Part shown: positions 1 through 64,000 of the stretch, piece by piece
Layout of the letters: each line of letters starts with the position of its first letter
How positions within the stretch are numbered: position 1 is the first letter of the stretch
Source of the DNA: Lysinibacillus xylanilyticus
Lineage (GTDB): Bacteria; Bacillota; Bacilli; Bacillales_A; Planococcaceae
Direction: 5' to 3'
Assembly: GCF_001708185.1 (NCBI RefSeq)
Contig: NZ_MDDN01000017.1
Location: forward strand, 1-64,000
DNA: 64,000 nucleotides
Notes under the pieces: generated by a model
Database searches by the model: none
Told to the model about the DNA's origin: nothing
The model's input: the letters and a program-made list of their open reading frames with translations, nothing else
Program-made: the position numbers and the translations under genes

Positions 1-155
1 GATTAGCTCAAATTGTTTTGCTGGCATCATGTTTGATGTCCAAAATTTTGTTTCGTTCACTAACTCAAGGTTAGCTACTAAAAACTTTATTGATTACGTT
101 TTGCTTGTTCAGTTTTCAAGGTTCATTAATTCGTCACAACTAAGTGACTTTCTAT
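1..155 (-). promoter_or_regulatory. Probable 16S rRNA leader of an rRNA operon lying left of the window
   Basis: On the minus strand this stretch contains TGAACCTTGAAAACTGAACA followed by AAACAATTTGAGC close to the window edge. These phrases resemble those I know from Bacillus leaders just upstream of 16S rRNA genes. I infer that a 16S gene begins a few tens of bases beyond position 1 on the minus strand. No mature rRNA sequence is inside the window. Similar phrases also occur in 16S-23S spacers, so a spacer cannot be fully excluded, but the promoter-like sequence just upstream favours a leader. Confidence 0.65.
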
Positions 156-184
156 ACTTTAACATAATGTTAACTCTACGTCAA
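156..184 (-). promoter_or_regulatory. Candidate rRNA operon promoter
   Basis: On the minus strand TTGACG (184-179) is followed after 17 bp by TAAAGT (161-156), directly upstream of the rRNA-leader-like sequence. Hexamers and spacing fit a sigma-A promoter. Other weaker hexamers exist in this AT-rich segment, and the rest of 185-367 shows nothing else I can name. Confidence 0.45.
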
Positions 185-367
185 CTCTTTATGTTAATGT
201 TTTTTTAAGTTGCTGTTTGTTTCGTAACAACGTGTTTAAATATATCACTAATCTTCTAGTAATACAACCGTATTTAAAAAGAAAGATAATTCCGTGAAAT
301 GCATTTTATATAGAAAACTGAATCCTTTCCTATATAAATGTTTCTGCAAAGAAATTATTCTTGTAAC

Positions 368-411
368 AAAAAACTGTTCACAAATATCGTCGAACCGAAT
401 TTGTGAACAGC
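368..411 (-). terminator. Intrinsic terminator after pbuG
   Basis: Reading the minus strand, GCTGTTCACAAAT pairs with ATTTGTGAACAG across a short loop and is followed by TTTTTT. It lies just 3' of the pbuG stop codon. Confidence 0.9.
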
Positions 412-418
412 TTCTATT

Positions 419-1744
419 TTATAAAGTTGCTAGATACAATAAGAAGATTACCGCGAAAACATACATAATCGGATTTACTTCTTTCGCTTTCCCTTTAATA
501 ATCATTGTTAATGGATAGAAAATGAACCCTACTGCAATACCAGTTGCGATTGAATATGTTAATGGCATCATAATCATTGTTAAGAATGATGGTACTGCGA
601 TTTCAAAGCGATCCCAAGCAATTTGGCCTAAAGAAGCAACCATTAAAACTCCTACTATTATTAATGCTGGAGCAGTAACAGCTGGGGTAACCACACCTAA
701 CAACGGTAAAAAGAATAGTGATAGTAAAAATAAACATCCAGTTACAATTGAAGCGAAACCTGAACGTGCGCCAGCTGCTACACCTGAAGAAGATTCTACA
801 TAAGATGTAATAGTAGATGTACCAAGAATTGAACCAACAATCGTTGCAATTGAATCAGAAATTAAAGCTTTACCCGCGCGTGGTAAACGATTATCTTTAA
901 CTAATCCCGCTTGGTTAGCTACCGCAATTAATGTCCCTGCATTATCAAAGAAGTCTACAAATAAGAAAGTTAAAATTACTGACAACATCGATAATGTATA
1001 AAAGGTTGGATCAGAGAAAGAACTGAATAACGCTCCGAATGTTGGTGAAATGCTAGGTGGTGCTGATACAACTTTTTCAGGAATATCAACAAGTCCTGTA
1101 AGCATACCAACGATTGATGTTAACACCATACCGTAGAATACGCCGCCTTTAATACCACGCACCATTAAAATAACTGTTACTATAATACCGAATATTGCTA
1201 GTAATACCTCTGGTTCGTGTAAATTACCGATACCAACTAAAGTTGCATCATTTTTAACTATAATGTGTGCATTTTGCATCCCGATAAAAGCAATGAATAA
1301 ACCGATACCAGCACCTACTGCTAATTTTAATTCCATAGGGATCGCATTAATTAATTTTTCACGTAAGCCTGTTAATGTTAGTAATAAGAAAAATAGACCT
1401 GAAATAAATACTGCTGCTAGTGCATGCTGCCATGGACTACCGTTTACTAATACTACTGTATATGCAAAAAATGCATTAAGACCCAAACCAGGTGCTAAGG
1501 CGAGAGGATACTTTGCCAAGAACCCCATAATAAAACAACCAATTGCTGCTGACACAGCAGTTGCAACAAACACTGCCCCATAATCCATACGTAAAGCGTC
1601 TGGTAAATCCTTTACATTCGCTAATGTCAATGTTACTGGGTTTACTACTAAAATGTAAGCCATTGCTAAGAACGTTGTAAAACCACCAAGAACTTCGCGG
1701 CGATAATTAGTTCCTAATTCATCGAACATGAAATACTTTTTCAT
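419..1744 (-). CDS. pbuG: Guanine/hypoxanthine permease (PbuG/AzgA type, NCS2 superfamily)
   Basis: The 441-residue, strongly hydrophobic product begins with a cytosolic stretch and the sequence GGFTTFLAMAYILVVNP, typical of the AzgA/PbuG branch of purine permeases. LALAPGLGLNAFFAY (about 80-95) is the conserved substrate-region segment of this branch, and multiple membrane helices cover the whole length. It should import guanine or hypoxanthine with protons at the cytoplasmic membrane. The start is supported by CGGAGG ahead of ATG. A guanine-type riboswitch and terminator precede it and an intrinsic terminator follows, so it is a single-gene unit. In Bacillus subtilis pbuG also neighbours guaA. 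Exact substrate choice within the branch is inferred. Confidence 0.93.
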   Translation of the reverse strand: MKKYFMFDELGTNYRREVLGGFTTFLAMAYILVVNPVTLTLANVKDLPDALRMDYGAVFVATAVSAAIGCFIMGFLAKYPLALAPGLGLNAFFAYTVVLVNGSPWQHALAAVFISGLFFLLLTLTGLREKLINAIPMELKLAVGAGIGLFIAFIGMQNAHIIVKNDATLVGIGNLHEPEVLLAIFGIIVTVILMVRGIKGGVFYGMVLTSIVGMLTGLVDIPEKVVSAPPSISPTFGALFSSFSDPTFYTLSMLSVILTFLFVDFFDNAGTLIAVANQAGLVKDNRLPRAGKALISDSIATIVGSILGTSTITSYVESSSGVAAGARSGFASIVTGCLFLLSLFFLPLLGVVTPAVTAPALIIVGVLMVASLGQIAWDRFEIAVPSFLTMIMMPLTYSIATGIAVGFIFYPLTMIIKGKAKEVNPIMYVFAVIFLLYLATL

Positions 1745-1786
1745 TTTAAAGAAATCCTCCGTATGGTCGTCTTCAATATCGACAAC

Positions 1787-1824
1787 AAAAAAGACACGCT
1801 GACTACTCTACTAGTCGCATGTCT
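1787..1824 (-). terminator. Riboswitch expression-platform terminator before pbuG
   Basis: On the minus strand AGACA-GCGACTA and TAGTC-GC-TGTCT form a stem followed by TTTTTT. It lies between the purine aptamer and the pbuG start, so guanine-bound aptamer would favour this terminator. Confidence 0.9.
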
Positions 1825-1894
1825 ACGATACATTTCACTACAGTTTTTGTGTGAAATTAATTAGTGTCTATACATTGATATATATATAACTAAA

Positions 1895-1961
1895 ATCGTA
1901 GTCAAGTTATTTACGGTAACTTGGTAGAAACTCACGGGCCTTATCCCCGACATTATACGAC
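1895..1961 (-). promoter_or_regulatory. Purine riboswitch (guanine type) controlling pbuG
   Basis: The minus strand shows all hallmarks of the purine aptamer: P1 GTCGTA/TACGAT, the L2 loop GATAAGG, the J2/3 core GTTTCTACC, the L3 loop CCGTAAA and J3/1 GACTAC. The GG of L2 and CC of L3 can make the usual loop-loop contact. The ligand-contact pyrimidine in J3/1 is C, which specifies guanine or hypoxanthine rather than adenine. Confidence 0.97.
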
Positions 1962-2141
1962 GACTTATTTAATTTACACTCGTAATATATCATTTCATTT
2001 TTTAGATTTCAACCCTATTTCCGAACATTTTTCAAAAATAAAATACGAAAGTTCGTGTAAAAAACTTATTTAATGTTCACATTTTAAGAAACCGTTGCAT
2101 AAATAGGTTAGAACTGAACGTTTTATCGATAGTTATAAAAT

Positions 2142-2180
2142 AAAAAATTCCGCTAACATTCATTCGAATACTAGCGGATT
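2142..2180 (-). terminator. Intrinsic terminator after the MOSC gene
   Basis: On the minus strand AATCCGCTA pairs with TAGCGGAATT around a loop holding ATTCGAATGAAT, followed by TTTTTT. Confidence 0.85.
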
Positions 2181-2223
2181 ATCATACAGCGATTATGGGA
2201 GAGCTCCCTTGATCGACATATGT

Positions 2224-2892
2224 TTAATTTATTACTTTACTTTGCAAGAGCTGAATTCTTTTTTCTAATTTTTGTTTCCAATCTTCTGCTAACGCATCAA
2301 CTGCTTGTATACGTTTCATGGCAAGTGCATCTTCGTTTTTAAAATACACTTCGTTGCAATGCAAAACTGAAACACGCGCAGGGTCCTTTTCCACTAATTC
2401 AATTTTTGAATCTGCACAAATTTTCCCTTCTTCCAGTACACGCGCAAGGTAGCCCGTATAACCTGTTTCAATTAAACGTTTGAGTAATATGTTCGCCTCA
2501 GTATATTTATCAATCGTACTGCATGGTACACGTCCTTGGGTAATTTGGATGACAGCATCACCTATTTTATAAATATCGCCAATACAAATATCCACTTCCA
2601 ACATATTCGTTACTGTTAAGTTTTCACCGAATGCTGCTGTCGGCAACGGTTTACCAGTTTCCTGTTCCCATTGTATGTAATGCTCCGCAGGATATAAACA
2701 AACGGCACGGTCAGGACCACCATGATGTTTTTTATCTGCTACATCATCCCCCTCAAATCCACGTGTAGACAAATAAACTTCTTGTACTTTTCCTTTTTCA
2801 ATCCCTGTAATCATTGAGCGCCCATTACTATCATGCAATTCTTTGGGCATACCAATAGCAAGTGTATGAATCATCGCTATATTTTTTTCCAT
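2224..2892 (-). CDS. MOSC domain protein of the YiiM/YflK type
   Basis: The 222-residue protein has the MOSC fold signature: the segment KKHHGGPDRAVCLYP (about 54-68), FGENLTV (about 88-94) and the conserved cysteine in QGRVPCSTI (about 119-127). A C-terminal helical tail matches the 3-alpha extension of YiiM proteins. MOSC proteins handle sulfur or the molybdenum cofactor; YiiM members are linked to detoxifying N-hydroxylated bases and to Moco sulfurylation. The ATG is preceded by AGGGGGA with 5 bases of spacing, which favours this start over the in-frame ATG six codons later. It stands alone between terminated units. The exact substrate is unknown. Confidence 0.85.
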   Translation of the reverse strand: MEKNIAMIHTLAIGMPKELHDSNGRSMITGIEKGKVQEVYLSTRGFEGDDVADKKHHGGPDRAVCLYPAEHYIQWEQETGKPLPTAAFGENLTVTNMLEVDICIGDIYKIGDAVIQITQGRVPCSTIDKYTEANILLKRLIETGYTGYLARVLEEGKICADSKIELVEKDPARVSVLHCNEVYFKNEDALAMKRIQAVDALAEDWKQKLEKRIQLLQSKVIN

Positions 2893-3068
2893 TTCAATCC
2901 CCCTAAACTAAATAGCGACATAGAGTCCTATTGATATTCATTAGTTAACTATACCTAATACTTCATCGTATAACTCTTTCTTAATACGAAGTTGTTTCTT
3001 AGAACGGCCCATTTTGGAATATACTTTAGAATTAATATAGCATAGGGTCCTGTCATTGGAGCAAAATT

Positions 3069-4154
3069 TTATTTACGATAATACGTTAATCTTGCAGATG
3101 TATAAAGATTGTCATCATTCACAGTGATCAAAGCTGTGTAACCACTTTTTTCCCAGCTTGTATGTAGACTGCTATATTTTGTATAGGTAAATTGATAATC
3201 CTTACCAAATTCCACAATCCCTTGTCTATGTAGTAGGTCATGTAAAATAGACATTTGATCCCATGTGTGATAACTATCTTGTTCAGGAAGGAAATCATAG
3301 CTAATATACTCTAATTGCCCACCTATAAAAATGTATGTCAACTCTGCTGGATAGCCATATTTTGTCGTTTCATAGATTAAATAAGTCTCTCTACCCTCTT
3401 GAAGTTTTTGTATAAACGTTGATTTTTCATTTTTCTCTACATCACGAATAGTCAATTTAAAGTTAATATTGTTGAAAGGCACAACAGGTTTCTTTGTGGA
3501 TAAAAATGCATCTACTACGTATCCTTTGATATTACCAGCGGTCACATAAGACCAACCTACTAATGTAGCATGTACAGTCACCTGTGTACCATTACTTAAT
3601 GAACCTACTGAAGCTCCAGATTGACTGGCAATATTTCGAACGATAACCCCACTACCTGTATTAACGTACTTTGTCGTTGTTTTAGTCTGCCCAATAAAAT
3701 CGGATTTAACATAGCCTACCACATTGCCATATTGCACAAAAGACCAACCGTTTCCTACCGATCCATAGTCTTCAACAATCATATTATACTTTAGTGTAGC
3801 TAATGTTGGTGCTGAAGGAGATGGCTTAGATTTCACAACGAGACCACTTTTGGAATTTGCGATTCTAATCTTCGAAGGTGGAACACTTAAAAAAGAGGAA
3901 GGAACATATCCCTTTACATCACCTGCTTGAATGTGAGACCAACCATTTGAGGAAGAAAACTCTATCACAAACTCACCCTTACCTAGATTACCAATAGAAT
4001 TGGCTGTATCATTCGGCGACTCTCTCACAAGCAAGTTTGAGCCACTTACAACCTTCACTGTTCGATAATCAGCCGCATCTGCTACTTGATACTGAATGCC
4101 AAATAACATCACGAGTACAAAAACTGCAACAAACCATTTCTTGAGTATACCCAA
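3069..4154 (-). CDS. Secreted protein with three bacterial SH3 domains
   Basis: The 361-residue product starts at TTG behind GGGGG (8-base spacing) and has a signal peptide ending near ADA (about residue 28). Three SH3b units follow at roughly 31-90, 93-156 and 160-223; each has the pattern LxVRxxP or VRN, a GW-S-V core and GYV, as in cell-wall-binding domains. The last 135 residues form a separate domain rich in beta-strand-like segments that I do not recognise, with no visible hydrolase motif. It probably works outside the membrane bound to peptidoglycan or as a stress or sporulation envelope protein. No partner gene is adjacent. Confidence 0.8.
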   Translation of the reverse strand: MGILKKWFVAVFVLVMLFGIQYQVADAADYRTVKVVSGSNLLVRESPNDTANSIGNLGKGEFVIEFSSSNGWSHIQAGDVKGYVPSSFLSVPPSKIRIANSKSGLVVKSKPSPSAPTLATLKYNMIVEDYGSVGNGWSFVQYGNVVGYVKSDFIGQTKTTTKYVNTGSGVIVRNIASQSGASVGSLSNGTQVTVHATLVGWSYVTAGNIKGYVVDAFLSTKKPVVPFNNINFKLTIRDVEKNEKSTFIQKLQEGRETYLIYETTKYGYPAELTYIFIGGQLEYISYDFLPEQDSYHTWDQMSILHDLLHRQGIVEFGKDYQFTYTKYSSLHTSWEKSGYTALITVNDDNLYTSARLTYYRK

Positions 4155-4481
4155 CCAATTTACCCCCTTTTATATTTTAACTATTCTACCATTTATACTA
4201 TTGACTGTATATATTTTCATATTTATATTTCCAAACTTTAAATGTGAAAAGACCCAAAACCCATAAAACATATAACGGTATCAATAACGCCTCGGCGTTA
4301 TTGTAGCTGTCGCTCCAGAAAACATTTGCAGCTGACGCTTCGCCTTGCGCAAACAAACAATTTGTCTGGATTTTTTCGAACTCGCTTGAAAAGCTTCTCT
4401 TCCAAATCGTTACATCCGCCGGGAATTGTTATCTTTTAAGACTATTTCTCTCTAAAATATAGAGCGAGGATTTAGTATGAA
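4155..4481. other. Intergenic gap with a dispersed-repeat fragment
   Basis: No gene is visible. From about 4276 to 4400 the sequence holds GTAGCTGTCGCT and CTTCGCCTTGCGCAAAC phrases that recur in the intergenic repeats near 15.5, 39.1 and 46.3 kb. The remainder is AT-rich without a recognisable signal. Confidence 0.55.
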
Positions 4482-4536
4482 ATAAAAAAAGCCTAGTTTA
4501 AGGATTCAATTGACATATCCTTAAACTAGGCTTTAT
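4482..4536 (-). terminator. Intrinsic terminator (bidirectional) downstream of guaA
   Basis: An 18-bp near-perfect stem (AAAGCCTAGTTTAAGGAT and its complement) closes a short loop and is followed on the minus strand by TTTTTTT. It lies about 170 bases after the guaA stop. The intervening 4561-4660 also holds two hairpins (CCACCAAAA/TTTTGGTGG and GTGGGA/TCCCAC). Confidence 0.9.
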
Positions 4537-4707
4537 ATATATTCACTTATCAAATTATTTCCACCAAAACGTTCTATTTTATCAGCCAAAAAAGTTATTT
4601 TGGTGGGACTGCTAGAGGGGGACTTATTTTAAATCCCACTCTTTTTGCTATTCATAACGTTAAAAACATTGTTGAATAGGGGCAACAATCCAAATTATAC
4701 TATAGGT

Positions 4708-6270
4708 CTATTCCCACTCAATAGTCGCTGGTGGCTTAGATGTAATATCATACAGCACGCGGTTAACGTGTTTTACTTCGTTTACTAGACGTACAGACAC
4801 TTTCTCTAATACATCCCAAGGAATACGTGCCCAGTCAGAAGTCATACCGTCGATAGATGTTACCGCACGGATACCGATTGCGTAGTCATAAGTACGAGCA
4901 TCGCCCATTACGCCAACTGAACGGATGTCAGGTAATACCGTGAAGTATTGCCAGATGTCACGATCAAGACCAGCTTTAGCGATTTCCTCACGTAGGATGA
5001 AATCAGATTCGCGTACGATTTCAAGTTTTTCTTCCGTTACTTCACCAAGTACACGGATACCTAGACCAGGACCTGGGAATGGTTGACGCCAAACGATTTT
5101 TTCATCAAGACCAAGCTCTAGCCCTAATGCGCGCACTTCATCTTTAAATAATGTGTTAAGTGGCTCAATTAATTGGAATTGCATATCTTCCGGAAGACCA
5201 CCAACGTTATGGTGTGATTTAATAGTTTGGGCAGTTGCTGTACCAGATTCAATGATATCTGTATAAAGCGTACCTTGTGCTAAGAAATCCATTCCTTCAA
5301 GTTTAGCCGCTTCTTCATCAAATACGTAAATAAACTCGTTACCGATAATTTTACGTTTTTTCTCTGGATCAGAAACGCCAGCAAGCTTATCCATGAAACG
5401 TTGACGTGCATCAATTTTAATAAGATTCATATCAAAGTCTTCAGTGAATGTTTTCATTACTTGTTCAACTTCACCTTTACGGTTTAAGTTGTGGTCTACG
5501 AACATACAAGTAAGCTGATCACCAATTGCTTTATGAATTAATACGGCTACTACAGAAGAGTCTACACCGCCTGAAAGTGCACATAATACTTTTTTGTCCC
5601 CTACTATTTCACGGATCTTCGCGATTTCAAGTTCAATGAAGTTTGCCATTGACCAGTCGCCTTTTGCTTCACAAACATCGAACACGAACTGACGTAATAA
5701 GTCATTACCGTATACAGAGTGACGTACTTCTGGGTGGAATTGTACTGCGTAAAGTTTACGTTCTACATTTGCCATTGCAGCGATTGGGCAAGCAGCACTT
5801 GTTGCGATTACCTCAAAGCCAGCAGGCACTTCTGTTACATGGTCACCGTGGCTCATCCATACGATCTGTTCTGTTGGTAACTCACCGAATAGTTTGTTTG
5901 AAGCTGTTACTTGGATCTCAGCTTTACCATATTCGCGTGTTTCAGCACCTTCTACTTTACCACCTTGTGTATGTGCCATTAATTGCATACCGTAGCAAAT
6001 ACCTAGGATTGGTAAGCCTAATTCGAAAATAGCAGGGTCTACATGAAAGGCCTTTTCATCATAAACAGAGTTTGGACCACCTGAAAAGATAATACCTGCT
6101 GCGTTCATATTTTTAATTTCTTCTGCTGTAATCGTATGTGGATGTAACTCACTGAATACACCAAATTCACGGATACGACGCGTAATTAATTGGTTAAATT
6201 GGCTACCGAAGTCAAGAACGACGATTTTTTCTTGCTCTTTTAATAAAGGGCTAGCTGACAATATTTCCAC
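4708..6270 (-). CDS. guaA: GMP synthase (glutamine-hydrolysing)
   Basis: This 520-residue enzyme amidates XMP to GMP using ATP and glutamine. The N-terminal class I glutamine amidotransferase domain shows VLDFGSQF (about 18-25), the nucleophile loop LGICYGMQ (about 90-97) and the His/Glu pair in QFHPEV. The ATP pyrophosphatase domain carries the P-loop LSGGVDSSV (about 232-240), and the C-terminal dimerisation domain ends in KPPATIEWE, as usual for the family. Length is normal. It is preceded by a purine riboswitch with its own terminator, so guanine should switch it off, and it neighbours pbuG and the yebA group as in Bacillus subtilis. Confidence 0.98.
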
Positions 6271-6311
6271 CTCTTCTACTATTTTTAAAGGAACTTTTCA
6301 TATGTTCAAAG

Positions 6312-6347
6312 AAAAACGCGTATGAAAGTAAAAACTTCCTACGCGTT
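6312..6347 (-). terminator. Riboswitch expression-platform terminator before guaA
   Basis: On the minus strand AACGCGTA and TACGCGTT, extended by GAAGT/ACTTTC, form a stem followed by TTT. It lies between the aptamer and the guaA start. Confidence 0.85.
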
Positions 6348-6427
6348 CATAAGCTCTTAATTTATAAAGGCGAATGCGTAGCAAAGACAAGTATTTCACT
6401 AACCTTCTCACCTATCCAAAACATTCA

Positions 6428-6498
6428 CCTTCATAGAGAAATCATTTATGGTGATTTCGTAGAAACATCCGAACCTTATTATCGAACTTATATGAAAG
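6428..6498 (-). promoter_or_regulatory. Divergent purine riboswitch controlling guaA
   Basis: The minus strand contains P1 CTTTCAT/ATGAAGG, the J1/2 core ATATAA, L2 AATAAGG, the diagnostic J2/3 GTTTCTAC, a P3 stem GAAATCA/TGATTTC capped by L3 CCATAAA, and J3/1 TCTATG. The L2 GG and L3 CC needed for the kissing contact are kept, and the specificity base is C, predicting guanine. P2 is weak (TTCGAT against TTCGGA, with a U-U mismatch and G-U pair), and the usual A just before the specificity C is U. I judge it a true but diverged aptamer. Confidence 0.82.
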
Positions 6499-6551
6499 CA
6501 ATCCTAATCATATATAATTTTTTTTAATTTTACTCTTTGTCCCCATCAAAA

Positions 6552-8735
6552 TCAACTGATAGTGCGATTGATTAAATATTCCCAACTTTCTTTCAGTTTC
6601 ATAAAATCAACCTCTTGTTTATCCTTGCCATAAATATGTTGTTCATATACAGCGGTCAGTTTTAGCATCTGCTCTGTCTCTAACGATGCATCAACTCGTT
6701 CAGCAAATGCTCGTAATGTCTCGCCATCTTTCCGGCGTAATCCAATACGAGATAATTGCTTCGTTAAAGCATGGTAAGAAGCATCAAAGTTTGTCCAGTT
6801 CGCTTCTTTTTTACGATATGCACGTACTTGCATTTTAGGTATCCACGTTTTACGTTGCATAAACAGGTTAATGCCTGCAATGACCAGCAAAACACCCAGA
6901 GCAATCCATACATAAGTAAGTTTTTTAACCCATGTCCATACTGTATCTAAGCTAAACGTTTTGCTAGATGTTTCTTTCTTTGGTGCTGACTCTTCCTTCT
7001 CTGGTTGCTCTTGTTTTTTTTCTGGCTGTAATACTTGCTCTTGCTGAGGAGTGTCTTGCTTTATATCATAATCAATATTAACATTCCCTGAAAAGCCAAT
7101 CGTTGGTTCGAACTCCATCCAGCCGGTTCCAGGTACATATGCTTCTACCCACGAGTGTGCATTATCATTCGTAATTCGATATTCACGTAAACCATCTGAC
7201 ATCGGACCAGATTCACCAGGTGCAAAGCCTTTTACCCAGCGTGCGGGTATCCCCACGGAACGTAGGAGCACGACCATTGATGTTGAGAAATTATCACAGT
7301 AGCCAATTTTAGTATCAAATAAAAACTGGTCAACATAATCTTGATCCTCAGCCGGGATTGCTACTTCTGTTTTATCGTATCTAAAGCCATGAGTTGAAAA
7401 ATATTTTTCAACTGCTTTTATTTGATCATATACCGAAGCTTTATCTTGTGTGATTTCTGTCGCTAAATCCCCAACACGTTGTGGGAGTGTATTTGGCAAC
7501 TGTAAAAAACGATCAAAGGACGAATCTAATGTTCCTAGCATGGACGGTTTTGACGTTTGGAGCTGCTCCATGCTATATACTGGCTCACTATAATCTATCG
7601 TATAGTTAGACAATAATTTTGACTCGCCATTTTGTTGTTCTATTGCTATTTTTTCAGTACGCCCATCCTGAATAAACAGGGGTGAATCTTGGGCAGAAAC
7701 AGATAGCATGCCATATGTTTGAATTAAAAATGGCATTGGAGCAGCGATATCCATCTGAATCTGGCGTACATTTTCAGGAGTTCCAACTTGTAACGAAGTT
7801 AGGATAGGGGTATTGTTCTGATAGACATTTTGTCCGAAGTTCCCATCTGAAAGAATCCAACCCTTCGATGTATAAGTATCCTTTGTATCGATTCTCCAAT
7901 AATGACGATCACGGGAAGTTGCAGTGAAAACTAGTGTATTATCACCTTGAAACGGTCCCCCTAATCGGCTATCATCCTCGCTGTAACCAACTGTTTTTTC
8001 ACCTGTCCCTAAGTCCCCTTGCCCTGCAACCCCTTTAATAAAAGGCACTGGATCAGCCCAAGTCGGACCTGCCTTAGGTAAAAAGAATGCCACTGTACTA
8101 ACAAGCATTACTGAAACAATCATCGGTATAACTAGCTTCCACTTTTCTATTACATTGCCCGGTTCATCCGTGTGAAGCCATAAGCGTTTGACAAAAAGAA
8201 AGCCTGTCATCATTAATCCAAGTACAATAACTTTAACAATTGCCACCTTTCCATCATATTCACTAAACGTATCGAGCGTGGCAATAAAGAATACTGTTAA
8301 CGCAAAGAAATAGAATATATTTTTCCTCACGGTGATCCAGTGGTGAATTAGATATATTAACATCCAAATAAGCGCAAGGAATAGCATAGTCCTAAACGCA
8401 TCTGATACTTGTCCAAAGTCGCCCGAAAGAATGACTGACATATTCCATTTCCATTCATTTATTAAAAAGGGTAATTTCTGTCCAGATAAAAAGGGATTAT
8501 CACTATAAACAAACACTATAAACCAAGTAATATAGCCAAATTTCACTAATCCCGACAGAAATGGATGTACTTGAAATAAACTGAGGAATAGTGATAGACC
8601 AATAAACACTAAAAATAAATGCAACCCTCCTGTATTTGTTAGCTCCATTACAGGAATAAGCCATTCACGTAAAATTAGAAAAATAATTACGTATGCTATT
8701 GCTAATTCTATAAAATCTCCTTGTGATTTTTTCAC
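6552..8735 (-). CDS. yebA: Membrane-anchored transglutaminase-like protein (YebA/TgpA family)
   Basis: The 727-residue protein has several N-terminal membrane helices (to about residue 215), a large extracytoplasmic region, and a final helix near 610-630 before a cytosolic tail. The extracellular part holds a transglutaminase core: GYCDNFSTSMVVLLRSVGIPARW gives the Cys, and NAHSWVEAY plus GWMEFEPT give the His and acidic region. A Q/E/K-rich linker precedes the last helix. It is the last gene of a three-gene operon with a MoxR ATPase and a DUF58 protein, overlapping the latter by four bases. Such triplets are thought to assemble or process envelope proteins; the substrate is unknown. Confidence 0.9.
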   Translation of the reverse strand: MKKSQGDFIELAIAYVIIFLILREWLIPVMELTNTGGLHLFLVFIGLSLFLSLFQVHPFLSGLVKFGYITWFIVFVYSDNPFLSGQKLPFLINEWKWNMSVILSGDFGQVSDAFRTMLFLALIWMLIYLIHHWITVRKNIFYFFALTVFFIATLDTFSEYDGKVAIVKVIVLGLMMTGFLFVKRLWLHTDEPGNVIEKWKLVIPMIVSVMLVSTVAFFLPKAGPTWADPVPFIKGVAGQGDLGTGEKTVGYSEDDSRLGGPFQGDNTLVFTATSRDRHYWRIDTKDTYTSKGWILSDGNFGQNVYQNNTPILTSLQVGTPENVRQIQMDIAAPMPFLIQTYGMLSVSAQDSPLFIQDGRTEKIAIEQQNGESKLLSNYTIDYSEPVYSMEQLQTSKPSMLGTLDSSFDRFLQLPNTLPQRVGDLATEITQDKASVYDQIKAVEKYFSTHGFRYDKTEVAIPAEDQDYVDQFLFDTKIGYCDNFSTSMVVLLRSVGIPARWVKGFAPGESGPMSDGLREYRITNDNAHSWVEAYVPGTGWMEFEPTIGFSGNVNIDYDIKQDTPQQEQVLQPEKKQEQPEKEESAPKKETSSKTFSLDTVWTWVKKLTYVWIALGVLLVIAGINLFMQRKTWIPKMQVRAYRKKEANWTNFDASYHALTKQLSRIGLRRKDGETLRAFAERVDASLETEQMLKLTAVYEQHIYGKDKQEVDFMKLKESWEYLINRTIS

Positions 8736-9913
8736 GGCTTCATCACCTCCGTGAACAAATGGTAATAATCTATTGGATTTACATACACAACTCGAATTTG
8801 CTTATAACGCTTTACTAGCTCTGATTGCATAGGTGGCTGCTCCGCGACTACAAAACAAATACAGCTTTTTACCCTAGTGGCAAGAGTATGAAGTAATTCA
8901 TCTGATACTTCACTCGTAACATACAGTAATGTTGCGACATGCTTAAAGGCATGTTGATCTCGTAAATGGAATTTGACAGTCTCCGCAGGTTTTAAAGCAG
9001 CTAAATGATGCATTACTTGATCTAGCTGCTTATTACCTTGAATAATCGGAAACACCTTCGTTTGAGCACCGGCTGAAACAAATGAAATATCTCCACGTTC
9101 TTCAACAATTGTTTGTAACATCGATGCCACAAGCTCAATTTTTTCTTCAAATAACGGAGTCTTTTCGGCATGGAGTACCAACATTAACTCCTGTGATTGA
9201 CGATCTTCAAATTCCTTAGATTGCAATGTTTGCGTTTTCGCAAATGATTTCCAGTGAATCCATGAAAAACGGTCTCCTGGAACATATTCACGTAAGCCAA
9301 CAGCCATAGAAGTATCCTTAACAATCGAATAAGGTGACATCATTGTACCAACATCAAATTTTGTTTGAAGTGCAGCATACTTCATCTCTCGTACTCTCGG
9401 ATAAATTAAAATGACTTGTTCCTTTTCCACTACAACTTTCTTTTTTGCCCAGCCAAAAAAATCACAGAAAACAATAGTAACACCTAAGTAACGATGCTCG
9501 CCACGGGGCATATTTTCCAGTACGTAATTCCAACTAAATTTCTTCCTGAAGCCTACAAACTTAATGGCATTTGTTCCTTGCACTTTCGATTGAACAAGGG
9601 CTTCACTGTTTACAAGTTCCTCCATCAGCATATAAACAAACGGAAAGCGCGTTTTTCGTTCTACCGTAATTGTAACTTTAGCAGATTGTCCACTCTCAAT
9701 ATGAGAAGGCTCAATTTTGCGTTCCACAAGTAAAATATCTTCTTTTACTAGTAAGAAAATAAATGCATATAACAAAAACGGACTAACCGTAAAAAATACA
9801 AACCAGCTGACAAACCCACCTTGGAACATGGCATAACAAAACGTTATGATCATTAACAAAGACACTAATAAGAAATGTTTACTTTTCTCTATAAAAGTTC
9901 GCCATTTCATCAT
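8732..9913 (-). CDS. yeaD: DUF58 membrane protein (YeaD family)
   Basis: The 393-residue product has two close membrane helices near residues 12-55 and then a soluble part carrying the DUF58 signature GDRFSWIHWKSFAKT (about 218-232). The C-terminal region resembles the von Willebrand A-like fold usual for DUF58 partners of MoxR ATPases. It starts at ATG overlapping the end of the MoxR gene by four bases and itself overlaps yebA, showing translational coupling. Its role is probably to link the ATPase to the membrane transglutaminase-like protein. This is a family-based inference. Confidence 0.9.
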   Translation of the reverse strand: MMKWRTFIEKSKHFLLVSLLMIITFCYAMFQGGFVSWFVFFTVSPFLLYAFIFLLVKEDILLVERKIEPSHIESGQSAKVTITVERKTRFPFVYMLMEELVNSEALVQSKVQGTNAIKFVGFRKKFSWNYVLENMPRGEHRYLGVTIVFCDFFGWAKKKVVVEKEQVILIYPRVREMKYAALQTKFDVGTMMSPYSIVKDTSMAVGLREYVPGDRFSWIHWKSFAKTQTLQSKEFEDRQSQELMLVLHAEKTPLFEEKIELVASMLQTIVEERGDISFVSAGAQTKVFPIIQGNKQLDQVMHHLAALKPAETVKFHLRDQHAFKHVATLLYVTSEVSDELLHTLATRVKSCICFVVAEQPPMQSELVKRYKQIRVVYVNPIDYYHLFTEVMKP

Positions 9914-10854
9914 TGCTCCGCAAACCTTTTTGTTGGCACAGGTGTTTTCGCAATAATACGCTCGATAATTTCCTCTGCCGTCACGTTATCATAACGAGCA
10001 TCTGGTTTTAATACTAAACGATGGCTAAAAACAAATGGCACTAAATATTGGACATCGTCAGGAGTAACATAATTACGCCCTTTTATAAATGCATAAGCTT
10101 GTGAGGCTTTCATTAAAGCAATTGTTGCCCGAGGGCTTACTCCTAAATGCACATAGCTATCTTCCCTTGTTTGAGTCGCTAGCTCGACCATATAATTTTT
10201 AACAGAGCCTTCAACATATACTCCCTGTACAAGCTCCTGTAATTCAATTAATTGTGCAACGGTTAACACAGATTCAATTTTTTCAATCGGCTTACCATGT
10301 TCAGCTCGACGTAGAATCTCCACTTCTTGCCCTCGTGTAGGATAGCCCATTCTTATTTTTAGTAAGAAACGATCCAGCTGTGCTTCTGGTAACGGATATG
10401 TGCCTTCATGCTCTATTGGATTTTGAGTGGCCATAACGAAAAATGGCTGGTTAATGATTAAGGTTTTACCATCAACTGTGACAGATGCTTCCTCCATCCC
10501 CTCAAGCAAAGCAGATTGTGTTTTCGGAGATGTACGATTAATTTCATCCGCTAAAATGACATCTCCCATAATCGGACCAGGTCGGAACTCAAATTCCAAC
10601 GTTTTTGGATTATAAATAGATACCCCTAAAACATCCGATGGCAATAAATCAGGTGTAAATTGAATTCTTTTAAACTGCGCATCAAAGGATTTTGCCAGTG
10701 CTCGCACCATCATTGTTTTGCCGACACCTGGTACGTCCTCAAGCAAGACATGTCCCCTTGCCAGCATGGCTACTATGCTAAGCTCCGCAACCTCTCTTTT
10801 GCCGATCATTACTTTTTCTATATTCTCTAATACATCTTGTATTTGTGAATTCAT
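9910..10854 (-). CDS. yeaC: MoxR-family AAA+ ATPase (YeaC)
   Basis: The 314-residue ATPase shows Walker A in EDVPGVGKTMMV (about 39-50), Walker B ILADEINR (about 100-107) followed by SPKTQSALLEGMEE, and sensor 1 MATQNPIEHEGTYPLPEAQLDR split across about 141-162. It is the first gene of the yeaC-yeaD-yebA operon. MoxR proteins act as chaperone-like remodelers for their DUF58/VWA partners. A normal AGGAGG-type site precedes the ATG. Length is typical. Confidence 0.93.
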   Translation of the reverse strand: MNSQIQDVLENIEKVMIGKREVAELSIVAMLARGHVLLEDVPGVGKTMMVRALAKSFDAQFKRIQFTPDLLPSDVLGVSIYNPKTLEFEFRPGPIMGDVILADEINRTSPKTQSALLEGMEEASVTVDGKTLIINQPFFVMATQNPIEHEGTYPLPEAQLDRFLLKIRMGYPTRGQEVEILRRAEHGKPIEKIESVLTVAQLIELQELVQGVYVEGSVKNYMVELATQTREDSYVHLGVSPRATIALMKASQAYAFIKGRNYVTPDDVQYLVPFVFSHRLVLKPDARYDNVTAEEIIERIIAKTPVPTKRFAEQ

Positions 10855-11009
10855 AAATCAAAAAACCTCCTATTTCACCCAGCAATTGTTTGAATTGCAT
10901 GATAACTTTCTTAAGCATAACGAAATATGTTTTATAACACAATTATATGAAGCGTGCATCTATTGCTTTATTTCCTGCAATTAATTAGTGGTAATAAAAC
11001 CTTAGCATG

Positions 11010-11048
11010 AAAAAGAAGGCTTGTCTGAATTCTCGTTCAAACAAGCCT
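11010..11048 (-). terminator. Intrinsic terminator after the nos operon
   Basis: AGGCTTGT and ACAAGCCT flank a loop, and on the minus strand the stem is followed by TCTTTTTC. It closes the operon ending with the ABC ATPase gene. Confidence 0.85.
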
Positions 11049-11082
11049 ACCTCCTAGTATAACGCCATTACCTCTCAGAATG

Positions 11083-11760
11083 TTACAGATTTAATTTTTT
11101 TAACCATAAATTCTCTAATGAAGATGAATTTTCTTGTAAAAGTATTTCCTCTAATTCACCAGAAATAAGTATGTTTCCTTCATGTAAAACTAACACATCG
11201 TCCGCTACTTCCTCCGCAAAAGCAAGCAAATGCGTGGAAAATATTACAGTACAACCCCTTGTTTTTTCTTCTAGCATCATTTTTTTTAGCTCTGCAATCC
11301 AAAACGGATCCAGACCATTAGTAGGCTCGTCTAGAATAAGCAAAGAGCCCTCACCAAGTAAGCTTTGGGCGAGGTTAAGCCGTTGACGCATCCCCTTTGA
11401 GAAATGTTTTACTCTTTGCTTTCGAACATCCCATAAAGCAACGCGTCTCAGGACATCTTCTTGTTCTTCTTTACCGATTTTCTTCAAAGAAGCAAGAAGT
11501 TGTAAAATTTCCGCTGCTGTTAACATGGACGGAAAATCCACATCATCAGGCATATATCGAATAGCTTGTGGCTTATGCCATATTATTTCTCCTGATTTTT
11601 GTTTTTCCTGACCGGTTAGCATGCGAATCAAAGTACTCTTTCCTGCACCATTTCCTCCTACAAGCGCTAAAATACGCCCTGCCTGTAAAGAAAAGGAGGC
11701 TTCTTGAAGACCTCTATTATTGTCATAGATATTCGATAATTCCTTTGCTTCTAATAGCAT
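11083..11760 (-). CDS. nosF: ABC transporter ATPase of the NosF type
   Basis: The 225-residue protein has Walker A GGNGAGKST (about 34-42), signature HFSKGMRQRLNLA (about 130) and Walker B LLILDEPTNGLD (about 151-162), with the NosF-like tail. It shares one base with the upstream permease gene, so the two are made together. With NosY and NosD it should form the transporter that helps mature a copper site, classically in nitrous oxide reductase, perhaps moving a sulfur species. On sequence alone it could be a generic ABC-2 ATPase; the neighbours decide the call. Confidence 0.8.
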   Translation of the reverse strand: MLLEAKELSNIYDNNRGLQEASFSLQAGRILALVGGNGAGKSTLIRMLTGQEKQKSGEIIWHKPQAIRYMPDDVDFPSMLTAAEILQLLASLKKIGKEEQEDVLRRVALWDVRKQRVKHFSKGMRQRLNLAQSLLGEGSLLILDEPTNGLDPFWIAELKKMMLEEKTRGCTVIFSTHLLAFAEEVADDVLVLHEGNILISGELEEILLQENSSSLENLWLKKLNL

Positions 11761-12569
11761 TATCTTCTTTCCCCTTTCTTCAAAAGTAAGCTAGCGTAAG
11801 CTAATGGACATGCTATCCAAAGTAATGTCACCGCCACGTACACAGCATAGCCTAGTGGTGACGAATAAAACTGCGTTATATCATAAAATGCTGGTCCAAG
11901 CACACTAGCCTGATCTGTAAAGATAAAGTAGCCAAAGCGTAGCCACTCTACAGGATTAATGTGCATCGCTATAATCGTCAGTTTTTGTAGAACGTGCCCC
12001 GCAACAACAGTTCCAATAGCCATTAAAGCGTAAGAGATAAGCAATAAAAAAATTGACCAAAAAACAAGTGATAACGACAGTGCATATAACCTTGTTTTCG
12101 CAAATGCTCCAACCGCAATGGCCAATGACACGAAAATGAATATACATAGCAATGTCAGGATAATGAAAATAATCGGTAAACGTACTCCACCTAAAAATCC
12201 ACCAAGCGCTAGTATAACCCCAAATGCCACTACAACGACCAATAAAAAGGCCAGCACGGATGCCATATACTTTCCTGCAATATATTGCGTACGTGTCATC
12301 GGATATGTCTTTAATAAAGAAAACCACCCTGATTCCACGTCACCAGCTACGCTCATACTTCCGATGGTTAATATAAAAAGCGGTAATAAAAACAGCAATA
12401 CATTTAAAAACGAGGCTGTTTGTCGTGTAAAGCCCTCTACATCTGGTAATGCCATTTGCTGAATCACAATGATAGCTGTAAAAACAAGTGTGAAAAGTAT
12501 ACCGACCAGTTGCATCCAACGACTTCTGAGCATTTGCTTCAATTCTAGTTTGATAAGCATACTATACAT
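11760..12569 (-). CDS. nosY: ABC-2 type permease of the NosY type
   Basis: The 269-residue membrane protein has about six helices and an ABC-2 layout: a first helix at about 18-38, a cytosolic loop with GDVESGWFSLLKTYPMTRTQY (about 75-95, usual for NosY/ABC-2 permeases), then paired helices to the C-terminus. It starts directly at the stop of the preceding nosL copy and ends on the start of nosF, which indicates coupled translation. It is expected to pair with NosF and pass its cargo to NosD outside the membrane. Confidence 0.8.
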   Translation of the reverse strand: MYSMLIKLELKQMLRSRWMQLVGILFTLVFTAIIVIQQMALPDVEGFTRQTASFLNVLLFLLPLFILTIGSMSVAGDVESGWFSLLKTYPMTRTQYIAGKYMASVLAFLLVVVVAFGVILALGGFLGGVRLPIIFIILTLLCIFIFVSLAIAVGAFAKTRLYALSLSLVFWSIFLLLISYALMAIGTVVAGHVLQKLTIIAMHINPVEWLRFGYFIFTDQASVLGPAFYDITQFYSSPLGYAVYVAVTLLWIACPLAYASLLLKKGERR

Positions 12570-13021
12570 TACTCATGGATCCCCCATTTAAAATCGTGTA
12601 AATCCTTATAAGTAAGTAGCTGACCATCCCCCTCTGTAGACATCCACTCCTGTGCTGCTCCCTTCGTATCGAATGCAACTACCCCATAATTCATCGGTGT
12701 CCAATAATCCTTGTTGTACACATATACCGCTTCAAAAACGTCAATCCATTCATCTTTTGCTGCATCTTTTATATAGGCAGCTCCAATCTCATCTTCTCCA
12801 TTCGCTTCTATATATTCCATAAGACAGCCAATGTCATCGAAAATTTCATAATCACCATTCTTCAACGCAATCTGACCAGCATATGCATTATGAACTATAC
12901 TCATATTGCAAATTTTACAAACATCAGTTTCACTAACTATTTCACGAGGTTCATATGTTTTTTCACTACAACCTATCAACATAACGCAACATAGCATTAC
13001 AATCATCATCCATTTTTTCAT
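12569..13021 (-). CDS. nosL: NosL-like copper lipoprotein, second copy
   Basis: I place the start at the ATG at 13021, which overlaps the nosD stop as ATGA and has AGAGG eleven bases upstream; a longer upstream reading lacks a good site. The 150-residue product has a lipoprotein signal ending LIGC, the CKICNM cysteine-methionine motif typical of copper-binding NosL, and EIFDDIGCLMEY, also conserved in NosL. It should be a membrane-anchored copper chaperone facing outwards. It is the middle gene of the nosL-nosD-nosL-nosY-nosF series, and the window therefore holds two divergent NosL copies in one operon. Confidence 0.85.
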   Translation of the reverse strand: MKKWMMIVMLCCVMLIGCSEKTYEPREIVSETDVCKICNMSIVHNAYAGQIALKNGDYEIFDDIGCLMEYIEANGEDEIGAAYIKDAAKDEWIDVFEAVYVYNKDYWTPMNYGVVAFDTKGAAQEWMSTEGDGQLLTYKDLHDFKWGIHE

Positions 13022-14292
13022 TCTGTTATTCCTCTTTTCCATAGCCATAAACTACTTAAAATTAAGGATAAACCTAATAGCATTTGCACGACATTTACCT
13101 TATTCTTTTCTTTCGTACCCTCCGCAGCCAATCTCGGAGTATGATCAACGAGCATATTCTTTTCAGTTTTGTTAATTTGCTGATCAAGTGATGTCAGCAG
13201 AATGACACTTGGAGATTCTACAAAATATTGGTAAACAGGCTGACGTACCATCCATTGACCAAAGCTTGACACTGCCACGTACGGTACATCACCGAGACCA
13301 TTGTCTTCTAAATCAATTCCCGAATAATCATCATAATAATTGCTTTCTAGTTTAAAGCCTTGCTTATCGGAGCGAGCAGTTAAAATATTACCTGTAAAGT
13401 TATTATTACTAGCTTTCGTGTCGTCACTCACCTTCGTGCCCTCAAGAGCTGTTTGGTTCATCTGAAAATCATTCGTTTCAATGTGAACATTTGAACTTTT
13501 CTGCAATGCTACACCAGTTCGATTATTCTTGATGGTGTTATGCTTAATTTTTGCTTGCTGTACATCGTAGAGGAGCATACCGTAGCCATTAAAATCAACA
13601 TGATTTTCTACTGTATTGCTTTCAAGGTGGATGTCTGTTGTCATCATAACCATAAGACCCGTGACATTATGATGGTATGTATTCAAAAGTGCTTCAGCAT
13701 CACTCGTATACATAAAATGCGTACCGTAACGACTGTTCGTAACCTTATTTCGTTGGACTACGATACGCTTTACATCCTCTACATAAATTCCATCCTGCAC
13801 TTGCTCAATAGTATTGTTCTCGATTATGATGTTCTCACTCTTAAAAACAGCCAACCCATTACCTTTTCTTGAATAATGCCCCACATTACCGGTCACATTA
13901 ACTTCATGTATACGTACATTTTTAGAACGTTGTATATGAACGCCGGAATGAAAATCTTTAATTTGTAATTTATGTAGCTCAAGTCCATCTACATTACTAG
14001 CAACAATCGCTTTGTTTTTTCCTGATAAATTTATATTTTCCACAGTTATATTGGCAGTATTTTCAATTCGAAGTGCCGGCTCGTTTTTTTCTGCAATTAG
14101 TTCAGTTCCCTCTTCACCTTTTAACATTATCGGTTTTGTCACGATGAAATTGCCATGGTAACGACCAGCAGGAATATGTACAACCTCTCCAGGTTTGGCT
14201 GCATCAATTGCATGCTGTACATCGAAATCTGCGTACACCGTCTGGCTTATGAATAGAAAAAACAATAAGGCAAACCCTATTTTTTTCACCAA
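13018..14292 (-). CDS. nosD: NosD-like parallel beta-helix protein
   Basis: The 424-residue product has a signal peptide (to about YADF, residue 22), many right-handed beta-helix repeats with asparagine ladders (ENINLSGKN, NVRIHEVNVTGN, NIIIENNTIE) from about 60 to 300, and a C-terminal membrane helix near 405-420. This is the NosD layout, though an extracytoplasmic anchor at the C-terminus is extra to the Gram-negative form. The start is TTG or the next GTG, behind GGGAGG. It should be the exterior partner of NosFY in copper-site maturation. Confidence 0.85.
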   Translation of the reverse strand: MVKKIGFALLFFLFISQTVYADFDVQHAIDAAKPGEVVHIPAGRYHGNFIVTKPIMLKGEEGTELIAEKNEPALRIENTANITVENINLSGKNKAIVASNVDGLELHKLQIKDFHSGVHIQRSKNVRIHEVNVTGNVGHYSRKGNGLAVFKSENIIIENNTIEQVQDGIYVEDVKRIVVQRNKVTNSRYGTHFMYTSDAEALLNTYHHNVTGLMVMMTTDIHLESNTVENHVDFNGYGMLLYDVQQAKIKHNTIKNNRTGVALQKSSNVHIETNDFQMNQTALEGTKVSDDTKASNNNFTGNILTARSDKQGFKLESNYYDDYSGIDLEDNGLGDVPYVAVSSFGQWMVRQPVYQYFVESPSVILLTSLDQQINKTEKNMLVDHTPRLAAEGTKEKNKVNVVQMLLGLSLILSSLWLWKRGITE

Positions 14293-14350
14293 TCCCTTAC
14301 CTCCCAGTTCAGCACGAAAAGACTAGAGGAATTCCCCCTAGTCCATTCGA

Positions 14351-14989
14351 TTAATGACCTTGACCATCATGATTCTTCTCTTCCATATGCATAGAGTCAG
14401 ATTCACCTTTGGCTTCTTTTTCAGCTTTTTCTTTCATTTTCTTGTTACGACGCTCTAATGCATCGTCTTTAATTTTTTGTAATTCTTCTACATGTGCAGT
14501 TGGATTGTCAGCTATATATTTGTCAGCATCAGCTTTATCATTGAAATAAACATATCCCCAATTCATCGGAGATTTTAGGTCTGTTTTGACGATCGTTGCA
14601 TCATCAACTTTTACCCAATCTTTTGTATTAAAATCACGTACAAATTTTTCGTTCTTTTCATTATTTGCAACCTCAGCATTTACTAAACAGCCGATGTCAT
14701 CATAAAAGGCAATTGTTCCATCCTCTTTAATTGCTTGAGTAGAAAATTCACCCATCTCTTCGTCCTTCATATATACTTTCATATTACACATTTCACACAT
14801 CGTATCTTCTTTCGGCTCTTGTAAACGTGAATCAGCTACAGAAGTTTCTTTTTCAGACTTATCCTTTGCTTCTGCTTCAGTCGCCGCAACATCTTGCTTA
14901 GATTCTTCTTCCTTAACTTTCTCTTTTTCCGTACCACAAGCCGCGAGTAATAGTAATACCGCTAGTACAGGTAACCATAATTTTTTCAC
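14351..14989 (-). CDS. nosL: NosL-like copper lipoprotein, first copy
   Basis: I start this gene at GTG 14989, behind GGGGGAAG; an upstream ATG lacks a site and would hide the signal peptide. The 212-residue lipoprotein has the lipobox LLAACG, a lysine/glutamate-rich linker, then MCEMCNMKVYMKD and FYDDIGCLVNAE, which match NosL, and a C-terminal tail rich in K, E, H and M ending near HMEEKNHDGQGH that may bind metal. It opens the operon and is separated from nosD by 58 bases. A hairpin terminator-like structure lies 210 bases upstream. Confidence 0.85.
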   Translation of the reverse strand: MKKLWLPVLAVLLLLAACGTEKEKVKEEESKQDVAATEAEAKDKSEKETSVADSRLQEPKEDTMCEMCNMKVYMKDEEMGEFSTQAIKEDGTIAFYDDIGCLVNAEVANNEKNEKFVRDFNTKDWVKVDDATIVKTDLKSPMNWGYVYFNDKADADKYIADNPTAHVEELQKIKDDALERRNKKMKEKAEKEAKGESDSMHMEEKNHDGQGH

Positions 14990-15202
14990 AACTACTTCCC
15001 CCAATTTCTTTTTTCTGTTCCTACTAAACACTTTACAGGTAAGTTGTGAAATAAGTTAAAAATAACTGTGAAGCATTGGAAAAATTATCTTGAATATTCA
15101 TTGAACATCTCGATTTCAAATATTTTGAATATAAAATATATCATTTCCATTTTTTCGATAGCTAACAGGGTGATTCTATTTCCATCTAACTTTCCCCAAA
15201 GG
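14990..15202. other. Upstream region of the nos operon
   Basis: AT-rich DNA ahead of the first nosL gene that must hold its promoter unless the operon is read from further upstream. I see no convincing FNR or copper-regulator palindrome. A plus-strand open frame across it has no ribosome-binding site. Confidence 0.4.
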
Positions 15203-15238
15203 AAAAAAACTCTCTACATTAAGAATGACATAGAGAGT
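15203..15238 (-). terminator. Intrinsic terminator or leader attenuator before nosL
   Basis: On the minus strand ACTCTCTA and TAGAGAGT form a stem followed by TTTTTTT. It may end transcription from the small gene at 15776-16093 or act as an attenuator in a long nos leader. Confidence 0.75.
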
Positions 15239-15254
15239 CTCATAGTATTGAAAA

Positions 15255-15310
15255 ACAAAATCCTCAAAGGAATCTTTGTAAATGTTGGCGCTTTAAATGG
15301 AGTGATTTCC
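15255..15310. repeat. Dispersed intergenic repeat, end segment
   Basis: AATCTTTGTAAATGTTGGCGC followed by TTTAAATGGAGTGATTTCCG is closely matched at 46230-46275 in the same orientation and at about 52615-52665 inverted. All copies are intergenic. Confidence 0.7.
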
Positions 15311-15419
15311 GTTTCAGGTACTCACTTTTCTGTGAGCAAGCGTACAGAAATATTTGTTGGAGAAGTTTCGTTGAATATATTAAAGTGACATACCAGAAGA
15401 TACATATTATGTGAAGAGG

Positions 15420-15725
15420 TTGATCGGAGTAGAGGCCGGGCGACTCCTTGGGGATTAGCGATAGAGGAACGAAGGTTAAAAACATCACGTCCTGTGATAA
15501 CGCCTTCGTGACCAACATCGTGCTGTTGCTGTCGCTACGCTTTCGCACAAACAAAACCCTCTGCTGTCGCTTCGCTTTCGCGCAAAAAACATCTGTTGGC
15601 CCAAGCGGCTCATCGGACGCCCCTAGGAAGCTTTGCTCTGTGCGAAAGTGCAACGACAGCAACAACAAAGCGCACTGCCGGAACGGGAATCAACCCCTCG
15701 TTTTGCCAAAGAGCCATACTTTATT
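15420..15725. repeat. Dispersed intergenic repeat, long composite copy
   Basis: The segment begins GGTTGATCGGAGTAG and ends GGAACGGGAATCAACC, like a degraded inverted pair, then CTCGTTTTGCCAAAGAGCC. Inside are two tandem copies of a TGTCGCTACGCTTTCGCAC / TGTCGCTTCGCTTTCGCGC unit. The tail matches 46345-46385. Several open frames cross it on both strands, but they follow the repeat and are not genes. Confidence 0.75.
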
Positions 15726-15775
15726 TAATAGAAAACCCTTTATACTATTGACATAAAAGTTTCATTTACGATCGG

Positions 15776-16093
15776 TTATACAGAAGAGCGGTAACTATTG
15801 AGAAGCTTCTTTTGCTTGCTGACAAGACTTAGCTTAACGGCAGTTTCATTTAATTCATTGCGTATTTGTAAATCGTATGTGCCGTCCAAAAAACTAGCCT
15901 CTATTTTATTTGAGCGTTGTTGAAGTTGTTTAGTGTTGTCCGTACTCTTCTTATCTTTATTTTTTTGCATACTCTTTTTAAACTGTTGTTTCGGATTTTG
16001 TCCAAAATTGTGGCTTATATCCCCTGCATGTAAATACTGTTGCTCGTTCCGAAATATACTACTTGTCGTCGCACTTACTCTAGAAGTCCTCAT
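15776..16093 (-). CDS. Small hydrophilic protein of unknown function
   Basis: This 105-residue reading has a strong AAAGGAGGG site nine bases before ATG, which is the main reason to accept it. The product is basic and polar (QQFKKSMQKNKDKKSTDN around 37-55), with no signal peptide, membrane helix or motif I recognise. The final third, SFLDGTYDLQIRNELNETAV and onward, looks like a short folded module. It lies between dispersed repeats and the nadE terminator, and is probably its own unit. I cannot assign a function. Confidence 0.6.
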   Translation of the reverse strand: MRTSRVSATTSSIFRNEQQYLHAGDISHNFGQNPKQQFKKSMQKNKDKKSTDNTKQLQQRSNKIEASFLDGTYDLQIRNELNETAVKLSLVSKQKKLLNSYRSSV

Positions 16094-16183
16094 AAATAAT
16101 TACCCTCCTTTACTTTTTATCAACTCTATAGGTATTTGTATCGACATTATATGCGAAAAATTAACAGTGTAGAACCAAATTAT

Positions 16184-16249
16184 AAAAAAAAAGGAGAAAA
16201 GGGCTATACGAAAAAGTAATAATCACTTTTTCTTATAACTCTTTTCCCA
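16184..16249 (-). terminator. Intrinsic terminator after nadE
   Basis: A long imperfect stem on the minus strand runs from GGGAAAAGAG to CCCTTTTCTCC, with GAAAAAGT/ACTTTTTC near the loop, followed by TTTTTTTT. It lies beyond a palindromic repeat. Confidence 0.85.
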
Positions 16250-16275
16250 GATTTGACTCATCTTCATAATGTGGG

Positions 16276-16334
16276 GTTGATTTCCGTTCAGACTGGCGCT
16301 TTCCTAGGAGCGTCCGACCGGAATGGAAATCAAC
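16276..16334. repeat. Palindromic intergenic repeat, diverged copy
   Basis: Arms GTTGATTTCCGTTC and GGAATGGAAATCAAC enclose a centre with GGCGCTTTCC and AGCGTCC. The arms match those of the perfect copy at 52396-52457 with several substitutions. In RNA it forms a hairpin in the nadE 3' region. Confidence 0.8.
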
Positions 16335-16399
16335 TTATATACATGACGTACTTTTTAACAAATCATTGCCAACTATTGGCGATGGCCCTCAAATATATA

Positions 16400-17224
16400 T
16401 CACTTCCAAAAATCATCAAATATTGTAATTGGCATATGACGTTTATGTTGAGAACGTAAATAATGCCCTTCTAATGTTTTACGAGCTTCTTCAGGGATCT
16501 CCTTCCCTTCTAAATAATCATCAATCTGGTCATATGTCAGACCAAGTGCTGCTTCGTCTGGTAAAGAAGGGCGATTTTCCTCTAAATCCGCAGTTGGTAC
16601 CTTTAAATAAAGATGCTCTGGGCAATTAAGCGCAGTTAATATTTGTTTACCCTGACGCTTGTTAAGACGGAAGATTGGCATTAAATCCGCTCCACCATCA
16701 CCAAACTTAGTGTAAAAACCTGTAATTGCTTCTGCAGCATGATCTGTCCCAAGCACAACAGCATTATTCATAGCAGCAATAGCATATTGCACCTTCATTC
16801 GCTCGCGTGCCTTTTCATTTCCTTTTACAAAATCACTTACCTCAATACCTGCATTAGCTAATGACTGTATACTAGCATCGACGGCATTTTTAATATTTAC
16901 TGTGAAGGTTTTCGTAGGTTTAATATAATCAATGGCATCCTGACAGTCCTTTTCATCAGCCTGCACACCATATGGTAAGCGGACAGCCCAAAATGAATAC
17001 TCTGCTTCTCCGACCTCGGCATTTAACTCATCAACTGCGAGCTGCGCTAGTTTGCCAGTTAATGTTGAATCTTGTCCACCCGATATCCCGAGAACAAATC
17101 CTTTTACAAAGCTGTAACGCTGAGCATATTCCTTTAAAAAATCAATAGATTTGCGTATTTCTTCCTGCACATTAATAGTAGGTAATACACGTAATTCCTT
17201 AATGATTTCTTGCTGTAATGTCAT
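16400..17224 (-). CDS. nadE: Ammonia-dependent NAD+ synthetase
   Basis: The 274-residue protein matches the full length of the small, ammonia-using NadE. It shows the PP-loop [16 protein letters not shown] (about 44-59), the NaAD-contact segment [16 protein letters not shown] (about 208-223), and [20 protein letters not shown] (about 158-177). It makes NAD+ from deamido-NAD+ and ATP in the cytosol, the last step of both synthesis and nicotinate salvage. It follows pncB by 21 bases, so both nicotinate salvage steps visible here are co-expressed. There is no glutaminase domain. Confidence 0.97.
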
Positions 17225-17245
17225 TTTGCTTTCACTCCTTACGTT

Positions 17246-18706
17246 TTACAATCGATTAACCATTTCACGAGCTTCTTCGATATTGCGCATTTTATTATCC
17301 CAGCATTGTTGGCTTAAATCGACTGGATATTCCTCAGGATTCATGGCACGTTTATATTCATCCCATAACAATTCCAGATTTTCAGCTGCATAGTCGCGCA
17401 TTTCTTCCAAAGTAGGATTTTGATAATTAATTTCGCCATTTTTAATTACTTGCTGTTGTAAATTTTTTGCTTCAAAGTTCGTTACAAATTTTGATACAAA
17501 TGTATGAACAGGGTGGAACATTTTAATGCGCTCCTCTGATTGAGGATTTTCATCTTGCATCGTAATGTAATCTCCCTCTGCCTTGCCATTTTTTCGATCA
17601 ATAATGCGATAGACATTTTTAAGACCTGGTGTCGATACCTTTTCAGCATTCGCAGAAATTTTAATCGTATCTTCTAATTGTCCTTCGCTATTTTCAATAG
17701 CAACCATTTTATAAACTGCCCCTAAAGCAGGTTGGTCGTACGCTGTAATAAGCTTTGTGCCAATTCCCCACACATCGACTTTTGCACCTTGAGCTTTCAA
17801 GTTTAAGATTGTGTATTCATCTAAATCATTTGATACGATAATTTTAGCGTTTTGGAATCCTGCCTCATCTAACATACGACGAGCTTCTTTTGACAAGAAA
17901 GCTACATCTCCACTGTCTAAACGAATTCCAATAAAATTAATTTTGTCACCAAGCTCTTTAGCCACTTTGATCGCTGTTGGCACACCTGATTTTAACGTAT
18001 TGTAAGTATCCACAAGGAACACGCAATCACGATGACGTTTTGCATAAGCATGAAATGCATCATAATCATTTTTATAGGCCTGCACAAGTGCATGTGCATG
18101 AGTACCCGACACCGGTATATTAAAGAGTTTACCTGCACGAACGTTACTAGTTGAAGCAAATCCACCTATAAACGCTGCACGTGTTCCCCAAATTGCCGCA
18201 TCCATCTCTTGAGCGCGTCGCGTACCGAACTCCATCGCCGCCTCATTTTTTATAATTTGTTTAATGCGGCTAGCCTTTGTTGCAATTAAAGTTTGGTAGT
18301 TCACAATGTTAAGTAATGCTGTTTCAATTAGCTGCGCCTCTACTAATGGGGCTTCAATGCGGACAATTGGTTCATTAGCGAAAACAAGCTCTCCTTCTAC
18401 CATAGAATACATATCCCCTGTAAATCGAATATTCTTTAAATACTCGATAAAATCCTCTTTGTAACCAACTTCTTCACGCAAATACGCAATATCCGAATCA
18501 CTGAAGCGGAAATCACGTAAATACTCAAGCATTCTCTCTAATCCCGCAAAAATAGCATAACCATTGCCAAAAGGCAATTTTCTAAAATATAATTCAAAAA
18601 TTGCTTTTCTATTATGTATACCATCAGCCCAATACGACTCTGCCATATTGATTTGGTATAAGTCTGTGTGTAGCGCTAAGCTATCATCTGCATAGTTTGA
18701 TCTCAC
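17246..18706 (-). CDS. pncB: Nicotinate phosphoribosyltransferase
   Basis: The 486-residue enzyme begins at GTG behind AGAAGGGG. It has the NAPRT opening ALHTDLYQINMAESYW (about 11-26), FRKLPFGNGYAIFAGLE (about 42-58) and EFGTRRAQEMDAAIWGTRAA (about 160-179), which contains the active-site region of the family. The PRPP-binding part RLDSGDVAFLSKEAR is at about 262-276. It converts nicotinate and PRPP to nicotinate mononucleotide. Length fits the Bacillota type. It forms an operon with nadE and is divergent from glnK-amtB across a 310-base gap. Confidence 0.95.
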   Translation of the reverse strand: MRSNYADDSLALHTDLYQINMAESYWADGIHNRKAIFELYFRKLPFGNGYAIFAGLERMLEYLRDFRFSDSDIAYLREEVGYKEDFIEYLKNIRFTGDMYSMVEGELVFANEPIVRIEAPLVEAQLIETALLNIVNYQTLIATKASRIKQIIKNEAAMEFGTRRAQEMDAAIWGTRAAFIGGFASTSNVRAGKLFNIPVSGTHAHALVQAYKNDYDAFHAYAKRHRDCVFLVDTYNTLKSGVPTAIKVAKELGDKINFIGIRLDSGDVAFLSKEARRMLDEAGFQNAKIIVSNDLDEYTILNLKAQGAKVDVWGIGTKLITAYDQPALGAVYKMVAIENSEGQLEDTIKISANAEKVSTPGLKNVYRIIDRKNGKAEGDYITMQDENPQSEERIKMFHPVHTFVSKFVTNFEAKNLQQQVIKNGEINYQNPTLEEMRDYAAENLELLWDEYKRAMNPEEYPVDLSQQCWDNKMRNIEEAREMVNRL

Positions 18707-18791
18707 AAGAAACCCCTTCTTCCGCTTTGATAATTAGTCCTAGTATACACTATATACCCAAATTCTTGCGTTTTACATTCCTCTATTTTAA

Positions 18792-18808
18792 TGTGAGGTT
18801 TTCTCACA
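18792..18808. promoter_or_regulatory. TnrA/GlnR-type operator, upstream copy
   Basis: TGTGAGGTTTTCTCACA matches the consensus TGTNA-N7-TNACA perfectly and is a full palindrome. It lies 212 bases before the glnK ATG and 86 bases before the pncB start. TnrA and GlnR are the nitrogen regulators known to act on ammonium transporter operons in Bacillus. Confidence 0.85.
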
Positions 18809-18922
18809 TTAAAAATCAGAAAATTTCGAATCGTACACAATTTAGACACATTTTTTAGTACCGCTTTCATTCCCCTTATAAAAACCTTTTTCCTAAACTA
18901 GTACGAAATCCGAAATATACTA

Positions 18923-18939
18923 TGTAACAAAACATAACA
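18923..18939. promoter_or_regulatory. TnrA/GlnR-type operator, downstream copy
   Basis: TGTAACAAAACATAACA also fits TGTNA-N7-TNACA. It lies 80 bases before the glnK start. A TATTAT hexamer at 18942-18947 follows immediately and could be a -10 element, which would place this box inside the promoter rather than at an activating distance. Confidence 0.7.
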
Positions 18940-19019
18940 TGTATTATAAAAAAACCATTGCACTGTTTTTTATGCCGTTTTAACATGTAAATTAAAATTA
19001 CGACAAGGAGCTGGTAGTG

Positions 19020-19361
19020 ATGAAAAAAATAGAAGCAATCATTCGTCCCGAAGTTTTCGGTGCTGTTAGGGACGGACTGGCACAGGAAGGAATTGCAGGA
19101 CTAAGTGTTTCTGAAATAGCTGGCTGCGGGAAGCAATTAGGTCGGACTGGGTTATTTCGTGGAAATACCTATGAAATTGAATTTTTGCCAAAGTTGAAAT
19201 TAGAAATGATTGTTGATGATGAAAAAGTAGATCCTATTGTAGAAGTTTTATTACGTGATGCAGCAACCGGCAAGGTTGGAGACGGAAAAATCTTTATTTA
19301 TCCAGTAGAACAAGCAATTCGTATCCGCACAAAAGAAGTCGGATCGATTGCTGTAGAATAA
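19020..19361 (+). CDS. glnK: P-II nitrogen regulatory protein
   Basis: The 113-residue protein starts at ATG nine bases after AAGGAG; a GTG one codon earlier is possible. It shows the P-II opening MKKIEAIIRPE, the T-loop with a tyrosine at position 51 (GNTYEIEFLPK), the B-loop VGDGKIFIYPV (about 88-98) and the C-loop IRTKE. It senses ATP/ADP and 2-oxoglutarate and blocks AmtB, and in Bacillus it also interacts with TnrA. It is 13 bases upstream of amtB, so the two are co-transcribed. The order glnK-amtB is reversed compared with Bacillus subtilis. Confidence 0.95.
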   Translation: MKKIEAIIRPEVFGAVRDGLAQEGIAGLSVSEIAGCGKQLGRTGLFRGNTYEIEFLPKLKLEMIVDDEKVDPIVEVLLRDAATGKVGDGKIFIYPVEQAIRIRTKEVGSIAVE

Positions 19362-19374
19362 GGAGGGCACATAT

Positions 19375-20670
19375 ATGGATGAAGTAATATTATCTGTAAA
19401 TTTAGTTTGGGTAATGCTCGGTACAGTTTTAGTATTCTTTATGCACGCTGGTTTTGCTATGGTTGAGGCTGGCTTTACGCGTTCAAAAAACGCAGTCAAT
19501 ATTATTATGAAAAATTTCCTTACTATTTCACTTGGCGGTATTGTCTATTTTCTATGTGGGTACGCTATTATGTTTGGTGATTCAGCTGGCGGTTTCTTCG
19601 GTACAAGTGGCTTTGCTTTAAATGGTGTAGATGATCTTTCCTTCTTTATCTTCCAAACGATGTTTGCTGCAACTGGAGCAACAATTTTATCTGGAGCAGT
19701 GGCGGAGCGTACTAATATCTTTGCTTATATCGGTGTTATTATTCTCATGTCATCACTTGTTTATCCTGTTGTTGGCCATTGGGTGTGGAGTGATCAAGGT
19801 TGGTTAACAGATCTTGGCTTTGTTGACTTCGCAGGATCTACCGCTGTTCACTTAACAGGTGCAGTTGCGGCACTTATAGCAGCAGTCATGGTTGGTCCTC
19901 GTCTTGGAAAATATGAAAATGGTCGTGTTAACGTTATTACAGGACATAGTATCCCATTAGGAGCTCTAGGTGTATTTTTACTTTGGTTTGGTTGGTTCGG
20001 CTTCAATGGTGCTTCTACATTTGCCGCTGATCCTAAACTTGTTCCTATTGTAATCGCAAATACATTTTTCGCAGCAGCTGCTGGAGTTGTCGCAACTGCC
20101 TTTTATACGCAGTTTCGATATGGTCATATTGATGGTTCACTAACATTAAACGGTGCTTTAGCAGGGCTCGTGGCTATTACTGCCGGGGCTGCTACTGTTA
20201 GTATTATTGGTTCAATCATGATCGGCTTGATTGCTGCTCCATTATTAGTTGAGGGTGTCCGCTTTATTGAATGGAAATTAAAAGTTGATGATCCTGTGGG
20301 GGCAATTGCTGTACACGGTATCTGTGGTGCTTGGGGTACCCTAGCAGTTGGCTTGTTTGATATTGGTGGTCGAGGGTTATTTTATGGAGGAGGCTTTGGC
20401 CTATTAGGTGTGCAAGCAATTGGCGTTATTGCTACAATTGCCTGGGTTAGCGTTTCAGTAACAGCTGGTTTATTTATCATAAAAGCATTTGTGCCATTAC
20501 GTGTTTCTTCTGAAGAAGAAGTCTCTGGCCTAGATGTCATCGAACACGGCGCTCCAGCTTATGAATTTCAGGATATTTTCAAAGGCTCTGCCGTACGAGG
20601 AGAAACATTTGCACATCGTTTAACTCATTTCGGTAAAACACACACCGTTGTCCAAGAAGAACATGTATAG
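19375..20670 (+). CDS. amtB: Ammonium transporter AmtB/NrgA
   Basis: The 431-residue protein has about eleven membrane helices and Amt signatures: AGFAMVEAGFTRSKNAVNI (about 26-44) near the start, DFAGSTAVHLTGAVAAL (about 150-166) with the first pore histidine region, FNGAST, and DDPVGAIAVHGICGAWG (about 306-322) with another pore histidine. It moves ammonium across the cytoplasmic membrane when nitrogen is scarce. The adjacent glnK product should gate it, and the TnrA-type boxes upstream explain its control. A terminator follows. Confidence 0.97.
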   Translation: MDEVILSVNLVWVMLGTVLVFFMHAGFAMVEAGFTRSKNAVNIIMKNFLTISLGGIVYFLCGYAIMFGDSAGGFFGTSGFALNGVDDLSFFIFQTMFAATGATILSGAVAERTNIFAYIGVIILMSSLVYPVVGHWVWSDQGWLTDLGFVDFAGSTAVHLTGAVAALIAAVMVGPRLGKYENGRVNVITGHSIPLGALGVFLLWFGWFGFNGASTFAADPKLVPIVIANTFFAAAAGVVATAFYTQFRYGHIDGSLTLNGALAGLVAITAGAATVSIIGSIMIGLIAAPLLVEGVRFIEWKLKVDDPVGAIAVHGICGAWGTLAVGLFDIGGRGLFYGGGFGLLGVQAIGVIATIAWVSVSVTAGLFIIKAFVPLRVSSEEEVSGLDVIEHGAPAYEFQDIFKGSAVRGETFAHRLTHFGKTHTVVQEEHV

Positions 20671-20703
20671 TGTCCAGCAAGTTTTACTCCTTCTCAACAA
20701 AGA

Positions 20704-20743
20704 ACAAGCATGTGCATAAGAAACAACTTATGCACATGCTTGT
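20704..20743 (+). terminator. Bidirectional terminator between amtB and ogt
   Basis: ACAAGCATGTGCATAAG pairs perfectly with CTTATGCACATGCTTGT around AAACAA. It lies between two convergent genes and ends at the ogt stop codon, so it can serve both. Confidence 0.88.
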
Positions 20744-21244
20744 TTATACTCTCTCTAGCTCAAGTAAAAATTCTTTCATCGCTAATCCACTACGAAAACC
20801 TGTTAGCTTACCATTTTTTCCAATCACACGATGACACGGAATAATCGCTAATATAGGATTGGCACCTATAGCACTACCTACAGCTCTTACCGCTTTCGGA
20901 TTCCCGATGCGATGTGCAATGTCTGAGTACGTTGCAGTTGCACCGTATGGCAGCTCCTTTAAGGCATCCCATACTGCTAGTTGAAACGGAGTCCCTTTGA
21001 CATGTATCGGCAAATCAAATTCAGTAAGCTCTCCATTAAAATAAGCTGTTAATTGCTTTATATAAGGTTGTAACTTTACTTTATGTTCTTCAAAGCGATA
21101 GCCTTTAAATGGCTTTTTCGCCCACACTTCTACCTCGTCAAACGATACATTTGGTGTTCCGATATATACAAGACCTTCATCTGAGGCAACGATATACATA
21201 GTGCCCTGTGCATATGTTAGTGTATCTACGTATAATACATCCAT
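20744..21244 (-). CDS. ogt: Methylated-DNA--protein-cysteine methyltransferase
   Basis: The 166-residue protein shows the active-site motif IIPCHRVIGKNG (about 134-145) with the acceptor cysteine, and AIGANPILAI just before it, plus the wing and DNA-contact part GATATYSDIAHRIGNPKAVRAVG. It repairs O6-alkylguanine in DNA by taking the alkyl group onto the cysteine and is used once. Length and domain order match Ogt rather than the longer Ada. It stands alone, convergent with amtB. Confidence 0.95.
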   Translation of the reverse strand: MDVLYVDTLTYAQGTMYIVASDEGLVYIGTPNVSFDEVEVWAKKPFKGYRFEEHKVKLQPYIKQLTAYFNGELTEFDLPIHVKGTPFQLAVWDALKELPYGATATYSDIAHRIGNPKAVRAVGSAIGANPILAIIPCHRVIGKNGKLTGFRSGLAMKEFLLELERV

Positions 21245-21304
21245 TCCCTGCTCCCCTTACATTCATAATCATCAAATTCTACAAAATGTAAAAATGTAAA
21301 ACGG

Positions 21305-21333
21305 CTGTAGCTCTCCATAATTTCATGCTACAG
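21305..21333. repeat. Inverted repeat ahead of fetA
   Basis: CTGTAGC (21305-21311) and GCTACAG (21327-21333) form a hairpin or operator 36 bases before the exporter gene. It may be a regulator site or leader hairpin; no T-run of terminator quality follows. Confidence 0.45.
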
Positions 21334-21368
21334 TTATTTTACTTACTATTATAAAGGAGTTCAACTAT

Positions 21369-22100
21369 ATGAATATGTTATACGAGCCTGCTATTCACTT
21401 TCAACAGGTCAGCTTTTCAGCAAATAACAAAACGATATTAAAAGCGATTACGGGGTCATTCCCTAAAGGCAAAATCACAACTTTAGTTGGTCCTTCAGGT
21501 GCTGGTAAAACAACACTGCTTAAATTATGTAATGGTCTGTTAACGCCAACAGATGGTCAAATATTAATTGATAATCAATCTATTTCTACATACGAACCAA
21601 CTACTTTAAGAAAGCATGTAGGCATCGCTCTTCAAGCCGCACCCATGATAGCAGGCACAGTGTTTGAAAATTTTGCACTTCCTCGTTCGTTACAAGAAAA
21701 AAAACTGACAAAGCAAGAAGCCATTCAATATTTACAAGATGTTGGATTAGATCAAAGCTTTTTACAACGTCCTACAAACGGGTTATCAGGCGGACAACGG
21801 CAAAAGGTCTCTATTGCCCGAACACTTATTAATCAATCTTCTATTTTATTGTTAGACGAAATCACATCTGCACTAGACCGTCAATCCGTGCAGGAAATTG
21901 AGACACTTATTGCTTCTATCAATAAAAAATACAATGTCACAATGATTTGGATAACACATAATTTACAGCAAGCATTAACAATTGGGCATTATACTTGGGT
22001 CATGATGGATGGTGAGCTAATTGAAACAGGAAAAAGCTCCTTACTAAACGCCCCTACAGATCCACGTGTCGCAGAATTTGTACAGGGGGTAAATGCATGA
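21369..22100 (+). CDS. fetA: ABC exporter ATPase of the FetA/YbbL type
   Basis: The 243-residue ATPase carries Walker A GPSGAGKTTLLKL (about 41-53), the Q-loop GIALQAAPMIAGTV, signature LSGGQRQKVSIA (about 140-151) and Walker B SILLLDEITSALD (about 160-172). Translation is coupled to the next gene, as the ATG of the permease overlaps its stop by four bases. The pairing with a UPF0014 permease identifies the FetAB family, which exports iron in Escherichia coli and protects against peroxide stress. Function in this organism is by family. Confidence 0.85.
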   Translation: MNMLYEPAIHFQQVSFSANNKTILKAITGSFPKGKITTLVGPSGAGKTTLLKLCNGLLTPTDGQILIDNQSISTYEPTTLRKHVGIALQAAPMIAGTVFENFALPRSLQEKKLTKQEAIQYLQDVGLDQSFLQRPTNGLSGGQRQKVSIARTLINQSSILLLDEITSALDRQSVQEIETLIASINKKYNVTMIWITHNLQQALTIGHYTWVMMDGELIETGKSSLLNAPTDPRVAEFVQGVNA

Positions 22101-22849
22101 CCTATATATCACTTTCCCTAACATTAATTTTTGTTTTTATCCCACTGTTACTGTCTAAAACGTTAAAGCTTGGACTTGAAAAAGATACAATCCTTGCAAC
22201 AATACGTTCAATTATTCAACTGCTTGCAGTAGGCTATATTTTAAAATTTGTTTTTGATGCCCAAAGCTATATGTATATTTTTCTTATGGTTGCATTAATG
22301 ATCGTAGTAGCAACATTAAATGCTCGCAAAAAAGGAAAGGGTATTAAAGGCATCACATGGAAAATAGCACTAACTCTTATTGTAATAGAATTTGTTACAC
22401 AAGGTGTATTGCTTGGCTTTAATATTGTTCCAGCAACTGCACAATATATTATTCCAATTAGTGGTATGATGATTGGCAACTCAATGGTATTATCTATTTT
22501 ATTTTTAAATCGTTTTACAGCAGAAATTACAAGTCACCAAAATGAAATTGAGTTAATTTTATCCCTTGGAGGCACACCAAAACAAGCAATTCATCGACAG
22601 CTAATTAATGCGGTAAAAGCAAGTATGATTCCTACAATCGAAAGCCAAAAAACGATTGGTCTCGTACAATTGCCAGGTATGATGAGCGGCCAAATAATTG
22701 GTGGTGCAGACCCTATTCAAGCAGTGCAATTTCAACTCCTAATCATTTTCGCCCTTCTAACAACTGCGACATTATCGAGCATAATGATAGGTTTTTTAAG
22801 CTATCCTGCACTTTTTAATGAACGCATGCAACTACTCGAAATGAAATAA
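22097..22849 (+). CDS. fetB: ABC exporter permease of the FetB/YbbM type (UPF0014)
   Basis: This 250-residue protein has six or seven membrane helices and the UPF0014 markers ISGMMIGNSMVLSILFLNRF (about 127-146), LSLGGTPKQAIH and QTIGLVQLPGMMSGQIIGG-type sequence (about 190-206). Together with the ATPase it should export iron, or another metal, from the cytosol. The gene overlaps its partner by four bases. A weak inverted repeat lies ahead of the operon, but no Fur-like box is clear. Confidence 0.88.
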   Translation: MTYISLSLTLIFVFIPLLLSKTLKLGLEKDTILATIRSIIQLLAVGYILKFVFDAQSYMYIFLMVALMIVVATLNARKKGKGIKGITWKIALTLIVIEFVTQGVLLGFNIVPATAQYIIPISGMMIGNSMVLSILFLNRFTAEITSHQNEIELILSLGGTPKQAIHRQLINAVKASMIPTIESQKTIGLVQLPGMMSGQIIGGADPIQAVQFQLLIIFALLTTATLSSIMIGFLSYPALFNERMQLLEMK

Positions 22850-22885
22850 TTGTTATGGTGAAATCAATATATATTTTCTAAATTA

Positions 22886-22894
22886 TGTTATACT
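22886..22894 (+). promoter_or_regulatory. Candidate extended -10 promoter of putB
   Basis: TGTTATACT, an extended -10 form, lies 30 bases before the start codon. No convincing -35 is visible at the expected distance. Confidence 0.4.
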
Positions 22895-22923
22895 AAGAAG
22901 AAAATGCAGTGAGGAGAATGACC

Positions 22924-23898
22924 ATGTTATTACGCGATTTTTTCATCCACTTATCTGAAAACCAACTATTAAATAGTTCTGCCAAAAAATACGGTCTAAA
23001 ATTAGGAGCACAAAATGTAGTAGCTGGTACAAATATTGAAGAAACAATTGCAAGCATCAAAGAACTTAATGCACATAATATCTCTTGCACAGTAGATAAT
23101 TTAGGGGAATTTGTTTCAACTGAAGAAGAAGCAACGAAAGCTAAAGAACAAATCCTTGCTGTTATTGAAGCTATTCATGAAAACAGTGTTAACGCACATA
23201 TTTCGTTAAAGCCCTCTCAATTAGGCTTAGATATTGATGTTGATTTTTGCTACGACAATTTATATGAGATTGTAGAAAAAGCAGCAGCATATGATATATT
23301 TGTTAACTTTGATATGGAAGACTACGGTCGTTTACAAACTTCCTTTGATATGGTTGAAGAGCTATCCAAAACTTTTAATAATGTGGGTACTGTTATCCAA
23401 TCTTACTTTTACCGTGCAAAAGACGATATCGAAAAATTCAAAAACTATCGTCTACGTATCGTAAAAGGTGCTTATAAAGAACCTGTAGAAGTTGCTTTCC
23501 AAGATAAATTAGATATCGATTTAAACTTCATTGAGTTAATCGAATATCATTTACTAAACGGTAAATTTACGTCCATCGCAACACATGACCATAATGTGAT
23601 TGCTCACGTAAAACGATTTGTAGCAGACAATAATATTCCGCTCGATAAATTCGAATTCCAAATGCTTTACGGCTTCCGTACAGATATGCAAAAAGAGCTT
23701 GCTAAAGAAGGCTATAATTTCTGTGTATATGTACCATTCGGTGAAGATTGGTACGGCTACTTTATGCGCCGTTTAGCAGAGCGTCCTCAAAACATTAATC
23801 TTGTGACAAAGCAAGTATTTACGAAAAAAACGAACACAGTCCTTGCTGTAGCAGCAGGTGCATTCGTTCTTGGACGTTTAACAAAACGTAAGAAATAA
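22924..23898 (+). CDS. putB: Proline dehydrogenase
   Basis: I start at ATG 22924, seven bases after GAGGAG; two earlier in-frame starts lie upstream of or against that site. The 324-residue monofunctional enzyme shows the proline oxidase barrel with SLKPSQLGLDID (about 99-110), NFDMEDYG (about 135-142), RLRIVKGAYKEP (about 180-191), ATHDHNVI and EFQMLYGFRTDMQKELA (about 243-259), and VPFGEDWYGYFMRRLAERPQN. It oxidises proline to pyrroline-5-carboxylate with FAD. The last 25 residues form a hydrophobic helix and a KRKK end, which suggests tail anchoring to the membrane. No P5C dehydrogenase gene is adjacent. Confidence 0.93.
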   Translation: MLLRDFFIHLSENQLLNSSAKKYGLKLGAQNVVAGTNIEETIASIKELNAHNISCTVDNLGEFVSTEEEATKAKEQILAVIEAIHENSVNAHISLKPSQLGLDIDVDFCYDNLYEIVEKAAAYDIFVNFDMEDYGRLQTSFDMVEELSKTFNNVGTVIQSYFYRAKDDIEKFKNYRLRIVKGAYKEPVEVAFQDKLDIDLNFIELIEYHLLNGKFTSIATHDHNVIAHVKRFVADNNIPLDKFEFQMLYGFRTDMQKELAKEGYNFCVYVPFGEDWYGYFMRRLAERPQNINLVTKQVFTKKTNTVLAVAAGAFVLGRLTKRKK

Positions 23899-23913
23899 GG
23901 TTTATATATAAAG

Positions 23914-23952
23914 AAGCCAGAAGCTTAGTCGAATAAGCTTCTGGCTTTAGTT
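23914..23952 (+). terminator. Intrinsic terminator after putB
   Basis: AAGCCAGAAGCTTA pairs with TAAGCTTCTGGCTT around a five-base loop, followed by TAGTTTT. Confidence 0.9.
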
Positions 23953-24199
23953 TTGGCTATTTAAAAAGGCTATACGGTGAAAATAACTTGTTACAATTTG
24001 TTCCTCTAACCTAAAGTTGCTCTAATATTTACATAGGCAATTCTCAAGCCTCTTTCCCCACTGCGTTCAGTTTAGAGCAGTAAGACGCCCTCCTCAAAAT
24101 TCTGTGAAAGCAAAGAATATAGGCTGGAGGTTAACTGCCCGATTTGTGAAGATTAATCATCAGCGGAGATGAAGAACCCCCACTGATTGAAGTTTCACT
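23953..24199. other. Structured, unexplained intergenic segment
   Basis: No gene is visible. The second half is less AT-rich than its surroundings and can fold: CCTCC (around 24092) can pair with GGAGG (around 24126), and ATCAGCGG (24159-24166) with CCCCACTGAT (about 24178-24187), just after the stop codon of the following minus-strand gene. It could be a 3' UTR structure or a repeat. Confidence 0.45.
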
Positions 24200-24766
24200 T
24201 TATTCAACATGTAAAGCAATAGTTGAAACAATTGTTTCTGCTGCGTACTCCCATTTACCATCAATATAGCTTCCTAGTTTTTGCCCAAGCTCTTGTATCA
24301 TTTCTAGCGTAATCGGGATATCATTTTTTTCTGCTAATGTAGCAATAAATGGAGCTGATAAACTTGTCCATCCACCTCGATCAATTTTGATCTCCACTTT
24401 TTTTACTTCTCCGTTTTCTTTTTCAATATGGTAGTATAGCTGATCATCTGGACGCCAACTTAAATGATGGGAGATCTGACCATCTACTACTGTTAGTTCA
24501 TTTTTTTTCGTAATACCAGCTGGTTTTACATTAAATTCATGACCTAGTACATTTAGTTTTTTAATTTCAGGGCCGCCTAACGCTGCCTGAACAGCTTTGT
24601 CCATACTATTTTGTAATGGGATAGATGTCTCTGTCTCTGTCTCAACTACTGGATTAACCATCTCATTGCTTGCAGCAAAAGCGGCTGAAGGATATGCGCT
24701 AGTCACGGCAAATGTTGTTGCTAATAATGCTGTTGATGTAACTTTCATAATTTTTCTCATAATCAT
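24200..24766 (-). CDS. Secreted protein of unknown function
   Basis: I prefer ATG 24766, six bases after GGAAGG, over an ATG abutting that site. The 188-residue product has a clear signal peptide (basic start, TALLATTFAVTSAYPSAAFAA, cut after AFA-A). The mature part is soluble, with HLSWRPDDQLYYHIEKENGEVKKVEI (about 105-130) suggesting a small beta sheet and a helical end. I do not recognise the family and see no catalytic motif, lipobox or wall anchor. It is a lone gene upstream of a structured 3' region. Confidence 0.75.
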   Translation of the reverse strand: MIMRKIMKVTSTALLATTFAVTSAYPSAAFAASNEMVNPVVETETETSIPLQNSMDKAVQAALGGPEIKKLNVLGHEFNVKPAGITKKNELTVVDGQISHHLSWRPDDQLYYHIEKENGEVKKVEIKIDRGGWTSLSAPFIATLAEKNDIPITLEMIQELGQKLGSYIDGKWEYAAETIVSTIALHVE

Positions 24767-24853
24767 TTTCATCCTTCCTATTAAAACATTTATAGTTTTC
24801 TAAATATTATCATTTGTAGTCAAAATATACAATATCCTAATATATTTTTTTAT

Positions 24854-24895
24854 GACAAAAGGCACTGAATTTAAAATAATTCAATGCCTTTTGTC
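24854..24895. terminator. Inverted repeat after desR, possible terminator
   Basis: GACAAAAGGCA-TGAATT pairs with AATTCA-TGCCTTTTGTC. It lies downstream of desR on the minus strand but is followed there by ATAAAAAAA rather than a T-run, while the plus strand reading has TATTTTTAA. It may serve either strand weakly. Confidence 0.55.
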
Positions 24896-24955
24896 TATTT
24901 TTAATCTATACATCCCCTTAGGTATAAGGGTATTCACGATAACTTCTTAAGCTAC

Positions 24956-25567
24956 TTATTTATTCCAGCCTTTTTCTTTAAAGCGGGCAATGGCTTCAAT
25001 ACGATTCCCAACATTTAATTTTTCTAAAATAGTGGAGATATAATTTCGAACAGTCCCTGCCGATAAAAATAATTCTGCTGCAATTTCTTTTGTCGTTTTT
25101 CCCTCTGCAACAAGTGTCAGCACCTGACTCTCACGTTCAGTTAAAGGATTTTCACTATCATCCTCATAAACAAAATCAACGAGTTCAGGCGCATAAATTC
25201 TTTTACCATCCATAATTGTGCGAATGGCACTGACCAATTCTTCTATCGGACTATCCTTTAAAAGATAGCCTCGAACACTGGCCTTTCGTGCACGCTCAAA
25301 ATAACCAGGCCTCGCAAATGTCGTTAATATAATTACTTTACAATCGGAACCAGAGCCATGCAGCTCCTCGGCAGCATCCAGTCCTGTTTTCAATGGCATT
25401 TCAATATCCATAATACAAATATCAGGCTGATGCTCTTCTACAAGCGCCAATGCCTCCTCACCATTTTTTGCTAAGCCGACGACCTCCATATCATCCTCCA
25501 TACTAAGTAAAGAACGAAGTGCGCCTAATAGCATACCTTGATCTTCAGCAATTACAATTCGTATCAT
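24956..25567 (-). CDS. desR: Response regulator DesR (NarL/LuxR type)
   Basis: The 203-residue protein has a receiver domain with the acidic pair AEDQ at 7-9, the phosphoacceptor Asp54 in CIMDIEMP, and Thr/Lys at about 81 and 103 (LLKDSP). A LuxR-type helix-turn-helix closes the protein (LTERESQVLTLVAEGKTTKEIA to LFLSAGTVRNYIS, about 137-170). It follows desK by 16 bases and forms with Des and DesK the known cold/membrane-fluidity circuit. Phosphorylated DesR should activate des. Confidence 0.9.
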   Translation of the reverse strand: MIRIVIAEDQGMLLGALRSLLSMEDDMEVVGLAKNGEEALALVEEHQPDICIMDIEMPLKTGLDAAEELHGSGSDCKVIILTTFARPGYFERARKASVRGYLLKDSPIEELVSAIRTIMDGKRIYAPELVDFVYEDDSENPLTERESQVLTLVAEGKTTKEIAAELFLSAGTVRNYISTILEKLNVGNRIEAIARFKEKGWNK

Positions 25568-25583
25568 GTCACAACCCTCTTTT

Positions 25584-26732
25584 CTAAATGTTCTTCAGAT
25601 TTTCTTTGACCTTCTGATGCGTAATCGCCACTGGAATCGACACCGTTAATGTAGTACCCTCTTCACTTTCGATTTTAAAGGAACCGTTAATAAACTCTAA
25701 GCGTTCACGCATTCCCTTCAATCCGTTTCCTGTTTTCCAAGCTTGTTTTTTTGTGATGCCATGTCCATTATCACGAACTACTAAATATACTTCCTTAAAA
25801 TTTTGATGGAAGGCTATTTCGCATTTTGTAGCACCACTATGCTTAACGACATTATTAACTGCCTCTTTTAAGCACATGGATAATACATTTTCTACAAGTG
25901 GTGGAACTTGCAGTTTATCTTTATCTCCATCAAATACGAATTCCATTTCGGCCGCCTTTAACATTTGAGAAATACGCATAAGCTCATCCTCAAACCTAGC
26001 TGTTCGCATATCTGATACTAATTCACGTACCTCTTTTAATGCGATACTCGCCGTTTGACGAATATCCTTAATCTCTGTTAGAGCCTGCTGTGGATCACGT
26101 TCAATTAATCTTGAAGCTAAGTCACTTTTCAAGCCTATCATCGATAATTTTTGACCGAGCGTATCATGTAAGTCACGAGCAATACGTTGTCTTTCCTCAA
26201 AAACAATTAACTCAGCTATTCGTTCATTAGCAGTCTCAAGCTGACCCTCTAAATTTTCACGTTTATTTTTTGAATAAATCGTTAGTGGCATAAGCACCAC
26301 TACTAAAATCGTTAAAACAACAAATGGTAGTTGTGATAAAAATAATTGTAGCTCAACAAAGAAGCCAATACCTGTCGAAATAACCGTAAAGCCAATATGT
26401 AATCCATATATAATATAGAAGCCAACAGGTCTACGAATATTTCCTATAAAGAAAGCTGTAAAAATTGATAAATACACATAACCATACAATATAGTCATAA
26501 CGATATTAATGACCATCTCAAAACTAATCCACATATAAACTAGACCGCTTTTCGAATTCATGGAAAACCGATAGAAGATAAAATAGAGCATTAAAAATGT
26601 AATCCCTATTGATATGTCAATATAAGATGATTTTCTAAAAATGAAGAAAAACGGTAGAAAACAGAAAATAATCCATAAATATATACTGAGCATCGGACTA
26701 TTCGGAATAATACTATGCCATTTCCTCATCAT
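25584..26732 (-). CDS. desK: Membrane thermosensor kinase DesK
   Basis: The 382-residue kinase has about five N-terminal membrane helices (13-150), a coiled linker, then the HisKA_3 box RQRIARDLHDTLGQKLS with His189, matching His188 of Bacillus subtilis DesK. A HATPase domain follows: NNVVKHSG N-box (about 291-298), DNGHGI (about 321-326) and GLKGMRERLEFINGS. It senses membrane order and switches between kinase and phosphatase. It sits between des and desR in the order seen in Bacillus subtilis, with a terminator separating it from des, so it likely has its own promoter. Confidence 0.9.
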   Translation of the reverse strand: MMRKWHSIIPNSPMLSIYLWIIFCFLPFFFIFRKSSYIDISIGITFLMLYFIFYRFSMNSKSGLVYMWISFEMVINIVMTILYGYVYLSIFTAFFIGNIRRPVGFYIIYGLHIGFTVISTGIGFFVELQLFLSQLPFVVLTILVVVLMPLTIYSKNKRENLEGQLETANERIAELIVFEERQRIARDLHDTLGQKLSMIGLKSDLASRLIERDPQQALTEIKDIRQTASIALKEVRELVSDMRTARFEDELMRISQMLKAAEMEFVFDGDKDKLQVPPLVENVLSMCLKEAVNNVVKHSGATKCEIAFHQNFKEVYLVVRDNGHGITKKQAWKTGNGLKGMRERLEFINGSFKIESEEGTTLTVSIPVAITHQKVKENLKNI

Positions 26733-26843
26733 AATCTCACGCTCTTTCCTACTTTTCCCTCATTATAACAAGAAAATTAATTTTATGCCTGTACATGGTT
26801 ATCAGTGTATGAGCCATATTGCAATAGACTACTCATTTATGTA

Positions 26844-26872
26844 AAACAGCCATCCCTTAGAAGAGATGGCTG
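26844..26872 (-). terminator. Terminator between des and desK
   Basis: On the minus strand CAGCCATC and GATGGCTG close a ten-base loop, followed by TTTTAC. It would cut most des transcripts short of desKR and allow induction of des without raising its regulator. Confidence 0.75.
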
Positions 26873-26885
26873 AAAAAAATTTTTA

Positions 26886-27917
26886 CTAAGCAGCAAGACT
26901 ACCTCTTGCTTTTCGTTTGATTATTTCATTAACGTCTTTAAAGGATACAAACTTACCTTGATCTTCATCATATAACTTGAAGCGTAATGATTCCAAGCTT
27001 TTACGTAATGTAATAGTCGTTGCCGTGTGTAATGGCGGTATTTCATTATGCGCTTGTTCAAGATTATAGTTCGGCACACGTGGAGCTAAATGATGCACAT
27101 GGTGGAAACCAATATTGCCTGTAATCCATTGTAATAGTTTCGGTAATTTATAATACGAGCTACCTTCAACAGCAGCCTTTACATAATCCCACTCTGATTC
27201 ATGCTCAAAATAAGAATCTTCATACGTATGTTGGATGAAAAATAACCAAATGCCAAGAGAGGCAGCAACATACAACGTTACAACATGCACTAATACGAAT
27301 GCTTGCCATCCCATAAAGTAAATTAACGCAACACAAATTCCCGTAATGACTATATTTGTTAAATAAGTGTTAAAACGTTCTTTCTGTTTAGCGTCATTAC
27401 GATTACGACGGTTTAAAATTAACACCATAAACAGTGGTCCTAAGCCAAACATTACGAATGGATTACGGTAAAAACGATACCATAAACGTTGTCCTTTAGA
27501 TGCTTGTAAAAACTCTTCCACTGTCATCATATCAATATCACCAATACCACGCTTGTCTAAGTTCGAGCTAGTTGCGTGGTGAATTGTATGCTCACGCTTC
27601 CATTTTTCATATGGGAATGATGTTAACACTCCAGTTACAAAACCAACCCAGTCGTTTGCTTTTTTACTTTTGAAAAATGAACCGTGTGTACAATCATGGA
27701 AAATAATAAATGTTCTTACGACAAAACCAGCAGAGATTACACTTAAACCAACTGTTAACCATGGTGAAATATCCACCAACATATATGCAGCTACCCATAG
27801 AGCGATTAACGGTACAATCGTATTGACCATTTGAAAAATACTTTTAGCTGTATCAGATTTCGCAAATGGTGCTACATCCTGGCGCAGTTTTTTTGTTTTT
27901 TCTTTATCTGTTGCCAT
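26886..27917 (-). CDS. des: Membrane fatty acid desaturase
   Basis: I start at ATG 27917, seven bases after GAGGGAG; a longer reading has no site. The 343-residue protein has four or more membrane helices and the three histidine boxes of acyl-lipid desaturases: HDCTHGS (about 74-80), HTIHH (about 110-114) and HHVHHLAP (about 276-283). It adds a cis double bond to membrane phospholipid acyl chains, using oxygen and ferredoxin or flavodoxin. A sigma-A-like promoter and a palindrome that may bind DesR lie upstream. Confidence 0.95.
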   Translation of the reverse strand: MATDKEKTKKLRQDVAPFAKSDTAKSIFQMVNTIVPLIALWVAAYMLVDISPWLTVGLSVISAGFVVRTFIIFHDCTHGSFFKSKKANDWVGFVTGVLTSFPYEKWKREHTIHHATSSNLDKRGIGDIDMMTVEEFLQASKGQRLWYRFYRNPFVMFGLGPLFMVLILNRRNRNDAKQKERFNTYLTNIVITGICVALIYFMGWQAFVLVHVVTLYVAASLGIWLFFIQHTYEDSYFEHESEWDYVKAAVEGSSYYKLPKLLQWITGNIGFHHVHHLAPRVPNYNLEQAHNEIPPLHTATTITLRKSLESLRFKLYDEDQGKFVSFKDVNEIIKRKARGSLAA

Positions 27918-27953
27918 CGTTTTACTCCCTCGTTTCCTTTTTCTTATGACCTC

Positions 27954-27981
27954 ATCATAAAACATGAGTGTAAACTAGCAA
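27954..27981 (-). promoter_or_regulatory. Candidate des promoter
   Basis: On the minus strand TTGCTA (27981-27976) is followed after 16 bp by TATGAT (27959-27954), placing the start of transcription near 27947. Confidence 0.6.
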
Positions 27982-27997
27982 CAGATGCAAACATCAT

Positions 27998-28030
27998 AAA
28001 AAGGATATGACATTTGTCATACCCTTTTTT
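27998..28030 (-). terminator. Terminator of the GNAT gene, overlapping a probable DesR operator
   Basis: On the minus strand AAAAAAGGG-TATGACAAATGTCATA-TCCTTTTT is a stem-loop with a T-rich end right at the stop of the acetyltransferase gene. Its core TATGACAttTGTCATA (28006-28021) is a perfect palindrome centred about 66 bp upstream of the predicted des start, the right place for an activator of this type. Assignment to DesR is inference. Confidence 0.65.
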
Positions 28031-28532
28031 ATGCTTTTGGTCCAGTTAAATGTAGCTGATAAAACATAAGATCTAGCCATTGTCCAAATTTAAAGCCCGC
28101 ATTTTTAATTGTCCCTGCATATTCAAAGCCTAATTTTTCATGTGCTTTAATGCTGCCCATATTTTCACCATCAATGCCAGCTACGAGAGTCTTCACACCT
28201 TGCTCTTCTGCAATTCGAATAAGTTCATGCATTAACTTCGTAGCAATACCCTTTTGATAGTGATCTTTATGCACATACACTGAGTGCTCCATAGTGTGTT
28301 TATAACCGGGGTATGGACGGAACTGACTATATGTTGCAAAGCCGGCTACTATGCCGTTTTCATCAAAGATAAGGAGAGGGTTGCTAGATGCTTGCTGCTC
28401 CTTAAACCACTTCTTTTTTTCTTCTAACGATTGTGTCTCATATCGATAAACAGCTTTGCTCGTTAAAATAATGTCATTGTAGATGGCTAAAACCTCGGGT
28501 AAATCTTTCTCTTCCATTAATCGAATCATCAT
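28029..28532 (-). CDS. GNAT N-acetyltransferase (phosphinothricin-acetyltransferase-like)
   Basis: I place the start at the ATG at 28532, behind AAGGAAG. The 167-residue protein has the PAT-type layout: MIRLMEEKDLPEVLAIYNDII at the start, FATYSQFRPYPGYKHTMEHSVYV (about 66-88), the acetyl-CoA loop KDHYQKGIATKLMHEL (about 89-104), and VAGIDGENMGSIKAHEKLGFEYAGTI near the end. Such enzymes acetylate small amines like phosphinothricin, methionine sulfoximine or related compounds. Its substrate here is unknown. Its terminator shares sequence with the des control region. Confidence 0.88.
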   Translation of the reverse strand: MMIRLMEEKDLPEVLAIYNDIILTSKAVYRYETQSLEEKKKWFKEQQASSNPLLIFDENGIVAGFATYSQFRPYPGYKHTMEHSVYVHKDHYQKGIATKLMHELIRIAEEQGVKTLVAGIDGENMGSIKAHEKLGFEYAGTIKNAGFKFGQWLDLMFYQLHLTGPKA

Positions 28533-28671
28533 ACTCACTTCCTTCATTAATAGAAATAGACCTAAAGCGCACTGTCATAGGGGGCATCGAATCTAACTCC
28601 AATCAACTTATGCATATGTTTTAACAAAGTATCATCCCCCAACTTTCAGTGATGAGTCACTTATTTCAACT

Positions 28672-31600
28672 TTACACATTAAAATATCGAGCATCCGGAT
28701 GTGCAAAGACAATCGCCGACACAGAAGCTTCTGGCTCCATCATAAAGCCTTCCGTTAAATGAACACCAATGTCCTCCGGTTTTAATAAACCAAACAATTT
28801 CTCTTGATCCTCTAGGTTCGGACATGCAGGATAGCCGAATGAGAAGCGCTGTCCTTGATATTTTGCCGCAAATCGATCACGCATTGTAAAATCTGTCGCA
28901 TCTGAGAAGCCCCACTGGTCACGAATTTCTTGGTGCATACGCTCCGCAAAGCCTTCCGCAAGCTCAAGCGCTGTAGATTGTAATGCATGACTTTCGAGGA
29001 ATTTCCCTTCTTCTTTTAGCTGACGAGCCTTTGCCATGACACCTTGCCCTGCCGTTACGACCATTAAGGCAATATAGTCCATTTCACCGCTTTCGACTGT
29101 TTTTAGGTAATCTGCTAGACATAAAAACGGTTCAACCTGCTGACGCGGGAAGGTAAATCGTTCAATTTCCGTTTTACTATCCGCTGGGTCATAAACGACT
29201 ACATCATCCCCATCTGCTTGAGCAGGGAAAAACTGATACATACCTGATGGCTTCAATAGATCACCTTGCAAATAATCATCGACTAAGTCTTTTAATTCTG
29301 TTGCTCTTGCATCACCAGCATCAAGCAATTGCTGTACTTGCCCCTTTAAACCTAGATGATGTCCGAGTAATGTCCGCATATTAACATATGGATATAAATG
29401 CGAAACAGCATACTCTCGCTTTACATGGCGTCGCAAATCAGCCGGAAGAAAGACAGAAGCTTCTTGTACCGTGCGTGCAGGCTTTACAGTTACTTCTTTT
29501 GCAGGACGAGCCGCTCTTTTTTCGTCTGCCTCTAAACGTTTTTTCCGTGATTCCTCAATTTCAACTAAGAAGTCAGCACGTGTATCCGCCCCCATTAACC
29601 GATTCGCCTGCTCTAATCCTTGCATCGCATCCTTTGAATAAATGACAGGTCCATTATATTCGCCGGCGATTTTCGTTTCAGTAAAGCGACGAGATAATGC
29701 AGCCCCTCCTACTAAAATCGGTACGTCAATACCCGCTTCCTTGAAGTCCTGAGCTGTAATAACCATTTGCTGTGCTGATTTTACAAGTAAGCCAGAAAGT
29801 CCAATGAAATCTGGCTTTTCCTTACGAATGGCTTCAATTAATTGGGCAGGTGTTACTTTAATGCCAAGATCAACAACTTTATAGCCATTATTACTTAAAA
29901 TAATATCGACTAGGTTTTTCCCAATATCATGCACATCACCTTTTACAGTAGCAAGTACCATTTTCCCCTTACCAGTACTCTCTTCATTTTTCTCCATAAA
30001 TTGTTCTAAATGTGCCACTGCTGCCTTCATAACTCCTGCTGATTGCAATACTTCCGCTACGATTAGCTGATTATCATTAAATAAGCGACCAACCTCAGCC
30101 ATTCCATCCATTAATGGTCCATTAATAATATCTAGTGGCATTTGGAAAATTTCACGAGCAGCATCTAAATCCTCAATAAGACCTTCCTTTGTACCCTCTA
30201 GAATATAGTAAGCCAAACGACCTTCTACCGTTTTCGGAATATCTGCCTCCGTTTTTTCCTTCTTTTTATCACGATAGAAATCCGTGAAAACGGCTAACGT
30301 TTCGTCATTTGTATTAAAGAGTAATTCATTGGCTAGCTTAATTTCCGCTTCAGGAATAGATGCATAACGTTCCAGCTTTTCGGTATTAACAATTGCATAA
30401 TCTAAACCAGCCTGTGTACAGTGATATAAATACACAGCATTTAATACTTCCCGACCTACAGGCGGTAATCCGAATGAAATATTACTTACACCAAGCACTG
30501 TTAATGTACGTGGCATTTTTTCTTTAATAAGGCGAATCCCTTCAACTGTTTCAAGTGCTGAGCCAATATACTGCTCATCTCCCGTACCTACAGGGAACAT
30601 TAATGGGTCAAAAATGATATCCTCAGGTGCAATGCCCCACTTTTCTGTTAACAAATTATAGGATCGCTCAGCAATCTCTAGCTTGCGGTGTCGATCAACC
30701 GCCATGCCTTGCTCATCAATTGTACCCACAACTAAGGAGGCACCATATTTTTTCACTAACGGTAAAACTGCATCAAAACGCTCCTCGCCATCTTCTAAGT
30801 TAATAGAATTGATGATAGCTTTTCCTTGAGAAAACTTAAGTGCCTCTTCAATTACTTTTTCATCTGTCGAGTCAATAACAAGAGGTACTTTTACTTTTTT
30901 TACAACCTCTTGCATAAAACCTTGCATATCAGCTAATTCATCGCGATCCGGATTCGCTAAACAAATATCAATAACATGTGCTCCATTTTTCACTTGGGCA
31001 CGAGCGATTTCAGCTGCTTCCTCAAATTTTCCGTCAATAATTAAATTTTTAAACTTTCTAGAGCCGATGACATTTGTACGTTCCCCAATAAATAATGGAC
31101 GCATGGAATCGTCGTACACTAATGGCTCGATACCTGATACTACATGACCATGCGTTGCAACTGGTAATTGGCGAGGCTTTTCGTTCCTTAGCACCTCTCG
31201 AATTGCTGCAATATGTGCTGGCGTTGTACCACAGCAACCTCCGACAATATTCAGCCAACCCTTTTCTGCAAAACCTTTTAATTTCTGAGATAACGATTCA
31301 GGCGACTCATGGTAGCAACCTTCCTCATCAGGTAAGCCCGCATTCGGATAACAGCTAATATAGCCAGTTGAAAGCTCTGCTAGTGAGCGAATGTGGTCAG
31401 TCATAAACTCTGGTCCCGTCGCACAGTTTAAGCCAACTGATAACGGCTTAATATGCTCAATAGAAATGTAGAAAGCATCGATTGTTTGACCGGCAAGTGT
31501 CGTGCCCATCGGTTCAATTGTTCCCGATATCATCACAGGGAGCTCTTTTCTAGTTGCTTCAAAAGCACGAGATACTCCTAGAGTCCCCGCCTTCACATTC

Positions 31601-32103
31601 AACATATCCTGACTTGTTTCTAGCAATAGAACGTCCGCCCCAGCTTCGATTAATGCCTTGGCCTGAACGTAAAAGTTTTCCTCTAACTCGTCAAATGAAA
31701 TACCACCTGTTACCGACAAGGTTTTTGTAGTTGGCCCCATAGCCCCCGCTACAAAACGTGGCCAATCGGATGTTGAAAATTCATCTACTACTTTGCGCGC
31801 AATTTCCACAGCACGTTTATTGATCTCTTCTGCCTTTGCGCCAAGATCATATTCGTTTAGTACAAGTGGTGTTCCACCAAATGTATTTGTACAAATAATA
31901 TCTGCTCCAGCCTCTAAATATTTTCTATGAACTTTTTCAAGCACATCTGGTCTAGTTAGCACAAGATTTTCATTACAGCCATCGTATTCCTCGCCGCCAA
32001 AATCCTCCGCTAATAAATTTTCATTTTGTAGCATTGTACCCATTGCGCCATCAAGAATTAATATTCGTTTCTCAAGTTGTTCTTCAATCAAGTGCTTAGC
32101 CAT
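28672..32103 (-). CDS. metH: Cobalamin-dependent methionine synthase
   Basis: The 1143-residue enzyme has all four modules in order. The homocysteine domain (about 1-310) carries zinc ligands Cys227 (GLNC), Cys290 and Cys291 (GGCCG). The pterin domain spans about 340-600. The cobalamin part shows DVHDIGKN at 723-730, with His725 as the cobalt ligand. The AdoMet reactivation domain is at the C-terminus (about 885-1143, with GYPACPNLEDQ). It transfers a methyl group from methyltetrahydrofolate through B12 to homocysteine. It overlaps the yitJ-like gene by eight bases, and both lie behind a SAM riboswitch. Two cobalamin-linked loci (this and the BtuCD transporter) occur in the window. Confidence 0.98.
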   Translation of the reverse strand: MAKHLIEEQLEKRILILDGAMGTMLQNENLLAEDFGGEEYDGCNENLVLTRPDVLEKVHRKYLEAGADIICTNTFGGTPLVLNEYDLGAKAEEINKRAVEIARKVVDEFSTSDWPRFVAGAMGPTTKTLSVTGGISFDELEENFYVQAKALIEAGADVLLLETSQDMLNVKAGTLGVSRAFEATRKELPVMISGTIEPMGTTLAGQTIDAFYISIEHIKPLSVGLNCATGPEFMTDHIRSLAELSTGYISCYPNAGLPDEEGCYHESPESLSQKLKGFAEKGWLNIVGGCCGTTPAHIAAIREVLRNEKPRQLPVATHGHVVSGIEPLVYDDSMRPLFIGERTNVIGSRKFKNLIIDGKFEEAAEIARAQVKNGAHVIDICLANPDRDELADMQGFMQEVVKKVKVPLVIDSTDEKVIEEALKFSQGKAIINSINLEDGEERFDAVLPLVKKYGASLVVGTIDEQGMAVDRHRKLEIAERSYNLLTEKWGIAPEDIIFDPLMFPVGTGDEQYIGSALETVEGIRLIKEKMPRTLTVLGVSNISFGLPPVGREVLNAVYLYHCTQAGLDYAIVNTEKLERYASIPEAEIKLANELLFNTNDETLAVFTDFYRDKKKEKTEADIPKTVEGRLAYYILEGTKEGLIEDLDAAREIFQMPLDIINGPLMDGMAEVGRLFNDNQLIVAEVLQSAGVMKAAVAHLEQFMEKNEESTGKGKMVLATVKGDVHDIGKNLVDIILSNNGYKVVDLGIKVTPAQLIEAIRKEKPDFIGLSGLLVKSAQQMVITAQDFKEAGIDVPILVGGAALSRRFTETKIAGEYNGPVIYSKDAMQGLEQANRLMGADTRADFLVEIEESRKKRLEADEKRAARPAKEVTVKPARTVQEASVFLPADLRRHVKREYAVSHLYPYVNMRTLLGHHLGLKGQVQQLLDAGDARATELKDLVDDYLQGDLLKPSGMYQFFPAQADGDDVVVYDPADSKTEIERFTFPRQQVEPFLCLADYLKTVESGEMDYIALMVVTAGQGVMAKARQLKEEGKFLESHALQSTALELAEGFAERMHQEIRDQWGFSDATDFTMRDRFAAKYQGQRFSFGYPACPNLEDQEKLFGLLKPEDIGVHLTEGFMMEPEASVSAIVFAHPDARYFNV

Positions 32104-33943
32104 TTATACTTACCCCTTTTTTCTGTTCATCCAATTGCTCAATATATTTCATCAATTCAAGTGTCATATCATAGCGCAGAAACGGTGTGATAAGATAAAT
32201 ACCATTGAAATATTCCGCTGCTACTTCTACTAATTCCTTGGCAATTGCAATCCCTTCTAGTGTTGCGCGTTCCTTATCATCACCACAAGCCTTCATACGC
32301 GTTAACGCATCATCTGATAGTTTGATGCCTGGTACTTCATGATGTAAAAACTCCGCACTTTTATAGCTCGTTACTGGCATAATACCTATATATATTGGTG
32401 TTTCTAAATGCTTTGTCGCCTCGTAAATTTCCACGATTTTTTCCTTTGTATAAACAGGCTGTGAAATAAAATAATCTGCCCCATGTTCAATTTTCTTTTC
32501 TAATCGAGACACAGCACGATCTAGTACACGTACATTAGGATTAAACGCTGCCGCTACAGAGAAATTCGCCTTTTTACGAAGTGGTTTCCCTGAGAACGAT
32601 ACACCTTCATTTAACTGTTTTATTAATTGGATTAGTTCCATTGAAGATACGTCATAAACGCTAGTCGCCCCTGGGAAATCACCTACCTTTGTCGGATCTC
32701 CAGTAACCGCTAAAATATCATGAATCCCAAGTGCATTTAATCCCATTAAATGTGATTGAAGACCAATTAAATTACGATCTCGGCATGTTATATGTGTCAA
32801 TGGGCGTACCCCATGTACTTCTTTTAATAGGGCACCCATCGCAATATTACTAATCCTTGGCGATGCCAGTGAATTATCAGCCATCATGACTACATCTGCA
32901 CCAGCTTTATACAATTTTTCGGCACCTTCAATAAAGCCTTCAATTTCTAAATGTCTAGGAGTATCTAACTCCACGATAACTGAGCGTTCTCGTTTTACTT
33001 TTACATGTAACGGCTCATAATTTGGCGGCTCTGCCTCACGTAAAACTGCGATTTTTTCTGGCTTTGCGTGCTTTTCCTCAACTGGAGATAGCGCCTCTAA
33101 ATACTTTTTCACTGCGGCAATATGCTTGGGTGTCGTACCACAGCAGCCACCTATTAAACGCACTCCTTGATCACGAAGTGCTATAGCTGCTCGCCCAAAA
33201 TAATCTGCCTCAGATTCATAAACGACACGGCCATCCTCCAAATCAAGAAGAGAGGCATTCGGATACGCTGACATAAATGCCTTTTCAGGAAGCTCTACAC
33301 CTTCAAATGCTTGAATAGTATGGTGTGGGCCTAAGCGACAGTTAACACCCACGATATCAGCACCTAGCGCTTCAAGTTTATGTAAAGCGGCGTTTAAACT
33401 CATTCCATTTTGCAAAATGCCTGGTTCGTGCATAGAAACTTGCGCAATAATCGGTAATTTTGTTTTAGCTCGTAACATTGTTAAAGTTGCTGTCAGCTCT
33501 TCAAAATCATAATATGTTTCAAGTAAAAGACCATCTGGATTTCCCGCAAGTAAAACAGTTGTTTGCTCTTCAACCGTTGCCAGAATTTCCTCTAACGTTG
33601 CATCACTCTTTCGAATACCACGGATTCCTCCAATAGTACCCAAGACAAATTGTCCACCATCTGCCGCCGCTCGTTTGGCAATCGTAATAGCAGCTTCATT
33701 AAACTGCTGCACACGTGATTCTAATCCATAGCGAGCTAATTTTATGGCATTAGCTCCATACGTGTTTGTTTGAATAATGTCGGCTCCAGCTGCTATATAC
33801 TCTCTATGAATCTTTTCAATTAATTCTGGTCTTTGAACATTCATTTCCTCATGGCAGTACTCCAAGCCATAGCCGTATAAAAGCGTACCAATTGCACCAT
33901 CTGCTGTAAGAACATTCGTTTTTAACTTTTCAAGCAATCCCAT
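32096..33943 (-). CDS. yitJ: Bifunctional homocysteine S-methyltransferase / methylenetetrahydrofolate reductase (YitJ type)
   Basis: I start at ATG 33943, seven bases after GAGAGG. The 615-residue protein fuses an N-terminal homocysteine methyltransferase domain (about 1-290; zinc cysteines in GVNCRLG and GGCCGTT) to a C-terminal MetF-like flavin reductase (about 310-590; THITCRDRN, GIHDILAVTGDP, DYFISQPVYT). The reductase half makes 5-methyltetrahydrofolate, the methyl donor that MetH uses next. It is the first gene of the SAM-riboswitch operon and is translationally overlapped with metH. Confidence 0.93.
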   Translation of the reverse strand: MGLLEKLKTNVLTADGAIGTLLYGYGLEYCHEEMNVQRPELIEKIHREYIAAGADIIQTNTYGANAIKLARYGLESRVQQFNEAAITIAKRAAADGGQFVLGTIGGIRGIRKSDATLEEILATVEEQTTVLLAGNPDGLLLETYYDFEELTATLTMLRAKTKLPIIAQVSMHEPGILQNGMSLNAALHKLEALGADIVGVNCRLGPHHTIQAFEGVELPEKAFMSAYPNASLLDLEDGRVVYESEADYFGRAAIALRDQGVRLIGGCCGTTPKHIAAVKKYLEALSPVEEKHAKPEKIAVLREAEPPNYEPLHVKVKRERSVIVELDTPRHLEIEGFIEGAEKLYKAGADVVMMADNSLASPRISNIAMGALLKEVHGVRPLTHITCRDRNLIGLQSHLMGLNALGIHDILAVTGDPTKVGDFPGATSVYDVSSMELIQLIKQLNEGVSFSGKPLRKKANFSVAAAFNPNVRVLDRAVSRLEKKIEHGADYFISQPVYTKEKIVEIYEATKHLETPIYIGIMPVTSYKSAEFLHHEVPGIKLSDDALTRMKACGDDKERATLEGIAIAKELVEVAAEYFNGIYLITPFLRYDMTLELMKYIEQLDEQKKGVSING

Positions 33944-33975
33944 AAAACTAGCCTCTCTTCCCTTATCTATCAAAT

Positions 33976-34009
33976 AAAAAAGCCTTCTTTCAAAAAAAGA
34001 AGGCTTTTA
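33976..34009 (-). terminator. SAM riboswitch terminator
   Basis: On the minus strand AAGCCTTCTTT pairs perfectly with AAAGAAGGCTT and is followed by TTTTTA. It lies 21 bases downstream of the aptamer, as expected for transcription control of yitJ-metH. Confidence 0.95.
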
Positions 34010-34029
34010 CGTTTCGTAATTGTTTTTCC

Positions 34030-34129
34030 TTCTCATCTTCGACACATTGGTCTTCTGGATTTAGCACCTGACAAAAAGTTGGTTGCTGAAGCTTCATAGG
34101 GCCAGTCCCTCAGCTTCTCTTGATAAGAA
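34030..34129 (-). promoter_or_regulatory. SAM-I riboswitch (S-box) controlling yitJ-metH
   Basis: The minus strand holds P1 TTCTTATC/GATGAGAA and the S-box landmarks AGAGAAGCTGAGGGACTGGC, TATGAAGCTTCAGCAACC, GGTGCTAAATCC and GAAGATGAGAAG. These are the canonical conserved blocks, so the assignment is firm. SAM binding should lead to the downstream terminator and switch methionine synthesis off. Confidence 0.98.
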
Positions 34130-34165
34130 TGTAGTATGAATTTTTTAAATAATTAAAAGAATCAT

Positions 34166-34181
34166 ATCGTTTACGAACGAT
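34166..34181 (-). terminator. Weak hairpin after cgoX
   Basis: ATCGTT and AACGAT form a short stem on the minus strand, followed by ATGATTCTTTT. It is the only candidate end signal between cgoX and the SAM riboswitch. Confidence 0.4.
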
Positions 34182-34256
34182 AGAGTCAAGACTATTTCAC
34201 TGAACAAAAGATATTTTCTACGAAAAAAATATTATTTTTCGATTTTTATCAAACAA

Positions 34257-35645
34257 TTACAATAGTTTTTCAGCAAGTTCCTCACCAATTTTTTTCCCGT
34301 TTTGAATACAAGCCCCTATGCCTACTCCAAAATAAGAGCATCCCGCTATTAATAAATTTGGATAGTTGTTCTCAAGCTCTTGCACTAGACCTTGTAACGC
34401 CTCACGATGTGCCAAGTCATACTTCGGCATTTGATCAATCCATTTTGTCACATCGACTACAGTTGGTTTTTCCTCAATCCCCAAGCTTTTTCTTACATCC
34501 TCTAAGGCAACAGCTGCTAATTCTTCATCTGTCATCATACGCAATCTCTCATACGCAGGGTTAATGCTCTTATAAAAAAGTCGTACAAGTAATTTCCCTT
34601 CTGCAGAGGTGTGCTTCCACTTGCGACTTGTCCACGTTGCTGCATTACATATAACATCGGAATTATGTGATACAATATAGCCTGTTCCATCTGCTGGTAA
34701 TCTATGATCGGGTACGTCAAACCCTAAGTAAATCGTAATGGCTGATGCAGTATTGAATTGACCAAAATAGCGATTCAATGATTCATCTTGCAATAAGTTT
34801 TGTACCGAATCGTTAGGAAGTGCCAAAACAACATGATCTGCTTCAATCATTTTATCGTTTGCTAAAGTAACGATATATTGATTCTCCTGCTTTTTAACAC
34901 TAGTCGTAGCAATTCCTTTCACAATTTCTACATCTGTTAAAGTTTCTTCAAGTCGTTCAATTAGTGACGATAAACCATTTTTAAATGAAATAAATTTTTT
35001 ATTAGCAGCTTTCACAAATTGCTCTCTGTTTGCATCAAAACCTTTAATAATACTACCGTAATCATTTTTATAATCGATTAAATACGGTAATGTGGAAGCA
35101 ATTGAAAGTTGATTTAAATCTCCCGAATATACACCTGCAAGTACTGGTGCTATTTGATTTTGAACAAGCTCCTCACCTAAATAATACGTTAAAAATTCCC
35201 CAATCGAGCTTTCCTTTGTAAACCCTTCATTTGGCATTGTTAAATCCTTTAATGCTGCTTTTTTCCCTTCTTCTGATACAAGCGTACTTTCCTCAAGTGA
35301 TGGTAAGCTCATTGGAATTCCGAACGTCGAGTCTGCTGGGATAGCATGTAACTCATTATTTGTATAAATATACGAAATACCAGTTTCGTTATAAACAAGA
35401 TTCTGTTTAAAATCAAGTTCCTCTACTAACTCTAAAACACCTTTATGACGTGCAACAATGGAATCTGCTCCTGTTTCCAGGATAAAGCCTTGTTTATACG
35501 CTGAGTGCAGCTTGCCACCTAGATATGTATTTTTTTCAACGAGCACAAGCTTCACATCTAGGTTTTTCTCTCGAATCTGACGTTGCAAATAATGCATTGT
35601 GCACAATCCTGTAATTCCGCCACCTAATACAACAACTGTTTTCAT
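34257..35645 (-). CDS. cgoX: Coproporphyrinogen III oxidase (HemY/CgoX)
   Basis: The 462-residue flavoprotein starts with the FAD dinucleotide motif VVVLGGGITGLCTMHYL (about 4-20), then VEKNTYLGGKLHS and the C-terminal GCSYFGVGIGACIQNGKKIGEEL (about 434-456), the signature of the HemY/PPOX family. In Gram-positive bacteria this enzyme oxidises coproporphyrinogen III to coproporphyrin III in the coproporphyrin-dependent haem route. Length is normal. No other haem gene is adjacent; in Bacillus subtilis it follows hemEH, so this is a separated location. Confidence 0.93.
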   Translation of the reverse strand: MKTVVVLGGGITGLCTMHYLQRQIREKNLDVKLVLVEKNTYLGGKLHSAYKQGFILETGADSIVARHKGVLELVEELDFKQNLVYNETGISYIYTNNELHAIPADSTFGIPMSLPSLEESTLVSEEGKKAALKDLTMPNEGFTKESSIGEFLTYYLGEELVQNQIAPVLAGVYSGDLNQLSIASTLPYLIDYKNDYGSIIKGFDANREQFVKAANKKFISFKNGLSSLIERLEETLTDVEIVKGIATTSVKKQENQYIVTLANDKMIEADHVVLALPNDSVQNLLQDESLNRYFGQFNTASAITIYLGFDVPDHRLPADGTGYIVSHNSDVICNAATWTSRKWKHTSAEGKLLVRLFYKSINPAYERLRMMTDEELAAVALEDVRKSLGIEEKPTVVDVTKWIDQMPKYDLAHREALQGLVQELENNYPNLLIAGCSYFGVGIGACIQNGKKIGEELAEKLL

Positions 35646-35727
35646 GTTAAACCGCCCCTATTTTTAGTTCTTTATTCAGTATAAACTTTTTTACCTAAAA
35701 ATTACGCAAAACACTTTACAAATTTAG

Positions 35728-35769
35728 CAAAAATGGAGCTACCCAGCATTTGGGATAGCTCCATTTTTT
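35728..35769 (-). terminator. Bidirectional terminator between hemAT and cgoX
   Basis: AAAATGGAGCTA and TAGCTCCATTTT form a perfect stem around CCCAGCATTTGGGA, itself foldable. T-runs occur on both strands. It lies 170 bases past the hemAT stop. Confidence 0.88.
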
Positions 35770-35935
35770 CATTACTATATATTTATGTAGAGATCATCAA
35801 AAATACTTTTGCGTCATTTCTTCAAACTTTATGAAAACACCCATCTAACGTCCTCTAGACTCATTGGATTATATATATATTAATAGTTGATATAGTGTTT
35901 TTATGTCCTAGAATGTGTGGTGTTTTTTATATTAA

Positions 35936-37225
35936 TTAGTTTAGATTTTGGGCAACATTCGCTAATTTTTCAGCAGAACTCGTTACCTCTTCAAAGGCCA
36001 TACCTAATTCATTGAGAATTTCCGCTATCGCTAGAACTTCTTTTTCCATACAATCATTTTGTTCTTTAGCTTCAGTCATAGAATTTAATATATTGGTAAA
36101 TTGTCCTTCTGTTTGTACCATATTTCCTTCCCCAGATGCGACCTCTTCTTGTATATTACTAAGGGAATGAACAAGTTTATCAATCCGATCATTCGTTTTG
36201 TGTAATAACGTCGCTACAGAAGTAACAGATTCTTTTGTTTGAATCGATAATTTTCGAACCTCATCCGCAACAACACTAAAGCCTTTCCCCGCTTCTCCAG
36301 CACGAGCCGCTTCTATAGCTGCGTTTAATGCTAACAAATTTGTTTGGTTCGCAATATTCGTGACAACACTCATGATAGATTCCATTTCCTTTGACATCTC
36401 AGTCAACTGTTCAGTATTTTCCGTTATATCATTAAGAGAATGAATAATATTATTCATATTTTGTGATTGACTTTTTAATTGTTCCCGACCTTCTAATGCC
36501 TGATTCTCAGCCATCGCCGACACTTGAATTGACTTTTTGGCTAATAGTTTAATTTCATCTGATTGTTTACTTAAGCGCTGAAATGAGTTATTTGTTTCCT
36601 GAGATATTGTGGCAAGACCCTCTGAAGATTCTATTATTTTCTTCTCCACGACTTCTTTCTTTCGTTCCATCATTTCCTTATGCTGCTCAACAGTGTTCTC
36701 AAATGCTTCTAGAACCAATTGTTGCTCAAAATTAGATATCTTCGAAATAGCTCGAATTGTACTGAACTGGTCCTTTGGATGAGTTATATACTGCTCAACT
36801 AAATCAATAAATGATACCGTCAAATCTTGAAAAGCACAAATATACCATTGTGTTCTTAGACCTATATGTACATGTACCTTTGCAATTTTAATTCGTCTAA
36901 GATAAAACTCTTCATCAATGATCCCATTAAACATTTCGATAATATGCCGACGTAGTGTAACCTTCAATTTTTCTACAGAACTATGTCTATTAATAATATC
37001 TACTAAGTCACGTTCAGTTACAATCATTGAGTAAAACCTGTCAACAATTCCATCAATATTATCCATAACAAATGGTTGAAAGGCTTTTAAATATTGTAAA
37101 TCCTGCTTTGTTAAATTTAGCATTTCAATTTGCTTTACCATTGACTGGTGATTTGGTACATCCATTTTTACAATGTATTGTTGCAAATCTAGCGCCGTTG
37201 TCTTTCTCTGTTTTTGAAAAATCAC
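35936..37225 (-). CDS. hemAT: Globin-coupled aerotaxis transducer HemAT
   Basis: I start at GTG 37225, because AGAAGGAAA lies directly before it and the resulting opening VIFQKQRKT resembles that of Bacillus subtilis HemAT; an ATG six codons earlier is possible. The 429-residue soluble protein has an N-terminal sensor globin (about 1-180), with the proximal-His candidate at 118 (VHVHIGL) and a distal Tyr near 65. A methyl-accepting signalling domain follows, with the hairpin tip [37 protein letters not shown]. It binds oxygen through haem and signals to CheA. It has no membrane helix. No other chemotaxis gene is near. Confidence 0.9.
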
Positions 37226-37729
37226 ACATTTTCCTTCTTTCATAACGTGAACTTTTGCAAGGCTGAGGAAAATCCATTCCGTTTACAAAAATATTAGAAA
37301 ACACGCTCTTATTTTCGATCATACACAACAGATTAATATACCGAAATAACACCAAATGAGCCAAAATTATTAACCGCTGTTTCAAAATCACTCAATATAC
37401 CTTATACATTTTATAAATAGCTGTCAATTTCTTATGCTCATTTTTTTAACATAAATTGCATAAAAAGTCCTTATCATCGAACTAATTGCTCAGAAACATA
37501 AAAAGCTACCAATATACTATTTGGCAGCCAATTTATATCATCTTTTGTTACTCATGCTTATTTCTTCTTGTTTTTGTTTGTCAAAATTATCTCATCATTA
37601 TATTAGTATTTATACAATGAGTAAAAACCGATAACATATACCTATTAAAAAACTAAAAACTAAGATCTTTTACCTAAATGAAAAAAGGAATAATTGAATC
37701 TAAACACCCGTTGGTTTTTAACAAAAAAT
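37226..37729. other. Gap between hemAT and the SEL1 gene
   Basis: About 500 AT-rich bases without a supported gene. The only structure I see is a hairpin at 37500-37529. No sigma-D promoter of good quality is visible ahead of hemAT. Confidence 0.5.
37500..37529 (-). terminator. Probable terminator after the SEL1-repeat gene
   Basis: On the minus strand GCTGCCAA pairs with TTGGTAGC around a loop, followed by TTTTTA. It is 200 bases past the stop codon. Confidence 0.6.
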
Positions 37730-39016
37730 TTACATTCCTTTTAATTCTTGAAGTAAAATAGCTGCCTCCTCATTACCTGCATCTGCCGCAAGTCCATACC
37801 ACTTAATCGCCTCTTGAATATTTCTAGCTATTCCATCCCCTTTATTATAAATATGCCCTAGTTGTAATTTAGCTTGAGAATCGCCTTGAAGAGCAGCCTG
37901 TTTAAACCAATGTATTCCCTTTTCTATATTGCGAATACCTGTTAATCCTTTGCTCCAAATAAATCCTAAATCATAAAAAGCGTCTACATGATATCGCTCC
38001 GCAGCTCTTTCATACCAATATAGCCCATTGTTCGCATCTCTAGGTTGGCCTAAACGCCCCTCTAAATAGATTCCTCCCAGCCTATATTGTGCTTCAATAT
38101 AGCCTGCTTCAGCAGATTTTTTATAGTAGATAAATGCCTGCTCATCATCAATGTCAACACCTAGTCCCTGCTCGTAAATAATTCCGAGCGTAAACATTGC
38201 CTCTGCAACGCCTTTTTTTGCGGCGAAGTCGAACCATTTTTTCGCAAGTACCATATTTTCTTGTACACCTTCACCGTTAAAGTACATATCGGCTAAGTTA
38301 TTCGCTGCGTCTGGATGCCCCTGTTTTGCCGCAGCCTCATACAATATAAAAGCCTGATTATAGTTTTCTTGCACACCCATACCTTCAAAATAAAAATTAC
38401 CAAGTGCATATTGTGCGTCAGCATTGCCCTGTGCTGCCGCTAACTCAAACCACTTTATCGATTTTTTAGGTTGGAAATGTGTATCGTCAATTGCACTATA
38501 ATATTCTCCAAGCTGAAATTGAGCATCTGCATCCTGTTCCTCAATGGCATCTTTGTATAAGTCAATAATTATCTCATGATCCAAATCTTCTTCATCAAAC
38601 GCCTGTACCTGATCATCCTGGTGAATAAAATACCATTCCAATACATCAAGTACATCATCAACAACTTCAACGCGATTCGCTAACTTCTCCAGCGAAGAAA
38701 TTTGCCAAATGAATATATAAATAGGGAGTGGAATGGCTTCACGCAGTAAATCATCATATTCTGCTAAAAGCGTTAACACATTCTCCTGTACTGACTGTGT
38801 CTGCTCTGGATGTATAATTTGTAAATGTCTTTGTTGATTTTTTTTCAAAAGTCCTCGCACAACTTGATACAATATTTTGTGCAAGACTGTTAATTTCACT
38901 TCTTCAACCGTTATCAAATTAATCTTTTGTGCAAACCACGTATCCTGTGTTTGCGTGAGCTTTTGTAGGGATTCAATTCGCTCGTTATTTTGTTTTGCTA
39001 AAAATTGTCCATACAT
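37730..39016 (-). CDS. SEL1/TPR-like repeat protein
   Basis: I start at ATG 39016, seven bases after GGGGGG, instead of a longer reading. The 428-residue soluble protein has an N-terminal helical region (to about 155), then at least seven SEL1 units of about 36 residues, each with the AQYxLGxxYxxGxGVxxNxxxAxxWxxxAAxxG pattern (AQFQLGEYY, AQYALGNFYFEGMGV, AANNLADMYFNGEGV, AMFTLGIIYEQGLGV, AQYRLGGIYLEG, AFYDLGFIWSKG, AKLQLGHIYNKGDGI). Such solenoids bind proteins. There is no signal peptide. The partner is unknown. Confidence 0.85.
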   Translation of the reverse strand: MYGQFLAKQNNERIESLQKLTQTQDTWFAQKINLITVEEVKLTVLHKILYQVVRGLLKKNQQRHLQIIHPEQTQSVQENVLTLLAEYDDLLREAIPLPIYIFIWQISSLEKLANRVEVVDDVLDVLEWYFIHQDDQVQAFDEEDLDHEIIIDLYKDAIEEQDADAQFQLGEYYSAIDDTHFQPKKSIKWFELAAAQGNADAQYALGNFYFEGMGVQENYNQAFILYEAAAKQGHPDAANNLADMYFNGEGVQENMVLAKKWFDFAAKKGVAEAMFTLGIIYEQGLGVDIDDEQAFIYYKKSAEAGYIEAQYRLGGIYLEGRLGQPRDANNGLYWYERAAERYHVDAFYDLGFIWSKGLTGIRNIEKGIHWFKQAALQGDSQAKLQLGHIYNKGDGIARNIQEAIKWYGLAADAGNEEAAILLQELKGM

Positions 39017-39058
39017 TAGTTTTCCCCCCTTGCACAGTATCAATTTCACCTTGGCCTA

Positions 39059-39135
39059 CTTGTAGCTGTCGCTTTGCTTTCGCTACAAAAACATTTTAGC
39101 TGTCCCTTCATTAACACTTCGCTTTCTCCTGAATG
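39059..39135. repeat. Dispersed intergenic repeat, short fragment
   Basis: TTGTAGCTGTCGCTTTGCTTT followed by CGCTACAAAAACATTTTAGCTGTC matches the TGTCGCTTCGCTTTCGCAC-AAAAAACATCTG unit in the 15.5 and 46.3 kb copies, here as a single diverged unit. Confidence 0.6.
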
Positions 39136-39185
39136 AATATAAAAACTGCCTTACCAACATTATATGGAAGATAGTTCTAAATTGG

Positions 39186-40202
39186 TTACACATATGATCT
39201 CAATATTATTCCAATGAACAATGTGATGAATAAAAAGATAGTAACATGAATCCATTTATACATTTCTAATAAACCGATAAATTCACGAGTAAAGGCATTT
39301 GGTAAATAGTAAAGGGCTGTCTTTGAACCAACACCTTGTGCATCTAGCCTCGCCTTTTTGGCATAAATACTTGCTCGAAAAACATGAAAATTATTCGTCA
39401 CAAATAAAGATCGATATTTTTTTCCTTGGGCATGTTTATCCATAATTTCTTTAGAGAATACCAAATTCTGTTCAGTATTTGTCGATTGATCTTCCATTAA
39501 TATTTTTTTAGTTGGTATTTGATGTACGTCAACTACATATTTTTTCATCGCATATGCTTCTGATACTTTTTCATCACTTCCCTGACCACCTGAGACAATA
39601 ATGTAAGGTCGTTCCCCATATTTTTTATATTGCTTTACCGCCTCGTCTAAACGACTAGCTAAAAGTGGCGGTACTTTATCACCAATTAGCCCTGATCCTA
39701 GCGCAATAATATAGTTAGGCTCATAGAAAATGGGTGTAAAAAGGTATATAGTCGCATAAGCCATCACACTTGTATATAAAAACATTGTATAACCAAAAAT
39801 CAAAAACGCATAGAAGAAAAGAATATGCCAAATCTCATGTTCGATATTCGTGAAAATAACAAATACATACCAAATCATCATGATAAAAAATACTAAGCCA
39901 AAAACAGCTAACAATAGATTACGAACTTTACGTCCTTCTTTTTCAAGTAAAACTTTACTATTAAAAAATGTAGCAATCGATAATATAAACATCATACTCG
40001 GGAAACTGCCAAGTATAATGACTATCCCCATTTTTGACATAATCCCCTGTTCATTTGGTAGTAATAAAGGATAATGACTAATTATTGTGCTCAAAATATA
40101 CAAACCTAAAAAACCTAGCACTACTGCATTGAAGAATCGTCTTTTTTCCGTTATATATAACAATAAAAAAATTGCAATTGTTAATACTATTGCTGTATTC
40201 AC
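39186..40202 (-). CDS. DUF218 membrane protein (YdcF/SanA-like)
   Basis: The 338-residue protein starts at GTG behind AAGGTG. It has about five membrane helices in the first 160 residues, a cytosolic or outside DUF218 domain at about 165-300 (IALGSGLIGDKVPPLLASRLDEA, IIVSGGQGSDEKVSEAYAM, ILMEDQSTNTEQNLVFS, VTNNFHVFRASIYAK), and one final helix. The DUF218 fold has conserved Ser/Asn/His residues shared with SanA and ElyC, linked to envelope integrity. The biochemical activity is not established. Confidence 0.85.
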   Translation of the reverse strand: MNTAIVLTIAIFLLLYITEKRRFFNAVVLGFLGLYILSTIISHYPLLLPNEQGIMSKMGIVIILGSFPSMMFILSIATFFNSKVLLEKEGRKVRNLLLAVFGLVFFIMMIWYVFVIFTNIEHEIWHILFFYAFLIFGYTMFLYTSVMAYATIYLFTPIFYEPNYIIALGSGLIGDKVPPLLASRLDEAVKQYKKYGERPYIIVSGGQGSDEKVSEAYAMKKYVVDVHQIPTKKILMEDQSTNTEQNLVFSKEIMDKHAQGKKYRSLFVTNNFHVFRASIYAKKARLDAQGVGSKTALYYLPNAFTREFIGLLEMYKWIHVTIFLFITLFIGIILRSYV

Positions 40203-40387
40203 CGTCTCACACCTTTCTTTTTACACCATTTTTACACTTATTCCCTATTGACACTTCTTGTTCAAATTTGTTGATATACCTAATTTAATGAAAGCGATTA
40301 TTTTATTTTTCGTGATTGTTCATGTAAGATTACTATTAAGAACTAGTTTATGACGAATCTAAATATTATATTGGAGGAATATAAGTA

Positions 40388-40846
40388 ATGAAAAAAATTC
40401 TTGCCGCTCTTTTTGCAGCTACACTTATGTTTTCGACTGTTGGTGCAACATTGTTCATTTCTGATACACCAACTGCAGAAGCTAAATCCTATAAATCAGG
40501 TAAAAAAGGATATTCAAACAATAATAACAATAGCTCAAATATCCAAAAATCTCAGGATACTTCTAAAGATCAAAATAATGTAACAACAAATAAAAACACG
40601 AACAAAACGGATTCAACAGCTAAGAAAGGCGGCTTCTTCTCAGGTGGCCTTATGAAAGGTTTAATGCTTGGTGGCTTAGCAGGCTTATTATTCGGAGGTC
40701 TTTTCAGCGGAATGGGTATGCTTGGTAACATTTTAGGCTTAATAGTTAACGTTGCAGCCATCGCTATTATTGTAATGCTAGTTGTAAAAGTTATTAATAT
40801 GTTTAAAGACAAAAAACGTAAAGAGGAAGCACAATGGCACAAGTAA
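40388..40846 (+). CDS. Small envelope protein with signal peptide and glycine-rich membrane segment
   Basis: The 152-residue protein has a good GGAGG site and a signal peptide ending AEAK (about 32). A low-complexity N/S/K/T-rich spacer follows (about 36-78), then a glycine-rich amphipathic stretch GGLMKGLMLGGLAGLLFGGLF (split over 86-106), a membrane helix (about 112-136) and a basic cytosolic tail. The glycine-rich layout resembles Tim44-like bacterial envelope proteins, but I cannot assign a function. It overlaps the YxcD-like gene by 13 bases, which implies coupled translation and a functional link. Confidence 0.7.
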   Translation: MKKILAALFAATLMFSTVGATLFISDTPTAEAKSYKSGKKGYSNNNNNSSNIQKSQDTSKDQNNVTTNKNTNKTDSTAKKGGFFSGGLMKGLMLGGLAGLLFGGLFSGMGMLGNILGLIVNVAAIAIIVMLVVKVINMFKDKKRKEEAQWHK

Positions 40847-41121
40847 TTAATGAGCAAGATATTATTAATGCAATTTGCTTATCACAAGCCTATTATAAAA
40901 ACATTCGCCCTGAAGATGTACTTGTAGAACTAACATACGATGATGACACAGGCTTTGGTGCAGAAGTTGAAGTTAATGGGCAAATCGAGATATTCAATAC
41001 CGCAGCCATGATTGGCGCACTACGTGTATGGATTAAAGATGTCCTACATCTTGATCCATTTTCAACTGGTATCGCACTCGTTCTAGACGATGAGGAAGGT
41101 ATTATTGCTAGACTATCGTAA
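40834..41121 (+). CDS. yxcD: YxcD-family protein (DUF2653)
   Basis: The 95-residue soluble acidic protein, with INEQDIINAICLSQAYYKNIRPEDV-type opening and YDDDTGFGAEVEVNG (about 35-49), matches my memory of Bacillus YxcD. It overlaps the upstream membrane-protein gene by 13 bases. No enzyme motif is visible. The pairing suggests that it works with the glycine-rich membrane protein, for example as a cytosolic cap on its basic tail. The function is unknown. Confidence 0.7.
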   Translation: MAQVINEQDIINAICLSQAYYKNIRPEDVLVELTYDDDTGFGAEVEVNGQIEIFNTAAMIGALRVWIKDVLHLDPFSTGIALVLDDEEGIIARLS

Positions 41122-41136
41122 ATAAGAAAAATAATA

Positions 41137-41175
41137 GCAGTTCACTAAATCTTAAATGAGATTTAGTGAACTGCT
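41137..41175 (+). terminator. Bidirectional terminator
   Basis: AGCAGTTCACTAAATCT pairs perfectly with AGATTTAGTGAACTGCT around a short loop, followed by TTGTTTTATT. It lies between two convergent genes. Confidence 0.92.
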
Positions 41176-41186
41176 TTGTTTTATTA

Positions 41187-42821
41187 TTATTTGACTTCAG
41201 TATTTTTTAATAGACTACTAAAATTCACAAATATTTTTGCTGCATGGCTACGTTTTGTCGGAGCCTCTGGTGAAAATTCCCCTTCATTACCTCTAACAAT
41301 ACCTTGTTCATATAACATTGTTATTGCACGTTTAGTTTCTTCATTGTAAGAAGCAATATCAGAAAATGGTGCTTTTCCTTTCACAGCATAAGGGTGTTTT
41401 AGCTGATGTTCATATGCACGATTAATCATTAATGCTAATTGAGCACGAGTAACTGGCTGTCCTGGGTTAAACTTCTCACCCGTTCCCTTAACTAGCCCAT
41501 ATGCGTAAGCTGCTGCAATTTCTGACTGCGTGCCGACATCATAGCTTGATATATCTGTAAATGGTGCCTGTTCTTTCGTCGTTAAACCTAGACTTCTAAC
41601 AAGTATACTAGCAGCCTGTGCACGGGTAACATTTTGTTCAGGTCTAAACGTACCATCTACATAGCCTTTCATAATCCCTTCTTCTGCGGCCTTCAGAATA
41701 AATTCCTTCGCCCAATGATTTTCTATATCAGTAAAGCTTAAAGTCCTTTCTGTAGTAAAAGTAACTGTTGGACTTTGAACACTTTCATTGCCAGCTGCAT
41801 CTACTGCTTTAACATTTACCGTGTATGCAGTATTTTTTGATAATTTATCTAAAGTTATAGCTGTTGTATCTGCATTTTGTGTAAATGCTAGCTTACCGTT
41901 TACATATACGTTGTAATTAGTGATCCCTACATTATCCTTCGCTTCTTGCCAGCTTAGTTTTACAGTTGTACTATCTTTTATGTTTACTTGGATAGCCTTT
42001 GATACATCCCATAAAGTACTTTCTTTAATCGCTGGTAAAAAACCCTCGTTCGCTACTGCTAAATAACCTGCTTCACTTAAATGAATATTTTCTGGGTTTG
42101 GTAAATAGCTTGGAACATCTTTCGCTATAATATCGTAAGTTGGTACAAAGATAGCTCCTGCTTTTTCAACAGTTGTTTTAATCGTTGTATTCATAACTGT
42201 TAATAGCATTTTAAATTGTTTCTGTACATCCTCCCTATAGTACGGGAAAGAATTATAATATCCCATAACATACACTTGAGCGTTCGGATTTAACTTCTTA
42301 ATTTCTTCTAAAATTGTTGCAATAGTTTTTATTGCTCCTTGTGATGCCTTTAACATCGCTGCTGCATTAATACCAGTTGTCTGAGACTCTTTTAAAATAG
42401 GTATTAAATCATTGGCGCCAGCTGTCAAAGTAATGATTTCAGCCTCTTTAATAGACGTACGAAGTTTTACCTTGTCACTTTGATAACCGAATCCTGTTAC
42501 AGGCTTTTCCACATCATTTTGTATATCTTCCAATACATTTTTTGTTGTGTAGCCTGAATAAGCAAACCCCTTATTATAAGAAGTTATGAAACCATCTTGA
42601 TGTAAAGCTTGTGCCACAAAATCTGCGTAACCTAAACCAATTATGCCAACCTCATTCATACCATGTGCCAAGGAATCGCCAAGTGCTACGTAATCCGCCT
42701 GAGACACCCAACTTGGCGCTATGGAATCTCTCTGCTCCACAGCGTTTGCTCCTACTGGCATCGCTAATTGCAACGCCAGTACACCAGCCGCTAAAAATCG
42801 AAATTTCTTTGATAATTGCAT
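41187..42821 (-). CDS. Surface SGNH/GDSL hydrolase with Fn3 and S-layer-homology domains
   Basis: I start at ATG 42821, five bases after GGAGGGAG. The 544-residue protein has a signal peptide (to about ANA), an SGNH hydrolase domain with DYVALGDSLAHGM (about 43-55, nucleophile Ser), LTAGANDL (block III Asn) and ENIHLSEAGY (block V His) to about 265, an Fn3 domain (about 270-358) and three SLH repeats (about 365-535) with ENHWAKEFILKAAEEGIMKGY and FRPEQNVTRAQAASILVRSL. Block V has Glu where Asp usually sits three residues before His. It is an esterase or lipase tethered to the cell wall. Confidence 0.92.
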   Translation of the reverse strand: MQLSKKFRFLAAGVLALQLAMPVGANAVEQRDSIAPSWVSQADYVALGDSLAHGMNEVGIIGLGYADFVAQALHQDGFITSYNKGFAYSGYTTKNVLEDIQNDVEKPVTGFGYQSDKVKLRTSIKEAEIITLTAGANDLIPILKESQTTGINAAAMLKASQGAIKTIATILEEIKKLNPNAQVYVMGYYNSFPYYREDVQKQFKMLLTVMNTTIKTTVEKAGAIFVPTYDIIAKDVPSYLPNPENIHLSEAGYLAVANEGFLPAIKESTLWDVSKAIQVNIKDSTTVKLSWQEAKDNVGITNYNVYVNGKLAFTQNADTTAITLDKLSKNTAYTVNVKAVDAAGNESVQSPTVTFTTERTLSFTDIENHWAKEFILKAAEEGIMKGYVDGTFRPEQNVTRAQAASILVRSLGLTTKEQAPFTDISSYDVGTQSEIAAAYAYGLVKGTGEKFNPGQPVTRAQLALMINRAYEHQLKHPYAVKGKAPFSDIASYNEETKRAITMLYEQGIVRGNEGEFSPEAPTKRSHAAKIFVNFSSLLKNTEVK

Positions 42822-42898
42822 AATTACTCCCTCCACTTCTACTAATTACTATTTTAATAGATGAAGGATGAAAATGGGGTAAATATGAGCAAGTGTTT

Positions 42899-44068
42899 TT
42901 ATTCACTTTGTATCTTTCCATAAGTCCCCCCGCCACCAGCTTCAATTGCTAATTGTCCTGTTCTTGCTAAATCGATCACCTTAGCAATCTTATATGGTAC
43001 GATTTGTTCAAGCTGTTCTAGTGAAACTCGATGCAAGATCTTCATCTCTGTATCAAATGCTTGTAGTAATCTTTCCATCATTTTCGGCCCTAGACCTGGA
43101 ATAAATTCCAGTGGTACTTGATGAATATATGGTGGTCGAACATGTTTATCCGTCAGCTGCTCTGATAGCTCTATAATACGTAAAGAAACCCCTTTAATAA
43201 TTTGAGTACTTTCACAGTTAGTACAGATTGTCGCCATATTGCAAAGCTGTTCACCACATTTTGCACAGACGGTCTGATAATATTTACCAAGCAAAGGATT
43301 TAAGCCATAATTAGCTGTTATAGCTCGTTTTTGCTGTTCATGAAGCGCCATTTTTAATTCTGTAAAATTGGCATCAGATAGTCTTAATTTTTGATACTCG
43401 CGTGCAATTTTGCCAAGTGAATGTGCATCAGAATTGCTGACAAATGTGTATGCTTGAAGCTCTCTAATGTGACTCACCATATCAGTATCAGAACTTAAAC
43501 CTAGCTCAATCGCATCTATAAGTTGGGGATCAAATACTTCTGTTAAACTACGATGTACCCCTTTTCCAAACAGGCTTTTAAATGGTGTAAAAACATGAGC
43601 AGGAATAAAAAGCCCTCCTAACTCACGAACCTTTTGTTGCAATGTTTGACCATCACAATAGATTCGCTGAGAGCTTAAATGGATATTTTTCATATGATGA
43701 GACATCCAATTTGAAAATTCCCTCATAAGCGAAAGTGTTGGAAAATAGGCAAGTACATGGATTGGTCCAAGGCAATGCTGATCATAAATCTCAATTTCCG
43801 TGCCTGGAATAAGGGTTGTGTCTTGATAACGAAGTCCTCCCTGTACTAGCTCCTTTAGCTCCCCTTGTTCAATCATCCCTACCATTTCATCCATTATCTC
43901 TGGTGCATGACAATCAATAATCCCGATAATATCTAGTCCCTTTCTTGTACTAGCAATCTCAAGAATTCTTGTTAATGTTAGCATCTTACTGCCCGTAATT
44001 TTGACAGCTCGTCCACTAGAAGTACGTCCAATATGAATATGTAAATCCGCATAGAAATCTTTCATCAT
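42899..44068 (-). CDS. PHP-domain DNA repair endonuclease (EndoQ/YqxK family)
   Basis: I start at ATG 44068, nine bases after GGGAG. The 389-residue protein has a PHP phosphoesterase core (FYADLHIHIGR at about 4-14, GLDIIGIIDCHAP, GLFIPAHVFTPF, TFVSNSDAHS near 213-222), a zinc ribbon (CAKCGEQLC...CTNCES, about 264-285) and a helix-hairpin-helix-like end (LEFIPGLGPKMMERLL, about 319-334). This order is that of endonuclease Q, which cuts 5' of deaminated bases such as uracil and hypoxanthine. A small gene of 55 codons lies directly upstream on the same strand. Confidence 0.85.
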   Translation of the reverse strand: MMKDFYADLHIHIGRTSSGRAVKITGSKMLTLTRILEIASTRKGLDIIGIIDCHAPEIMDEMVGMIEQGELKELVQGGLRYQDTTLIPGTEIEIYDQHCLGPIHVLAYFPTLSLMREFSNWMSHHMKNIHLSSQRIYCDGQTLQQKVRELGGLFIPAHVFTPFKSLFGKGVHRSLTEVFDPQLIDAIELGLSSDTDMVSHIRELQAYTFVSNSDAHSLGKIAREYQKLRLSDANFTELKMALHEQQKRAITANYGLNPLLGKYYQTVCAKCGEQLCNMATICTNCESTQIIKGVSLRIIELSEQLTDKHVRPPYIHQVPLEFIPGLGPKMMERLLQAFDTEMKILHRVSLEQLEQIVPYKIAKVIDLARTGQLAIEAGGGGTYGKIQSE

Positions 44069-44143
44069 TTGTAACAACTCCCATTGCATTATATACAAAG
44101 TAGAAATACCTCACATTGCTGCAAGGTATTCTCGCTTAATTTT

Positions 44144-44311
44144 TTATGAAGGGTGATGATTATTATTTGACTCATAGGCACTAGAACTCTGTGCTGGCAT
44201 TGCTGAAGAATCATATGCCACTAATGTCACGCCAATTGTCTTCTCTAGCTCATTAATTTTGTCAAGCTGTTGCTGATCTAATTGTGCCAATTTAATCTCT
44301 TCCATTTTCAT
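44144..44311 (-). CDS. Small unlisted protein, 55 residues
   Basis: Reading the minus strand from ATG 44311 gives 55 codons ending in TAA. AAAGGA precedes the ATG by four bases, and a second in-frame ATG two codons later is also possible. The product, MKMEEIKLAQLDQQQLDKIN then ELEKTIGVTLVAYDSSAM and a tail rich in S, N and H, has one amphipathic helix and a short hydrophobic strand. The pattern ELEKxIGVTLVAYD looks like a real small-protein family to me, though I cannot name it. It lies 75 bases upstream of the EndoQ-like gene on the same strand. Confidence 0.65.
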   Translation of the reverse strand: MKMEEIKLAQLDQQQLDKINELEKTIGVTLVAYDSSAMPAQSSSAYESNNNHHPS

Positions 44312-44365
44312 CAATTCCTTTCAGAAATAAAGTTCCCCGAATAGGAAATATGTATACACGGGAAA

Positions 44366-44386
44366 AATGACTGATTTTCAGTCATT
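44366..44386. promoter_or_regulatory. Palindromic operator of the TetR regulator, own promoter
   Basis: AATGACTGA-TTT-TCAGTCATT is a perfect palindrome 65 bases ahead of the tetR-family start. The same arms occur before the SMR genes at 45054-45074, so I assign both to the TetR protein encoded between them. Confidence 0.8.
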
Positions 44387-44451
44387 TTCCTTTGACTTTA
44401 TTTCAACTATTTTGTAACATTTAAATAAGCAGGTCAAAAGCGAGGGATTTC

Positions 44452-45030
44452 ATGTCAAAGGAAGAGAAAATTATTCAGGCTGCTATTGAAGTTTTTCGTG
44501 AAAAAGGAATTGAAAAGGCTAAGGTTTCAGATATCGTAAAAGCTGCAGGTATCGCACAAGGAACATTTTATCTTTATTTCCCTTCACGGCTTTCAGTAAT
44601 GCCAGCTATCGCGAAAGTTATGGTTGAAAAAATTATTACTGCAATTGAAGAAGGCGTATCAACTCAAAAGCCTTTTGAACAACAACTTGAAGAAGTTGTA
44701 GACGTTGGCTTTTCTATAACAAAAGAATATGGCGATCTCGTTGCACTCATCTATGCTGGTATTGCACAAACTGAGCATTTGAAAGAGTGGGAAAATATCT
44801 ATGCTCCCTATTATGCATGGATGGATGATTTTTTATTACAAGCTCAACAACAAGGAACGATACGTGCTTCGATAGATACTTCACGGTCTTCCAAGCTCAT
44901 TATAGGTTTAATCGAATCTGCAGCTGAACAAGTTTATTTGTTTGATGATTGCAAAGATGCAACGATGAAACTTGTTAAGCTCGAGCTCCTTGACTTTTTA
45001 CACCATGCACTTGGCCTACGTCACCCATAA
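44452..45030 (+). CDS. TetR-family transcription regulator
   Basis: The 192-residue protein has an N-terminal TetR helix-turn-helix (KIIQAAIEVFREKGIEKAKVSDIVKAAGIAQGTFYLYF, residues about 6-43, with the recognition helix at GIAQGTFYLYF) and a helical ligand domain. It probably represses the two SMR genes 76 bases downstream and itself, because identical palindromes lie before both. The ligand may be a cation or guanidinium-like compound exported by the SMR pair. Its start has GCGAGGG eight bases upstream. Confidence 0.88.
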   Translation: MSKEEKIIQAAIEVFREKGIEKAKVSDIVKAAGIAQGTFYLYFPSRLSVMPAIAKVMVEKIITAIEEGVSTQKPFEQQLEEVVDVGFSITKEYGDLVALIYAGIAQTEHLKEWENIYAPYYAWMDDFLLQAQQQGTIRASIDTSRSSKLIIGLIESAAEQVYLFDDCKDATMKLVKLELLDFLHHALGLRHP

Positions 45031-45053
45031 GTGACGTTCTCTTTTACATTAAA

Positions 45054-45074
45054 AATGACTGAATGTCAGTCATT
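45054..45074. promoter_or_regulatory. Palindromic operator before the SMR pair
   Basis: AATGACTGA-ATG-TCAGTCATT has the same nine-base arms as the copy before the tetR gene. It sits 32 bases ahead of the first SMR start codon, so a bound regulator would block it. Confidence 0.85.
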
Positions 45075-45105
45075 GAAAACTATCACGTGAAAGGAATCTC
45101 TAATT

Positions 45106-45459
45106 ATGCAAAAAGATTGGATATATGTTGGATTAACTAGTTTGTTTGAATTGTTTTGGATATTTGGTTTTAATGTTGCCGACTCTTGGTGGCATTGGGT
45201 TATTATCGTGTCCTTAATTGCGTTGGATTTTCATTTCTTATCGAAGGCTTGTGAAAATCTACCTACAGGAACTGTTTATGCGACTTTCGCTGGGGTCGGT
45301 ACAATTGGTACTACATTAATGGACATTTTTATTTTTGACGGTGAATTTAATGCTATTAAAGGAATTTTCATTTTCATTATAGTACTGGGTGTTATTGGTC
45401 TTAATTTAGCTGATAACCCTTCAAAAGATCATGCTGAAAAGAAAGGAGCTAATGCATAA
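45106..45459 (+). CDS. SMR-family exporter subunit (YkkC-like)
   Basis: The 117-residue membrane protein has four helices. The SMR glutamate is at residue 15 (LTSLFELFWIFG), and LPTGTVYATFAGVGTIGTT (about 52-70) matches the PxGxxYAxxxGxG motif of SMR proteins; this stretch resembles YkkC of Bacillus subtilis. A hydrophilic tail of about 15 residues follows. The stop overlaps the next start by one base. It should pair with the following subunit as a proton-coupled exporter of guanidinium or lipophilic cations. I see no guanidine-I riboswitch; TetR palindromes take its place. Confidence 0.88.
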   Translation: MQKDWIYVGLTSLFELFWIFGFNVADSWWHWVIIVSLIALDFHFLSKACENLPTGTVYATFAGVGTIGTTLMDIFIFDGEFNAIKGIFIFIIVLGVIGLNLADNPSKDHAEKKGANA

Positions 45460-45773
45460 TGGGTTGGTTACTTGTTTTATTAGCTGCAATTTCAGAAATT
45501 ATCGGTGTTGTAGGTTTACGCTTTTATAGTCAGGAAAAAACTATACGTAATTTATTAATATATGCGGGCGGCTTTGGAATGTCCTTTGTGCTTTTGTATA
45601 CATCCTTTAACTATTTACAGTTAAGCATTGCCTATGTAGTCTGGGTTGGAATTGGTACAGTTGGTGCTGTTCTCGTAAATATTATATTCTTCGGGGAGTC
45701 TAAAAATATGAAGAGGATTATTAGTATCATTGCTATTATCATTGGTGTGGCAGGATTGAAAGCAGTATCTTAA
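45459..45773 (+). CDS. SMR-family exporter subunit (YkkD-like)
   Basis: The 104-residue protein has four helices with the SMR glutamate at residue 13 (LAAISEIIGVVGL), and YVVWVGIGTVGAVLVNIIFFGES (about 62-84) as the pore and helix-4 region. The two subunits, of 117 and 104 residues, have opposite charge bias at their ends, the usual sign of an obligatory heterodimer such as YkkCD. It ends the operon. The usual tryptophan of YAxWxGxG is kept here but not in the first subunit. Confidence 0.88.
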   Translation: MGWLLVLLAAISEIIGVVGLRFYSQEKTIRNLLIYAGGFGMSFVLLYTSFNYLQLSIAYVVWVGIGTVGAVLVNIIFFGESKNMKRIISIIAIIIGVAGLKAVS

Positions 45774-45870
45774 TTTATTTGACTCCTATTCTTTGTATTA
45801 TGGACCAATATTGGAAATTTACTTTTCGTTATAATTACTATATAAATGAAGAGAAAAGGAGTTTTGCTGA

Positions 45871-46179
45871 ATGGTTTATTTGTTACAAGTTGATTTTACA
45901 ATGGACGGTCCTTTTGGTGATGAAATGTCTGAAGGATTTAAAGATTTAGCTCATAGCATTAATGACGAACAAGGAATCATGTGGAAAATTTGGACTGAGG
46001 ATACGGTAGCTAAAGAAGCTGGTGGTGTTTATTTATTCGAAACGAAGGAAAGCGCAGAAAAATATTTAGCCATGCACTCTGCTCGATTAACAAGCTTTGG
46101 GATAACAAATATTCGTGGTAAAATTTTTGAAGTTAATGAAGCTTTATCTTCTATTAACAATGGTCCTATCCATAAATAA
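45871..46179 (+). CDS. YdhR-family putative mono-oxygenase
   Basis: The 102-residue product begins MVYLLQVDFTMDGPFGDEM and has the ferredoxin-like antibiotic biosynthesis mono-oxygenase fold, with GIMWKIWTED and AGGVYLFETKESAEKYLAMHSARL (about 49-72) as in YdhR proteins. These small dimers may degrade or modify quinone-like compounds; the substrate is uncertain. It is a single gene, convergent with the btuD gene across a repeat. Confidence 0.85.
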   Translation: MVYLLQVDFTMDGPFGDEMSEGFKDLAHSINDEQGIMWKIWTEDTVAKEAGGVYLFETKESAEKYLAMHSARLTSFGITNIRGKIFEVNEALSSINNGPIHK

Positions 46180-46224
46180 CAGGCGTATCTGTTATTACAG
46201 ACACACCTCATAGCGATAATGGAC

Positions 46225-46385
46225 AAGAAAATCTTTGTGAATGTTATTGCGCTTTAAATAAGGGTGGTTTCTGTTCCAAACTATTCGCTTTCGCACAAAA
46301 AACATCTGTTGCTGCCGCTTCGCTTTCGCACAAAAAACATCTGCGCTCAGTCGGAACGGAAATCACCCCTCGTTTTGCCGAAGAA
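46225..46385. repeat. Dispersed intergenic repeat, composite copy
   Basis: It opens with AATCTTTGTGAATGTTATTGC-GCTTTAAATAAGGG, has two exact 23-bp copies of CGCTTTCGCACAAAAAAC-ATCTG at a 35-bp period (starting 46286 and 46321), and ends GGAACGGAAATCACC-CCTCGTTTTGCC. The parts match those at 15.25-15.73 kb. It lies between two convergent genes. Confidence 0.8.
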
Positions 46386-46392
46386 CCGTACT

Positions 46393-47190
46393 TTATTTAT
46401 GTAGTTTTAAAGCTTTCTTCGTAAATTGCTCTGAGACATACGTTAAATAAGGCTTCCCTGTAAGTGGATGTGTTTGAATATCAGCGTAAACACCAAAAAC
46501 ATCTTGTAATAATGCTGGTGTAAGTACTTCTTCTGGTGTTCCAAAATTGACAATTCGCCCTTGCTGTAAAACATAAATTTGATCACAATACATAGCTGCA
46601 ATGTTTAAATCATGTATTGCCGCAACAACTGTTAAATGTAGGGTTTGAATTAGATCCATTAGCTGCAATTGATGCTGAATATCTAGATGATTTGTTGGCT
46701 CATCTAAAATAAGCATCTGTGCTTGCTGAGCGAGGGCACGGGCAACCATCACACGCTTTTTTTCTCCGCCTGAAAGAGAACTAAAGCTACGTTTCTCTAA
46801 ATGAGCAATTCCTGTTTGATCTAGTGCATTTTTTACAATTTGAAAATCTCGTTCCTGATCAAGCTCAAATAGTTTTTTATGTGGTGTTCTTCCCATACTG
46901 ACTAAATCATGTACGGTAAAATCGAATACGACCGGCGTTTCTTGACTCACTACTGCTAAATTTTTCGCAATACTTTTACTCGATTGCTTTAAAATATCCT
47001 GTTCATTTAATAAAACTGTTCCACTTTCTGGTTTTAATAAACGATACATATTCTTTAATAGCGTTGACTTCCCACTACCATTTGGACCGATTAACCCAAC
47101 AAATTGTTTTTCCTTTATTTGTACACTTACTTCATGTAATATGCGCTCATCAGAAATGGAGAAAGATACTTGTTTCGTCTCTAATGTCAT
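46393..47190 (-). CDS. btuD: Cobalamin ABC transporter ATPase (BtuD/FecE type)
   Basis: The 265-residue ATPase has Walker A GPNGSGKSTLL (about 36-46), signature SLSGGEKKRVMVA (about 138-150) and Walker B MLILDEPTNHLD (about 158-169). The family serves iron-siderophore, haem or B12 import; the cobalamin riboswitch ahead of the operon makes B12 or another corrinoid the likely cargo. It starts five bases after the permease stop. The usual substrate-binding lipoprotein is not present in the operon here. Confidence 0.88.
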   Translation of the reverse strand: MTLETKQVSFSISDERILHEVSVQIKEKQFVGLIGPNGSGKSTLLKNMYRLLKPESGTVLLNEQDILKQSSKSIAKNLAVVSQETPVVFDFTVHDLVSMGRTPHKKLFELDQERDFQIVKNALDQTGIAHLEKRSFSSLSGGEKKRVMVARALAQQAQMLILDEPTNHLDIQHQLQLMDLIQTLHLTVVAAIHDLNIAAMYCDQIYVLQQGRIVNFGTPEEVLTPALLQDVFGVYADIQTHPLTGKPYLTYVSEQFTKKALKLHK

Positions 47191-47195
47191 ATGCT

Positions 47196-48242
47196 TTAAT
47201 CCCCTTCACCGAAAGAATAATTGTTACGACGTAGTAGCCAAATGAAAAACGGCCCTCCACAAAAAGCTGTGATAATTCCAATTGGCATTTCTTCAGGGGC
47301 AATTATAATCCGAGCAAGTGCATCTGCCCACACTAAGAAAATCGCCCCAAACAAAGCACTAATCGGTATGACATATTTATGGTTTGAACCTACGATCAGC
47401 CGTACAATATGCGGAATGATTAAGCCAACAAATCCGATTGAACCACTTACTGCGACAAGCACACCCGTTAATAACGATACTAATAAGATAAGCTGTATTC
47501 GAAATTGTTGTAAGTTAACCCCTAATGTAACCGCTGCTTCTTCCCCAAGAAGTAATAAATTTAAGCTTCGATAATGGAGCCATAACAAGGCAAATACCAC
47601 GATAAAAATAACTGTAGGAATTAAAAGATTACTCCACTTCGCACCCGCTAAGCTTCCTAGCATCCAAAACATAACTGCCTTCATTCCGCCCTCTTGCTTC
47701 GACGTCATTAATATAAAATTTGAAATAGCAGATAAAATAAACGACACCGCCATCCCTGAAAGTAAAAGTCGAAAGACAGAAACTCTACCGCCAACACATG
47801 CTAAGAAGAAAACTAACGCCATTGCTGTCAGAGAACCTATAAATGCAGATACGGAAAGAGCATAAACGCCAAGAAATGAAAAAGCACCTAAAATGATGAC
47901 AGCTGTGGCCCCAACCGTTGCACCAGAAGATATCCCTAAAATATATGGTTCGGCAATTGAATTACGGACAAGAGCCTGAATAGCTGCTCCTGCAATTGCC
48001 AACCCTGCTCCAACAATAGCAGCGAGCAATACACGCGGAACTCGTATTTGCCAAATAATAATTTCCTGTGAACGACTCCAATCTTGCTCGATTGAGTTTT
48101 GTACAATTGGTATTTTGGAAAGGATAACCTTCCATACGTGAATTGGCGTCACAGAAACCGATCCAACCATTATGGCAATTGTCATTGAAATGATTAGTAC
48201 TAAAAGAAGAGTCATTGATAGTAGCATAATTTTTTTATTCAT
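47196..48242 (-). CDS. btuC: Cobalamin ABC transporter permease (BtuC/FecCD type)
   Basis: The 348-residue permease has about ten membrane helices and FecCD landmarks: IRVPRVLLAAIVGAGLAIAGAAIQALVRN (split over 66-94), AEPYILGISSGATVGA (about 97-112), GFVGLIIPHIVRLIVGSNHK (about 268-287), and the coupling region. It is the first gene after the cobalamin riboswitch and terminator. A lone GGAG lies eleven bases ahead of ATG. It should import corrinoid for metH and similar enzymes. Confidence 0.9.
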   Translation of the reverse strand: MNKKIMLLSMTLLLVLIISMTIAIMVGSVSVTPIHVWKVILSKIPIVQNSIEQDWSRSQEIIIWQIRVPRVLLAAIVGAGLAIAGAAIQALVRNSIAEPYILGISSGATVGATAVIILGAFSFLGVYALSVSAFIGSLTAMALVFFLACVGGRVSVFRLLLSGMAVSFILSAISNFILMTSKQEGGMKAVMFWMLGSLAGAKWSNLLIPTVIFIVVFALLWLHYRSLNLLLLGEEAAVTLGVNLQQFRIQLILLVSLLTGVLVAVSGSIGFVGLIIPHIVRLIVGSNHKYVIPISALFGAIFLVWADALARIIIAPEEMPIGIITAFCGGPFFIWLLRRNNYSFGEGD

Positions 48243-48284
48243 CTGTTTATTAACTCCTAATCATTAATAATAGACTTAATGAAG

Positions 48285-48328
48285 ATAAAAAAAGGGTATT
48301 CCATGCAAAATACGCATAGAAATACCCT
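48285..48328 (-). terminator. Cobalamin riboswitch terminator
   Basis: On the minus strand AGGGTATTTCTATGCG pairs with TGCATGGAATACCCT around a short loop and is followed by TTTTTTT. It lies 70 bases beyond the aptamer and 43 bases before btuC. Confidence 0.92.
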
Positions 48329-48397
48329 AGATTAAACAAAGTCAGAAAGATTCCCTTCTACTATTGTCCGTAATCGCTTTCATCCTCGTGGGCATTA

Positions 48398-48581
48398 CAG
48401 ATATTCGCTAATTGGCAGGTCTCCTGGCTTCGAATCAATGTCCCTATGATTGCCTTCCCATTCTAGAACAGTGGCCTAAATCATCATAGAACTCCTCGTT
48501 ACAGTTGCGGGACAGCGTCGGATTTGCACCGACTTCCCTTTTAAGTGACACTTTTACAAGATGTCACACCATTTGCATCTG
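48398..48581 (-). promoter_or_regulatory. Cobalamin riboswitch (B12 box) controlling btuCD
   Basis: The minus strand shows P1 CAGAT/ATCTG, the segment GGGAAGTCGGTGCAAATCCG, then GCTGTCCCGCAACTGT, GGCCACTG, GGGAAGGCAATC and the B12 box AGCCAGGAGACCTGCC. These blocks in this order identify the riboswitch with high confidence. Binding of adenosylcobalamin should reduce expression of the transporter. Confidence 0.97.
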
Positions 48582-48663
48582 ATATTTTAAAATTATGACG
48601 ATTCTATCATATATTTTAATAGTTAGTCTATTACTAGTAATTATTTATCAAATTATGAAGGAT

Positions 48664-48713
48664 AAACATTTTGTGTTAACCTATATAAAATATTAGGTTG
48701 ACACAAAATGTTT
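48664..48713. promoter_or_regulatory. BirA operator upstream of bioY
   Basis: AAACATTTTGTGTTAACC and GGTTGACACAAAATGTTT form 18-bp arms with one mismatch around a 14-bp spacer. The core GTTAACC-N14-GGTTGAC fits the BirA operator used for biotin genes in Bacillota. It ends 47 bases before the bioY start and would sit over its promoter. Confidence 0.9.
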
Positions 48714-48760
48714 ATTTTTTTACACTATTATTATCAATATTACTTATTAGGGGTGAAATA

Positions 48761-49357
48761 ATGACAACAGTAGCGGAACACTCGCATCACAAATTAAGAA
48801 CAGTAGATATTGCTTATATTGGACTATTTTCAACATTGATGATGATTGGCGCTAATATTACTTCCTTTGTACCTTTTATGGTTGTTGGTGGCGTACCCAT
48901 CACGCTACAAACATTTTTTGCTATATTAGCAGGACTTATTCTTGGCAGTAGAAAAGGTGCACTCGCTTGTACTGTTTATATGTGCATAGGTTTAGCAGGC
49001 GCCCCTGTATTTGCACGTTTCAGTGGGGGCTTTGGACAAATTTTAAGTCCTACATTCGGTTTTATTGTTACTTTTATATTAGCTGCATATGTTGCAGGGC
49101 TTATTGTAGAGCGCAGTGGAACGAAAAAAAGCTATGTAATTGCTGCTTTAATTGCAACAGCCATTAATTATTTACTTGGGACAAATTGGATGTACTTCGC
49201 CTACAAGTTATGGGCTAGTGCTCCAGAAGCTTTTTCTTATAAGATGGCATGGCTTTGGATGATGCCTCCATTACCAAAGGATATTATTTTAGCGATATTT
49301 GCCGGTATTTTTGCATACCGTCTACAAAAAATAGTAAAAATAATTCCTGTTAAATAA
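48761..49357 (+). CDS. bioY: Biotin transporter substrate-binding subunit BioY
   Basis: I start at ATG 48761, behind AGGGGTG; the longer reading runs back over the operator. The 198-residue membrane protein has about six helices and BioY features: TSFVPFMVVGGVPITLQTFFAILAG (split over about 36-60), YMCIGLAGAPVFARFSGGFGQILSPTFGF (about 77-105). It is the S component that captures biotin for an ECF transporter whose ATPases are not encoded here. BirA should repress it when biotin is plentiful. Confidence 0.95.
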   Translation: MTTVAEHSHHKLRTVDIAYIGLFSTLMMIGANITSFVPFMVVGGVPITLQTFFAILAGLILGSRKGALACTVYMCIGLAGAPVFARFSGGFGQILSPTFGFIVTFILAAYVAGLIVERSGTKKSYVIAALIATAINYLLGTNWMYFAYKLWASAPEAFSYKMAWLWMMPPLPKDIILAIFAGIFAYRLQKIVKIIPVK

Positions 49358-49360
49358 CGT

Positions 49361-49398
49361 AAGCCCTTCTTTAGTTTAATGCTAAAGAGGGCTTTTTG
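49361..49398 (+). terminator. Intrinsic terminator after bioY
   Basis: AAGCCCTTCTTTAG pairs with CTAAAGAGGGCTT with one bulge, followed by TTTGTTTT. Confidence 0.88.
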
Positions 49399-49483
49399 TT
49401 TTAGGAATCCTATATGAATGCTGTCCACAATTTCTGCACATTTATTTGCTACATTAAGAGCAAATAGTGAGGAGGAATATAAT

Positions 49484-50068
49484 ATGTTATTCAAAAGAAA
49501 GTGGTCAATTGGCTTAATAGCAGCAGTAGCTTTACTAACATTATCGGCTTGCTCTGCCGATACAACTAAGTCAGAAGCCGATTCAAAAAATAACATCGAA
49601 ACTGAACATAGCACAGAGATGGATCATTCCACGATGAACCATTCAAGCTCTGGCGCAGTACCAACAACTTTGAAAAATGCTGAAAATCCAAAGTTTCCAG
49701 TTGGAAGCATCGCCATTATCACGGATGGACACATGGCAGGTATGAAAGGCGCAGAAGCAACGATTGTTGGCGCTTATGATACGACAGCATACATTATCTC
49801 CTATGAGCCAACTACAGGTGAAAATCGCGTAGAAAATCATAAGTGGGTTATTCATGAGGAATTGATAAATCAAGGTGAGGCTCCATTAGCTCCGGGTACG
49901 GAAGTCAAAACCGATGCATCCCATATGGAAGGCATGGAAAATGCGACTGTCCATATCGATGAGGCAATACAAACGACAGTTTATATGATTGATTATACGT
50001 CTACAACAAATGGCGAGGCTGTAAAAAATCATAAATGGGTTACAGAAGAAGAGCTAGAAGCAAAATAA
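49484..50068 (+). CDS. YdhK-like lipoprotein (DUF1541)
   Basis: I start at ATG 49484 behind GAGGAGGAA. The 194-residue protein has a lipoprotein signal with lipobox LSACS (Cys near 23), a His/Met-rich linker (EMDHSTMNHSSS), then two DUF1541 repeats of about 60 residues: PVGSIAIITDGHMAGMKGAEATIVGAYDTTAYIISY (from about 70) and PGTEVKTDASHMEGMENATVHIDEAIQTTVYMIDY (from about 137). Each repeat holds an M/H patch (DGHMAGM, ASHMEGM), which suggests metal, perhaps copper, binding. The two-component genes lie convergent downstream, and may control it. Confidence 0.85.
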   Translation: MLFKRKWSIGLIAAVALLTLSACSADTTKSEADSKNNIETEHSTEMDHSTMNHSSSGAVPTTLKNAENPKFPVGSIAIITDGHMAGMKGAEATIVGAYDTTAYIISYEPTTGENRVENHKWVIHEELINQGEAPLAPGTEVKTDASHMEGMENATVHIDEAIQTTVYMIDYTSTTNGEAVKNHKWVTEEELEAK

Positions 50069-50211
50069 GAACTAAACGCTAGAGAGCCCGAAGCAAAAAT
50101 AACGCTCCACCACTTTTGTCCGTGGGAGTGAAGCAACCTCAAGGATGTTGCGCTTTAGCCTAGACGACTATGCTCTAAACAGGCAAAAAAATCTATAGTT
50201 TCCTTCATAAC

Positions 50212-50250
50212 AAAAACCAATCTTTGCGGAATCGTCAGAGATTGGTTTTT
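50212..50250 (-). terminator. Bidirectional terminator after the response regulator gene
   Basis: AAAAACCAATCT and AGATTGGTTTTT close a loop of 15 bases. T-runs occur on both strands. The stretch from the lipoprotein stop to this point (50069-50211) has no gene. Confidence 0.88.
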
Positions 50251-50257
50251 CTAGCTT

Positions 50258-50941
50258 CTATTTTCTATTAACTGACCTGTACCATTTGTATCCGATCCCC
50301 CAAACAGTCTGTAAATATTCATCCGCCGGGAAACCGCTTTTCCTTAATTTTTCTCGTAAATTACGGACATGTGAGTCGATTGTTCTATCTTCGATTGATA
50401 CATGATAACCCCAAACAGTACTGATGAGATGCTCCCTTGAAAATACTTTATTTTGATAATCAAGAAATAACGCTAACATCGCAAATTCTTTCGGCGTTAA
50501 AGAAATAGCCTCTTGTTGAAAGGATAATTCAAAGGATTCTTTATTTAAACGGAGCCCTTCAAAGAAAATAACTTTTTCTTCAACTTTCGTTCTTCTTAAT
50601 ACCGCATTTATACGGGCTAGTAACTCTTCCTCATCGAAGGGCTTTAAAATATAGTCGTCTGCCCCAATATTTAACCCATTTATAATATCAGCCTGTTCCC
50701 CTTTTGCTGTTAGCATTATCACTGGTACATCCCAAAACTTCCTTATTTCCTGACAAGCTTGCCAGCCAGCCATCTCTGGCATCATGATATCTAACAGCAC
50801 TAAGTCTACATGATTTTCCTCTAAATAAACTAGAGCATCTTTAGCTGATGACATTGCTTTACAATGAAACGTAGGCTCTAAGTAAAGGATTAGTAAATCT
50901 AACATCCTAGGTTCATCATCAATTAATAATATTGTTTTCAT
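50258..50941 (-). CDS. OmpR-family response regulator
   Basis: The 227-residue protein has a receiver domain with Asp51 in LLDIMMP, the acidic pair IDDEP at 7-11, and Lys near 101 (ILKPFDEEELLARI). The winged-helix output domain is at about 130-222 (LTPKEFAMLALFLDYQNKVFSREHLISTVWG, RTIDSHVRNLREKLR). It follows the histidine kinase by six bases and works with it. Targets are unknown; the convergent YdhK-like gene is a candidate. Confidence 0.92.
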   Translation of the reverse strand: MKTILLIDDEPRMLDLLILYLEPTFHCKAMSSAKDALVYLEENHVDLVLLDIMMPEMAGWQACQEIRKFWDVPVIMLTAKGEQADIINGLNIGADDYILKPFDEEELLARINAVLRRTKVEEKVIFFEGLRLNKESFELSFQQEAISLTPKEFAMLALFLDYQNKVFSREHLISTVWGYHVSIEDRTIDSHVRNLREKLRKSGFPADEYLQTVWGIGYKWYRSVNRK

Positions 50942-50947
50942 TCGTTC

Positions 50948-52312
50948 CTACTCCTTAAACAATAATTCAAAAGTAGTCCCTTTATTTTCCTCACTAAAAA
51001 CGGTTACTTCTCCTCCATGTGCATGTACAAGCTCTTTAACAATAGCAAGGCCTAAACCTGAACCCCCAAGAGCACGCGTACGAGATTTTTCTACTCTATA
51101 AAAGCGTTCAAAAATATAAGGTAAGTCCTTCTTCGGAATCCCTTTTCCAGTATCCTTTATGCTAATTTGTAAATAGCGACTGTGTCTTTTTACAATTATG
51201 GAAGTTGAATCTCCTGAGGAACAATAAGTTAATGCGTTATTTAAAAGATTTAAAATAATTTGTTCAAGTCTTGCCGAATCAGCCATTAATGTTAATCCCT
51301 CTTCACATTGAACAAAAAAGTGTATTTGTTTTTCCTGAAAAGCAGGGCTCAACTTTGTCTCAATATTGGCTAAAAACTTATCCAAATGAAGACTTTCTTT
51401 GTCAATAACAAAAGAGTTTTCATCCATTTTTGCTAAATCAAATAAGTCTTTTATTAAACGAGAAAGTCGATTGGTCTCTTCTATAATAATACCTAAATAC
51501 TTTTGGCGATCCCGCTCCGTTAAATCACGTTTATAGAGAATATCTGTATAGCCTTTTATAAACGTTAATGGTGTTCTAAGCTCATGGGCAATACTTGATA
51601 AAAACTCCTTTCTTTCCTCTCTTAAATGATGTAAATCATCTGATAAAAGCTGTATTGCATTAGAAAGATCACTTAGTTCATCTTTACCATTCGTAGAAAG
51701 GGCCACTGTAAAATCCCCTTTACTCATTTTCAAAGTCGCTTCTTTCATCTGAACTAATGGAAAGGCAAGCTTTCTAGACAGAACAATAATGACTGCAATG
51801 GTCACCACTCCTGAAATAATACCTACAATTAGAAAATGTCTATTTAATCGTTCCATTAATGCATGGATGGAATCTGTATTTTGAAACATAAAAACATATC
51901 CAATTGTCGTTTGCTGTTTTTGGATAGGGCTAATTGTGGAAATATATTTTTCCTCCTGCCAATCCCCCTGCAAAACCTTACCATTATAAGGAACATTATC
52001 TTCGGAATTTTTAATATAAGCTTGTATTTCAGGATGTGGATGTGAAGCAGCTAATATTTTCCCAGTCTTATCTGTAATAACAACATCTGTATTTTCTTTT
52101 GATTCCATTAATACTACGTGAGCTAATGTTTCCTTCTCGAAATTTCGCTCTAATATTGTTCGATGCGAATTTCCCCTTGCCTGCAAGCTCGTTAATTCCT
52201 CTTCAACTCTAGAATTGGTTAAAGAAGCATGTAAAAATAACATCATAAATGTTTCAATACAAAATAATGTGATAAAAAAGATTATTCCTAGCTTAAATGA
52301 AAGTTTTTTCAT
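50948..52312 (-). CDS. Membrane sensor histidine kinase
   Basis: The 454-residue kinase has one N-terminal membrane helix (about 8-30), an outside sensor part to about 155, a second helix (about 158-180), a HAMP linker (about 182-235), HisKA with SSIAHELRTPLTFIKGYTD (about 241-259) and the ATPase motifs NLLNNALTY, DTGKGIPKKDLPYIFERFYR and GGSGLGLAIVKELVHAHGG. The stimulus is unknown. Proximity to a metal-rich lipoprotein makes a metal or envelope signal plausible. Confidence 0.92.
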   Translation of the reverse strand: MKKLSFKLGIIFFITLFCIETFMMLFLHASLTNSRVEEELTSLQARGNSHRTILERNFEKETLAHVVLMESKENTDVVITDKTGKILAASHPHPEIQAYIKNSEDNVPYNGKVLQGDWQEEKYISTISPIQKQQTTIGYVFMFQNTDSIHALMERLNRHFLIVGIISGVVTIAVIIVLSRKLAFPLVQMKEATLKMSKGDFTVALSTNGKDELSDLSNAIQLLSDDLHHLREERKEFLSSIAHELRTPLTFIKGYTDILYKRDLTERDRQKYLGIIIEETNRLSRLIKDLFDLAKMDENSFVIDKESLHLDKFLANIETKLSPAFQEKQIHFFVQCEEGLTLMADSARLEQIILNLLNNALTYCSSGDSTSIIVKRHSRYLQISIKDTGKGIPKKDLPYIFERFYRVEKSRTRALGGSGLGLAIVKELVHAHGGEVTVFSEENKGTTFELLFKE

Positions 52313-52395
52313 CTCTAACCACCAATTTAGGATTTCATAAAAGTATAACGTTAAAGTGTGAAGATTTCATGCAGAAATAAATCTTATAAAACGAG

Positions 52396-52457
52396 AGGTT
52401 GATTTCCGTTCCGGCTGGGCGCTTTCCTTGGGGCGTCCAGCCGGAACGGAAATCAAC
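52396..52457. repeat. Palindromic intergenic repeat, near-perfect copy
   Basis: A 22-bp arm beginning GGTTGATTTCCGTTCC and ending GGCTGG is exactly complementary to the arm at the other side (CCAGCC to GGAAATCAACC), around an 18-base centre with GCGCTTTCCTTGGGGCG. The centre can also pair partly. It matches the copy at 16276-16334. Confidence 0.92.
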
Positions 52458-52554
52458 CACTTCATATAGTATGTATCTTATCGCATGTCACTCTAATTCA
52501 TAATGATAAAACAAAACTTCAGCAATAATGTTTATCTGTGTGAAAGAGTAGCGA

Positions 52555-52672
52555 CTGCAACAACATAAGCGGAGGAAGCAGCCCGACGCTCACCTACAGG
52601 TAAACGAGTAGCATAGAACGGAAATCACCCTCATGTAAAGCGCCACAACATTCAAAAAATTTCCCTTGACCA
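52555..52672. repeat. Dispersed intergenic repeat, inverted copy
   Basis: GGAACGG-type AGAACGGAAATCACCCTCATG is followed by TAAAGCGCCACAACATTCAAA, the reverse complement of the end segment at 15255-15310. The front part (AAGCGGAGGAAGCAGCCCGACG) differs from other copies here but resembles Bacillaceae intergenic palindromes I recall. Confidence 0.65.
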
Positions 52673-52743
52673 TTGTGTTTATCAATACTCAGAGGCGGGG
52701 ACATAAGTATATTTTCAAAGCAAAATTACAATATTTCACATCA

Positions 52744-52792
52744 GAAAAGCGCGAGAAATCAACGTTTCTAAAATTGATTTCTCACGCTTTTT
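52744..52792 (-). terminator. Terminator after the FMN reductase gene
   Basis: AAAGCG-GAGAAATCAA pairs with TTGATTTCTC-CGCTTT across a loop. On the minus strand the stem ends in CTTTTC; on the plus strand in TTTTTAAGG. Confidence 0.8.
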
Positions 52793-52830
52793 AAGGTTTT
52801 GACCAGTTATATCCCAGCTTCTTCTTATCT

Positions 52831-53373
52831 TTAAATGTATTTTTTCATCCAGTTTAAGAAGTTATCAATAACTACATCAAGGAATTTGACAGTACCCTCA
52901 TCTGTTAAATTGCCTTCTCCATCAAACTTAGTGTGTACTGCACCAATATAAACATCATTACCGCTAAGTAATGGTGAATTAACACCAGGTGAGAATAAAA
53001 TATCTCGTAAATGTAATTGTGCTTTAACAGTACCTAAGTTACCCATTGATGCCCCCATCATGAATGATGGCTTGCCAATCATTACTTTGTCCACACGGGA
53101 TAACCAATCGATTGCGTTAACCATTACACCCGGCACAGTTCCATTATACTCTGGTGTCACCCAAAGAACTGCATCCGCCGCTTTTACTTGTGCTTTAAAA
53201 TCAAGTACTATTTGTGGTGCTTCATTTTCAATATCTTGGTTATACATAGGTAAATCCTTTAAACTTAATACTTCAAGATCAAATTTCCCTGCATAACGCT
53301 TTTCAATAAATTTTGCTAATTGCATATTATAAGATTCTTTACGGATACTACCTACGATTGCAACTACTTTCAA
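52831..53373 (-). CDS. NADPH-dependent FMN reductase
   Basis: The 180-residue flavodoxin-fold protein has the FMN phosphate loop VGSIRKESYNMQLA (about 7-20), the ring-contact segment LWVTPEYNGTVPGVMVNAIDWLSR (about 75-98) and MGASMGNLGTVKAQLHLR (about 106-123). It reduces FMN or quinones, azo dyes or chromate at the cost of NAD(P)H. It ends the electrophile block with the nitroreductase and the MhqO-like dioxygenase, so quinone reduction is the likely task. It begins 62 bases after the nitroreductase gene. Confidence 0.88.
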   Translation of the reverse strand: MKVVAIVGSIRKESYNMQLAKFIEKRYAGKFDLEVLSLKDLPMYNQDIENEAPQIVLDFKAQVKAADAVLWVTPEYNGTVPGVMVNAIDWLSRVDKVMIGKPSFMMGASMGNLGTVKAQLHLRDILFSPGVNSPLLSGNDVYIGAVHTKFDGEGNLTDEGTVKFLDVVIDNFLNWMKKYI

Positions 53374-53435
53374 GACGTTTCCTCCCCAATGTGAAAAAAT
53401 TCTTTATTTGTAAATCAATTTCATTGTATACCGAC

Positions 53436-54053
53436 CTAATAATAGGTTGCAAATTCTTCAACTGGTTTTCGATAACCACGTAGGCGGCGACTGCTTTCTT
53501 TTTCCTTACCTATTGTCATCATTAATGCAATTTCATGTGTTTCTGGGACATTAAAAAGAGCTCTCATTTGTTGCTGATCAAAGCCGATCATTGGGCATGT
53601 ATCCCATCCGCGATTTTTGGCTGCTAGCATAAATAACATAGCTGAAAGTGAAGCGTTACGAATGGCTTCCTCCTTCATAAATTCCTCGCCACGTTCTTCA
53701 TAAAATTTAGCGTTTTCATTAACGATATTTTCTAATTCACAAGCGTTAATAATGCCTAAGTCAACCATTCCTTGATTAAGGTTAGCAGTATTTTTATAGG
53801 CTTCTTTATCTCCTAATACAAGTATAACCGCTGAGGCTGAATGCACTTTATATTGCCCGTATGCTGCTTCTCGTACTTTTTCTTTTTTTTCTTCATCTAA
53901 TACAACGATATAATTGGCATGTTGTAAATTAAAGGCGGATGGAACAAGCTTTACATCCTCCAAAATGGGACGTATATCTTCTTCACTCATCTTGATGCCC
54001 TCTATAAAATTATTTGCTGATCGGCGCTTATCTATTAGCTTTGCAAATTCCAT
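53436..54053 (-). CDS. mhqN: Nitroreductase family oxidoreductase (MhqN-like)
   Basis: The 205-residue FMN enzyme has the nitroreductase opening KLIDKRRSANNF (about 5-16), the segment SAFNLQHANYIVV (about 38-50) and the end AAKNRGWDTCPMIGFDQQQMRALFNVPETHEIALMMTIGK. It probably reduces quinones or nitro compounds with NAD(P)H. In Bacillus subtilis mhqN neighbours mhqO under MhqR control, the same pairing as here. A 14-bp perfect hairpin separates it from the upstream mhqO. Confidence 0.85.
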   Translation of the reverse strand: MEFAKLIDKRRSANNFIEGIKMSEEDIRPILEDVKLVPSAFNLQHANYIVVLDEEKKEKVREAAYGQYKVHSASAVILVLGDKEAYKNTANLNQGMVDLGIINACELENIVNENAKFYEERGEEFMKEEAIRNASLSAMLFMLAAKNRGWDTCPMIGFDQQQMRALFNVPETHEIALMMTIGKEKESSRRLRGYRKPVEEFATYY

Positions 54054-54082
54054 CCAGCTGACCTCCTAAGAGTATGTAATTT

Positions 54083-54118
54083 CCATTCAGTAGAGACTTA
54101 TATTTCTCTACTGAATGG
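54083..54118. repeat. Perfect hairpin between mhqO and the nitroreductase gene
   Basis: CCATTCAGTAGAGA and TCTCTACTGAATGG form a 14-bp stem around eight bases. On the minus strand it is followed by AAATTACATAC and not a T-run, so it looks like an mRNA processing or stability element inside the operon. Confidence 0.75.
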
Positions 54119-54129
54119 GATTAAAAGCA

Positions 54130-55113
54130 TTACTCATATTCTTTATCGAACGTAATAGCACTTCTTACAGTGTCAATAGGGCGAACAAGCTCTTCGATTT
54201 GCGCACGCTTTGGCTCTAAAAATGGTGGTAACGATAATTTTTCACCTAAAGTTTCATACGGCTCATCTCCCATAAATCCTGGGTCATCAGTAGCTAACTC
54301 GAATAAAATTTGTGGTGCTACTCGTGCATAAAGTGATTCAAAGAAGTGTCGATTTACGTAACCAGAAGTATGGAAACCAAAGCTTTCAAATCGTTCAGTC
54401 CATTCATCTAATACAGCACGATTCTCTACGCGGAATGCTGCATGGTGCACTGTACCGAAGCCTTGTCGAGCTACTGGTAAAACTGTGTTAAATTCTACAA
54501 CCATTTGCGCACCATTTCCGCCTTCTCCAACCTCAAATAGATGGAAATCTCCTTCCTCCGCAATTTCTGTAAAGAGCATCACCTTCTCTAGCACCTCTTT
54601 GAAATGTTTAAAGTTAGCAACTCTAACAAAAACCGGACCTAAGCCTGTAATCGCATATTCAAGTGGTATCGGCCCATCTTGCCATGGTGTACCTGAAGCA
54701 ACACCTGTATTATTTTCATCAGAGATCAGTTGATATTGCTGATCGTCAAAATCGACGAAAGATAAAGTTTTCTTACCAAACTGTTCTTTAATACCTGTAT
54801 GTTTAATATTTAATCGATCAAATCGTTTTAGCCAATAGTCCAATGCAACATCTGTCGGAACTCGGAATGATGTTTTTGAAATTTCGTTTGTTCCATGTAC
54901 ACCTTTTTGAATGTTCGGGAAGTCAAAGAAAGTCATATCTGTGCCAGCACTTCCTTTATCATCTGCAAAGAATAAATGATATGTTTGGATATCATCCTGA
55001 TTAACCGTTTTTTTCACTAATCGCATGCCTAATACATGAGTAAAAAATTTATAATTCTCTTCTGCACTACTTGTAATAGCAGTAACGTGATGAATTCCTT
55101 TTAAATGGTTCAT
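54130..55113 (-). CDS. mhqO: Ring-cleaving dioxygenase / glyoxalase-fold protein (MhqO type)
   Basis: The 327-residue protein has two vicinal-oxygen-chelate halves. GIHHVTAITSSAEENYKFFTHVLGMRLVKKTVN at 5-37 and GFGTVHHAAFRVEN (about 219-232) supply the metal His residues, and ARVAPQILFELATDDPGF (about 266-283) the metal Glu. This layout is that of MhqO/MhqA, which protect Bacillus subtilis from hydroquinone. An AGGAGG site precedes ATG, and a perfect MhqR-type palindrome lies 18 bases further upstream. Confidence 0.93.
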   Translation of the reverse strand: MNHLKGIHHVTAITSSAEENYKFFTHVLGMRLVKKTVNQDDIQTYHLFFADDKGSAGTDMTFFDFPNIQKGVHGTNEISKTSFRVPTDVALDYWLKRFDRLNIKHTGIKEQFGKKTLSFVDFDDQQYQLISDENNTGVASGTPWQDGPIPLEYAITGLGPVFVRVANFKHFKEVLEKVMLFTEIAEEGDFHLFEVGEGGNGAQMVVEFNTVLPVARQGFGTVHHAAFRVENRAVLDEWTERFESFGFHTSGYVNRHFFESLYARVAPQILFELATDDPGFMGDEPYETLGEKLSLPPFLEPKRAQIEELVRPIDTVRSAITFDKEYE

Positions 55114-55130
55114 TCTATATTCCTCCTATT

Positions 55131-55148
55131 TATCTCGAATTCGAGATA
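55131..55148. promoter_or_regulatory. MhqR-type operator before mhqO
   Basis: TATCTCGAATTCGAGATA is a perfect 18-bp palindrome of the kind recognised by MhqR in Bacillus, lying just ahead of the mhqO ribosome-binding site. A repressor here would overlap the transcription start. Confidence 0.88.
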
Positions 55149-55172
55149 TTTACGTAAAAATTTTTTATTATT

Positions 55173-55406
55173 TTATTCCAAGCCAACCTTTTTCAAAGAC
55201 AGAATCATTGTTTCCATCTCTAGTTGATCTAATACTTTAAATTTTTTGTTCATGCTTTGGAAATATTTCTTCCATAAAGTATTTCCTTCATATGTTAATA
55301 AATCATATGTGACACGACGATCCTTCGGGCAAGCATGTCGAGACACAAAGCCTTTTTGTTCGAGCTTATCAAACCAATTATCTTTAATTCGAGATAATAA
55401 TATCAT
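55173..55406 (-). pseudogene. 5'-truncated MarR-family regulator (MhqR remnant)
   Basis: Only the back half of a MarR protein can be read: DKLEQKGFVSRHACPKDRRVTYDLLT covers the end of the recognition helix and the wing, followed by the C-terminal dimer helix. Normal members have about 140-150 residues, and here the helices that come first are missing. The first ten codons of this frame are not MarR-like but run over an 18-bp MhqR-type operator (55379-55396), so the frame is a fusion of the operator to the remaining gene end. I see no AGGAGG ahead of ATG. It is probably non-functional, though a short dimerising peptide could still be made. Confidence 0.75.
55379..55396. promoter_or_regulatory. 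Second MhqR-type operator, diverged, at the truncated regulator
   Basis: TATCTTTAATTCGAGATA matches the palindrome before mhqO at 16 of 18 positions. In a complete locus it would be the autoregulatory site of the MarR gene; here the residual coding part begins right at it. Confidence 0.75.
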
Positions 55407-55512
55407 ATAGACTTCTTAACAGCAAATCTTTTGTATTACTGTTATCTCCTATAGTACAATGTTGGCTCATTTATTCGTGCCCTTATGGGAGACGATCATC
55501 CTAGCGAAATTA

Positions 55513-55546
55513 AAAGAGCCAGTAATTATAGTGTTAACTAGCTCTT
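55513..55546 (-). terminator. Terminator after the YusW-like gene
   Basis: On the minus strand AAGAGC-AGT pairs with ACT-GCTCTT around a loop and is followed by TTAATTT. Confidence 0.7.
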
Positions 55547-55572
55547 CATATTATAAATGCAACGAAGTTTTG

Positions 55573-56037
55573 TTATTTAATTCGTTTAAATTCCTTTTCA
55601 TTACCATCAGCAAACTCAACTTCAACCTCAATCGATTGGAAGTCTTCAGTAATATGAAATACTGAGATTACTTGGTCTATTACCTCATCATTCGGTGTAG
55701 TAGAATCAAATGTCAGTTGCTTGAACAATGGTTCTAATTTTGTATAAGCAGCATCACCTTGAAGCTTTTCATTCTTACGTTCATCCTTTAGTCTCGCCTC
55801 TATGCCGGATTTTTTATTTTCATATTCCACCTCATAAGAATCCGTTGCAGAATAATCAACATCCAATGAAAGTTCCAAAAAATTAAACGTTATTTGTTCA
55901 GTAGCAGTATCGCTCACCTGCTGTCCTGTATTTTGTTTAGTTGGAGCATTAGCAGGGACGTCTTGAACTTTTTCCTTGGTACAACCATAAAGTATGACTG
56001 TCATTAACGAAACAACTAACCATAATTTCATTCTCAT
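55573..56037 (-). CDS. YusW-like lipoprotein
   Basis: I start at ATG 56037, seven bases after AAAGGAG. The 154-residue product has a lipoprotein signal ending in LYGC, a spacer, then a YusW domain: FNFLELSLDVDYSATDSYEVEYENKKSGIEARLKDERKNEKLQGDAAYTKLEPLFKQLTF is split over about 51-110, matching the small beta/alpha fold of YusW. It is fixed to the outer side of the membrane. The function is unknown. It is the last gene after the YcdB-SLH gene, with a terminator between. Confidence 0.8.
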   Translation of the reverse strand: MRMKLWLVVSLMTVILYGCTKEKVQDVPANAPTKQNTGQQVSDTATEQITFNFLELSLDVDYSATDSYEVEYENKKSGIEARLKDERKNEKLQGDAAYTKLEPLFKQLTFDSTTPNDEVIDQVISVFHITEDFQSIEVEVEFADGNEKEFKRIK

Positions 56038-56089
56038 CTTGGCACTCCTTTCTTCAACTATTATTTCCATAATCGCCTATAAACAAACT

Positions 56090-56127
56090 AAAAAGAGTAT
56101 CCCCAACTTAATTAGGAGATACCCTTT
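56090..56127 (-). terminator. Terminator after the YcdB-SLH gene
   Basis: On the minus strand AAGGGTATCTCC pairs with GGGGATACTCTT around a loop and is followed by TTTTTAG. Confidence 0.75.
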
Positions 56128-56137
56128 TCATTATCGA

Positions 56138-58360
56138 TTACCAGTAATTACGACTGCTGTTATTTTCATTAACTGCTTTTGCTAAACGAACTGTTGAAAC
56201 AGCTAAATCTGCATATGTCACTTTCTCAGTAGCATTAAATTTATTTTGCTGTGCATCCATTAGCCCCATTGCGCTTACTAAAGCAACATAGCCTGCATGC
56301 GCTGAATCAATTGTGCCTGCATCAGTGAAGTTTAATTTATAAATGTCACTATGTTTTGCTGCTTTTTCTAAATCTAGTGCACGTACTAACCATTGTGCCA
56401 GCTCTTGACGAGTCAATGTTGCATCAACTTCAAATTTATCCGCAGGTTGTAACATACCCATTCTTACAGCTTGTTCAACAGTTTCATATAATGGATGCTT
56501 TTTGTCAATATTATTAAAGGATTGCTTATCGTTGTCGCTACCATAAGGACCATACTCAAAGTATCCGTATGATAATGATTTTACTAATATTTTCAAAGCT
56601 TCTCCCTTTGTTACAGCTGCATCAGCATTAAAGTTTGCTGGATCTTTAACGTCTAACACATTTTGGCGTAGTAAATAAGTTAGTTCTTCTCCAGCTGTTG
56701 GATGTGAAATAGCTGGTTTTTCTTTAGAATCATCCGCTTTCAGTAGCCATTCGCCAGTTGTTGCATCAATACTATTGAATAGGATTCCATTATAAACTGG
56801 AGAGTATACTAAATTATAGTGGTTATTATCCTCTCCATCCTGTTTTGAATACTGCAGATTTAGTTTTAGCCCATCACTGAACATTGTTTTTGCTTTATCA
56901 GTAGAAATAGCCTTGTTTACAGATGGCCAATTATCAATCTTTTGATTATTAACATGTAAAGCACCTAATTTCCCATCTGCATTAATAGCAACAGAAATTT
57001 CATCCCCCATTACAGCAATGCCATTAACAATACGTGGGAACGAGAAGTTATATTGCTTACTATCTTTATCATACATTGGATCTTCTAGTGGTTTTGAATA
57101 GTTATGAAGATGTGACGGAGCGAACTCTTTTAAATAGCCAATTGCCTTTGCTAACGCAGCATCTTTTGAGATTGGCTCTACTTTATCATTCATCTCAAAG
57201 AATTCATTACCCATATTCCAGAAGTTTACAATCTCACCTGTTGCTTTGTTCACTTCAATTGATGAGCCTGAGCCATGATTTCCATAATCATACATGTAAT
57301 TTACTGAATAAATTGTCTCGCCATTTTCATTTTCTCTTTCATCAATCGCTTCAATTCGTAGCTTTACTTTGTCTGAATCAACTTTTAAGAGAGACTTTGC
57401 TAACTCTTCAACTTCAGCTACTGTCATGTTCTTCTTTCTAGGCTCAAGCGGTTGTGCTGAAAGTTTTTCAACACCTTTTGTTTTTGGTACTTGTGAAGTA
57501 AAACCATTTGTTGTTTGCCATTGTCCATTTAAAGCATTTACACCCATGAAGCTAGAAGGCATGTACACAAGCTTAGCAATTGCTTCTTCTGATTGGTAGT
57601 TATAGTCAATAAAATAACGTAACTCTACTGACAAGTTTTCGCGAATCTGTGCAAGTATGTCTGCCTCACTCTTTTTCTGTTCTAAGCTGTCAAATGTTGA
57701 TTTACTAGTTGACTCAGTATTACGATACATACTCACAACTTCACCATTTGCTAGAACTTCAATATGCATATTCTCGTCACTAAATGGCACACCATTATGA
57801 GTTGGCGAATAAGCGAATGAATACGAAATTGGTTCAGTTATCGGTCTACTGAAATAAAAATCATCATTCCCTAAATCTTCACGAAGTTTGTAATTAGCAG
57901 TATTAGGCATTTTCTTTAGGAAATCTTCAGCAACTTTTTTTGCATCAGCCTTTGAATATTTAGCAGGATAAATTGCATCCGCTACATTAGCAGGTTGATA
58001 GTAGAAGTGTTCTAATTCTAAATTGTCGCCTTTAAAAGTAAAACCACCAAAAACGTCTTTGCCATTGACTTTCTTATGGAAGCTTAAATCATAGCGTACC
58101 GTTTTATCATCACTATAGTAATGCCCTTGTCCCATGTCGAAATCATTTTCTGTGACAAAATTAAATTTATCTCCAAACAGTGTCTGCACTTGCTTAACAA
58201 GCATACTTTTTGTTACTTTAGTTTCTTTTGAATCTACTTGAATTGCAACTCTTTCTGGAGATTCCTTAACATTTGCAGAAGCCTGTGCCATTGGAGAAAG
58301 TACCCCAACAGAAAATGCTGTAGACGTTAGTATAATACCTAATTTTTTAAACTTACCCAA
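56138..58360 (-). CDS. Surface protein with YcdB/YcdC (PepSY-like) domains and SLH repeats
   Basis: The 740-residue protein has a signal peptide cut near QASA (about 29). Residues about 45-540 form several YcdB/YcdC-type PepSY-like modules (DMGQGHYYSDDKTVRYDLSF, YSFAYSPTHNGVPFSDENMHIEVLANGEVVSMYRN, YNLVYSPVYNGILFNSIDATTGEW). The last 190 residues hold three diverged SLH units (TKGEALKILVKSL, TRQELAQWLVRALDL, TYADLAVSTVRLAKAV). It is thus anchored to the cell-wall polymer and may bind or inhibit secreted peptidases. It is the second SLH protein in the window. Confidence 0.85.
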   Translation of the reverse strand: MGKFKKLGIILTSTAFSVGVLSPMAQASANVKESPERVAIQVDSKETKVTKSMLVKQVQTLFGDKFNFVTENDFDMGQGHYYSDDKTVRYDLSFHKKVNGKDVFGGFTFKGDNLELEHFYYQPANVADAIYPAKYSKADAKKVAEDFLKKMPNTANYKLREDLGNDDFYFSRPITEPISYSFAYSPTHNGVPFSDENMHIEVLANGEVVSMYRNTESTSKSTFDSLEQKKSEADILAQIRENLSVELRYFIDYNYQSEEAIAKLVYMPSSFMGVNALNGQWQTTNGFTSQVPKTKGVEKLSAQPLEPRKKNMTVAEVEELAKSLLKVDSDKVKLRIEAIDERENENGETIYSVNYMYDYGNHGSGSSIEVNKATGEIVNFWNMGNEFFEMNDKVEPISKDAALAKAIGYLKEFAPSHLHNYSKPLEDPMYDKDSKQYNFSFPRIVNGIAVMGDEISVAINADGKLGALHVNNQKIDNWPSVNKAISTDKAKTMFSDGLKLNLQYSKQDGEDNNHYNLVYSPVYNGILFNSIDATTGEWLLKADDSKEKPAISHPTAGEELTYLLRQNVLDVKDPANFNADAAVTKGEALKILVKSLSYGYFEYGPYGSDNDKQSFNNIDKKHPLYETVEQAVRMGMLQPADKFEVDATLTRQELAQWLVRALDLEKAAKHSDIYKLNFTDAGTIDSAHAGYVALVSAMGLMDAQQNKFNATEKVTYADLAVSTVRLAKAVNENNSSRNYW

Positions 58361-58494
58361 AATATCCCTCCTAAAATACTATTTACCATAATTATAATAT
58401 ACATTACCAAAAATAGAAATGATATTTACAGATTTTTTCCACTTTGAAGAAAATAGATTGGGCAACTCGCGATTTCTATATCTCCTAAAGCTTC

Positions 58495-59784
58495 TCATTT
58501 CTTCACCACATCAAAATTCGATCCAATTAATAACCAATTTTGCGGGAATGGTAGACCCAACTTCCAATAGCCTACTCCTCGAAGTTTGTACTGTTTGATT
58601 AAATTGAACTTCGCCTGAATGGATCTTGCATCCTCGAACCATACGATATGTGCTTTACCTTGCTCATCATAGTATTCAAAGAAAGGTGCCTGAGATCTCA
58701 AATCATACTGAATAGCGGCATTATATTTCTTAGCAATCTCGATAGCTGCTTGTGGACTAACTGCTTTTGCATATGGCCCCCCTTGTACAAAGGGCAGCGT
58801 CCAGTCATAGCCATATAAATTTTGTCCTAGTAAAATTTTGTTCCGAGGTATTTCACTTACTGCATATTTTACAACCTCCTCTACCTCTGGAAGTGGCGAC
58901 ACTGCCATAGGAGGCCCGGCAGAATATCCCCATTCATAAGTCATTAGCATAACAAAATCGACTATTTCGCCATGTGCCTTATAATCATGTGCCTCAGTCC
59001 ACGGACCTCGCTCACTAGCACTTGTTTTGGGAGCGAGCGCTGTCGATACTGTATAGCCTTGTGGATGGAATCGGTTCACAGCTCTCCTTAAAAAATTGTT
59101 ATACGCCTCGCGTTGATCGCCCGGCAAATGCTCAAAATCGAAATGTATATCTTTAACGTTTCCTAATCGCTTTGCCTCTTCAAGAATATTATCGAAGAGC
59201 AAATCCTGTACTGCTGTACTTTGAAAAATATCTCTTGCTAACTCACCACTAAAAGTAAAATCCTCCAAATTTGAGACAACCATTGCTAGAGAAGCTCCTG
59301 TATCATTAGCAATTTGCGGTACACCTTGACTTGGCGGTCTCTTAAGCGTCCCATCTCGTCTTGCCTCATAGCTAAACAAAGCAAGATAAGTTAAAAATGG
59401 ACCCGCTTCTCTTGCCTGATTCAATAATGGTTCACTAACGGATGCCCCTCTCGGCTCTAAATACGCCAATGTTTCAGCTCTTGTTTTTGGTTGAGGTGGA
59501 ATATAAAGTCTCAGACCCACTGATAAAGGTTGATTCGGGTTAATACCGTTTACTTGTGCGAGCGTTAAATAATTGATGCCAAAGCGTTGGCTAATAGTCC
59601 AAAGACTATCCCCTGGCTGCACATAATAAAAGCTCCCGACAATTGGAATCACAAGAGCTTGCCCTACAACTAATCGATTGGGTTCAGGAATTTGATTGGC
59701 ATCTACAATTTTCTGAACTGTCGTCCCATAAGCCTGCGCAATCCCCCAGACAGAATCCCCTGCTCGTACAACATGTATTTGAAT
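58495..59784 (-). CDS. Spore-type LysM/GH18 hydrolase (YaaH/YdhD-like), apparent ATT start
   Basis: The gene reads as 429 residues only if it starts at ATT 59784: AAAGGAGG sits seven bases before it, no ATG, GTG or TTG lies in frame upstream of the first LysM domain, and the start gives MQIHVVRAGDSVWGIAQAYG, a normal family opening. The first ATG (59652) would lose the first LysM. Two LysM domains (about 2-47 and 53-97) are followed by a GH18 domain with the catalytic pattern IHFDFEHL (about 192). It should act on spore cortex or coat peptidoglycan. Family length is about 430, matching this reading. Confidence 0.87.
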   Translation of the reverse strand: MQIHVVRAGDSVWGIAQAYGTTVQKIVDANQIPEPNRLVVGQALVIPIVGSFYYVQPGDSLWTISQRFGINYLTLAQVNGINPNQPLSVGLRLYIPPQPKTRAETLAYLEPRGASVSEPLLNQAREAGPFLTYLALFSYEARRDGTLKRPPSQGVPQIANDTGASLAMVVSNLEDFTFSGELARDIFQSTAVQDLLFDNILEEAKRLGNVKDIHFDFEHLPGDQREAYNNFLRRAVNRFHPQGYTVSTALAPKTSASERGPWTEAHDYKAHGEIVDFVMLMTYEWGYSAGPPMAVSPLPEVEEVVKYAVSEIPRNKILLGQNLYGYDWTLPFVQGGPYAKAVSPQAAIEIAKKYNAAIQYDLRSQAPFFEYYDEQGKAHIVWFEDARSIQAKFNLIKQYKLRGVGYWKLGLPFPQNWLLIGSNFDVVKK

Positions 59785-59960
59785 GTCAGTGCCTCCTTTG
59801 AAATATTAAACTGTCGATTCATTACAGTCATACTTAAATTACATTTACCCGAGTATTTTAAAAATAAACATCTTTTGCAATGAACCGGACAATACCAATT
59901 AATCTTATGACAATGGAAATAGCTTTATTCGGTTATTTGCTTCTAATAAAATTGATAAAC

Positions 59961-60000
59961 AAAAAAGCATTCGTTGCATATAGACGCATCGAATGCTTTG
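59961..60000 (-). terminator. Terminator after the ECF operon
   Basis: On the minus strand AAAGCATTCGATGC and GCAACGAATGCTTT form a stem followed by TTTGTTT. Confidence 0.85.
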
Positions 60001-60007
60001 ATTTCCC

Positions 60008-60565
60008 TTATTTCAGCGAAGGGACCTTGTTTTCATTGATTTCTTTATAGTATTTATGACACGCTCGAAAATAGAATAGAAAAAAGAAATAAGCAAGTAA
60101 CTGTGGTACATAACCTATAAAATGAACATTTTCTCGCATACTTGCATCAATATTTATTGAAAATGACTGTATGACAAAGCCACAAAGCATAAATGCTATA
60201 AACTTTTGATATGTTTTAAATGTTTTAGCTTCTAAAGGTTTATTTTTATGAATGTGCAATAATAACTGGAAAACAACGTACATAAAGACGATGAATAAAA
60301 ATTGCATAAACTGTACCCCAATTTCCCCTAGCATCTTATAACCTAGCCATTGATCTAACTCCACAAAAAAAGATAATACGGCTAAAATAATGGCGAAATT
60401 TTTCGACCAACGCTTTAAATTATGAAATGATGGCAGTAAGTGGATACCATATGCAAAAAATAAATAGCCAATAAAATCTGGATAGATATCTGGTAAGCCA
60501 AAAAAACTTAAATCTATAAAAACACAGCACACACCGTTAAATAAATGTTCGTAAGGCTTTTTCAT
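60008..60565 (-). CDS. Membrane protein of unknown function in the ECF sigma operon
   Basis: The 185-residue hydrophobic protein has about six membrane helices and a basic cytosolic end. It shares one base with the upstream putative anti-sigma gene, so it is made with it. There is no known motif. The operon position suggests it assists signal sensing or is a target of the sigma factor. I do not recognise the family. Confidence 0.7.
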   Translation of the reverse strand: MKKPYEHLFNGVCCVFIDLSFFGLPDIYPDFIGYLFFAYGIHLLPSFHNLKRWSKNFAIILAVLSFFVELDQWLGYKMLGEIGVQFMQFLFIVFMYVVFQLLLHIHKNKPLEAKTFKTYQKFIAFMLCGFVIQSFSINIDASMRENVHFIGYVPQLLAYFFFLFYFRACHKYYKEINENKVPSLK

Positions 60566-61101
60566 TATTTTATGCCTCCCTCTGTTGTTTTCATCAAATA
60601 GTTATCCTGTTGAATTTCATCTATATGATCTTGTTTACTATCATAGGATTCACTATAACTTGGTTGCACAATAGGTTCATCTATGTTTTGTTTCTCTGCA
60701 TATACTAGGTTCCCAACAAATGTCAAGAAAGACAATGCGAACGTCATGTAGACAAGTTTTCCCCTCGTAAGCCCTTTATAATAAACGAACAAAATAAACA
60801 ACAAGAGCGCAAGCAATAGAAAAATGACTACTAGATGTGTAAAGTTTTTCTCCTGATTGATGGTTAACTGTGCTGCATTTTTCAGTTCGAACGATTGCCC
60901 TCCACCAATCATGAAGACAAATAGAAGAACGGCTAATGTCACAGGAACGGTTAGGATCGTTGCAACAGTAAATCGTTTTGTTTTCTTTATATGACTCTTT
61001 TGTAGCTCTCTACGCAATTGATTGGAGAAATCTACATCCGGATCTTTATCAGGGCGTTTTTTTAATGCGTCAAATAACTCGTAATCACGTTCGTCCATCA
61101 A
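60565..61101 (-). CDS. Probable anti-sigma factor
   Basis: The 178-residue protein has a cytosolic N-terminal part with charged residues (DYELFDALKKRPDKDPDVDFSNQL from about 6), then three membrane helices (about 45-65, 88-108, 114-132) and an acidic hydrophilic tail. It overlaps the sigma factor gene by four bases (ATGA), the usual layout of ECF anti-sigma factors. No zinc-binding HxxxCxxC motif is present, so it belongs to the non-ZAS type. Confidence 0.7.
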   Translation of the reverse strand: MMDERDYELFDALKKRPDKDPDVDFSNQLRRELQKSHIKKTKRFTVATILTVPVTLAVLLFVFMIGGGQSFELKNAAQLTINQEKNFTHLVVIFLLLALLLFILFVYYKGLTRGKLVYMTFALSFLTFVGNLVYAEKQNIDEPIVQPSYSESYDSKQDHIDEIQQDNYLMKTTEGGIK

Positions 61102-61607
61102 TCATCCCTCCCTACCTTTTTTCGAAGTCTTGCCAGGGCTCGGTGAAAATCAACGCGCACTTTGACTTCCGAGATACCCAAAATTGCAGCTGTTTCCTGA
61201 ATAGTGTAGTCTTTTAACATTCGGCAAATAATGATTGTTCGATCATGTGATTTTAACGTCATTAGTGCCTCTTGTACTGTTTCCCATTGTTCATGTAGTT
61301 CTACCATTTCTAGAGGCTCAGGAACTTCCTTTAACCCAGGCTGCCAGCTAAGTTTTTCTATTAATAGACGTTTTATTTTCTGCCTTCTATGTATGTCTAC
61401 TGCTGTATTTCGTGCAATTGATATGATCCAAGTTTTTACTTTATCTTTATCCTTTAAATGATCTAACTGCTTCATCACTTTAAAAAACGTTTCTTGCGTA
61501 ATATCCTCTGCCTCTTGCTTGCTATTTGTATAATAAAGCGCAAAATGATACACATCACGATAATAACAATCGTACAAATGTTCTATTTTCGATATATCCT
61601 TATGCAA
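61098..61607 (-). CDS. ECF RNA polymerase sigma factor
   Basis: I start at TTG 61607, after GGGGTGA; a TTG at 61652 has no ribosome site and would lie upstream of the likely transcription start. The 169-residue protein has sigma-2 (DCYYRDVYHFALYYTNSKQEAEDITQETFFKVMKQLD, split over about 13-50) and sigma-4 (LKSHDRTIIICRMLKDYTIQETAAILGISEVKVRVDFHRALARLRKKV, about 115-162). It is divergent from the cassette at 61763-64000 and leads the operon with an anti-sigma factor. The regulon is unknown. Confidence 0.9.
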   Translation of the reverse strand: MHKDISKIEHLYDCYYRDVYHFALYYTNSKQEAEDITQETFFKVMKQLDHLKDKDKVKTWIISIARNTAVDIHRRQKIKRLLIEKLSWQPGLKEVPEPLEMVELHEQWETVQEALMTLKSHDRTIIICRMLKDYTIQETAAILGISEVKVRVDFHRALARLRKKVGRDD

Positions 61608-61639
61608 AACTTCACCCCACTTTCTACACTCACAAATAA

Positions 61640-61665
61640 GTCGTCGCAACAATTTATTTGTTACA
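61640..61665 (-). promoter_or_regulatory. Candidate ECF-type autoregulated promoter
   Basis: On the minus strand TGTAAC (61665-61660) is followed after 16 bp by CGAC (61643-61640), close to the TGAAAC/CGTC pattern of ECF promoters. It lies directly ahead of the sigma gene, consistent with autoregulation and with the TTG start at 61607. Confidence 0.35.
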
Positions 61666-61731
61666 CTTTTCCCAAATTTTTTTATACAACTAACGTAAAA
61701 TGCCTCATTCTTTTCGCCATTTACTCTCTTG

Positions 61732-61737
61732 TATAAT
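61732..61737 (+). promoter_or_regulatory. Consensus -10 hexamer before the unrecognised cassette
   Basis: A perfect TATAAT lies 26 bases before the TTG start of the next gene. A -35 at 17 bp is weak (TCTTTT). Confidence 0.45.
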
Positions 61738-61762
61738 GAAGTTACTGTAAGGAGGTGTTAGA

Positions 61763-62182
61763 TTGCGTTTATTTTACCAACAAAAAACAATCGGCAAAAA
61801 ATCACGTAAACTCCAAAAAATTCCATTTACTATTGAAGAGCCTGTCTATACTTTGAAAGATTTACTTACGCAACTTGTAACACAAGAAGTTCAGAATTAT
61901 AACGAAAAAGCACTGGATACTCCGCTCCATATTTATATTACTGATCAGCAGCTAGAGGAGGCAGTACAGCATGGAAAAGTACATTTTGGTGAGAAAAAAA
62001 ATGCCTCTGTACAGTCTATAGACCAAGCTATATCGACAGTGCTTCAAGCCTTTGAAGATGAACTTTTCTTAGTACTCCATAATGAGGAACAATTGAATTC
62101 ACTTACTACACCATTAACAATACAAGAAGACGATGTTTTTACATTTATTAAACTAACAATGCTAGCAGGACGCATTTGGTAA
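61763..62182 (+). CDS. Unrecognised 139-residue protein, first gene of a cassette
   Basis: The gene starts at TTG, five bases after AAGGAGGTG, which is a strong site. The 139-residue soluble product opens MRLFYQQKTIGKKSRKL, then mixed strands and helices (PVYTLKDLLTQLVTQEVQNYN, about 28-48; PLHIYITDQQLEEAVQHGKVHFGEKKNA, about 53-80) and ends FIKLTMLAGRIW. I know no family for it. It lies 12 bases before the long gene that runs off the window, and the two look like an operon. It may be a partner or specificity subunit of the larger protein. Confidence 0.8.
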   Translation: MRLFYQQKTIGKKSRKLQKIPFTIEEPVYTLKDLLTQLVTQEVQNYNEKALDTPLHIYITDQQLEEAVQHGKVHFGEKKNASVQSIDQAISTVLQAFEDELFLVLHNEEQLNSLTTPLTIQEDDVFTFIKLTMLAGRIW

Positions 62183-62194
62183 GGAGCGATTCTC

Positions 62195-64000
62195 ATGACA
62201 CTTACACATGAACAAAATGTACAATTGCAAAATAAAATAGATACTGCACCAATAGCTATTCAGCCACTAGCCACAGCATTGCTTCACTATATGGATAATC
62301 GTGATCATGATATTGAGCGACAAGTTGCTAAATTAAATGTCACAACACTTGAGGAGCTATTTGCTGGGCCACTATTCGATGTTCTTACACTCTTTTCTTC
62401 ACAAGAGCGTGCACAAACTATTAAGAAACTGGCATTACGTTACGATACAGCAATGTTTCAGACCGGCTTTATGCGTAGATCATTTCGTTCTGCACAACCC
62501 GTACAGGACCACCTTTCTCAATGCTTACAATTAATTGAAGAAATGCTGACATTTGAAGAAATGAATCTGCAGGAATTACTGATAAATCACAATCAATTTG
62601 AGCATGGTTCTTACCCTAACTATAGCTCCTTTGTCATTAAAAATGAGAATACAAAGGTAATGCCCTTTAATGTTTTTGAACAAATGCTTGCTGAAGAACT
62701 GTCATTAGAAAACTCTGTTATTGAAGAAGCGGTTGAAAATATATTATTTGACGAGCATCAGGGTACCTTTTTTGGATACCCACTGATAAGAGGTATTTTC
62801 AAATCAACCAATACTCGTATGCATGAGGCACTTGGTAAACTATTAGTTGCTGCTGCACGGCAAGAGGGACTACGTCAAGCCATTGTAGAAAATATTGATC
62901 ATGGTACTCTCGATGCGCAGCTGACAATTATGAAGCTTATTCAGGAGCATCAGCTCACTCGCTTCTCCTCCGTGATTCGCGCTGTCGATACATGGATGGG
63001 ACTTGGCTATAATAGCTTCGAAAATCAAAAAGTAACAGAGGAAGTATTATCGTTAGCGATTCAAGCAATTGAAGACGACCAGTTCGCCGTTGAGCTACTA
63101 AAAAGTGAGCGAACGATCGATATTTACGTGGCACTTTGGGCAATTTCTACAAAGGATTACACGAAACTCGATACTATTTTGCCAGAGTTGTTAAACCGCG
63201 AAAAGCATATCCAGCTGACAACACTTGCATTTTTAAAAAATCTAGGGAAAACTTCCTTCACTGCACAGTATGTCAAGGATCTTATTTTAACAACGACGGA
63301 TATTGAGCTATTTACATTTGCTTGGGGCAATTTCCTATATGCAAATAACTATATTAATAGTGAATATGCTAGAGATAACGATTGGGTTAAAGATTTACAA
63401 AAGTTCATGCAAGACAATACCCAGCTACAAGGTATTGAATACTCTCTATTTGAACAGCTTGAATGGGCAAAGAGCAAAATCACGAAAGATGGTATAACAA
63501 TTACAGGAAAACCTTTATCATTCGTCTATGCACACTTGTCGTTAGAAGATTTAATTTCAACACAAATCATTTTAGCCCACCATTTACAAGATGAAGAGCT
63601 ATTTCAACGTATTATTGCGGATGCAGATTCTTACTCTCCTACAAGTAGAATCGGTCTTCTTAATATTTATTGTCTTGACGATACTACGCAAGGAAAGCGC
63701 GATTTTCTATTTAGCGCTTTACGAGATCGAAGCTCCATCAATCGTTCCCTTGCGTTGAACAAAATACAATCACTAACACCTACAGACGATGAAGTTTTAA
63801 AAATTGAGGACCTTTTAGCGAATAAATCAGGCTCACTTCGTAAAGAAGCCATTTCACTCTTAAAGCTTCAGCCGCAAGAGAAAATATTGCAAAGTGCCGA
63901 ACGACTCATACAGGACAAGAAGCAGTTGAAGCGACTTGGTGGGCTTGAGTTGTTGTTGGAAGCCTCTAAAGAATATCACTTAGCCAGTGAGCAAATAGCC
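62195..64000 (+). CDS. Unrecognised long helical protein, runs off the window
   Basis: An open frame from ATG 62195 has AAGGAG eight bases upstream and stays open for 602 codons to the edge, so the true end is unseen. The product is soluble and almost all alpha-helical, without signal peptide or membrane segment, and in places looks repeat-like (EALGKLLVAAARQEGLRQAI, LINREKHIQLTTLAFLKNL-type segments, LSLEDLISTQIILAHHLQDEELFQRII, RSLALNKIQSLTPTDDEVLKIEDLLANKSGSLRKEAISLLKL split). The last stretch resembles HEAT-like repeats. From memory it recalls the long DUF4132/DUF5724-type proteins that accompany MoxR-like ATPases, but I cannot verify this. Confidence 0.75.
   Translation, partial: MTLTHEQNVQLQNKIDTAPIAIQPLATALLHYMDNRDHDIERQVAKLNVTTLEELFAGPLFDVLTLFSSQERAQTIKKLALRYDTAMFQTGFMRRSFRSAQPVQDHLSQCLQLIEEMLTFEEMNLQELLINHNQFEHGSYPNYSSFVIKNENTKVMPFNVFEQMLAEELSLENSVIEEAVENILFDEHQGTFFGYPLIRGIFKSTNTRMHEALGKLLVAAARQEGLRQAIVENIDHGTLDAQLTIMKLIQEHQLTRFSSVIRAVDTWMGLGYNSFENQKVTEEVLSLAIQAIEDDQFAVELLKSERTIDIYVALWAISTKDYTKLDTILPELLNREKHIQLTTLAFLKNLGKTSFTAQYVKDLILTTTDIELFTFAWGNFLYANNYINSEYARDNDWVKDLQKFMQDNTQLQGIEYSLFEQLEWAKSKITKDGITITGKPLSFVYAHLSLEDLISTQIILAHHLQDEELFQRIIADADSYSPTSRIGLLNIYCLDDTTQGKRDFLFSALRDRSSINRSLALNKIQSLTPTDDEVLKIEDLLANKSGSLRKEAISLLKLQPQEKILQSAERLIQDKKQLKRLGGLELLLEASKEYHLASEQIA

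Follow-up and report, generated by a model that had tools for sequence, protein, structure and literature searches.

The window, as we call the whole 64,000-nucleotide stretch of Lysinibacillus xylanilyticus DNA analysed here, carries on its minus strand a block of genes for a ring-cleaving dioxygenase, a nitroreductase and an NADPH-dependent FMN reductase and, upstream of them, the remains of an MhqR-type regulator gene together with two MhqR-type operators (Table 1). A sequence-only reading of the window had described a detoxification block that keeps its operator, and the three genes and both operators were indeed found intact. The dioxygenase is 97% identical to the copy of the nearest species and has 1zsw, 3oaj ('mhqO') and 4huz as its PDB relatives. 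Of these, 1zsw (glyoxalase family) is closer to it than B. subtilis MhqO (3oaj), which leaves the label mhqO uncertain; two further paralogues of it, 37-38% identical, are present in the genome. Two intergenic segments of the window (52388-52425 and 52604-52685) also match, in inverted orientation, a second site at the locus of the nearest relative and are perhaps a dispersed intergenic repeat.

Table 1. Features of the locus and the unlinked paralogue
Feature	Position	Strand	Basis or remark
NADPH-dependent FMN reductase, intact	52831..53373	-	Pfam PF03358
Nitroreductase, intact	53436..54053	-	Pfam PF00881
Ring-cleaving dioxygenase, MhqO/MhqE/MhqA class, intact, 327 aa	54130..55113	-	Pfam glyoxalase
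Operator TATCTCGAATTCGAGATA	55131..55148	-	18/18 match, directly upstream of the dioxygenase gene
Remnant of linked MhqR-type gene, codon 71 onward	55173..55372	-	DNA alignments, Pfam MarR profile
77-aa ORF	55173-55406	-	Open from ATG to stop
Deletion junction, 3 bases GGT	55373..55375	-	Nearest relative has 242 bp there
Operator TATCTCGAATTAAAGATA	55379..55396	-	16/18 match; lost regulator's own promoter; conserved in genus
-10 element TATTAT of lost regulator's promoter	55397..55402	-	Directly before operator; kept in nearly all of 31 genus promoters
-35 element TTGCTG, 17-bp spacer	55420..55425	-	TTG in 31/31 aligned genus promoters
MhqR1, full-length MhqR-type paralogue	C1:857149-857556		49% identity, E 2e-41 to intact linked orthologue (own-genome search)

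Matches to the MhqR-type operator occur twice in the 64 kb, against 0.04 expected from shuffles. They have the form of an MhqR regulon operator, an 18-bp palindrome (TATCTCGAA-TTCGAGATA) overlapping the promoter, and the nearest species has the same letters at both sites. The site before the block, called perfect by the earlier reading, is so at every position, and its location is shared with relatives, usually with 0-3 mismatches. The second site, for which the same reading had counted 16 matches of 18, has that score and is the conserved operator of the linked regulator's promoter, present as TATCTCGAATTAAAGATA in most relatives. The order TTGnnn, 17 bp, TATTAT, operator recurs in nearly all of the 31 aligned genus promoters. 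We called this promoter by its conservation across congeners; a generic promoter scan returned hits no more numerous than in shuffles. The S. aureus mhqRED operator (TATCTCGAA-aTCGAaATA, 9-9 bp) overlaps the transcription start, spanning -6 to +12 (PMC6798810); the geometry is the same in the window, and by analogy transcription of the lost gene would start at about 55390.

Lesions in the regulator gene were mapped by MAFFT DNA alignment with the three nearest relatives, by an alignment of 30 orthologues and by direct matching of the flanks. Compared with the nearest relative, 242 bp running from just past the operator to codon 71 have been replaced by GGT, a loss that removed the Shine-Dalgarno site, the start codon, the N-terminal dimer helix and the DNA-contact loop. 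The earlier proposal of a regulator without its front half, with a deletion that begins in the promoter-operator and ends near codon 70, is therefore accurate as to the breakpoint and the missing part (the remnant frame covers only positions 37-58 of the 59 in the Pfam MarR profile). That a single deletion accounts for the damage is ruled out by three more frame-changing indels relative to the intact orthologues, of -1 (about 55275), -11 (about 55238) and -4 (about 55181); together the -1 and the -11 restore the frame; the -4 changes the C-terminal end. Lineage-specific substitutions are also present in the remnant, for instance D for a conserved V. In S. aureus MhqR, S65 and S66 are essential for DNA binding, and F11, F39, E43 and H111 are quinone-pocket residues (PMC12893000). 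When aligned with that protein, the remnant lacks counterparts of S65, S66, F11, F39 and E43, and the reading frame of its H111 region is disrupted by the -1 and -11 indels. What is left is a scrambled C-terminal part and not a full-length MarR fold with a winged helix-turn-helix; judging from the residues lost or scrambled, it would be unable to act as a repressor.

The gene was compared in relatives, a check that the earlier reading had proposed. The linked gene (MhqR2) is uninterrupted in 31 of the 31 other genus genomes searched and broken only in the window genome, and wherever the dioxygenase locus of congeners was read, an intact linked gene occupies the place of the remnant. Since all 31 of these other Lysinibacillus species genomes carry the gene uninterrupted, the window copy is, on sequence grounds, an eroding pseudogene descended from an MhqR-type MarR gene. 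A partial search of the literature mentioning MhqR found no natural loss of a linked mhqR described. In one congener it is the dioxygenase (G004:C1:4920613-4921407) that has an apparent in-frame internal deletion (residues about 161-222, leaving a 265-aa frame), and there the linked MhqR is intact.

The 77-aa open frame had been read as a regulator remnant fused to its own operator. Its first 12 residues are promoter, operator and junction DNA, so that the operator part is non-coding promoter sequence. Since its ATG (55406) falls within the conserved promoter, at about -16 relative to the predicted transcription start, since the Shine-Dalgarno site is deleted, and since the same MLLLSRIKD... 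frame also runs over relatives' promoters, where it reaches stops in most of those printed, we regard the apparent fusion as an accidental open frame and no gene.

A second MhqR-like gene was sought, again as the earlier reading had suggested, and a full-length paralogue, MhqR1, was found unlinked to the window; the next MarR proteins of the genome are far weaker (27%, E 2e-11). MhqR1 is present in 32 of 32 genus genomes, and across the 15 congeners compared it is 87-95% identical and adjoins the same sensor-kinase gene. In the PDB it matches S. aureus MhqR best (9QDR, E 1e-28), a sequence relationship that places it in the MhqR family. The name MhqR is based on PDB matches and published papers, an NCBIfam scan having returned no MhqR model. 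In a tree whose long branches make its details rough, MhqR1 groups with unlinked MhqR genes from other genera in a clade (96/94) that is separate from the linked copies. The family contact loop is S-S/G-S, with S or G permitted at the variable position (PMC12893000), and the A-S-G-S of MhqR1 fits this motif. Counterparts of F39, E43 and H111 are present in MhqR1; the paralogues differ at contact-loop position 65 (S in MhqR2, G in MhqR1) and at quinone-pocket position 11 (F in MhqR2, Y in MhqR1), and their recognition segments are nearly identical (ASSSITYVIDKLEQKG and ASGSITYVIDKLEKRG).

The window genome as a whole has seven operator sites. Those outside the window precede what we take, from the sequences of the products, to be a YceI-like gene, a MarR-dioxygenase operon, an azoreductase, an MhqD-like esterase and an FMN reductase-dioxygenase operon. 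The site just upstream of the YceI-like gene (C1:888364-888381) is a second perfect MhqR-type operator; a YceI-like gene is absent from the MhqR targets named in the literature examined. At C34:217423-218945, a MarR gene (C34:218461-218799), about 19% identical to MhqR, and a second dioxygenase gene form an apparent operon behind the operator TATCTTGAATTCGAGATA; MhqR operators may be shared with, or contested by, this MarR protein.

We also examined operator use by dioxygenase genes in other genomes, counting sites with ≤3 mismatches within 250 bp upstream of the gene. Such an operator is carried by 37 of the 67 dioxygenase loci that have no adjacent MhqR. Four genomes (Robertmurraya, Metasolibacillus, Heyndrickxia and Bacillus pinisoli) have an MhqR1-type gene as their only MhqR-like gene, judged at E up to 1e-15; in all four the operator stands before the dioxygenase gene, with 2-6 operators genome-wide and zero matches to a reversed control pattern. 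In five genomes without MhqR-like genes there were zero such operators. In Bacillus pinisoli, an operator-like site also lies just before the unlinked-type MhqR gene itself. Regulation in trans only is an arrangement common outside Lysinibacillus.

The most likely explanation, which we hold with fair though not full confidence, is that the linked, autoregulated MhqR2 has become a pseudogene in the window, at the level of the species or the strain, and that the block is kept regulated by MhqR1. MhqR2, which in the rest of Lysinibacillus would be autoregulated and immediately precedes the quinone-detoxification block, has been lost here; the promoter-operators survive, that of the lost gene as well as that of the block. 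MhqR1, which on the indirect, comparative evidence probably serves the window operator, would bind the same operators and hold the block repressed until quinone binds it, so that quinone induction of the block may be near normal. Against such a takeover, the C34 MarR gene, itself behind an operator of the same type, might bind the window operator instead. The differences between the paralogues at positions 65 and 11 also count against it. The congeners keep both paralogues, which suggests that redundancy between them is probably incomplete; since both are kept everywhere else in the genus, the loss is probably not wholly neutral. A rewired regulon, in which the block answers only to MhqR1 or to a third MarR protein, from tandem operator-controlled promoters and with a changed set point, is a possibility that we entertain tentatively.

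The sequence-only reading had the block possibly constitutively on if no other MhqR exists; a full-length MhqR1 is present here as throughout the genus, which is one half of what that reading had said would refute it. Even so, MhqR1 might serve the operators poorly and leave the block constitutively on or its basal level clearly raised. The retention of both paralogues in all congeners would fit such separate roles, the mhqR mutant of S. aureus is derepressed and that of B. subtilis is described as expressing these genes constitutively (PMC6798810), and about 240 bp, in which no terminator was found, now separate the block from the lost regulator's promoter upstream of it. We nevertheless consider it rather unlikely: a full-length MhqR1 remains, the same operator precedes the dioxygenase gene in MhqR1-only genomes, and both window operators are unchanged from the nearest species. 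That an intact gene was misassembled or missequenced is very improbable, even for a draft genome of 48 contigs that is the only one of its species among the genomes compared, because the 200-bp remnant shows four separate indels, novel junction bases and lineage-specific substitutions between intact flanking genes; moreover, there is no N within 50,000-60,000 and no second copy of the linked gene elsewhere in the genome. Least credible of all is a functional mini-regulator, for instance a dominant-negative partner, made from the 77-aa frame, which is open from ATG to stop but starts in promoter DNA, shares its upstream frame with relatives, and has lost dimer helix 1 and the DNA-contact loop, with helix 5 scrambled by internal frameshifts.

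In S. aureus mhqRED, as at the locus described here, dioxygenase genes are preceded by an autoregulated repressor of the MarR type (PMC6798810, PMC12893000; PDB 9QDR); in the window, by contrast, the linked repressor gene is broken and an unlinked paralogue remains, and the genome has several operator sites where S. aureus has one operon. The genome's operator set is similar to the regulon of B. subtilis MhqR (YkvE), in which one repressor controls several operator-bearing detoxification operons (azoR2, mhqNOP, mhqED and mhqA), MhqR1 being only a candidate counterpart of YkvE. Unlike B. subtilis, Lysinibacillus normally has an additional linked MhqR copy, the one lost here. A broken repressor beside intact operators predicts by itself neither constitutive expression nor tolerance, since the operators can be served by a paralogue; this is probably ordinary gene decay, with the genes of the block still switched normally. 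As a natural knockout, the locus offers a way to ask why two MhqR-type repressors are maintained in Lysinibacillus and, if the regulon has been rewired, the species would be a natural test of the purpose of the linked second MhqR copy.
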